From the NCBI GenBank assembly GCA_902772455.1, contig CACYAW010000015.1, forward strand, positions 1 through 33,002: 33,002 bases of DNA. Reading direction: 5' to 3'. Position 1 is the first letter of the stretch; every line of letters starts with the position of its first letter. The notes beneath the pieces were generated by a model. The model searched no databases. It was not told where the DNA came from and was given only the letters and a program-made list of their open reading frames with translations. Both the position numbers and the translations under genes were made by a program. Source of the DNA: an uncultured Bacteroidales bacterium. Its GTDB lineage: Bacteria; Bacteroidota; Bacteroidia; Bacteroidales; Muribaculaceae. This document shows positions 1 through 33,002 of the stretch, piece after piece.

Positions 1-1161
1 GGTGCGCTGGCCGTCCATCTCGGCAGTTACCGAGATGACACACTCGGCACCCACCTTGGTGGGATGGGCCACCCATCCGTCACCGCTCTTGGTGAGCGTA
101 CCGTTGGTCATCGTGGCGCTGATGCTGCCCTGAGGCACACCGGGCACAGCGATGCTGATGGGGTTGTTGATGCCGGCATAGAGCACATTCATCATCGTGG
201 CACTGATCGTAGCCAGCGGGTCAATGACGGTGTAGCTCGACTTGAACTCACGGCGTGTCACCGTTCCGTCACGTCCCAGCACTTCAATCCAGCCTGAATA
301 ATCATATTTTCCCGCCTTACCGGTACCCACCTCATAGATACCGCTATTATTGGACAGGACGTGTCCGTTGACATAGACGGTGGGACGCTGTGTGGTATCG
401 ATTGCAGCGAGCACGATTTGAGCTTTATACTTGGTGCCGCGCATGACGATGCGGGAATCGGGCACCACAAAGGCGTTCACCAGGTTCACACGCAGGTCAC
501 CCAGGTCAACGTTGGTAATCATCTGGTTCAGGACTTCACCCTCGGCATAGCGCACGTCGTTCTGCAGCTTGGTGAGCAACGTCACGGCAGCTATACAGGG
601 CATGTTGTCGAACATGGTCTCTTCCCAAGTCTTCTTCTGGTCGAGCTGCACGCCAGCGGTCTTGGGAGGCTGTGTCGAGAGGGCTGCTTCCAGGTTCTGG
701 CGCTTCTCGGGATCCTCGAGGAACGAGGTCACGAACTGACGGTACTGGTCGATGCGCGTTCTGAGCAGTTTGCCCTTGCCGCCCTGTGGAGATAGCATGA
801 CGACGCTAGCTGCCTCGGTGTTGTCACGGCTGCGGATGTTGTTCACATCGGCATCCTCGCCGTCGGCAGTGCGAACGATCTGAAGCTTAAGCGAGTCGAT
901 GTAGTTATAGAGTTTGTCGGTCTCCCCCACCACCTGCGTCGCCTTGTCCAACCAGACCTTGCCTTTCTCAGGGTTCTTCTCGTTGAAGGCCTGAAGTTCA
1001 GCATAGAGGCCCTGGTTACGCGCCGTGATGGTGCGGTTGGAGCGAGTCAGACCGTCCTGCACCTGGCTGAATCCGTTGAGCACGTCGCTGGAAACGTTCA
1101 GGGCAAGCATGGCCGTCAAGACGATGTACATGAGGTTAATCATCTTCTCTCGCGGCGACAT
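1..1161 (-). CDS. porM: T9SS periplasmic/inner-membrane protein PorM (GldM), partial
   Basis: Runs off the left edge, so only the first 387 residues are visible; family members are usually about 500 or more. After a very short cytoplasmic start (MSPREK) comes the single membrane helix with the family signature MINLMYIVLTAMLALNVSSD. A long periplasmic part follows. Its first section looks helical, and later comes the conserved stretch SATMMNVLYAGINNPISI (around residues 333-350). PorM/GldM dimers form the periplasmic shaft driven by PorL and coupled to the PorK/PorN ring. It lies 84 nt downstream of porL. The ATG at 1161 is the only canonical start. The frame stays open upstream as far as the porL stop, with coding-like residues but no ATG, GTG or TTG, so a slightly longer protein from a rare start codon cannot be excluded. 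Confidence 0.95.
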   Translation of the reverse strand, partial: MSPREKMINLMYIVLTAMLALNVSSDVLNGFSQVQDGLTRSNRTITARNQGLYAELQAFNEKNPEKGKVWLDKATQVVGETDKLYNYIDSLKLQIVRTADGEDADVNNIRSRDNTEAASVVMLSPQGGKGKLLRTRIDQYRQFVTSFLEDPEKRQNLEAALSTQPPKTAGVQLDQKKTWEETMFDNMPCIAAVTLLTKLQNDVRYAEGEVLNQMITNVDLGDLRVNLVNAFVVPDSRIVMRGTKYKAQIVLAAIDTTQRPTVYVNGHVLSNNSGIYEVGTGKAGKYDYSGWIEVLGRDGTVTRREFKSSYTVIDPLATISATMMNVLYAGINNPISIAVPGVPQGSISATMTNGTLTKSGDGWVAHPTKVGAECVISVTAEMDGQRT

Positions 1162-1245
1162 GCGGTTGACGCTCTTATTTTTTGAGGTTGCCTCGGTTAG
1201 AATAGGATTGATTTCGTTAATTGAAACACAGTTGCTGTGACGCGA

Positions 1246-2226
1246 TCAAGCGTCGTTGTCAGTGCTGTCGGGCTCTATGCCGGGCATACCGGGCATGGGG
1301 CGGTACATGTTCACGGTCATTGCCTTGACCATCTTCTCATACACGCTGTTCAACTGCTTCATGTAGCGTGCCATCTTCTCGGTCTCATCACAGTAGTGGG
1401 CGCTCTCGGCGGCACTCTTCTCATACATGTCGCGGATGTCCTTCAAGCCACGGTTGACGCGGTCGATGTTCTCGAGCTGTGACGAGATGCTCTTGAGCTG
1501 AATCTCGTAGATGGTGTTCAAGCCGCTGATATTGTGGTTGAGGGCCTGCATCTGGTCCACATAGCCCGTTGAGCTCTCGGTGATGTTCTGGCTGTTGTTG
1601 GTGATGGCACGATAGCTGCCCAGCAATGTCTCGCTCACCTCGTTCAGGGCACTTGTAGTGGCCTGCAGCTTCTGCATCTGCTCGCTGATACCGGCCATCT
1701 GGCTCAGGTACTGCTGAGTGGCGTCGGTCAGCTCGGCCATGCGTGAGAGCTGGTCGCTTGCAGCGGCCATCTTGGCGATGCTCTCGCTCAGCGACAGGGT
1801 ATCCTCCTCGCTCAGGTTCACACCCTGGGGCAGTCCCACGGCGTTCTTGGCATCAGAGACGCTGACATTGATCTCACCACCTTCATATCCCTCGCCGTTG
1901 CCACCAGCACCGCCAATGAAGATACCGCCACCGGTATTGAAGTCAGGACGGTCTTCGGGGTTCTGGCTGGCGAGCACGGGGAAGACTTCCTCCCAGTGAT
2001 ATTCCTTCTCGGGCTTGTCAAATGCTGTGAGCACGAACATGAGCACCTCGGTACCCATACCGACACTGAGCAGCAGGTTACCCAACGGCATGTGCAGAAT
2101 CTTGAACAGTGCACCCAAGATCACGATGGCCGCACCAATACTATAGGCAAAGTTGAAAAACCGCTGGCCGCTGTCACTCTTCAGGAATCGGCCTGCTTTC
2201 TTTTTATATCTCTTGATTTTACCCAT
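1246..2226 (-). CDS. porL: T9SS inner-membrane motor protein PorL (GldL)
   Basis: 326 aa. A basic N-terminus is followed by two membrane helices (about residues 25-44 and 50-68) carrying the family motif GALFKILHMPLGN. Glu60 lies in the second helix (motif GMGTEVLMF) and matches the helix-2 glutamate implicated in proton use by GldL/PorL. The rest is a cytoplasmic, largely coiled-coil region, preceded by a Gly-rich linker (about residues 98-115). Known role of the family: with PorM it forms the proton-motive-force-driven motor that energises T9SS secretion (and gliding where present). It sits between porK and porM on the same strand, as in other Bacteroidetes. The C-terminus is Pro/Met-rich and acidic. 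Confidence 0.96.
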   Translation of the reverse strand: MGKIKRYKKKAGRFLKSDSGQRFFNFAYSIGAAIVILGALFKILHMPLGNLLLSVGMGTEVLMFVLTAFDKPEKEYHWEEVFPVLASQNPEDRPDFNTGGGIFIGGAGGNGEGYEGGEINVSVSDAKNAVGLPQGVNLSEEDTLSLSESIAKMAAASDQLSRMAELTDATQQYLSQMAGISEQMQKLQATTSALNEVSETLLGSYRAITNNSQNITESSTGYVDQMQALNHNISGLNTIYEIQLKSISSQLENIDRVNRGLKDIRDMYEKSAAESAHYCDETEKMARYMKQLNSVYEKMVKAMTVNMYRPMPGMPGIEPDSTDNDA

Positions 2227-2290
2227 TGTTGCTTGAACTTATAAAAATGAGTGTGATGATTTGTTGTCTTGTTATACTATTGTTCGGGCT

Positions 2291-3733
2291 TTAGTCCTTG
2301 CAGCAGTTCTTGCGGCGGCCCTTAACCAGGCCCACCTTGGAGCGCACGCAGCGGAATCCGATGTAGCTCCTCTGCTCGTTCTGGTACTCCCACATGCGCA
2401 GGTCGGAACGCAGGTTGTGAACGACATCCTTCCATGAACCGCCTCGCACGATCTTGCGCGACATCTTGTAGGGATCCTCCTGAGCCACATAGTAGCGATA
2501 CTCGGGATTGATGTCATCGGTCATGCGGTCGATGCTCTCGGTATAGGCGGTAGAGGTCCACTCGCTCACGTTACCGGCCATGTCATACAGGCCGTAGTCG
2601 TTGGGCTCATAGGTGCCCACGGGTGACGAGATAATGTAACCGTCCTTGACGTAGTTGCCCTCGTCGGGCTTGAAGTTGGCATAGAAACAGCCCTCATCCA
2701 CCGTCAGGGGCAGGTCACCGTCCCAGGGGTACTTGTTCATGTTCTTGCCGGCACGGGCAGCAAACTCCCACTCGGCCTCGGTGGGGAGACGGAAGGGCTC
2801 TACATAGATGCCCTGGCTTCCCAACGACTTCTTGAGGAACTCGGTGCGCCAGTGGCAGAAGGCGTTGGCCTGCTCCCAGCTCACACCCACAACGGGATAG
2901 TTGTTATAGTTGCCGTTGGCGAAGTACATGCGCACATAGGGCTCCTGGTAAGCGTTCTCAAAATCATTGACCCAGCACGTCGTGTCAGGGTAGATGTTGA
3001 CGATATAGGTATTCAGGAAATCATAGTCGCTCTGCAAGGCACGCGTTACGGTCTGGCGTATGATTCGTCCATCGTCGTCAATATAGGCAGTATCCTTGCT
3101 GATGGTGGGCGCCGTCATGTCCACCTCATGGTCGGTGTTGTAGTCGCGACGGGTGGGATCAAAACGATGCCTGCGTTTAGCGGCCTCGGTAAGGTTATAG
3201 ACCTCATAGCGGTAGTTCATCTGCGATGCGTCCAGTTCCTTCACGCCAGTGATGGGGTTGATGCGATAGACGCTCTCGATGGCACGCTCCTCGTCCTCGC
3301 TGGGATTCTTCCAGGGGATACTCTTGCTCCAGTCGAGATGGGGAGTAACGGGGTTACCCTCCTTGTCCTCCTCGATCTTAAACTCCTCGTTGCCGCCATA
3401 GGCGGGATCGGCCAGGCGCTCACGGATGATCGAGTCGCGCACCCAATAGACAAACTGCTTGTACTTGGAATTGCTCACTTCCATCTCGTCCATCCAGAAG
3501 GCGTCCACCGAGATGCCGTGTGCCGTCGAGTCGATACCCCAGATGGAGTCACGCTCATTGGGACCCTCGCGCATCGAGCCAACGTCAACGAGCACCATGC
3601 CATAAGGGGTGGTCTCGTTAAATACCATAGCGCCGACGCCGGTGACTTCACCGCCGCTGGTGCCTCCCTTGCGCATCGATCCGCAGGACACAGTCGCCAC
3701 AGCGACCAACAGTATCAATAATAGTTTCTTCAT
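2291..3733 (-). CDS. porK: T9SS outer-membrane-ring lipoprotein PorK (GldK)
   Basis: 480 aa with a lipoprotein signal peptide (hydrophobic segment, then lipobox ATVSC; predicted lipidated Cys17). The mature part is a formylglycine-generating-enzyme/SUMF1-like fold. Visible motifs are FRLPTEAEWEFAARAG, GNVSEWTSTAY, IVRGGSWKD and YIGFRCVRS. In the T9SS this fold is structural: PorK pairs with PorN in a periplasmic ring attached to the outer membrane. The gene starts 4 nt after porP ends, so the two are probably cotranscribed and translationally coupled; porL follows 64 nt later. porN, usually next after porM, would lie beyond the left edge. Confidence 0.96.
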   Translation of the reverse strand: MKKLLLILLVAVATVSCGSMRKGGTSGGEVTGVGAMVFNETTPYGMVLVDVGSMREGPNERDSIWGIDSTAHGISVDAFWMDEMEVSNSKYKQFVYWVRDSIIRERLADPAYGGNEEFKIEEDKEGNPVTPHLDWSKSIPWKNPSEDEERAIESVYRINPITGVKELDASQMNYRYEVYNLTEAAKRRHRFDPTRRDYNTDHEVDMTAPTISKDTAYIDDDGRIIRQTVTRALQSDYDFLNTYIVNIYPDTTCWVNDFENAYQEPYVRMYFANGNYNNYPVVGVSWEQANAFCHWRTEFLKKSLGSQGIYVEPFRLPTEAEWEFAARAGKNMNKYPWDGDLPLTVDEGCFYANFKPDEGNYVKDGYIISSPVGTYEPNDYGLYDMAGNVSEWTSTAYTESIDRMTDDINPEYRYYVAQEDPYKMSRKIVRGGSWKDVVHNLRSDLRMWEYQNEQRSYIGFRCVRSKVGLVKGRRKNCCKD

Positions 3734-3737
3734 ATTC

Positions 3738-4739
3738 TTACATTAAGCGTACGCTTTTTTGTTTATTCTTATTTTTCTCCCTCGTGTCCAACTTGACGTG
3801 ATAGGTCACAAATACCTCGTGGCTACCGATTGTCACCTTGCTAATAGGCGTAACAGGATAGTCATAGGCATATCCGATGAACGCATCCTTGAGATTCACG
3901 CCGATGAACGCTGTGACTGCATCTTTATAGCGGTAACCCGCACCGATGCTGAGCATTCGGTTGTAACGCAATCTCGCCGCCACCTCGGCTGTCCAGAAGT
4001 TCTTGGTCAGTGCAAACATTCCCGAGGGCTGTATTTCAAATAACGTATTATTGATTGGAATATTGCCACCAGCCATAAAATAATATGAGCGCCTGACATC
4101 GAACTCATAAACGTCAATGGCCTCACGTGTGGCTTTCAGTTCAATAGTGGGGGAAGTCACGTGAGTTACCGAAAGGCTGACCCAAAACCTGGGATGCGTG
4201 TAATAGACACCCACGTTAGCATCAAAGACGGTTCCTGATACATCATTAGTGGGAACGTCACTAGCACTAGAGGCACCTATGGAGTCTGAAGCTTGATCGG
4301 AAGCACTTGGAGGTTGTGCTTCACCACCGCGGAAGGTCTGGGAGAAAACACCAGGCTGGATACCCACACTCAAGTATCCCTTGCCTATCTTGCGTTTCCA
4401 TGACAGCTGGGCGCCGATGCGTGTGTTGGTAAACAGACCCATGCGCTCATACTCGGCCTTGGCGCCCACGCCCAACTTCACGTCCAGCAACTTATAGGGC
4501 ATGTCGGCAGAGAAGTAAACCGTCGTGGGCGAGCGCTTGAATTCCACCCATTGCATGCGGCTGCCCACATTAAGCCTAATGGCATTCAGCTCGCCAGCCA
4601 CGGCGGGATTGTAATAGCTCTGTCCCATCCAGAAGTGTGAGAACGATGCATCGACCTGTGCATGTGCGCCAAAAGCCACAACGGCACACAACAGTGCCGC
4701 AGCTAACAGGTGACGTATTTCGTTAAACTTCATTCTCAT
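3738..4739 (-). CDS. porP: T9SS outer-membrane protein PorP/SprF family
   Basis: 333 aa with a Sec signal peptide ending near AFGAHAQ. The mature N-terminus has the PorP/SprF signature: aromatic residues followed by YNPAVAGE, then a segment like RMQWVEF. Alternating hydrophobic and polar strands to the C-terminus suggest an outer-membrane beta-barrel. A Ser/Ala-rich insertion with SDQASDS (about residues 145-165) looks like a loop. Two ATGs, at 4739 and two codons later, are both usable; the longer one is given. PorP is a structural T9SS outer-membrane component, and the order porP-porK-porL-porM matches the classical cluster. It follows porT after 9 nt. Confidence 0.93.
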   Translation of the reverse strand: MRMKFNEIRHLLAAALLCAVVAFGAHAQVDASFSHFWMGQSYYNPAVAGELNAIRLNVGSRMQWVEFKRSPTTVYFSADMPYKLLDVKLGVGAKAEYERMGLFTNTRIGAQLSWKRKIGKGYLSVGIQPGVFSQTFRGGEAQPPSASDQASDSIGASSASDVPTNDVSGTVFDANVGVYYTHPRFWVSLSVTHVTSPTIELKATREAIDVYEFDVRRSYYFMAGGNIPINNTLFEIQPSGMFALTKNFWTAEVAARLRYNRMLSIGAGYRYKDAVTAFIGVNLKDAFIGYAYDYPVTPISKVTIGSHEVFVTYHVKLDTREKNKNKQKSVRLM

Positions 4740-4748
4740 TCCATATTG

Positions 4749-5504
4749 TTATTCAAAGAAGAACGTGACAACAACCATATTACTGGAGATCTTGCTCACA
4801 CTCTGTGTGAATAATTTGTTCACTTCCTCTTCTTCTTCCAGGTCAGGGCGGTTGCGGTCCAACAGGTTCTTCAAGCCAAAGCAGAACTTGATTTCGGGGC
4901 ACAGCTTGAAAAACGGCATGTAGAAGTCACATCCCATGCCCACGGTGAACATCAGGTCAGCATCCTTGAGCTTGAGTTGCTCGCTTCGGTCCTTAGCCAA
5001 GTCATGGGCATACATCACCCCGGTTGTGAAATAGGGGCGCATGTTGTGGTAACGCTTGGCGCTCATTTTCAAGTCGATGGGAAGCACGATATAGGTGGAC
5101 TTGACGTTCTGGTTCTGCTTATAGTGGTCCTGATTCGACCAATCGGCACTGCCCCTGTGATTCAGGTAGCGGATCACCTTGTTTCCAAAGTACAGGCCCG
5201 GTGAAACTCTCAGGTTAAAGTGGTCGGCAATGCGGTAATCGGCCAGCACGTTCACGCTGAAACCCGGCGAATGTGCAGGGACATCGGCATACCACTCAAA
5301 CCTGCCATCATCAGAGACCATGCCGTTGTTGGTAATGGCAAGATTCTGAAAATTCATACCCACCGAGAAGCCGAAGTGTATCGGCTTGACATCGGCATAG
5401 GGGCGATTCAATATCATGTCATTGTCCTGGGCGTGTGCCACAGCAACGCCCACCAACAACAGCATCATTACACAAGCGATATGTCTGAGCTTAGTCAGTT
5501 TCAT
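4749..5504 (-). CDS. porT: T9SS outer-membrane protein PorT
   Basis: 251 aa with a signal peptide ending VAHAQD. The mature N-terminus (NRPYADVKPIHFGFSVGMNF) strongly resembles PorT/SprT proteins. The rest has beta-barrel-like strands, for example FNLRVSPGLYFG, and ends VVVTFFFE with a terminal aromatic residue, as usual for outer-membrane barrels. An acidic Glu run (about residues 223-227) lies in a predicted loop. PorT is required for T9SS function in Porphyromonas gingivalis, where as I recall it is encoded apart from porPKLMN; here it is the first gene of that run. The general 'PorT-family beta-barrel' label is certain; identity with true PorT rests on the N-terminal motif and the context. 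Confidence 0.85.
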   Translation of the reverse strand: MKLTKLRHIACVMMLLLVGVAVAHAQDNDMILNRPYADVKPIHFGFSVGMNFQNLAITNNGMVSDDGRFEWYADVPAHSPGFSVNVLADYRIADHFNLRVSPGLYFGNKVIRYLNHRGSADWSNQDHYKQNQNVKSTYIVLPIDLKMSAKRYHNMRPYFTTGVMYAHDLAKDRSEQLKLKDADLMFTVGMGCDFYMPFFKLCPEIKFCFGLKNLLDRNRPDLEEEEEVNKLFTQSVSKISSNMVVVTFFFE

Positions 5505-5518
5505 TTATCCAAATAACG

Positions 5519-5549
5519 CAATTTTAATCCCAATATTGCGCAAAATCAA
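5519..5549 (-). promoter_or_regulatory. Candidate promoter of the T9SS operon
   Basis: On the minus strand there is a TTG (5549-5547), a 20-nt spacer and TAAAATTG (5526-5519). This matches the Bacteroidetes sigma-ABfr pattern (TTG, 19-21 nt, TAnnTTTG) with one mismatch in the -7 element. Transcription would start about 10 nt before the porT ATG, giving a very short leader. Confidence 0.45.
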
Positions 5550-5609
5550 AAAAACTGTCCCGATAACGCGATTTCACATTAAATTTTAGGCTTCAAGGAT
5601 AATTGGTTC

Positions 5610-6659
5610 TCAGTTTTTGGCCATCAGTCTATTGATGGGACGGGTGAAGCATCGGTTGACCACCCAGGCGATGACGATGCCCAGAGGAATGATCATCCAC
5701 GGCAACAGGCTGTAGGGGTCGATTCCCAATTGCGGGAGTCCCACAGATCCCAACACGGGAGCTAACAAGTAATTGTAAACGAGTGCTGCCAGGTTCTGCA
5801 TCATGAACAGTTCGAAGCAAACGCCGCCAATCCATTGCAGGGGACGTGAAGCCATCAGCTTGCCGACATATCCCTCGCGTTTGTCATACAGGTAGCAGAC
5901 CATAATCAGCAGAGCCATAGGAATCCACCAGATGACGGTGTCACTCCAGGGGCGCACACCAGGATAGGCGCCATGCACCATCACAGCCAGCGAGAGCACA
6001 GCGACAGCCACCAGCTCGGCATCAATGCCGTTATCGCTCTTGCCAATGACAGGTAACCGCTTGACCACCTGGCACAAGTGGGGCAATGTCATGCCAATGA
6101 GGAAGTCGATGAGACGCATGGGCGGGAACACGTATAGCGCCGTACGGCTGTAGTCGTCGGTACCGGCCAAGATGAGGATGGCGACAATCGACAGCAGGGC
6201 CAATATCGCCAACTTGTGCCGCAGCCTCAACGGCAGGAACCAGTGTGCCAGCATGGGGTAACACAGGTAGCAGAAGAGCAACGCCCCCAGGAACCATGAT
6301 ACCTTCACGTAAGAGTAATAGACCGGATAGGTGAGCGACCAGCAATGCAGCAGTGAGGCATTGAGCGTCAGTGTAAGGGGCTCGATGACCAACGTGCCCA
6401 ACAGTGCCGAGGCCACCAGCCACAAGGCGAGAGTGAGCCAGTGCAGGGGGTAGATGCGCAACATGCGACGCCACACAAACGAGCGGTAAGACTTGCCATC
6501 CAGCTCAGCAAACGGGTATTTCAACGAGAGCAGGAAGCCACTTGACATAAAAAAGAAGCAAACGCCCAGACTCATCATGTCCAACTGATCCAAGCCCATA
6601 TGATGCAGGATGATCAGTAGGATAAAAAACACACGCCAACCGGTTATTGATTTGATCAT
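5610..6659 (-). CDS. Acyltransferase-3 family membrane protein (first of a tandem pair)
   Basis: 349 aa with about ten hydrophobic segments. The N-terminus MIKSITGWRVFFILLIILHH contains the R/H-type start of acyltransferase-3 (OafA/OatA-like) proteins, followed by GVCFFFMSSGFLLS. Such proteins O-acetylate or otherwise acylate glycans on the periplasmic side, using a cytoplasmic acyl donor. The protein is clearly paralogous to the next gene upstream (same start pattern, both with LYPLHWL and SRPLQW motifs). It lies between the T9SS operon and the polysaccharide genes, so modification of surface glycan is a reasonable inference; the substrate cannot be read from sequence. Confidence 0.88.
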   Translation of the reverse strand: MIKSITGWRVFFILLIILHHMGLDQLDMMSLGVCFFFMSSGFLLSLKYPFAELDGKSYRSFVWRRMLRIYPLHWLTLALWLVASALLGTLVIEPLTLTLNASLLHCWSLTYPVYYSYVKVSWFLGALLFCYLCYPMLAHWFLPLRLRHKLAILALLSIVAILILAGTDDYSRTALYVFPPMRLIDFLIGMTLPHLCQVVKRLPVIGKSDNGIDAELVAVAVLSLAVMVHGAYPGVRPWSDTVIWWIPMALLIMVCYLYDKREGYVGKLMASRPLQWIGGVCFELFMMQNLAALVYNYLLAPVLGSVGLPQLGIDPYSLLPWMIIPLGIVIAWVVNRCFTRPINRLMAKN

Positions 6660-6660
6660 A

Positions 6661-6688
6661 TTTTAGTTTTTAGTTGTTAGTCTTTAGT
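6661..6688. repeat. Short tandem repeat, four 7-nt units (nnTTAGT)
   Basis: Four consecutive 7-nt units between the two acyltransferase genes: TTTTAGT, TTTTAGT, TGTTAGT and CTTTAGT. It ends almost at the start codon of the downstream gene (ATG at 6659, minus strand), so it forms that gene's upstream region. A similar 7-nt array with a different sequence occurs at 23528-23555. Confidence 0.75.
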
Positions 6689-6736
6689 TGTCGGCTATCT
6701 GGTTTAAGCCTTTGTTTTTGAATGGGTTGATGACCC

Positions 6737-7780
6737 TTATTTGAACCTTTTCTTTACTGCTGAGGTGAGGGGACGGGTGAAGAGACGGTTGACTGCCCAC
6801 GCCAGCGGCAACAGCAGCGCCATCACCATCCAGGCGTATTGGTCATAGATGTCCCAACCCAGGTGGCCAGCCGCAGGAGCAACCACAAAGCCGAACAGAC
6901 GAAATGCCACAAACTGCAGCACAAACACCTCAAAGCTGATGCTTCCCAGCCACTGCAACGGGCGGCTCAGCAGCACCCGGCCAATAGCCCCTTCCTGGCC
7001 ATTGAGCCATGCCAATGCCGTCAAGAGGGCCCCTTGAGGCAACAGCCACAAGACATCGTCCTCCCATGGACGCAACCAGGTCTTGGTCATATTGACAGCG
7101 ATGAATCCCGCCAGCAGGAGGAGCACCATCACTTCGATGAATGTGGCCGTTTGGTAGCCCACACGCGGCCACCGCTCGCGCAGCACCCGATACAGGTGGA
7201 AAAGGGTTATACCCACCACCAGGTCCACGACATGTGACAACGGGTTGACAAACACCGCCTCACGCCCTGGGATATCAAGCGGCAGCATGATGGCCCCCAG
7301 GATAACAGCGAGGGCGATTCCAAGAATCAACTTGTACCGTAGCCTGCAACGGCCCAACCAGCGCATCACCAGCGGATAGATGCAGTAACAGAACAGCAAA
7401 GCGCTCATGTACCAGGCCACAGGATTAAGGCCATAGTGGACATCGTGCACAGGTGACCATGCATGCAACAGCAAGGCACTCAAGGCCGTAGCGCTCCAGT
7501 CGATATGGGCGACATAGAGCGTGCTGGCGATGAGAATCAACAGCGCCAGCCCCAGCCAGTGCAGCGGATAGAGCCGCAAGGCGTGCCCTGCGACAAAGCG
7601 GCAATAGGCACGGGGCTCCAGGCGTTGAAACGGATGCCGCATGGCGAGCAAAAATGCGCTGGACAGGAAGAAAAACGTCACACCCGACACGGCGACGTTG
7701 TAGATCCACGCCACATCACAATGGAACAGCACCACGGCAAGCGCCATGAGTCCACGCCATGAGTTGATTGTTTTAATCAT
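6737..7780 (-). CDS. Acyltransferase-3 family membrane protein (second of a tandem pair)
   Basis: 347 aa from the ATG at 7780 (MIKTINSWRGLMALAVVLFH), which aligns with the start of its paralogue. An in-frame TTG at 7834 would add 18 residues, but it lies upstream of a good -7 promoter element, so the ATG is preferred. Shared features with the neighbour are GVTFFFLSSAFLLA, LYPLHWLGLAL and SRPLQWLGS, with many membrane helices. It probably acylates a periplasmic or surface glycan. It runs toward the first acyltransferase with a 77-nt gap, and divergently from the wzx operon, so one intergenic region may control both directions. Confidence 0.88.
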   Translation of the reverse strand: MIKTINSWRGLMALAVVLFHCDVAWIYNVAVSGVTFFFLSSAFLLAMRHPFQRLEPRAYCRFVAGHALRLYPLHWLGLALLILIASTLYVAHIDWSATALSALLLHAWSPVHDVHYGLNPVAWYMSALLFCYCIYPLVMRWLGRCRLRYKLILGIALAVILGAIMLPLDIPGREAVFVNPLSHVVDLVVGITLFHLYRVLRERWPRVGYQTATFIEVMVLLLLAGFIAVNMTKTWLRPWEDDVLWLLPQGALLTALAWLNGQEGAIGRVLLSRPLQWLGSISFEVFVLQFVAFRLFGFVVAPAAGHLGWDIYDQYAWMVMALLLPLAWAVNRLFTRPLTSAVKKRFK

Positions 7781-7819
7781 CAGACCAGCGACCGTTTCAG
7801 GGCTCTTGAAAAAGTGATG

Positions 7820-7827
7820 CGAAATTA
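7820..7827 (-). promoter_or_regulatory. -7 promoter element (TAATTTCG) for the acyltransferase pair
   Basis: Minus-strand TAATTTCG preceded by TTTG fits TAnnTTTG with one change. It lies about 40 nt upstream of the ATG at 7780. No TTG is seen at the ideal -33 distance. It supports the 7780 start over the longer TTG-initiated frame. Confidence 0.45.
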
Positions 7828-7919
7828 CAAACAATTGGCGAAAGAACGTCTAAAAAAGCAAAATAATTGCACGAACAAGGCCCCAGCCCATCTATTCAAA
7901 CAGGCAAAACAGTGCTTGA

Positions 7920-7949
7920 TTTTCACATTTATTTTCAACTTTGTGAAAA
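7920..7949. repeat. Inverted repeat in the divergent acyltransferase/wzx promoter region
   Basis: TTTTCACA (7920-7927) and TGTGAAAA (7942-7949) are perfect 8-bp inverted arms with a 14-nt spacer. The dyad lies about 50 nt before the wzx -7 box. It could be an operator for a dimeric regulator or an RNA hairpin. A second possible promoter (TTG at 7916, CAACTTTG at 7936-7943, 17-nt spacing) overlaps it. Confidence 0.5.
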
Positions 7950-7999
7950 GAAAAATCGAATTCTTTATACTAGGGACGCAAAGAAACCGTTTTTTTATA

Positions 8000-8007
8000 T
8001 AATTTTG
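8000..8007 (+). promoter_or_regulatory. -7 promoter element (TAATTTTG) of the wzx-wza-wzc-wzy block
   Basis: Perfect TAnnTTTG element. It ends only 11 nt before the wzx ATG at 8019, so the transcript would be nearly leaderless. No clear TTG is present at the -33 position. Confidence 0.5.
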
Positions 8008-8018
8008 CAGCCGCAAAA

Positions 8019-9458
8019 ATGGCAACAACGTCGATTGACAATAATAATAGACATCAAGGCAACCGCGGTTCCAAGTTTTTAAAGGACATTGGGGTGTATG
8101 CCATCGGTAACATCGGGTCAAAGCTCATCACTTTCCTGATGGTGCCTTTGTACACCTACTTCGTCCACGACACCGGGGACTTTGGCTACTACGATGTGTG
8201 CCTGACGGTGTGCATGCTGCTGTTGCCGTTTGTCACCTTGCAACTGCGGGATGGCGCCTTCAGGTTTCTGCTTGACTGTGGCGTGGAGGACGAGCGCAAC
8301 CGCATCGTCACCTTCGTTTCCCGCACGATGCTGACAACCATGACGTTATCGCTGCTCATTGCCATACTTCTCGCGCTGTTTACCAACATCCAGTACCTGG
8401 GGTATATTGTCGGCCTGCTCATCGCCATGTCGCTTCAAGAGGTTTATTCTCAGGTATTTCGAGGCCTGGGCAACAACCGGGCATTTGTCATGGTGGGTAT
8501 TCTTGCCGCTTTAGGCATCGGCTTGTTCAGCCTCATCTTTGTCGCTGGCTTGGGCTGGGGCATCAAGGGCATCTTCATGGCCAACATCATTGCACGCCTG
8601 CTTGCCCTGGTGCTGGTCGAGGCCAAAGTCCGCTTGATCACCCGTCACACGCATTGGCACCTCGACGCGCGCAAGGTGGGCCGCGACATCATCCGCTACA
8701 CGCTCCCGTTGCTTCCCGGTTCGTTATGCTGGTGGCTCACCGGCAGCAGTGACCGCCTGTTCATCACCCATTTCCTGAGCTTGGACGCCAATGGCGTTTA
8801 TGCTGTAGCCACCCGTTTCACTGGCATCATCTACACGCTGGCCATCATCTTCTACCAAGCCTGGCAGGAAACGGCAATCCTTCAATATAACAGCCCCGAC
8901 CGCGACCGTTTCTTCTCCAAGATGTTCAACAGCTACATTTACCTGCTGGGCATCATTCTAGTGGGTTACGTGTTTATGCTCAAGGTCAATTATGGATGGC
9001 TCATAGCCGACCAGTATGAAGAAAGCCTGAACTACATCTATCCGCTTGGCCTGTCGGCCGTAATCTTTGCCTTGGCGGCCTTTTTCGACATGGGTTACCA
9101 GTGTGCCAAAGACACCCCGCGCACCCTGCCCGCCATCATGCTCGCCGCCCTGGTCAACGTGATACTTAACTTCGCTCTCATCAAGCCGTTGGGCGTCTAT
9201 GGCGTCATCGTCACACAACTGGTGACCTACATTGTGCTGTTCATCTACCGCTGGTATGACATGAAACGCTATTTTACCTTGAGAATCGACCGCCGCATTG
9301 TAGCTCCCGTGATGGTGATGCTGCTGAGCGCTGTACCGTTCTATTACTGCGACAAGGCTTGGATCAACATCGTCTATATGCTCGCCGCCCTGGGCTGTAT
9401 CGCGGCAGCTTGCGGCAAGGAATTGCGTGACACATTATTGTCAAAATTCGCCAAATAA
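8019..9458 (+). CDS. wzx: Wzx-type polysaccharide flippase (MATE/MVF superfamily)
   Basis: 479 aa and highly hydrophobic, with about 12-14 predicted membrane helices. After a polar 20-residue N-terminus comes the family start FLKDIGVYAIGNIGSKLITF, then MVPLYTYFV and LPGSLCWWLTGSSDRLFITH, typical of polysaccharide-repeat-unit flippases. Role: moves undecaprenyl-PP-linked repeat units across the inner membrane for Wzy polymerisation. First gene of a plus-strand block with export (wza), chain-length/kinase (wzc) and polymerase-like (wzy) genes, so it is a Wzx/Wzy-dependent pathway. The ATG at 8019 is the only canonical start before the conserved region (the next is GTG at codon 26). Confidence 0.92.
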   Translation: MATTSIDNNNRHQGNRGSKFLKDIGVYAIGNIGSKLITFLMVPLYTYFVHDTGDFGYYDVCLTVCMLLLPFVTLQLRDGAFRFLLDCGVEDERNRIVTFVSRTMLTTMTLSLLIAILLALFTNIQYLGYIVGLLIAMSLQEVYSQVFRGLGNNRAFVMVGILAALGIGLFSLIFVAGLGWGIKGIFMANIIARLLALVLVEAKVRLITRHTHWHLDARKVGRDIIRYTLPLLPGSLCWWLTGSSDRLFITHFLSLDANGVYAVATRFTGIIYTLAIIFYQAWQETAILQYNSPDRDRFFSKMFNSYIYLLGIILVGYVFMLKVNYGWLIADQYEESLNYIYPLGLSAVIFALAAFFDMGYQCAKDTPRTLPAIMLAALVNVILNFALIKPLGVYGVIVTQLVTYIVLFIYRWYDMKRYFTLRIDRRIVAPVMVMLLSAVPFYYCDKAWINIVYMLAALGCIAAACGKELRDTLLSKFAK

Positions 9459-9528
9459 TACACCTTAAATATAATAAACCGTCATTATCTTCGTTTAGAG
9501 TACAGACGAAAAACTTTTTTGTAACCGT

Positions 9529-10335
9529 ATGAAATCAAAATTACTGATAGTGATAATCGCAGCCGCCACGCTGATGTCATGTTCAACTACGAAGGATAAT
9601 AAACTGCCTTATTTCATGGATTTGAGAAATCAGCAGCATGGCACATTGCCCAATCCTGAAAACGAATACGTGGTGCTCGTCCAGCCCGATGACGAGCTGG
9701 TAATCACCGTTTCGTCGGTTGTCCCTGAGGCCACTGCCGCCTATAACTTGCCGATGGAAAATCCTGCCATCCGCAGCATGTTGCGCTCGACGACTCAACC
9801 TCGCTCCCAGACTTACATCGTTGATGACAAGGGCTGCATCATGTTGCCGGTATTGGGCCGCATGACGGTGAAGGGCAAGACCACATCACAGATTGCCGAT
9901 GAAATCACGGCCATGGTAGCCCAAAACGTGAAGGACCCCTATGTCCGCGTGGATATCGTGAACTTTGGCGTTGACGTGATGGGAGAAGTGCGCGCTCCCC
10001 AACGCGTCCACACCACACGCCAGAAATACACCGTGCTGGACGCCCTGGCCCAGTGCGGCGACTTGACAGAATACGGCGAACGTGAAAACGTGATCGTTAT
10101 CCGCACCGAAGACGGCAAGCGTGAGTTCCACCGTCTGAACCTGAACAGCAGCGACGTGTTCAACTCGCCCTACTTCTACCTCAAACAGAATGACATCGTG
10201 TATGTCGAGCCCAACCAAATCCGCATCGACAACTCAAAATATAACCAGAACAATGCCTTCAAGCTCTCGGTTATCTCTACCGTTGTGAGCAGCGTGTCGG
10301 TTATAGCATCTCTCGTCATTGCCTTAACAAGATAA
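9529..10335 (+). CDS. wza: Polysaccharide export outer-membrane lipoprotein (Wza/BexD family)
   Basis: 268 aa with a lipoprotein signal peptide (lipobox TLMSC, Cys18). Then come the poly-saccharide-export domain (VQPDDELVITVSS, about residues 50-62; GRMTVKGKTTSQIADEI, about 110-126) and a SLBB-like segment (VDVMGEVRAPQRVH, about 148-161). A C-terminal hydrophobic helix (about 245-266) resembles the membrane-spanning helix of Wza-like proteins. Role: outer-membrane channel for capsule or exopolysaccharide export. 70 nt after wzx and 9 nt before wzc, so cotranscription with wzc is very likely. A weak -7-like box (TATCTTCG, 9486-9493) could give an extra internal promoter. Confidence 0.93.
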   Translation: MKSKLLIVIIAAATLMSCSTTKDNKLPYFMDLRNQQHGTLPNPENEYVVLVQPDDELVITVSSVVPEATAAYNLPMENPAIRSMLRSTTQPRSQTYIVDDKGCIMLPVLGRMTVKGKTTSQIADEITAMVAQNVKDPYVRVDIVNFGVDVMGEVRAPQRVHTTRQKYTVLDALAQCGDLTEYGERENVIVIRTEDGKREFHRLNLNSSDVFNSPYFYLKQNDIVYVEPNQIRIDNSKYNQNNAFKLSVISTVVSSVSVIASLVIALTR

Positions 10336-10344
10336 TCATTAGTC

Positions 10345-12660
10345 ATGGCAGAAAATACAACTATCAACAACCAAGAGGAGCCGATTTTTGACTTCGGCGC
10401 CCTTTTTGATAAATACAAACGTTACTGGTGGCTATTCCTTTTGTCACTCATCGCTTGCGGCCTCCTGGCATGGTTCTACATCAGGGTCGCCAACCGAGTC
10501 TATGACGTGAAAGCGGTGGTGCTTGTCGCACAGGAAGACAACAGCTCAAGTGCCGGAGCCAACCTGCTCAAGAGCATGAAGCTCATGGGCGGTGGAGGAA
10601 AAGTTGAGGACGAAATGATTGTTTTCTCGTCCCAGGAATTGTGCACCGAGGTCGCCAAGCGCTTGAAGCTCAACCGCAGATACATCGAGGACAAGGGCTG
10701 GTACAAGCCTAAAAAAGACCATTACGGCAGTACCCCTATCGAGGTGGTCGCCCCCGAGGAGATGTTCGACACCTTGTCATCGGTCAGCTTCAAGATCGAT
10801 GTCAACAAGGAGGGGATGGCCAACATTAAGGCCCGCGCCGGCAAGGAGAAACTGGCCAACATCAAGAATTGCAGGCTTCCGGCTACCTTCAAGACAACTT
10901 ATGGAACATTCACTGTCAAGGCTACCGAGAACTACAAGCCCAAGAAGCCGTGCCACATCAAGGCATCGCTCGTGGGCTCGCAATATTGCGGACAGGCCCT
11001 GAACAAAAAAATCAAGGTCAAGCTCATCAACAAAAAAGCCAACGGCATCAACCTGAGCATTAACGAGAATGTAAAGAGCCGAGGCCGTGACATCCTGAAC
11101 ACCCTCATCAGCCTGTATAATGAACGGGGACAGGAAGAGAAAGACGAGCAGGCCATCAACACGGCCAAGTTCATCGACGAGCGCCTCGCCCTCATCTACA
11201 AGGGCCTGACCAGCAGCGAGGCTGATATCGAAGCCTTCAGGCTCAGGAACAACATGATCAATGTTGACCTGCAGATGAAGAACGAGATGGCCAAGCAGGA
11301 AATGGCCGACCGTGCCATCATCAAACTCGAGACCAACAAGCGGTTGCTGGGCATGGTCAAGGATTTTGTCAACGACCCCGCCAACAAGCACAGCTACATC
11401 CCCTTTGACGTGGACTCGAGTGCCGCATCAGGTTCCATCAAGGCCTATAACAACCTGCTTGTCAAGCGACAGGAGCTCGAGCAGTCGGCCAAGGGCGACA
11501 ATATTGCCCTCAAGCGCATCGATGAGCAAATCGAGAGCATGCACAGCAATATCCTGAAAGGTGTCAATTCCTCAATCAAGGCCCTTGACATGCAGATCAA
11601 CCGTGCACAAGGCCAGACCAATGCAACGAACAGCGCCATGGGCAAGGTGCCCAGCGTGGAACGTGAGGCCCAAGACCTGTATCGCCAGCAGGGCATCCAA
11701 AACGCGCTCTACACCTTCCTGCTCCAGAAGCGCGAGGAGAACTCCCTTGTGTTGGCAGCCACCACGCCTAAGGGCAAGATTGTGGATCATGCCTATGCCT
11801 CGATCAATCCTATCAAGCCCGCGAAATACAAGATCTATTTCCTGGCGCTGCTTGCAGGTTTGCTCATGCCGCTGGCATTGCTGTTCCTGAAGAACCTGCT
11901 CACCACCAAGTTCTCTTCACAGGAAGAGCTGCAGAACATCAGCAAGGCGCCTGTCATCGGCGAAATCTGCCACAACCGTCACCGCTCTGAACTGGTGGTC
12001 AAAGAGGGCAAATCGTCGTCGATTGTCGAACTATTCAGGCTGCTACGCAACAACATCCAGTTCATGCTTCCCACCAACGACGACAAGGTCATGCTCGTCA
12101 CCAGCTCGGTATCGGGCGAGGGCAAATCGTTTATCAGCACCAATCTGGCATCATCATTCTCGTTGCTGGGTAAACGTGTTGTGCTTGTGGGCATGGACAT
12201 CCGCAGCCCCAAGCTCGCCCAGATGCTGAACCTCAACGAGTCACCGGGCGTCACGGCATTCCTTGCCAAACGTGATGTGGAACTGAACGATGTGATTCAG
12301 CATTGCCCCGAGGTGCAGAACCTCGACATCATCGTTGGCGGCACCATTCCTCCCAACCCGTCGGAGTTGCTGCTCACGACCCGTGTGCAGGAACTTATCG
12401 ACCAGCTCAAGGAACGTTATGACTATGTCATCATCGACTCGGCACCCATTGCCATGGTGAGCGATACCTACTCGCTGACACGATATGCCAACGTGACCGT
12501 CTATGTCACCCGAGCCAACTACACAAAGCGCAGCCTAGTGCGCTACATGAACAACGCCCTGTCGCGCCGTCAGCTCAACAATGTGGCTGTGGTGCTCAAC
12601 GACAGCAATCCCAAGATGTCGCAGGGCTATGGCTACGGCTATGGTCAGGAAAAAGATTAA
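10345..12660 (+). CDS. wzc: Wzc-type chain-length regulator and bacterial tyrosine kinase
   Basis: 771 aa. The Wzz domain begins after a short N-terminus, with membrane helix 1 at about residues 28-48 and helix 2 at about 495-515. A helical periplasmic part lies between them. The cytoplasmic BY-kinase domain has Walker A (SGEGKS, Lys594), Walker A' (VVLVGMDIRSP) and Walker B (YDYVIIDSAPIAMVSD). It ends with a small Tyr cluster (Tyr762, 764, 766, alternating with Gly), the expected autophosphorylation tail. Role: controls polymer length and couples Wzy polymerisation to Wza export through cycles of phosphorylation. No separate phosphatase (Wzb) gene is seen nearby. 9 nt after wza and 13 nt before the wzy-like gene. 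Confidence 0.95.
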   Translation: MAENTTINNQEEPIFDFGALFDKYKRYWWLFLLSLIACGLLAWFYIRVANRVYDVKAVVLVAQEDNSSSAGANLLKSMKLMGGGGKVEDEMIVFSSQELCTEVAKRLKLNRRYIEDKGWYKPKKDHYGSTPIEVVAPEEMFDTLSSVSFKIDVNKEGMANIKARAGKEKLANIKNCRLPATFKTTYGTFTVKATENYKPKKPCHIKASLVGSQYCGQALNKKIKVKLINKKANGINLSINENVKSRGRDILNTLISLYNERGQEEKDEQAINTAKFIDERLALIYKGLTSSEADIEAFRLRNNMINVDLQMKNEMAKQEMADRAIIKLETNKRLLGMVKDFVNDPANKHSYIPFDVDSSAASGSIKAYNNLLVKRQELEQSAKGDNIALKRIDEQIESMHSNILKGVNSSIKALDMQINRAQGQTNATNSAMGKVPSVEREAQDLYRQQGIQNALYTFLLQKREENSLVLAATTPKGKIVDHAYASINPIKPAKYKIYFLALLAGLLMPLALLFLKNLLTTKFSSQEELQNISKAPVIGEICHNRHRSELVVKEGKSSSIVELFRLLRNNIQFMLPTNDDKVMLVTSSVSGEGKSFISTNLASSFSLLGKRVVLVGMDIRSPKLAQMLNLNESPGVTAFLAKRDVELNDVIQHCPEVQNLDIIVGGTIPPNPSELLLTTRVQELIDQLKERYDYVIIDSAPIAMVSDTYSLTRYANVTVYVTRANYTKRSLVRYMNNALSRRQLNNVAVVLNDSNPKMSQGYGYGYGQEKD

Positions 12661-12673
12661 CTGATACAAGGGG

Positions 12674-14023
12674 ATGCAGGTCCGCAAGTCCATACTCATT
12701 GAAGGCCTCTTGATGGGTGTGTTCTGGGTATTGGCCGTTGTCGGCTTCATCTGTGATGAGATTGTCCCAGGGCTGGAATCGCTACGCACCTACATCATGC
12801 TGGTGTGCGACGCCGTTCTTGTGTTGCTGGGGCTGGCGTGCCTGCGACACCGTGCCGACATTGTCTTCATCGCTGTATTGGCGTTGCTGTGTTTCTCTAG
12901 CAGCGTGGTAATGAATGGCTTGTCGTTACCGTTTTCATTGAATGGTATGCGCGTTTTCATCGGCGCCATGTTCATCTACCCGATTTTCAGGTACTTCATG
13001 GATGACCAAAACCGCCGTGAACACTTCATCAAGACGTTTGACAAGCAACTCGAGTATTTCCTGTGGCTGCAGGTCCCTTGCATCGCCTATCAGTTTATCG
13101 TCTATGGCGCCGGCGACCACGGCGGTGGCTCGCTGGGCAACTGGTATTCGGGCGTCATCTCGATGCTCATCTATCTCATTTCCTTCTATCTGTTGAAGAA
13201 GCACATTAACCCGAGGTATTTCTTGAGTTCAATCATGAACAACTTCAAATATGTGCTGTTGCTCACCCCCACGTTCTTCAACGAGACGAAGATCAGCTTT
13301 GTACTGCTGGTGCTCTACTTCATCCTGCTGATGCCCATCGACAAGCGCATGTTCTCCCGCGCGATTATTGTCATGCCATTGATGGGAACGCTATTTATTG
13401 TGGGCTACACCACCTACAAGTTAACCTATCAGGGTGACGTGCCAAGCACTGCCGAAGGGATCAACATCTTCAGTGAGAATTATCTCGTTGAATATGTTTT
13501 CAGCGATCTGGAGAATGCCGAGGAGAATGTGGAATGGGGACTGGAGAACAACGAATCGGGAGTAGCCGACGTTCCCCGCTTGACCAAATTCCTGCTCTTA
13601 CCCATGTTTGAGGAAGAGAATCCCGGACATGTGTTGCTGGGCTTTGGCGTTGGGCACTTCAAGGGCGGCACAAAAATGGACCATTCAGACTTCTTTGACC
13701 AATATGAGTGGTATCTGGTGGGAACCATCCCCTATCTGATTCACATTTACTTGCAGCTGGGCGTGGTTGGGGTGCTGCTGTTCATCACCTTCCTGGTTTC
13801 ACTATTCATCCGTCATCCCGAAGGTTACTCGAAACGAGACTTAAACCTGCAACTCTTTTTAGCGCTGCTCATCGGTGCCATTTTCTTCTACGCCGAGTCG
13901 CTGCGCGATCCTCTATTCTGTATCGTTGTTTACGGCTTAATTGCAATTTCATGGCAGCCCAGCGAATTGCCCCAGGACGCAACCGACGACACTGCTGACG
14001 CCACCGAAGCCACTAATGCTTGA
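12674..14023 (+). CDS. Wzy/O-antigen polymerase-like integral membrane protein
   Basis: 449 aa with about ten or more hydrophobic helices and one large soluble loop (about residues 255-330, acidic, with repeated Glu/Asn). The motif FFNETKISFVLLVLYF is familiar from polysaccharide-locus polymerase/ligase-like proteins of Bacteroidetes. Near the C-terminus GFGVGHF begins a loop followed by further helices, as in O-antigen polymerases. The tail is Asp/Thr/Ala-rich. Position after wzx-wza-wzc and topology favour a repeat-unit polymerase. Sequence motifs for Wzy are weak in general, so a ligase or another glycan membrane protein is possible. Its last 11 nt overlap the convergent GT2 gene tail to tail. 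Confidence 0.72.
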   Translation: MQVRKSILIEGLLMGVFWVLAVVGFICDEIVPGLESLRTYIMLVCDAVLVLLGLACLRHRADIVFIAVLALLCFSSSVVMNGLSLPFSLNGMRVFIGAMFIYPIFRYFMDDQNRREHFIKTFDKQLEYFLWLQVPCIAYQFIVYGAGDHGGGSLGNWYSGVISMLIYLISFYLLKKHINPRYFLSSIMNNFKYVLLLTPTFFNETKISFVLLVLYFILLMPIDKRMFSRAIIVMPLMGTLFIVGYTTYKLTYQGDVPSTAEGINIFSENYLVEYVFSDLENAEENVEWGLENNESGVADVPRLTKFLLLPMFEEENPGHVLLGFGVGHFKGGTKMDHSDFFDQYEWYLVGTIPYLIHIYLQLGVVGVLLFITFLVSLFIRHPEGYSKRDLNLQLFLALLIGAIFFYAESLRDPLFCIVVYGLIAISWQPSELPQDATDDTADATEATNA

Positions 14024-14963
14024 ACAGCCGTTTAAGTCGGCGAACGGCCTGCACACACCAGTGGCACATCGCAGGATAGTGCAGCAGGGACTGCAGTATC
14101 TTATAACGGCATGACAACTGATGACTATTGTCATGTATTGCCTCTTTCACCCATGGCCTGCTGCTGTCCAGCGGATAGACAAAGAATGCAAGCCTATCAA
14201 GTTTCATGCACAACAGCTCCTTTGCCAGCGAATCCATTTTGCCACGGGCCCGCAGGTTATCCTCGACATGGCCAAAAAAGGTTTCCCACCCGTCAAGATT
14301 CCCCAACAGGCGGCTGGTGGAGGTCAGAGACGTGGGCACATAGTGGTATTTCATGGCCGGTGTGTTGAAAAAGCCGACCTTGTTCACACGGGCGCTCAGC
14401 ATGATGTACATGAGCACATCCTCGTTAGGGAACACCTCACCGTTTGAGGGGAAAAGACTATCATCCCATATCTCACGGCGACACAGGTACTCCCCCTGGG
14501 CACACATGCATCGACGGTCAAACAGGAAGCGCAAGAACTCGTCTCCGTCGAGAACACCTTCTACAACATGTTGAATCTCAAAACTTTTCTCACCGGCAAC
14601 CTTAATCATCGATCCAAAGGCCAAATCCAGCTGGTGCTCCACTATCTTGTCATATAAGAAGGCAATAGTGCCGGGCAACAACTCGTCATCAGCGTCCAGA
14701 TATGCGATATAGTCACCCGCGGCCTCATGGAGGGCTGTGCGACGGGCTTCGGCTGGGCCTTTATTGTCCTGATGGAGCACCCTGACACGCCCATCTTGAG
14801 AAGCCAACCGATTGGCTACCGTCAAAGTCTCATCAGTAGAACCGTCGTCCACAACCACGACCTCAACATTGCCATAGGTCTGCGCCAAAGCGCTCTCCAC
14901 ACTGCGTGAGAGGTAGGTAGCTGCATTATAAGCAGGGATAAGGATGGATATTAATGGTGACAT
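14013..14963 (-). CDS. Family 2 glycosyltransferase
   Basis: 316 aa. Classic GT2 (GT-A fold) N-terminus: SPLISILIPAYNAATYLSRS, then VEVVVVDDGSTDETL (nucleotide-sugar-binding Asp pair, about residues 34-48) and YIAYLDADDELLPG (DxD region, about 90-103). The C-terminal part is basic with LKRLFKH at the end. Inverting transferase that adds a sugar to a lipid-linked repeat unit on the cytoplasmic face; donor and acceptor cannot be assigned. It is transcribed against the wzx-wzy block and overlaps the wzy-like gene by 11 nt. Confidence 0.93.
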   Translation of the reverse strand: MSPLISILIPAYNAATYLSRSVESALAQTYGNVEVVVVDDGSTDETLTVANRLASQDGRVRVLHQDNKGPAEARRTALHEAAGDYIAYLDADDELLPGTIAFLYDKIVEHQLDLAFGSMIKVAGEKSFEIQHVVEGVLDGDEFLRFLFDRRCMCAQGEYLCRREIWDDSLFPSNGEVFPNEDVLMYIMLSARVNKVGFFNTPAMKYHYVPTSLTSTSRLLGNLDGWETFFGHVEDNLRARGKMDSLAKELLCMKLDRLAFFVYPLDSSRPWVKEAIHDNSHQLSCRYKILQSLLHYPAMCHWCVQAVRRLKRLFKH

Positions 14964-14982
14964 ACTGATGATTATTTTGCCG

Positions 14983-14990
14983 CAAAGTTA
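14983..14990 (-). promoter_or_regulatory. -7 promoter element (TAACTTTG) for the GT2 gene
   Basis: Perfect TAnnTTTG on the minus strand, 20 nt upstream of the GT2 ATG at 14963. No good TTG at the -33 distance was found. Confidence 0.45.
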
Positions 14991-15049
14991 CAATCAATTT
15001 CGATATTCTGGAAAAGCATAGCGAGAAAATAAGGCCATCGCATGGAATT

Positions 15050-15079
15050 TTGTTACTTTCAAAAAATACACTATCTTTG
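15050..15079 (+). promoter_or_regulatory. Promoter of the beta-helix gene
   Basis: TTG at 15050-15052, a 19-nt spacer, then TATCTTTG at 15072-15079: a full match to the Bacteroidetes consensus. The ATG of the gene is 32 nt further on. Confidence 0.65.
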
Positions 15080-15110
15080 CCAATTATAGCACATAACAAC
15101 AGGATTAACA

Positions 15111-16808
15111 ATGAAACAGTTTGCAAAATACATCTTCCTTGCCCTTCTATTCTGCTCAATGGCGTTTACCGGGCAGTCTAGAACCTTTCGAATCGATATC
15201 AGCAAGATGCAAGACGACCTGCCGATGGAGTTACGCAAATTTTGTGAGAAGGTCACCTATGCTGACACTATCTTCCTCAACTTCGGAAAGGGGACATATA
15301 GAATTGACGCTACTGTTGAATGCAAGTGCCATGTGATCTTGAGGGGAGAGAGCCGCGAAAACACTAAAATCGTGTTTGCCCATGGACGCAACCGCAACAA
15401 TCTGAAAGCGTACACCTCGGATGCGTTTTTCAAGTTTGACGGCACACCCGCCCACCCCATCTCAGTCAGCATCAGTGATATCGCTTTCGACATTGAGCAA
15501 CATGAGGGCATCCTGTGGAAAGAAGCCGAACGCTATGCCGTCAAAATATATCATGCCAACCGGGTTGATGTGCATGATGTTACCAGCTACTTGGAAAATG
15601 CCAAAATCACCAACTTCGATTTGCGCGTTTGCTCCAATGTCTCCTTTACCAACAACGAAATCACCAATTTCAACAACTGCGAAACAGGAGGCTGCTTGTG
15701 GCTCAGGGGAGAGATGCACAATGTAACCATCAGTGGAAACACATTCCGCAAATATGGCAAAGATGAGGCTGTAGCCATCTTTGACAATGTGATAGACAGC
15801 TCAAACAGCCACACTCGCGGAGCAGCCAGCCGCACCAATATCAATATTGAGGATAACGTTTTTTATTATGGCGGATATACAGGCAAGGACAAAGACCCAT
15901 CGGCTGTGCCTGGGATGATTGTCTCCCTGCTGACTAACGACCAAGAAAACAGTCCTGAATGCACGACGGCCAATTTCCATTTGCGAAACAACAGATTCCA
16001 AATTGACGATGCGGTCCAGCGTTGCATTTACATTGGCTTTTCTCCCAAAGACAAGCATAATAACATCTATATTGAGAATAACCAAATCATCAATAATGAC
16101 ATCGGCCGGGAATGGAATTATTCTCACGATGACATTACAGTGCAGGACATGAGCGCCACGCTCGACACCATACACATTTCACGCAACAGTATCATCAACC
16201 GCAATCTTGTGATAAAGAGTGATGGCGGCAACGGATATGTATTCCTGCACCACTATGGCGGCAATGTTTCACTCACGGGCAACAAAATCGTTGATGAAAT
16301 GACCGTCAACCCCGAAACCGGCAAACCGGCAGGTGTTCAACTCATCTATTGCGGCGCTAAAAACGGATCGGTCACGATGGATGGCAATGTGTTTAAGGGT
16401 GTTAGCCGTTTGGCATTTCTCAGCACGAGCAAACGGGTGGACACATTCACCATTAATGCCGTAAACAATTATTTCTCGGGGGACCCCCATGTTTATTGCG
16501 ATAACATTCAACAGGTTCACCTCTTTTTCTCAAGAAATACACTGGTATGCAATAATTCCGGTTTCTTTCTCAGGAACTTTCCTGACGACGGCTCAATTAC
16601 CTTTAATAACAATGATGTGACTGTCACACCAGGCAACGGCACCTTTATGATCAAATGGGGAAAGGGTTCTGATAACCGTATGCGTTTCAAACGCATAGAG
16701 ATCAGCGGAAACATTTTCCATGGGGTCAACAACGAGAAGGAGCTATTGAAAAACATTAAAAACGTCTGCAAACGCAAATTGAAGCGGAACACCTACTTCT
16801 CAAAGTGA
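15111..16808 (+). CDS. Exported right-handed parallel beta-helix protein
   Basis: 565 aa. The N-terminus KYIFLALLFCSMAFTGQS is a probable Sec signal peptide. The rest has repeated short strands with Asn-rich turns of the type NISGN.F / I.NN.I, for example MHNVTISGNTF, NIYIENNQIIN, TIHISRNSIIN and VSLTGNKIVD: the ladder pattern of pectate-lyase-like parallel beta-helices. The first part includes KGTYRID and HVILRGESREN, as in polysaccharide-lyase or hydrolase-like beta-helix proteins. Known relatives cleave, epimerise or bind acidic polysaccharides; I cannot identify catalytic residues. Encoded inside the polysaccharide locus with its own promoter, so processing of the exported polymer is an inference. 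No T9SS C-terminal sorting domain is visible. Confidence 0.78.
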   Translation: MKQFAKYIFLALLFCSMAFTGQSRTFRIDISKMQDDLPMELRKFCEKVTYADTIFLNFGKGTYRIDATVECKCHVILRGESRENTKIVFAHGRNRNNLKAYTSDAFFKFDGTPAHPISVSISDIAFDIEQHEGILWKEAERYAVKIYHANRVDVHDVTSYLENAKITNFDLRVCSNVSFTNNEITNFNNCETGGCLWLRGEMHNVTISGNTFRKYGKDEAVAIFDNVIDSSNSHTRGAASRTNINIEDNVFYYGGYTGKDKDPSAVPGMIVSLLTNDQENSPECTTANFHLRNNRFQIDDAVQRCIYIGFSPKDKHNNIYIENNQIINNDIGREWNYSHDDITVQDMSATLDTIHISRNSIINRNLVIKSDGGNGYVFLHHYGGNVSLTGNKIVDEMTVNPETGKPAGVQLIYCGAKNGSVTMDGNVFKGVSRLAFLSTSKRVDTFTINAVNNYFSGDPHVYCDNIQQVHLFFSRNTLVCNNSGFFLRNFPDDGSITFNNNDVTVTPGNGTFMIKWGKGSDNRMRFKRIEISGNIFHGVNNEKELLKNIKNVCKRKLKRNTYFSK

Positions 16809-16880
16809 GACAACAAACGATTAAAGGGCAAATAAACGGTTTTCTTTATTCAGATGACATGAGCATTTGAAAAATCTATT

Positions 16881-16888
16881 TATCTTTG
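16881..16888 (+). promoter_or_regulatory. -7 promoter element (TATCTTTG) for the GT4 gene at 16911
   Basis: Perfect TAnnTTTG, identical to the -7 box of the beta-helix gene, 22 nt before the ATG. The -33 TTG is not at the ideal distance. Confidence 0.5.
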
Positions 16889-16910
16889 CACTTAAACAAT
16901 AAGACAATGC

Positions 16911-18005
16911 ATGAAAATACTGATCATTAACTGCATACTCACAACTGCCGAAAAAGGTGTCATTACTCCCAAGAAATCCATTTGGGACTGTATGATCAGT
17001 ACCTTTGCACGAGGTTTTATCGAATTGGGGCATCAAGTGACGCTTTTAGCCTCACAGGAATTCCAGCCAACTGAAGAAGAGGATCTGCCTTTTGAGATCA
17101 TCTATTTCCCCTCACGGTTGCCACAGGTGTTCAAGCCCAGCCTGCTGCCATGGCCACGGGGAATGCACACTTGGCTCAAGCAGCATGCTGGCAACTATGA
17201 CCTGGTCATTGCCAGCGAGTCGTTCCAGATTTCCAGCCTGATGGCTGCAAGAGTCTGCGGCCCCAAGTTGCTGATTTGGCAGGAGATGGTTCGTCATCAG
17301 CGCTTATTGTTCAAGCTGCCCTCCAAGTTTTGGCACCATGTCGTGTTCCCTTTGTTCATGCGCGACGTGACCATCGTTCCGCGCAGCGAACCCGCCAAGC
17401 TTTTCATGCGCCAATACAGTCACCACGTGAGCGACGTGATTGTGGATCATGGTACCGATGCGACAGTGCTATATCCCTGTGAGGAACATGACAAATCTTT
17501 CGTCGTTATCGCCCGACTGGTACCCGGCAAGCATGTGGACAGCATCATCACCAAATTCGCCCGCCTCATTGCCATTGATCAATACAAGGATTACCGCCTG
17601 GACATCATCGGTGACGGTGACCTGCTGCAAGAATTAAAACAACTGGCAGCCAGGCTAGGCGTTGAAAAACAAGTGGTTTTCCATGGCTTCCTGTCACATG
17701 AGCAACTGGCAGAGCCCCTTAGACGCTCACTAGCCCTGCTTGTCAACACCAGCATGGACCTTAACATGCTCACCACTGCCGAGGCCATCACCAGCGGCAC
17801 TCCCGTTGTGACCAATACAGTCCCCTCGTCGGCATCGTTCATCGCAGCCAACGGCTTGGGCATCGTACGCGACAACTGGGACGAGAATGACCTCATCCAG
17901 TTGATCAACAACTATGGCATGATGCATGAGGCCTGTGTCAAGGTCGGGAAAGAGTTGACCAACGTGGCCTGTGCCCGCAAAATGATTAACATTGCCCATC
18001 AATAG
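16911..18005 (+). CDS. Family 4-like glycosyltransferase
   Basis: 364 aa, GT-B fold. The N-terminal half carries a Rossmann-type start (MKILIINCILTTAEKG). The C-terminal half has the donor-binding module: FVVIARLVPGKHVDSII (about residues 196-212), YRLDIIGDGDLLQEL (about 228-242), VVFHGFLSHEQLAEPL and TTAEAITSGTPVVT (about 284-297). The usual E-x7-E loop is degenerate: LNMLTTAEAITSG carries only the second acidic residue. Retaining transferase likely acting on the repeat unit. The start at 16911 is preferred; another ATG 4 nt upstream is out of frame. It is followed after 88 nt by the CotH-like gene. Confidence 0.88.
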   Translation: MKILIINCILTTAEKGVITPKKSIWDCMISTFARGFIELGHQVTLLASQEFQPTEEEDLPFEIIYFPSRLPQVFKPSLLPWPRGMHTWLKQHAGNYDLVIASESFQISSLMAARVCGPKLLIWQEMVRHQRLLFKLPSKFWHHVVFPLFMRDVTIVPRSEPAKLFMRQYSHHVSDVIVDHGTDATVLYPCEEHDKSFVVIARLVPGKHVDSIITKFARLIAIDQYKDYRLDIIGDGDLLQELKQLAARLGVEKQVVFHGFLSHEQLAEPLRRSLALLVNTSMDLNMLTTAEAITSGTPVVTNTVPSSASFIAANGLGIVRDNWDENDLIQLINNYGMMHEACVKVGKELTNVACARKMINIAHQ

Positions 18006-18093
18006 ACGTCTTGGAAACTAAATGACGTAATAAAGACAATCATTTCACGTTAATTATAGTGATAGCATATTTGACCAACTAAAACCACTAATT

Positions 18094-19575
18094 ATGGAAA
18101 AAATCAAGCTAGCCATCCTTTGCGTGATCATAACTTGCTCTTGCCTTCTGGCCCAAGCCCAAACAGGGCTCAGGCCGCGCGGTGACGTGAACTGTGATTG
18201 GGAAGTCAATATTTCCGATGTAAAAGCTGTCATCGATTCCATCTTTGCCAATGCTCAATATCATGCATTTTACAGCTATGCCACCGACGTTAACAGTGAC
18301 AAAGAAATCAACATTGCCGACGTCAATGCTATCATCGGAGCCATTTTGGGCAAGGAACTAGCCCCCATGCCAACCTTTTCAGGGACTCTGCCCGTCCTGT
18401 ATATCAATACCGAGGGGTACCGCAATATTGACAGCAAGGAGAAGGAAGATTACCTGCATGCCGACTGGTGGCTGGATGCCGAAGGCATCGAAGGATTTGA
18501 ATCCATCGGTTCGCCCGATTCTCCCCATGGAATGGTCATCAAGGGACGAGGCAACTACACGTGGACAAACCTCGACAAGAAATCCTTCCGCATCAAGCTG
18601 GACAATAAGGAGAATCTGATGGGAATGAATAAGAATCGGCACTTCTGTCTGCTTGCGCATGCCGACGATCATCTTGCCAAACTAAAAAACACGGTAGGCT
18701 TTGAACTAAGCCGCCGCATTGGTCTAGAATACACTCCAGCTCAGGAACCAGTCGAAGTGGTGTTGAACGGCCAGTATATCGGATTGTATTTCCTCACCGA
18801 AAAGCCCAGAGTTGACAAGCACCGGGTCAACATCGAGGAGCAAAACAACAACGAGACCGACCCATCGATCATCACTGGTGGCTGGTTCATTGAGGTAAAC
18901 GCTTTTGACGGCCCCATGGTCTATATACAGGAACATTATATGGATCCCTGGGACTGGGACGATATGCTCTGCTTCAAGATCGACAATCTGGACGAGCTAT
19001 CAACCGAGCAGAGAGATTACATCACACAATTCCTGACCAATGCCAATATCGCAATTCAAACAGACGATACAACCAGCACCGAATGGGAAGAATATATCGA
19101 TCTCACCTCCCTTGTCAAGTTCTATATGGTGGGTGAAATTATGGATAATCTCGAACACTTCTCGAGCTGGTTCATGTACAAACATCGTGGAGAGGAAGCC
19201 AAAATGATGTTCGGTCCCGTCTGGGATTTCGGCAATTCTTACACCCGCGTTCCTATTTTTGGGGTTGATTCACTGTGCTACTATCTCTACGAGCAGCCCA
19301 CGTTCACCCATCCCCACTGGATCCAAGAAATGTCCAAGTTCGCCCACTTCCAGGAAGTCATCAGGCAGGTATGGCAAGAATTCTATGGCTCAGGGTTCAA
19401 CGACATGAACCTTGACCAGTTTATCGAAGATTTTGTCGAGCACATCAAGCCGGCCAACAAGGCAGACGTAGTGAGATGGCCCGATTATAATATCGAATGG
19501 CAAAAGAACGATTTCAAACGCTACATCCACAATAAAATCGATTGGCTTAACAGCCAGTGGGGCGAAGCGGATTGA
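18094..19575 (+). CDS. Secreted CotH-kinase family protein with N-terminal dockerin
   Basis: 493 aa. A signal peptide (about residues 1-23, ending AQAQ) is followed by two dockerin-type calcium loops: DVNCDWEVNISD (residues 31-42) and DVNSDKEINIAD (65-76), each with Asp/Asn at positions 1, 3, 5, 9 and 12. The CotH domain follows: GRGNYTWTNLDKKSFRIKLD (about 151-170), LLAHADD, GLYFLTEKPRVDKHRVNI (about 230-247) and GPVWDFGNSY (374-383, Asp378). CotH proteins are atypical kinases; the spore-coat member phosphorylates coat proteins. Here the protein should be extracytoplasmic and sits in a glycan locus, so its substrate may be a surface protein or sugar; that is inference. No sorting C-terminus is seen. 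Confidence 0.9.
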   Translation: MEKIKLAILCVIITCSCLLAQAQTGLRPRGDVNCDWEVNISDVKAVIDSIFANAQYHAFYSYATDVNSDKEINIADVNAIIGAILGKELAPMPTFSGTLPVLYINTEGYRNIDSKEKEDYLHADWWLDAEGIEGFESIGSPDSPHGMVIKGRGNYTWTNLDKKSFRIKLDNKENLMGMNKNRHFCLLAHADDHLAKLKNTVGFELSRRIGLEYTPAQEPVEVVLNGQYIGLYFLTEKPRVDKHRVNIEEQNNNETDPSIITGGWFIEVNAFDGPMVYIQEHYMDPWDWDDMLCFKIDNLDELSTEQRDYITQFLTNANIAIQTDDTTSTEWEEYIDLTSLVKFYMVGEIMDNLEHFSSWFMYKHRGEEAKMMFGPVWDFGNSYTRVPIFGVDSLCYYLYEQPTFTHPHWIQEMSKFAHFQEVIRQVWQEFYGSGFNDMNLDQFIEDFVEHIKPANKADVVRWPDYNIEWQKNDFKRYIHNKIDWLNSQWGEAD

Positions 19576-19655
19576 AGCCTTATGAAGCACTTTTTATTAA
19601 TTGCCATATTTTCATTTGGCTTTCAGAATAATTCAGATCTCATATAACCAGAACG

Positions 19656-19671
19656 GTGGTTTATGAACCAC
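19656..19671. repeat. Perfect small inverted repeat downstream of the CotH-like gene
   Basis: GTGGTT and AACCAC (6-bp arms, 4-nt loop TATG). It may be a weak terminator for the CotH-like gene or a regulatory site; there is no following U-run. Confidence 0.4.
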
Positions 19672-19731
19672 TAAATTCAAATATTGCATTAGGCCTTAAT
19701 TAGCATTTTAGTGATATTTCACTCCCAAGAT

Positions 19732-19762
19732 TTGTTAATGTCACCCATCATTTGTAATTTTG
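19732..19762 (+). promoter_or_regulatory. Promoter of the radical SAM-GT4 pair
   Basis: TTG at 19732-19734, a 20-nt spacer, TAATTTTG at 19755-19762: a full consensus match. A second overlapping -7-like box (TAAATTTG, 19763-19770) follows directly. The leader to the ATG at 19908 would be about 140 nt, long for this window. Confidence 0.6.
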
Positions 19763-19907
19763 TAAATTTGAATGACCCAGATGGGACTTCAAGGGTACCA
19801 TTGTCATCATAAATTTACTGGCAGCATCATGCTTTAGATACCATCACTGAATGACTGTATAAAAGAAGTATGGCTGCTCCACATGAAGAATAGATGCTAA
19901 AAAATAT

Positions 19908-21119
19908 ATGGCAGAGAAGAAACTGAACGGCACGGTGATCGTGACATACCGGTGTAATGCGCGTTGCTCGATGTGCAACCGCTTCAAAGCACCGTCTAAA
20001 GCCGAAGAAGAGATCTCGATTGAGACGCTCAAGAAGCTTCCCAAAATGTACTTCACCAACATCACGGGCGGCGAGCCGTTTATCCGCACCGACTTGAAGG
20101 AAGTAGTTCGTGAACTGTACAAGAAGAGTGACCGCATCGTGATTTCGACTAACGGTTTCTTCACTGACCGTATCATCGACCTGTGCAAGGAATTCCCACA
20201 GATAGGCATCCGCATTTCGATAGAAGGCCTGGAGAAGACAAATGATGAGATTCGCGGCCTGAACGACGGCTATCAGCGAGGATACACCACGCTGAAGAAA
20301 CTGCGCGAGATGGGCATGAAGGACGTGGGCTTCGGCATGACAGTGCAAGACAAGAACGCGCCCGACCTGGTCCCCTTGTACCAGATTTCCAATGAAATGG
20401 GCATGGAGTTTGCCACGGCCTCGCTGCACAATTCGTTCTACTTTGTGGAGAGCCGTAACATCATCAAAGACCGCCCGATGGTGGCCAAGAACTTTGAGAA
20501 TCTGGTCAACGAGCTGCTCAAGAGCAATTCGCCCAAGAAGTGGTTCCGGGCCTACTTCAACCACGGCTTGATCAACTACATCTATAGCCAAAAGCGCCTG
20601 TTGCCCTGCGACATGTCGTTTGACACGTTCTTCATCGACCCTTACGGCGACGTTATGCCGTGTAATGGCACGCAAGACAAGGAGGTGATGGGTAACCTGA
20701 ACCGACAGACATGGGATGAGCTGTGGAATTCGCCAGAGGCCGAAGAGGTGCGCAAGAAGGTGCGTTGCTGCAACCGCAACTGCTGGATGATAGGCTCGGT
20801 GAGTCCTGCCATGCACAAATACATTGCCATTCCCGCCATGTGGGTAATCAAACACAAACTCAAGTCCCTGTTGGGCATGAAATACTCGATGTATGAGTTG
20901 CCGATATGCCGTGACTACCGTGATGGCAAGGTGACAAAGGAGGAACTGGACAAACTCTCGACCTGCGACATGAATGCGGTCATTAACAACGGTCTGTCGG
21001 ATGACTCCAAAGAGGCGTTGAAAGACCGGCGCGGTGAAGACATCGTGAATGCCGATGTTGCTGAGCAAGGCTACGAGACCACGAAGGCCGAAACCGACAA
21101 AACCATCGACATCAACTGA
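19908..21119 (+). CDS. Radical SAM enzyme with a SPASM-like C-terminal region
   Basis: 403 aa. The radical SAM cluster motif is YRCNARCSMC (Cys16, Cys20, Cys23, the CX3CX2C pattern that binds the 4Fe-4S cluster). It is followed by the glycine-rich ITGGEPF (SAM contact, about residue 52). The C-terminal half contains LLPCDMSFDTFFIDPYGDVM, PCNGTQDKE, MGNLNRQTWDELWNS and CCNRNC, the cysteine spacing expected of SPASM/twitch auxiliary clusters. It ends with an acidic tail. It is 43 nt upstream of a GT4 gene and within the polysaccharide locus. SPASM enzymes often modify peptides; in sugar loci they may modify sugars. I cannot name the substrate. Confidence 0.88.
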   Translation: MAEKKLNGTVIVTYRCNARCSMCNRFKAPSKAEEEISIETLKKLPKMYFTNITGGEPFIRTDLKEVVRELYKKSDRIVISTNGFFTDRIIDLCKEFPQIGIRISIEGLEKTNDEIRGLNDGYQRGYTTLKKLREMGMKDVGFGMTVQDKNAPDLVPLYQISNEMGMEFATASLHNSFYFVESRNIIKDRPMVAKNFENLVNELLKSNSPKKWFRAYFNHGLINYIYSQKRLLPCDMSFDTFFIDPYGDVMPCNGTQDKEVMGNLNRQTWDELWNSPEAEEVRKKVRCCNRNCWMIGSVSPAMHKYIAIPAMWVIKHKLKSLLGMKYSMYELPICRDYRDGKVTKEELDKLSTCDMNAVINNGLSDDSKEALKDRRGEDIVNADVAEQGYETTKAETDKTIDIN

Positions 21120-21162
21120 GGTCAACCGAAAGCTGAAGAGACCCACTATACCGACTTCACCA

Positions 21163-22275
21163 ATGGGCAATATGAGAATCGCAGTAACTGGAACAAGAGG
21201 CATACCGAACGTTATGGGCGGTGTGGAGACTCACTGCGAGGAACTGTTTCCCAGGATTGCCGCACGGGGATATGAAGTCACCGTCATTAGGCGCACAAGT
21301 TATGTGCACGATTCACTCTCCGAGTGGAAGGGAGTGCGGCTTGTCGATATTGATGCGCCCAAGAAAAAGGCGTTTGAAGCCATTGTCCATACGTTCAGGG
21401 CCATCCGGCACGCAAAGCGGATGAAGGCCGATGTAATCCATCTCCACTCCATCGGGCCTGCCCTGCTCGTGCCCTACGCCAAACTGTTGGGCATGAAGGT
21501 GGTGTTCACGCATCACGGGCCAGACTACGACCGCGACAAGTGGGGCATCACCGCCAAAACCATGCTCAAGCTGGGAGAGCGCATGGGCTGCAAGCATGCC
21601 GACCATGTGATTGTCATCAGCGATGTCATCAGGAACCTTATTGCAGAGCGGTGCGGCAGGACTAAAAATGTGCACCTCGTCTATAATGGTGTGCCAGAGC
21701 CACAACTTTGCGATTATCCTGAATACTTCGATAAACTGGGGATCGAGAAGGGAAAGTATGTATTGGGCATGTGCCGTTTTGTGCCCGAGAAGCATCTGCA
21801 TGACTTGGTTGAAGCCTTCACGCAATTGAAGCATGAAGGGAAGACATCGGGAATGAAACTCGTGTTGGCTGGAGATACCGACTTTGAGGATAATTATTCC
21901 AGGGCATTGAAACAACAGGCAAGAGAGAATGGAGTTGTACTGACAGGGTTCATCCGTGGCAGGAAACTGCATTCGCTATTGACTAACGCACTGTGCTATT
22001 CCCTACCCTCTTCGCACGAAGGGCTTCCCATCGCCCTACTCGAAGCCATGAGTTACAAACTACCGGTCATCACATCAGCGATTCCAGCCAACCTCGAAGT
22101 CGGTCTGGACTCATCGTGCTATCATCAAGTGGGAGACGTAAAGGCTCTAGCCTCAAAACTTGAAGACCTCATCAATTCACCTCTTCAGCGCATCGACTAC
22201 GACATGAGCAAATATGATTGGGATGAAATAGCTGGACAGGTAGCACAAATCTATGACTCCCTTAAAAAGGGATAA
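21163..22275 (+). CDS. Family 4-like glycosyltransferase (paired with the radical SAM enzyme)
   Basis: About 370 aa. Start set at 21163 (MGNMRIAV); 21172 (MRIAV) is equally usable and closer to relatives. The open frame continues upstream inside the radical SAM gene, but those residues are basic/Pro-rich and unlike the family. Motifs: VTGTRGIPNVMGGVETHCEE (N-terminal acceptor loop), VIHLHSIGPALLVPYAK, FTHHGPDYDRDKW, then the donor module GMCRFVPEKHLHDLVEAF and LPSSHEGLPIALLEAMSYKL with the E-x7-E pair intact. The GTRGIPxxxGGxE start is typical of glycosyltransferases in capsule and exopolysaccharide loci. Likely cotranscribed with the radical SAM gene (43-nt gap). Confidence 0.9.
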   Translation: MGNMRIAVTGTRGIPNVMGGVETHCEELFPRIAARGYEVTVIRRTSYVHDSLSEWKGVRLVDIDAPKKKAFEAIVHTFRAIRHAKRMKADVIHLHSIGPALLVPYAKLLGMKVVFTHHGPDYDRDKWGITAKTMLKLGERMGCKHADHVIVISDVIRNLIAERCGRTKNVHLVYNGVPEPQLCDYPEYFDKLGIEKGKYVLGMCRFVPEKHLHDLVEAFTQLKHEGKTSGMKLVLAGDTDFEDNYSRALKQQARENGVVLTGFIRGRKLHSLLTNALCYSLPSSHEGLPIALLEAMSYKLPVITSAIPANLEVGLDSSCYHQVGDVKALASKLEDLINSPLQRIDYDMSKYDWDEIAGQVAQIYDSLKKG

Positions 22276-22310
22276 TCCCCGAATACCAACCGGACAGACC
22301 GCCAGCAGGT

Positions 22311-23516
22311 TCAAAAGCCATAAACGTCTTTGAGCAATATTTGCAGATGATTCTCGGGACTGAAACTTTGTTTGGCAAGGTGGGCTATCTTGTCATAATC
22401 CCACTCATGCGACATCGACTTGGTAATGGCTCTCTCCATCGCCGCTTGGTCAAAGGGCGGGAAAGTGACACCATTCTCAGTATTGATGAGTTCAGGAATG
22501 CCTCCAATCTGGGCGCCGGCCACCGGTGTGCCGACGCATAGTGACTCTATCACACTCAAGGGGTTGTTCTCGTACCACTGCGAGGGAACAACATTCAACC
22601 GTGCGTGTGTCAGCAGCTGTGCCACTGCCTCAGCATCAAGCATCCCCAGGAACTCGATATTGTCACAAGCGCCATACTTGTCACGCAACTCATCGGCCAG
22701 CGGTCCGCCACCTGCCACCTTAAGACGATAGGGCAAGCGCGAGGCTACTGCAAGCAGGTCATCGACACCCTTCTCATGTGATAATCGGCCCACATAACAG
22801 TAATAGTTGTCACGCACAGCGGCTCCTTCCATTCCCTGGTATAATCTGAGCTTGACGGGATCTATGAAATTGTTGAGCACCTTGATGCGCTTGGAATCAA
22901 AGCCGCTGGATAGCATCTTGTCGGCCATGAATTGGCTGGGACACAAAAACACGTCGGTAAAGCTCTCCAGCTTGCGTCTACTCCATTTTGCGGCTTCGAG
23001 CCAAGCAACGGCGCTAGCGGGAAAAGAAGCCTTCATGCATTTGTGGGTCAACACATTGAGTTTTGGGCCAGTGAAGCACAGTTCACAGGGCTTGCCATCC
23101 AGCATACAGTCATATCGAGGACACAGCAACTTGTAGTCGTGCATGGTCCACACCACGCGTATGCCGCGCTGGTGCGCCAGTTCGCCCACCACAGGCGAAA
23201 GGTAGCTGTGGATATTGTGCAGGTGGACGACATCAGGCTTGAAGTCGTCGAGCACAGCTTCGAAATGGCTGCGCACGTCACCCATGCCCAAAGTGCGCTT
23301 GAGAGCGCGCAACCGGTTTCCTACCCCACCGCCAAATTGCACCTCACTGGCAAATCTGTCTTGATAACGGGCTGGGAAATTATCGGGGTACTCCATGGCA
23401 AACACTTCGGCCTCCACGCCGTTTTCACGCAGCATGGCCTCGGTATTGAGGACAACGACACAGTCGCCGCCCCGCGGATAATAGAACTTATTGACCAGGA
23501 GTACGCGCTTAGCCAT
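22311..23516 (-). CDS. Family 4-like glycosyltransferase with a cysteine-rich insert
   Basis: 401 aa. N-terminus RVLLVNKFYYPRGGDCVVVL, then VVHLHNIHSYLSP and WTMHDYKLLCPRYDC. A cluster of five cysteines (about residues 131-160: CPRYDC, CELC, KC) follows, as in a GT4 subgroup where it probably forms a metal site. The donor module is CYVGRLSHEKGVDDLLAVAS and VVPSQWYENNPLSVIESLCV with the E-x7-E pair. Role: adds a sugar to the surface polysaccharide; specificity unknown. It converges on the plus-strand GT4 gene with only 35 nt between stops, and follows ychF on the same strand across a short 7-nt repeat array. Confidence 0.9.
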   Translation of the reverse strand: MAKRVLLVNKFYYPRGGDCVVVLNTEAMLRENGVEAEVFAMEYPDNFPARYQDRFASEVQFGGGVGNRLRALKRTLGMGDVRSHFEAVLDDFKPDVVHLHNIHSYLSPVVGELAHQRGIRVVWTMHDYKLLCPRYDCMLDGKPCELCFTGPKLNVLTHKCMKASFPASAVAWLEAAKWSRRKLESFTDVFLCPSQFMADKMLSSGFDSKRIKVLNNFIDPVKLRLYQGMEGAAVRDNYYCYVGRLSHEKGVDDLLAVASRLPYRLKVAGGGPLADELRDKYGACDNIEFLGMLDAEAVAQLLTHARLNVVPSQWYENNPLSVIESLCVGTPVAGAQIGGIPELINTENGVTFPPFDQAAMERAITKSMSHEWDYDKIAHLAKQSFSPENHLQILLKDVYGF

Positions 23517-23527
23517 GAATCAACAAC

Positions 23528-23555
23528 TAGAAACTAGGGACTAGGGACTAGAAAC
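23528..23555. repeat. Short tandem repeat, four 7-nt units (CTAGRRA)
   Basis: CTAGAAA, CTAGGGA, CTAGGGA and CTAGAAA, followed by a partial fifth CTAAATC that runs into the ychF stop codon. It fills the gap between ychF and the GT4 gene on the minus strand. The arrangement (array starting at a stop codon and ending near the next ATG) resembles the other repeat arrays in this window. Confidence 0.8.
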
Positions 23556-23559
23556 TAAA

Positions 23560-24663
23560 TCACACATTAAAGCGGAAGACAACGATGTCGCCGTCCTGCA
23601 TGACGTAGTCCTTGCCCTCGATGTGCAGTTTGCCTGCCTCTTTGACGGCAGCCTCGCTGCCATAGTGGATGTAGTCCTCGTACTTGATGATTTCGGCACG
23701 GATGAAACCACGTTCAAAGTCGGTGTGGATGACGCCTGCACACTGCGGAGCCTTGCTGCCGCGTCGATAGGTCCATGCGCGCACCTCCTTGGGACCCGCG
23801 GTGAGGAAGGTCTCAAGGTTCAACAGCGCATAAGCAGCCTTGATGATACGGTTCACGCCGCTCTCTTCCAGACCGATTTCGGCCAGGAACATCTGGCGCT
23901 CTTCGTAATCCTCCAACTCAGCGATTTCGCTCTCGGTCTGTGCTGCCACAACCAGTATCTGTGCGTTCTCGTCCTTGACCGCCTCTCGCACGGCGTCAAC
24001 ATAGGCGTTACCGTTGACGGCGCTCTTGTCATCGACATTGCAGACGTAGAGTACTGGCTTGTTGGTCAGCAGAAACAGTTCATGAGCGATTTTTTCCTCG
24101 TCCTTGTTGACCAGTTCGACGGTGCGTGCGCTATGGCCTTGTTCCAAGGCCTCCTTGTAGCGTTTCAGCACTTCATATTGTGCCTTGGCCTCGCGGTCGC
24201 CACCGGTCTGGGCTTGTTTCTGGATGCGGTTGATGCGGCTCTCGATGGTTTCCAGGTCGCGCAGTTGCAGCTCCAGGTCAATCACCTCTTTATCCCGCAC
24301 GGGATCTACGGTCCCATCGACATGGGTCACATTCTCGTCATCGAAGCAACGCAGCACATGGATGATGGCATCAGTCTCACGGATGTTTCCCAGGAACTTG
24401 TTGCCCAAGCCCTCGCCACGGCTTGCGCCCTTGACCAGACCTGCGATATCGACAATCTCGACAGTCGTGGGCACGATGCGTGCAGGGTTCACCAACTTGG
24501 CAAGCTCATTCAAGCGCTCATCGGGAACCGTGATCACGCCCACATTGGGCTCGATGGTGCAGAAAGGAAAGTTTGCCGATTGCGCCTTGGCATTCGACAG
24601 GCAGTTAAACAGGGTCGATTTGCCCACGTTGGGCAATCCCACTATACCACATTGTAATGACAT
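23560..24663 (-). CDS. ychF: Redox-regulated ATPase/GTPase YchF (Obg family)
   Basis: 367 aa, full length for the family. G1 motif GLPNVGKSTLFN (residues 9-20), FPFCTIEPNVGVI (G2 region), IVDIAGLVKGASRGEGLGN (G3/switch II), the family's NxxE position replaced by NVDD (usually NVDE), and a C-terminal TGS-like domain (LETFLTAGPKEVRAWTYRRG, then VMQDGDIVVFRFNV). YchF/Ola1 proteins bind ribosomes, prefer ATP and act in stress responses. Housekeeping gene with a strong promoter upstream, separate from the acyltransferase gene behind it; it marks the end of the polysaccharide region. Confidence 0.97.
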   Translation of the reverse strand: MSLQCGIVGLPNVGKSTLFNCLSNAKAQSANFPFCTIEPNVGVITVPDERLNELAKLVNPARIVPTTVEIVDIAGLVKGASRGEGLGNKFLGNIRETDAIIHVLRCFDDENVTHVDGTVDPVRDKEVIDLELQLRDLETIESRINRIQKQAQTGGDREAKAQYEVLKRYKEALEQGHSARTVELVNKDEEKIAHELFLLTNKPVLYVCNVDDKSAVNGNAYVDAVREAVKDENAQILVVAAQTESEIAELEDYEERQMFLAEIGLEESGVNRIIKAAYALLNLETFLTAGPKEVRAWTYRRGSKAPQCAGVIHTDFERGFIRAEIIKYEDYIHYGSEAAVKEAGKLHIEGKDYVMQDGDIVVFRFNV

Positions 24664-24699
24664 AATCTATATCTAGTTTTGAAATTTCAATAAATCATA

Positions 24700-24713
24700 G
24701 CGGATAAATCCGC
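24700..24713. promoter_or_regulatory. Perfect palindrome at the predicted ychF transcription start
   Basis: GCGGATAAATCCGC, arms GCGGAT/ATCCGC. It lies directly after the ychF -7 box, so it would cover about +1 to +14 of the mRNA. It could be an operator or a 5'-terminal hairpin (5-bp stem, TTTA loop). Confidence 0.5.
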
Positions 24714-24715
24714 AG

Positions 24716-24746
24716 CAAAATTACATTTTTTCTCCCATTGCTCCAA
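24716..24746 (-). promoter_or_regulatory. Promoter of ychF
   Basis: Minus strand: TTG (24746-24744), a 20-nt spacer, TAATTTTG (24723-24716). Full match to the Bacteroidetes consensus, about 50 nt before the ATG at 24663. Confidence 0.7.
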
Positions 24747-24758
24747 AATAATGTGACT

Positions 24759-25793
24759 TCACTTACCGAGGGCAAACGGGAGATACTTTTCGAAGAACTT
24801 CCTCAGCGGCATAATCACAACGATGCATGCCACCGAAAGTGGCACATAAATGTAATAATGCGCGATGTAGGTGTTATGGAAAATGAGCGTTTGGAATAAT
24901 TTGTAAATGAACACAGGGAATGCCGACAAGCCCAGTATCAACAACGTGTTCCTTCCCACACTGTGAATATACTCAGGCATCTCGACCATGCTGAAAAACA
25001 GAATTACAGCTAATGTGCCAACGACCGCATTGAGATAATACAAAACGATGTTCTTTCCAAAAAGCAATTCATCAATGCCACAAAGTCCATTGTAAAGCGA
25101 TGACACTGCATAGAAAGCCGCAAGCGCCACTGTAATCAGCGGACGGTACTTGATCTTCTTGAAGTCAAGGCCTTTCAGCAAGTATCCAAATGCATAAAAC
25201 GGCAAAGCCATCGCCGCGCACCGGATGGAGAAGATATTGGTTCCTGCACTCTTAAACGGCAAGATATTATTCGATAAGCCAAAATACAATCCAAGGCCGA
25301 CGACAAACGAAACAGCCAGCAATAGATACTTGTTTTTGAATAGTTTGCTTAAGGCTGCAAAAAGCGTCCTGTCCCAAAACAAAGCGACCAAGAACCATAA
25401 TGGGCCCAATGGCAAGAAAGAAATTTTGGTGACATAGTCCTGCCCAAACAAGATACCCAGCAGCGCAGCCTTGACAATTCCCAATCCAGTTATTCCATGG
25501 AACTGTTCCGGATGCTGATAGGGTGAAATCCAGCCAATTGAGAGATTAATGATTTCAAAGCACAGATAGGGAATGATCAGTTGTTTGAAGCCCTTGCTCA
25601 CATTCTCGCGAAACGAGCGGCCAGGATTAAAAAACATACCCGATACGATAAAGAACAAAGGAATGTGAAAACCATAAATCAGCAAATCCGTTATTTTATA
25701 GTAACCCAAATGCCCGACAATCATCAGGAAGATGGCCAATGCCTTGGCATCGTCAATGTAGTTTAAGCGTTTTTTCTCTGCAATTTGAGCCAT
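24759..25793 (-). CDS. Acyltransferase-3 family membrane protein
   Basis: 344 aa from the ATG at 25793 (MAQIAEKKRLNYIDDAKALA). A longer start at 25835 (14 more residues) lies upstream of a TATATTTG promoter box and is not preferred. Motifs: LNYIDDAKALAIFLMIVGHL with the family His, then YGFHIPLFFIVSGMFFNPG, LIIPYL and about ten membrane helices. This arrangement is typical of OatA/NeuD-region-type O-acyltransferases acting on cell-wall or capsule glycans. It is only distantly like the tandem acyltransferases at 5.6-7.8 kb. It is next to ychF but has its own promoter; substrate unknown. Confidence 0.88.
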   Translation of the reverse strand: MAQIAEKKRLNYIDDAKALAIFLMIVGHLGYYKITDLLIYGFHIPLFFIVSGMFFNPGRSFRENVSKGFKQLIIPYLCFEIINLSIGWISPYQHPEQFHGITGLGIVKAALLGILFGQDYVTKISFLPLGPLWFLVALFWDRTLFAALSKLFKNKYLLLAVSFVVGLGLYFGLSNNILPFKSAGTNIFSIRCAAMALPFYAFGYLLKGLDFKKIKYRPLITVALAAFYAVSSLYNGLCGIDELLFGKNIVLYYLNAVVGTLAVILFFSMVEMPEYIHSVGRNTLLILGLSAFPVFIYKLFQTLIFHNTYIAHYYIYVPLSVACIVVIMPLRKFFEKYLPFALGK

Positions 25794-25822
25794 ATCGATT
25801 ACTTGTATTTCGTTTAAGGCCA

Positions 25823-25830
25823 CAAATATA
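25823..25830 (-). promoter_or_regulatory. -7 promoter element (TATATTTG) for the acyltransferase
   Basis: Perfect TAnnTTTG on the minus strand, 29 nt upstream of the ATG at 25793. No TTG at the ideal -33 distance. Supports the shorter start of the gene. Confidence 0.45.
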
Positions 25831-25891
25831 ATCATTATTTGTCAGTAACACACCCATTTCCCCCAATGAATCATAAGTGCATTTATCTGCT

Positions 25892-25903
25892 ATGAGGCCT
25901 CAT
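25892..25903. promoter_or_regulatory. 12-bp perfect palindrome in the divergent promoter region
   Basis: ATGAGGCCTCAT, between the acyltransferase gene and the maltodextrin operon. Its centre lies 36 bp upstream of the centre of the LacI-like palindrome. Possible operator; no known regulator matched. Confidence 0.35.
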
Positions 25904-25925
25904 CAATGAATGATGACCCATTGCT

Positions 25926-25941
25926 ATGCAATCGGTTGCAT
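25926..25941. promoter_or_regulatory. Candidate LacI-family operator for the maltodextrin operon
   Basis: ATGCAATCGGTTGCAT: two 8-nt half-sites (ATGCAATC and, reversed, ATGCAACC) that differ at one position, with a central CG. LacI-family regulators, including maltose regulators, typically bind such 14-20 bp palindromes with central CG and flanking GCAA/TTGC. It is about 55 nt upstream of the -7 box, so it sits above the core promoter; that position suggests activation or looping rather than simple blocking. The regulator gene is not in the window. Confidence 0.6.
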
Positions 25942-25995
25942 TGTTTTTTTAGGTGTGTAGCACATTATTTATAATGATTTTGAGTGCAAATGTGT

Positions 25996-26003
25996 TATTT
26001 TTG
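25996..26003 (+). promoter_or_regulatory. -7 promoter element (TATTTTTG) of the maltodextrin operon
   Basis: Perfect TAnnTTTG, giving a leader of about 50 nt before the ATG at 26061. No TTG at the ideal -33 position (the nearest is 13 nt away), which fits a promoter that needs an activator. Confidence 0.5.
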
Positions 26004-26060
26004 TAGGAGTTTAGCTAATCCTTATTGAAATTATCACTTAACACTAAAAATATAACAACT

Positions 26061-27398
26061 ATGATGAAGACTAAACCGGATTTGAAATTCAACCAGCTGT
26101 GGAATATCAGCTTTGGTTTCTTTGGAGTGCAGATTGCCTACGCACTGCAGAGCGCCAACATCAGCCGTATTTTTGCGACCTTGGGCGCCGACCCGCACAA
26201 CTTGAGTTATTTCTGGATTCTGCCGCCGTTGATGGGCATGGTGGTGCAGCCGCTGGTGGGCTACTTCAGCGACAAGACATGGCTGGGCCGCTGGGGCCGC
26301 CGCATCCCCTATCTGCTGATTGGTGCGCTGGCTGCCATCATCGTGATGTGCCTGCTGCCTAATGCAGGCTCATTCGGTCTGACCATCGCCGGTGCGATGA
26401 CCTTTGGCTTGATCGCCCTCATGTTCCTTGACACAAGCATTAACATGGCGATGCAGCCCTTCAAAATGATGGTGGGCGACATGGTTAACGAGAAACAGAA
26501 GGCAAAAGCTTACAGCATCCAGTCGTTCCTGTGCAATGCAGGCTCCCTGGTGGGCTACATCTTCCCGTTCCTGTTCACGGCCATCGGTATTGCCAACGTG
26601 GCTCCCGAGGGTGTTGTGCCCGACAGCGTGAAGTGGTCCTTCTATGTGGGTGCCGCTATCCTCATCCTGTGCGTCATCTACACCATCAGCCATGTGAAGG
26701 AGTACACCCCGCAACAGATGGCTGAGTTTAATGCTGCCGCCAATGCCGAGGGACAAGGCGGTGAACAGGCAACTGCCACCGAGATGAGTCCCGAGCAACG
26801 CAAGCATGCTCTCAGAGTATTCTTCGAGGTAGGTCTGGTTCAATTCTTCTGCTGGGCCGCTTTCATGTACATGTGGACCTACACCAACGGCACCATTGCC
26901 GACACCGTGTGGAACACTACAGATGCTTCCAGCGAGGGCTATCAGCTGGCCGGTAACTGGGTGGGTATCCTCTTTGCCGTTCAGGCCATCGGCAGCGTGC
27001 TGTGGGCCGTCGTACTGCCTCAGTTCAAGAATATCAAGGTGGCCTATGCCTTGAGCCTTGTCATTGGCGGTATCGGATTTGCCATGATACCCTTTATCCA
27101 CAACCAGTATATGCTGTTCGTTCCCTACTTCCTGATCGGTTTCGCTTGGGCCGCCATGCTGGCCATGCCGTTCACGATGGTGACCAACGCCTTTGAGGGT
27201 AGCAGCCGCATGGGTACCGCTCTGGGCTTGTTCAACTGCACCATCTGCGTCCCGCAGATTGTCGCAGCCGCTTTGGGTGGCCTGCTGCTGGCAGCCATGG
27301 GCAGCGTGCAGGGCAACATGCTCCTGCTGGCCGGCATCCTGCTCATTGTGGGAGCCGCCTGTGTATTCATTATCGAAGACAAGAAACACAAAAACTAA
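26061..27398 (+). CDS. MFS sugar transporter (SLC45/GPH-like, maltose/maltodextrin uptake)
   Basis: 445 aa from the ATG pair at 26061/26064; an in-frame TTG at 26025 is rejected because the following residues (LSLNTKNITT) are unlike the family. About 12 membrane helices. N-terminus LKFNQLWNISFGFFGVQIAY, then ANISRIFATLGADPHNLSYF, the loop signature DKTWLGRWGRRIPYLLIGAL and later GSSRMGTALGLFN. A soluble Gln/Glu-rich loop lies in the middle. Such transporters stand next to malQ-like and amylase genes in many Bacteroidetes and are assigned to maltose or maltodextrin uptake. First gene of the operon; the glucanotransferase starts 19 nt after its stop. Sugar specificity is inferred from context. 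Confidence 0.92.
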   Translation: MMKTKPDLKFNQLWNISFGFFGVQIAYALQSANISRIFATLGADPHNLSYFWILPPLMGMVVQPLVGYFSDKTWLGRWGRRIPYLLIGALAAIIVMCLLPNAGSFGLTIAGAMTFGLIALMFLDTSINMAMQPFKMMVGDMVNEKQKAKAYSIQSFLCNAGSLVGYIFPFLFTAIGIANVAPEGVVPDSVKWSFYVGAAILILCVIYTISHVKEYTPQQMAEFNAAANAEGQGGEQATATEMSPEQRKHALRVFFEVGLVQFFCWAAFMYMWTYTNGTIADTVWNTTDASSEGYQLAGNWVGILFAVQAIGSVLWAVVLPQFKNIKVAYALSLVIGGIGFAMIPFIHNQYMLFVPYFLIGFAWAAMLAMPFTMVTNAFEGSSRMGTALGLFNCTICVPQIVAAALGGLLLAAMGSVQGNMLLLAGILLIVGAACVFIIEDKKHKN

Positions 27399-27417
27399 TG
27401 ACTAAACACCATATATC

Positions 27418-30099
27418 ATGAAAGTAAGATTCAACATCGAGTACAGCACCATCTATGGTGAGACTCTGGTACTCAATATCGTGAATAATGCCGAAGACGG
27501 AAATGTGTCGCGCAATGTGATGAAGCCCGCGACCGACAAGTCGTGGAAATGCGACTTGGACTTTCCCGCCAAAGTCGGACACATCAACTATTACTACAGC
27601 GTAGAGCGTGACGGCAAGGAGCTCCGCCACGAGTGGATGGTCATCCCTCACCGCATGGACCTGAATGCCGCCAAGGCCACGCGCTACATCACCTATGACC
27701 ACTGGAACGACATGCCCGACGACAGCTACCTGTACAGTTCGGCCTTCACCGACTGCGTGACCCTGCGCAAACTGCAAGACCCCGCCAAGTGCAAGTATGC
27801 CACTATCGTGCAGTTGAAGGTGCGTGCGCCGCAGCTGCGCACGGGCGAGACCCTTGCCGTCGTGGGCAACGAGCCCACCCTGGGCGACTGGGACGAGAAC
27901 AAGGCCCTCAAGATGACCGAGCACAACCACAACGAGTGGGTCATCTCACTTGACGGTACCGCTTTCAAGAAAGCGTTTGTTGAGTTCAAGTTCGTCATCT
28001 TGGGCAGCAAAGGCAAGAACGTCATTTGGGAAACCGGCGACAACCGCACCGTGCTGCTGCCCGTCCTCAAGGAAGGTGAGCACATCGTCTATGAGCTTCA
28101 GCAGGCCTACTTCCCCTTGTATCCCGTGAAACTGGCTGGCACCGTGGTTCCCATCTTCTCGCTTCGCAGCGAGGGCAGTTTTGGCGTGGGTGACTTTGGA
28201 GACCTCAAACTCATGGTGGACTGGGTGGCCAGCACAGGGCAGCGAGCCTTGCAGGTACTTCCCATTAACGACACCACCATCACGCACACCTGGAGCGACA
28301 GCTACCCTTACAACAGCATCAGCATTTATGCCCTGCATCCGCAGTACATGGATCTGCGCCAATTGCCCAAACTCGACAACAAGAAACGTGCCACCGAGTT
28401 TGAGAAGCTGCGCAAAGAACTGAATGCCCTGCCGCAAATCGACTACGAACGCGTGAACAACGCTAAGCGTGAATACATGAAGCTGTTGTTTGAGCAAGAG
28501 GGAGCCCAAGTGCTTAAGAGTGACGAATTCAAGGCATTCTTTACTGCCAATCAGGATTGGTTGGTACCCTATGCCGCCTTCTGTCACTACCGCGACCTGT
28601 ATGGCACAGCATCCTTCTCCAAGTGGCCTTCCAACCACATCTTCACCGACGAGGAACGCGCCGCACTGACCAATCCCCGCACCAAGGCCTTCAAAGAAGT
28701 GAGCCTGTGGTACTATGTGCAGTACTATCTGGATAAGCAGATGCGTGGCGCCCACAAATATGCCCAGAGCAAACATGTCATTCTCAAGGGCGACATTCCC
28801 ATCGGCATCAGCCGCGACAGTGTTGAGGCCTGGGTAGAGCCCAAATACTTCAACCTCAACGGTCAGGCAGGCGCTCCGCCCGATGCTTTCTCGACCAATG
28901 GCCAAAATTGGGGCTTCCCGACATATAACTGGGACGTGATGCTTGCCGACGGCTGCAAGTGGTGGGTTAAGCGTTTCCGCAAGATGTCACAATACTTTGA
29001 CGCTTACCGCATCGACCACGTGCTGGGCTTCTTCCGCATCTGGGAAATCCCCATCAATGCCGTTCACGGCCTGCTGGGCCAGTTCTCACCCTCGCTGGGC
29101 ATGAGCGCCGATGAAATCCGCAGCTATGGCCTCAATTTCCAGGAGAAGCTGATGACCGAGCCGTTTATCGCCGACTGGGTACTGGACCGCATCTTTGGCA
29201 AACTGGCCGACACGGTGCGCCAGAAATACGTTGAGCGCGTGCATGACGACATCTACCGCATGAAGCCGGAATATGACACTCAGCGCAAGATTGAAGCCGC
29301 ATTCCAGGGCAAGGATAGTGACGAAGACATCTGGCTGCGCGATGGTCTGTATGCCCTCATCAGCGATGTCCTGTTCGTGCGCGACCGCAAGAATCCCGCC
29401 CTTTATCATCCCCGCATCTCGGTGCAGTTCGACTTTGTTTACGAGGCGCTCTACGACAACGACAAAGCCGCCTTTAACAAGCTCTACAACGAATACTATT
29501 ACCGTCGCAACAACGACTTCTGGTATCACGAGGCGATGAAGAAACTGCCCAAGCTGGTACAGGCCACCCGCATGCTCGTCTGTGCCGAGGATCTGGGCAT
29601 GGTGCCCGACTGCGTGGCATGGGTGATGAACGAGTTGCGCATCCTGAGTCTTGAGATCCAGTCGATGCCTAAAGACAACCACATCAAGTTCGGCAACCTG
29701 AACAGCAACCCCTACCGTAGCGTGGCTACCATCTCAACCCACGACATGCCCACTATGCGGCAATGGTGGGACGAGGATTGGGACCGCACCCAGGAATTCT
29801 ACAACACCTCGTTGTGGCACAATGATGCAGCGCCCCATCCGTTGCCCGGCTGGTTAGCCGATGACATTGTCCGCAACCACCTGGCTTGTCCGTCCATGTT
29901 GTGTCTGCTCTCGTTGCAGGATTGGCTCGCCATTGATGAGAAGATGCGTCTGGCCGATGCCGATGCCGAGCGCATCAACATCCCCGCCAATCCCCGCCAC
30001 TACTGGCGTTACCGCATGCACATGACCATCGAACAGCTGATGAAGGCCGATGAGTTCAATGGCCACGTGAAAGAAATCATCACTCAAAACGGACGCTAA
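27418..30099 (+). CDS. malQ: 4-alpha-glucanotransferase, DPE2-like (GH77 with two N-terminal starch-binding-type domains)
   Basis: 893 aa, much longer than classical MalQ (about 500-690). N-terminal tandem CBM20-like domains: residues about 1-110 (degenerate) and 120-235 (clear motif VVGNEPTLGDWDENKALKM). The GH77 core starts near 240 (PIFSLRSEGSFGVGDFGDLK) with LPINDT. Catalytic residues: nucleophile Asp533 (YRIDHVLGFFRIWE), acid/base Glu724 (VCAEDLGMVPD), stabiliser Asp776 (STHDMPTMRQWW). The 190-residue gap between nucleophile and acid/base means an insert of about 140 residues, the hallmark of plant DPE2-type enzymes. No signal peptide, so cytoplasmic: it transfers glucosyl units from maltose or maltodextrin to longer glucans, releasing glucose. 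Its stop overlaps the next ATG by one base (TAATG). Confidence 0.96.
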   Translation: MKVRFNIEYSTIYGETLVLNIVNNAEDGNVSRNVMKPATDKSWKCDLDFPAKVGHINYYYSVERDGKELRHEWMVIPHRMDLNAAKATRYITYDHWNDMPDDSYLYSSAFTDCVTLRKLQDPAKCKYATIVQLKVRAPQLRTGETLAVVGNEPTLGDWDENKALKMTEHNHNEWVISLDGTAFKKAFVEFKFVILGSKGKNVIWETGDNRTVLLPVLKEGEHIVYELQQAYFPLYPVKLAGTVVPIFSLRSEGSFGVGDFGDLKLMVDWVASTGQRALQVLPINDTTITHTWSDSYPYNSISIYALHPQYMDLRQLPKLDNKKRATEFEKLRKELNALPQIDYERVNNAKREYMKLLFEQEGAQVLKSDEFKAFFTANQDWLVPYAAFCHYRDLYGTASFSKWPSNHIFTDEERAALTNPRTKAFKEVSLWYYVQYYLDKQMRGAHKYAQSKHVILKGDIPIGISRDSVEAWVEPKYFNLNGQAGAPPDAFSTNGQNWGFPTYNWDVMLADGCKWWVKRFRKMSQYFDAYRIDHVLGFFRIWEIPINAVHGLLGQFSPSLGMSADEIRSYGLNFQEKLMTEPFIADWVLDRIFGKLADTVRQKYVERVHDDIYRMKPEYDTQRKIEAAFQGKDSDEDIWLRDGLYALISDVLFVRDRKNPALYHPRISVQFDFVYEALYDNDKAAFNKLYNEYYYRRNNDFWYHEAMKKLPKLVQATRMLVCAEDLGMVPDCVAWVMNELRILSLEIQSMPKDNHIKFGNLNSNPYRSVATISTHDMPTMRQWWDEDWDRTQEFYNTSLWHNDAAPHPLPGWLADDIVRNHLACPSMLCLLSLQDWLAIDEKMRLADADAERINIPANPRHYWRYRMHMTIEQLMKADEFNGHVKEIITQNGR

Positions 30100-32021
30100 T
30101 GAGACAACTTTTATCACTGGTAGCGATAATCATGGCATTACTCGTACCACAATCATTAACCGCTCGCACCGGGGTCACCTACTCCCCCGGCGCGAGTGTT
30201 TTCACTATCGAGACCAATAACGATGCCCAGCAAGTAAAACTGCGCATCTATAAGGATGGCTTGGGCGGCAAGCCCGTCAAGACCGTGAATATGAAGCGCG
30301 ACAAGGCGGGCAACACCCTGTGGCAGGCTTCGGTCAAGGGTGACCTGAAGGGCAAATTCTACACCTTCGACGTGAAATATGACGGTAAGTTCCGTGGGGA
30401 GTGCCCAGGCATTTGGGCTACCGCCGTTGGCGTGAACGGCAAGCGAGGAGCCATCGTTGACATGGGTCAGACCGACCCGCAGGGCTGGAGTGCCGACAAG
30501 CGTCCCGCTATTGCAGCCAAGGACCTCATCCTGTATGAGATGCACCACCGTGACTTCTCCATCGATGAATCCGGCGGCTTTACCTACAAGGGAAAATTCC
30601 TGGCCTTGACCGAGCCTCGTGCCATCGAGCACCTGAAGACGTTGGGCGTGAACGCCGTGCACATCTTGCCCTCATTCGACTATGCCTCGGTCGATGAGAC
30701 CCGCTTGAACGAGCCGCAGTACAACTGGGGCTATGACCCCGTAAACTACAATGTGCCCGAGGGCGGCTATTCTACCGATCCCTACAAGCCCGAAGTGCGC
30801 ATCAGCGAGTTCAAGCAGATGGTGCAGGCCCTGCACAAGGCAGGCATCAAGGTCATCCTGGACGTGGTGTATAACCACACCTGGAACATCGACGGCAGCA
30901 ACTTCCAGCTCACCCGTCCCGACTACTTCTACCGCAAGAATGCCGACGGCACCTACAGCAACGGCAGCGGCTGCGGCAACGAGACGGCCAGTGAGCGCGA
31001 CGGAATGCGCCAATTCATGATCGAAAGCGTGAAATATTGGGTGGACGAATACCACATCGACGGTTTCCGCTTCGACTTGATGGGCGTGCACGATATCGAG
31101 ACGATGAACGCCATCCGCAATGCCGTGCCCCAAGATATCTTCATCTATGGCGAGGGTTGGAGCGCTGGCAGTTGCGCTTATTCCGGAGACCTGGCCATGA
31201 AGGCTAACACCAGCAAGATGCCAGGCATCGCCGCCTTCAGCGATGAGATACGCGATGCACTGCGCGGCCCGTGGGACAGCAACAGCAAGGCTGCCTTCCT
31301 GGGCGGTGTGAAAGGCAATGAGGAAAGCATCAAGTTTGGCATCGTGGGAGCTATCCAGCATCCCGGTGTTGACTACAGCAAGGTAAATTACAGCAAAGCA
31401 CCTTATGCCAACGAACCGACCCAGATGATTGCTTATGTGAGCTGCCACGACGACATGTGTCTGGTAGACCGCCTCAAAGCCAGCGTCAAGGGTATCACGA
31501 TTGATGAACTCATCCGCCTAGACCTGATGGCACAGACCGTGGTCATGACCTCACAGGGTGTGCCGTTCCTGCTCAGCGGTGAAGAGATGTTGCGTGACAA
31601 GAAAGGCGTGCACAACAGCTACGAGAGTCCTGACAGCATCAACCATCTGGACTGGGACAACCTGGAACGCTATCCTCAGGTGATGGACTACTACAAGAGT
31701 CTGATTGCCCTGCGCAAGGCACATCCCGCCTTCCACATGGGCAGTGCCGACTTGGTGCGCCGCAACCTCGACTTCCTGCCCACCGAGAACTGCCTCGTGG
31801 CCTATCACATCAACGGCCGTAACGTGCCTGGTGAGACCTGGGACGACATCTACGTGGCCTTCAACGCCCACAAGCGCGCCCGCACCATCGAGGTCCCCGA
31901 CGGCACTTACACCATCGTCTGCCGCAACATCAAGTGCGACCAATCCGGCATCTCCACCGTCAAGACAAAGGGTGGCAAAGTGACAGTACCAGCACAATCA
32001 GCCCTGATTATCCACAATTAA
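30099..32021 (+). CDS. pulA: Exported type I pullulanase (GH13) with N-terminal CBM48-like domain
   Basis: 640 aa. Sec-type signal peptide (about residues 1-22, no lipobox Cys), then a beta-rich CBM48/E-set domain and the GH13 barrel. The type I pullulanase signature YNWGYDPVNYNVPEGGYS starts at residue 208. Conserved regions: DVVYNHTW; GFRFDLMG with nucleophile Asp326; IYGEGWSAG with acid/base Glu352; SCHDD with stabiliser Asp451. Cleaves alpha-1,6 branches in pullulan/amylopectin-derived dextrins. The signal peptide puts it in the periplasm, before uptake by the MFS porter, while MalQ acts in the cytoplasm. Third gene of the operon, translationally coupled to malQ. Its stop codon shares its last A with the start of a 9-nt repeat array. 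Confidence 0.93.
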   Translation: MRQLLSLVAIIMALLVPQSLTARTGVTYSPGASVFTIETNNDAQQVKLRIYKDGLGGKPVKTVNMKRDKAGNTLWQASVKGDLKGKFYTFDVKYDGKFRGECPGIWATAVGVNGKRGAIVDMGQTDPQGWSADKRPAIAAKDLILYEMHHRDFSIDESGGFTYKGKFLALTEPRAIEHLKTLGVNAVHILPSFDYASVDETRLNEPQYNWGYDPVNYNVPEGGYSTDPYKPEVRISEFKQMVQALHKAGIKVILDVVYNHTWNIDGSNFQLTRPDYFYRKNADGTYSNGSGCGNETASERDGMRQFMIESVKYWVDEYHIDGFRFDLMGVHDIETMNAIRNAVPQDIFIYGEGWSAGSCAYSGDLAMKANTSKMPGIAAFSDEIRDALRGPWDSNSKAAFLGGVKGNEESIKFGIVGAIQHPGVDYSKVNYSKAPYANEPTQMIAYVSCHDDMCLVDRLKASVKGITIDELIRLDLMAQTVVMTSQGVPFLLSGEEMLRDKKGVHNSYESPDSINHLDWDNLERYPQVMDYYKSLIALRKAHPAFHMGSADLVRRNLDFLPTENCLVAYHINGRNVPGETWDDIYVAFNAHKRARTIEVPDGTYTIVCRNIKCDQSGISTVKTKGGKVTVPAQSALIIHN

Positions 32022-32065
32022 CGGATTAGACGGAATTAACGGAGATTACGGAGTTAACGGAATAG
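32021..32065 (+). repeat. Upstream 9-nt repeat array, five units (ACGGAnnTA)
   Basis: Five units in exact 9-nt phase: ACGGATTAG, ACGGAATTA, ACGGAGATT, ACGGAGTTA, ACGGAATAG. The first A is the last base of the pullulanase stop codon, and the array ends 6 nt before the ATG of the four-helix-bundle gene, so it makes up essentially the whole intergenic region. Confidence 0.93.
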
Positions 32066-32071
32066 AGTTTT

Positions 32072-32761
32072 ATGGAGGATAAAAAGAGACCTCGCATTAA
32101 CCATTACGAAGATGGGACTGCTAGCTCGTTGCGCCGGAGGACAATATATACTGAGTTGCGATTTTATCAGCGTAGTGATGTGCTGTATCAATTGACTCAG
32201 GTGTTTTGCCAACGTTTCCTGAAGCATTATGGCGACCGCACAGTTGACCAGATGGTTCAAGCCGCCCGCAGCTGCAAGCAGAATATCGTTGAGGGTAGCA
32301 GTGATGGTGAAACTTCGGTAGAGAGTGAATTGAAACTATTGGGATTTGCCCGTGGCAGCAACAAGGAACTGCTCGAGGACTACCAGGATTACATCAAACG
32401 CAAAGGATACTCCGAATGGTATGGCACTCACCCCCGATACAAAGCCATGCTCGATTTTTGCCGCAAACACAGCAAATTTGAGGATTACAAGAAGTTGCTG
32501 CCCAAGATGAACGATGAAGAAATGGCGAACATGGCCATCTGCCTGTGCCATCAAGTAGATGCCGCATTGAACAAATACATCGAAAGGAAAGACCGTGAAT
32601 TCACTACCGAGGGCGGTGTGCGTGAACGCATGACCGCCGCACGGCTTGAACAACGTGCGACACAAAAGGAAATCATCGAGCAGCAAGCACAGGAGATTGC
32701 TGCACTCAAGCAAGAAATCGCCCGGCTAAAAGCCCTGCTCGATGAGAAAGGACAGACTTGA
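32072..32761 (+). CDS. Four-helix-bundle protein (S23/IVP-like) with C-terminal coiled coil
   Basis: 229 aa, no signal peptide, basic. The core (about residues 25-180) looks like the four-helix-bundle family first found in 23S rRNA intervening sequences (TIGR02436-like). The typical helix motif is QMVQAARSCKQNIVEGSS (about 60-77), followed by an acidic ELKLLGFARGSNKELLEDY region. Residues from about 190 form a heptad-rich coiled coil (IIEQQAQEIAALKQEIARLK), matching the 'four helix bundle suffix' type of Bacteroidetes protein. The function of these proteins is not established; the related Avd protein of diversity-generating retroelements binds nucleic acid. The gene is flanked on both sides by 9-nt repeats of one sequence family, and its stop codon shares its last A with the downstream array. 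Confidence 0.88.
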   Translation: MEDKKRPRINHYEDGTASSLRRRTIYTELRFYQRSDVLYQLTQVFCQRFLKHYGDRTVDQMVQAARSCKQNIVEGSSDGETSVESELKLLGFARGSNKELLEDYQDYIKRKGYSEWYGTHPRYKAMLDFCRKHSKFEDYKKLLPKMNDEEMANMAICLCHQVDAALNKYIERKDREFTTEGGVRERMTAARLEQRATQKEIIEQQAQEIAALKQEIARLKALLDEKGQT

Positions 32762-32904
32762 CGGATGAAACGGAGTTAACGGATGTAACGGAATTAACGG
32801 AGATAACGGAATTAAAAATGAAAACGGAGGAAGCGGGCGTTCCCGTTGCCTCCGTTTTATCCATTATATCCGTTTTATCCGTTAAGTCCGTTAATTCCGT
32901 TAAT
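32761..32904 (+). repeat. Downstream 9-nt repeat array with reversal of orientation, 16 units
   Basis: 144 nt in unbroken 9-nt phase. Six direct units come first (ACGGATGAA, ACGGAGTTA, ACGGATGTA, ACGGAATTA, ACGGAGATA, ACGGAATTA). Then a diverged unit (AAAATGAAA), ACGGAGGAA and two centre units (GCGGGCGTT, CCCGTTGCC). Then six inverted units (TCCGTTTTA, TCCATTATA, TCCGTTTTA, TCCGTTAAG, TCCGTTAAT, TCCGTTAAT). The same consensus as the array upstream of the gene. The direct and inverted halves are in register, so 32779-32900 can fold into one long hairpin (ACGGA against TCCGT at nearly every unit). Confidence 0.93.
32821..32858 (+). terminator. Core hairpin of the downstream array (terminator-like)
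   Basis: Perfect 10-bp outer stem AAAACGGAGG / CCTCCGTTTT, then three positions with an A-G mismatch, an A-U and a G-U pair, an inner CGGG/CCCG stem and a CGTT loop. It is followed by TTTTA. It may end transcription of the maltodextrin operon and the four-helix-bundle gene in either direction, in addition to any role in the repeat unit. Confidence 0.6.
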
Positions 32905-32910
32905 TGTCTT

Positions 32911-32952
32911 GTCCTGAAATAGGTTGACAAAAATGTCAACATAATTTAGGAC
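32911..32952. repeat. 42-nt dyad upstream of the last reading frame
   Basis: Left arm GTCCTGAAATAGGTTGACA, 4-nt spacer AAAA, right arm complementary at 16 of 19 positions; the inner 7 bp (GTTGACA/TGTCAAC) are perfect. It ends 4 nt before the ATG at 32957. The left flank resembles the TGT...GTTGACA-type ends of some IS3-like elements, so it may be an insertion-sequence end or an operator. Confidence 0.75.
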
Positions 32953-32956
32953 TAAA

Positions 32957-33002
32957 ATGAAGTACGATGAACGAAGGACAGATCACGAGAAATTACTAAT
33001 TT
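32957..33002 (+). CDS. Start of an unidentified reading frame, cut by the window edge
   Basis: Fifteen codons are visible (MKYDERRTDHEKLLI). The sequence is polar and charged, with no signal peptide. It lies right after the 42-nt dyad. A transposase or small DNA-binding protein of an insertion sequence is possible given the dyad, but 15 residues are too few for assignment. Confidence 0.35.
   Translation, partial: MKYDERRTDHEKLLI

Follow-up and report, generated by a model that had tools for sequence, protein, structure and literature searches.

A REPIN consists of two short repeats in inverted orientation around a short interior. It is present in many copies in gaps and is linked to one gene, which the same repeat brackets. 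RAYTs are Y1 (HUH) transposases.

In the accessible part of one paper, tandem heptamers precede the S23p ORF in a single rRNA element, and the element is called selfish (PMC4990558). Arrays of heptanucleotide repeats from Xanthomonas and Nostoc (GGGAATC, GGGGAYT) and of TAACTGA repeats are mostly intergenic, with 70 and 75 convergent-pair cases for the Xanthomonas arrays, as given in the available portions of two further reports (PMC4692102, PMC4679880). No S23/IVP-like protein is tied to the heptamer arrays in those portions: the terms S23, IVP, intervening and four-helix are absent from the available text of PMC4679880, and four helix and intervening from that of PMC4692102. Beyond the heptamers of PMC4990558, no link of the protein family with such arrays was found in the accessible literature, a weak negative since subscription journals and preprints were outside the search. 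A general link between S23-like proteins and flanking arrays thus appears to be unreported in that literature.

The gene described below and its arrays are probably one small selfish element of a large, REPIN/RAYT-like class, whose protein is not a transposase. Members of this class would consist of an S23/IVP-like four-helix-bundle gene bracketed by its own short-period arrays and located in an intergenic gap, the downstream array usually beginning no more than about 20 bases from where the gene stops.

The locus in the window

The window, i.e. the whole stretch of 33,002 nucleotides that was analysed, carries this gene behind a pulA-like gene, with arrays of 9-nt units on both sides (Table 1). 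The preliminary description had placed five units in strict 9-nt phase before the gene, and exact ACGGA cores were found in all five. It had also counted 16 units behind the gene. Sixteen nine-base slots in one phase are indeed present, but only 12 of them hold exact cores and those at 32815 and 32860 are degenerate. The inverted TCCGT cores share the 9-nt phase of the downstream ACGGA cores, and the upstream and downstream arrays differ in phase (8 and 1, respectively, modulo 9). A single consensus had been reported for all arrays. ACGGA cores do recur in those of the window, but in the class units differ between genes and periods between protein clades. Similarly, each array had been described as starting at the final A of a stop codon. 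This is correct for the window but is not conserved at the pulA stop, as the first core of the ortholog L306 lies about 11 nt behind it. The idea that insertion always occurs at a stop codon was dropped accordingly.

The pattern ACGGANNTA matched 10 times in the window, always within the repeat region, against 2.0 expected matches and a maximum of 6 in 100 shuffles, so the arrays cannot be attributed to chance. They were independently detected by Tandem Repeats Finder. A short 14-nt tandem repeat is located elsewhere in the window, at 6663-6691. The contig ends at 33002, about 100 nt past the inverted array.

Table 1. Features of the array-bracketed gene and its neighbour, in window positions
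Feature	Position	Strand	Remarks
pulA-like alpha-1,6-glucosidase gene	30099..32021	+	element sits behind it; stop codon TAA at 32019-32021; neighbour unchanged in six sister species
Upstream array	32021..32065	+	five ACGGAnnnn units in a single 9-nt phase; exact ACGGA cores at 32021, 32030, 32039, 32048, 32057; first base coincides with the final A of the pulA TAA
Four-helix-bundle gene with TIGR04258 suffix, 229 aa	32072..32761	+	fold predicted to be S23-like, with a long further helix at the C-terminus; stop codon TGA at 32759-32761
Downstream direct array	32761..32832	+	exact ACGGA cores: six in 32761-32806 (32761, 32770, 32779, 32788, 32797, 32806) and one at 32824; degenerate unit at 32815
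Downstream hairpin tip	32824..32855	+	terminator-like
Inverted array	32851..32904	-	TCCGT cores at 32851, 32869, 32878, 32887, 32896; degenerate unit at 32860

The gene is a TIGR02436/TIGR04258 four-helix-bundle (S23/IVP-like) gene. Its product matched TIGR04258 at 64.7 bits (curated cut-off 40; 5e-18) and TIGR02436 at 28.7 bits (curated cut-off 24; 1e-6), and matched the Pfam family 23S_rRNA_IVP under the Pfam cut-off. With the cores mapped, the repeats above the shuffled level and the profile matches over their cut-offs, both the arrays and the gene are real. The AlphaFold2 model is helical and confident (pLDDT 92). Among solved structures, Foldseek placed 2gsc first, with a TM by target of 0.83 at E 0.009, together with 2rld, with a TM of up to 0.81 at E 0.1 or worse, and no match reached E<=0.001; judged from the model, the predicted fold is that of the S23/IVP four-helix bundle. 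A sequence search with the window protein found neither structure, and one with a relative from the base family (TIGR02436) in the same genome (L156) found 2gsc (1.7e-25) and 2rld.

Profile searches gave the window protein no match to a transposase or nuclease family model. Neither a transposase (at E<=1e-5) nor a reverse transcriptase was found among the 20 of 22 other window ORFs that were scanned, a search cut short on the right-hand side by the contig end. Rfam gave no match at E<=1 for positions 31800-33002, and the locus lies between pulA and the contig end, not inside a 23S rRNA gene. Two further identities were rejected. A phage gene was discarded since the L156 protein had no tblastn match in 50,697 phage records and the window protein had no convincing PHROG match; the latter gave no match to Avd among the PHROGs, and L156 matched PHROG 3206, the Avd of diversity-generating retroelements (DGR), at E 2e-11. 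For a known defence gene, PADLOC returned a weak match only (0.0036).

The element is found at the same pulA, with ACGGA arrays, in six sister species, and the window copy therefore looks old and stable. In four more distant relatives (pulA 59-69% identical) pulA lacks the element. One sister species (L307, genome G447) has the upstream array alone inverted and another (L308, genome G434) has the whole unit reversed relative to pulA, which looks as if arrays or units flip. The genome of the window possesses four TIGR04258 genes, all with 9-nt arrays nearby, and their units are unlike: ACGGAnnTA in the window, CTGGA-type on C45 and C7, and TATAAG-type on C32. A solitary ACGGA array was found at C29 in this genome. 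By eye, the C32 gene (L007) seems to be placed among type I restriction specificity-like genes.

Arrays across the protein family

The suffix family (TIGR04258) was sampled in 119 genomes of the host family, Muribaculaceae. Matches were found in 67 of them (120 in total), and flanks were read for 113 after seven matches had been left out (contig ends, fragments and one with a stop). An array score of at least 16 was reached by 85 of the 113 genes, against 12 of 134 control ORFs from the same loci; the other 28 genes scored below 16. The period was 8, 9 or 10, or double, in 84 of the 85 arrays, and some of the 12 control arrays were of the same kind. Outside the host family, 41 of 296 genomes of the phylum had a match, and the signal was weaker in the 29 loci analysed there (18/29 at score 12 and 10/29 at score 15).

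The array rule extends beyond the window gene to the S23-like family in many phyla. For the base family, 28 loci were obtained from 41 genomes searched in the phylum, and 20 scored at least 15, with a period of 7, 8 or 14. A cross-phylum set comprised 80 loci, the best of 590 confirmed ones when these are ordered by similarity to a single protein from the window's own genome, and covered many phyla and one archaeon. Here 64 of the 80 scored at least 15, compared with 38 of 224 control ORFs. Period 7 occurred in 27 of these 38 control arrays (best 80 of 590 loci), and we take the control arrays at the cross-phylum loci for solitary copies. A score of at least 15 was also reached by 19 of 30 loci in Lysobacteraceae. 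At small loci the control ORFs with an array were 0/1 and 0/5, too few to be of use. The expectation that arrays flank such genes above chance was thus borne out in both families, by 85/113 versus 12/134 and, for the best 80 of 590 loci, by 64/80 versus 38/224. A coding function of the arrays, to which the 9-nt unit would be suited, was ruled out as a general rule by relatives with periods of 7, 8 and 10.

The layout of the arrays around the gene was scored in both families. Among 138 base-family loci, including the best 80 of 590, 64 were inverted, 8 direct and 2 ambiguous, 6 had palindromic units and in 58 the two sides could not both be measured. One locus is present in two sets (L246 and L355), but in neither set does it have arrays on both sides and the counts of 64 and 8 hold. 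Among 142 suffix-family loci, 12 were inverted, 10 direct, 6 ambiguous and 22 palindromic, and 92 did not have arrays on both sides; inverted and direct layouts are about equally common in this family. In two loci (L386, L395) the gene may lie inside an acc operon, judged from the upstream reading frames, which we take to resemble biotin carboxyl carrier protein (motif EAMKM).

The arrays follow the protein in both period and unit. A FastTree phylogeny was made from the 146 proteins whose arrays showed a clear period and whose length was 95 aa or more, in which 15 of the 84 cross-phylum and plasmid loci were hand-picked and long branches were flagged. Period changed 12 times on this tree, compared with 51.5 times after shuffling. 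Base-family rows had period 7, in some cases 8 and in two cases 9, and suffix clades had 9, 10 or 8. For the 88 genes with period 9, unit similarity rose from 0.38 at 30-40% protein identity to 0.74 above 70%. Between genomes, unit and protein similarity were correlated (Mantel r 0.44), and none of 1000 permutations was as high. Among 41 genes with a paralogue in their own genome, the unit was closer to that of the nearest foreign relative in 38 cases and further in 3. Pairs above 70% identity had a unit similarity of 0.743 without shared flanking ORFs (74 pairs) and 0.747 with them (31 pairs), in flanks of 4 kb at most and often about 1 kb or less, so that some synteny was surely missed. As units are equally alike with or without shared flanking ORFs, the unit travels with the gene and not with the site. 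From this covariation, each protein would appear to recognise its own unit, presumably by the core and by the spacing between units.

Solitary arrays and filled, empty and gene-less sites

Solitary arrays had been expected in genomes that carry the gene, and within the genus of the window this was so: of the 8 genomes with a window-like gene, 5 had ACGGA arrays away from it, compared with 3 of the 53 that lack such a gene (p 0.0005, in counts uncorrected for kinship). Two-unit matches to ACGGANNTA were detected in 9 of 61 genus genomes and those of a reversed control pattern in 3. Genome G446 has ACGGA arrays, but none beside its window-like gene (L312), and G430 and G451 have a window-like gene and no two-unit match. 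By eye, several of 15 inspected solitary ACGGA arrays followed shortly after a stop codon and preceded a hairpin resembling a terminator.

In 119 Lysobacteraceae genomes, two-unit patterns gave up to 413 hits per genome for GGGAATN and up to 757 for GGGATTN, where a hit is a pattern place and one long array yields many. The reversed-pattern controls gave at most 2 and up to 23, respectively. At least 10 hits were found in 37 of 54 genomes with a TIGR02436 gene, against 10 of 65 without, in counts uncorrected for kinship. Six genomes (G516, G525, G573, G581, G590 and G591) had at least 25 GGGAATN hits with no TIGR02436 gene detected, possibly through loss of the gene with copies remaining. Opposite-strand array pairs within 400 nt were counted in this family from the matches listed, which cover the first places in each of a few genomes, minus contigs whose rows could form no pair. 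Among these listed matches one orientation, the same as round the gene, prevailed by 25 to 0, and the gene-less pairs had a median gap of 95 nt, too short to hold the gene. The match between the unit at the gene and the arrays genome-wide was weak in Lysobacteraceae (n=10, rho 0.59, p 0.07). Nearby solitary arrays best matched the unit of their own gene in 12 of 51 cases (9 of 27 loci), where 0.8 were expected.

Precise presence or absence between strains had also been anticipated. Whole units were found to be present or absent at three orthologous sites, in base-family relatives on cyanobacterial plasmids, but not for the window copy. The gap that follows a TraM-like gene on Nostoc plasmids holds the element in L265 and L301 and is empty in L300 and L304. 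At this site, the best resolved of the three, the filled copies lack about 42 nt found in the empty site, and the event was therefore not a clean insertion. By eye, the plasmid L302 has a nearly identical left junction in this gap, leading to a gene-less inverted pair of GGGAAC arrays. In the TraM-like gap of another Nostoc plasmid (L303, near 2740-3081) we saw, again by eye, a different heptamer element with a TTCAAAA unit and no annotated gene; two element types thus occur at one site. Picosynechococcus PCC 7003 carries the element between cas10 and cmr3 and PCC 7002 does not (89% identity), and at nrdB/nrdA it is present in Nostoc edaphicum and not in Calothrix NIES-4105 (85%). In Geminocystis an element 71% identical over 95% of the query lies between an ATPase gene and parB. 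Two elements on Calothrix brevissima plasmids were discarded as evidence of movement, since they share neighbours and look like one larger duplicated stretch.

Interpretation and comparison with known systems

The preliminary description proposed that gene and repeat form a unit which spreads or regulates. The comparative tests, through association and through filled and empty sites, support it as a mobile class. Movement of the window copy itself is suggested by the class rather than by this copy. The arrays would be the ends of the element, and the gene-less inverted pairs would be copies that rely on protein made elsewhere in the genome. The protein presumably helps copies to spread. Since it matches no transposase or nuclease model, the strand chemistry would have to come from a partner. 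As a guess, the oligomeric protein may gather the hairpin of the arrays in the form of RNA or single-stranded DNA, which would then be copied into a new gap by a polymerase or reverse transcriptase acting in trans. We regard this copying step as the most likely route, though a doubtful one.

Three other explanations were considered. Autoregulation without mobility, in which the arrays beside the gene would serve the protein as operators or as binding sites on the mRNA while the solitary arrays would make up its regulon, is unlikely. It would fit the closeness of the arrays to the gene, as those of the base family, where found, lie at a median of 30 nt before the start (93/142 loci) and 9 nt after the stop (67/142). 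Solitary arrays are also fewer where the gene is absent, and a translational role has been proposed for TAACTGA arrays in the accessible part of PMC4679880. However, it does not account for a site that is filled, empty or occupied by a gene-less pair in different plasmids, for the similar units of close relatives whose sites share no flanking ORFs, for the single orientation of 25 of 25 solitary pairs among the matches listed, or for insertion within unrelated operons.

Quite unlikely is a relative of the rRNA intervening sequences in which RNase III would cleave a stem built from the arrays in the RNA and so trim the mRNA around the gene, with spread being rare and incidental. The downstream stretch of the window, as RNA, folds strongly (-73.3 kcal/mol, z -9.95), the inverted layout places the gene in a loop, and an intervening sequence bearing S23p is excised by RNase III and has tandem heptamers before its start codon, according to the accessible part of PMC4990558. 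Yet variable positions of the two arms are mostly uncoordinated, with z>2 in 8 of 43 loci. Exact pairing is thus not kept in most loci, for which reason an exact RNA stem was rejected as the selected feature, and the window locus has no Rfam match. Plain microsatellites, i.e. slippage arrays gathered in tolerant gaps with hairpins kept as terminators, are very unlikely: some arrays are near-perfect repeats and the window hairpin is terminator-like, but other genes of the same loci have arrays much less often, period and unit follow the protein tree, and slippage would not fix orientation.

Returning to the selfish element, we lean slightly towards a wider reading. S23-like proteins would be the dedicated recognition proteins of bacterium-wide selfish repeats without a transposase of their own, each lineage having its own word of 7-10 nt and its own spacing. 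The heptanucleotide repeats of Xanthomonadaceae, cyanobacteria and Bacteroidota would then be non-autonomous copies, and the rRNA intervening sequences a side branch. If this is true, a widespread small protein family of unknown role gains a function and a partner, and heptamer arrays published without a cause gain an origin. Protein lineages that change both word and spacing would then offer a natural code of recognition to decipher, and elements that move with no transposase of their own would imply a mechanism still to be found.

Like REP/REPIN-RAYT systems, the present elements comprise short repeats paired in inverted orientation around a short interior, have many copies in gaps and are linked to a gene that their repeat brackets. 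Inverted pairs of fixed orientation with a short interior, as in REP/RAYT, were found in Lysobacteraceae (25/25 among the matches listed), a count that does not cover the window's own unit. Unlike RAYTs, the window protein has no transposase match, and the repeats are built of tandem units of 7-10 nt, with a period that follows the protein clade. As no transposase was found, the elements are REPIN/RAYT-like in layout and not members of that group. With the rRNA intervening sequences that carry S23p ORFs they share the protein family and the position of the gene in an inverted-repeat loop. They differ in that the window locus has no Rfam match, plasmid copies lie between protein genes, many have arrays on both sides and there are gene-less copies. 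The likeness to the Avd of DGR lies in the same-genome relative L156, which matches the Avd PHROG 3206; unlike in a DGR, the window protein has no Avd match, and no reverse transcriptase was found in 20 of the 22 other window ORFs. The arrays of the present elements are of the same kind as the heptanucleotide repeats of Xanthomonas and Nostoc and the TAACTGA repeats.
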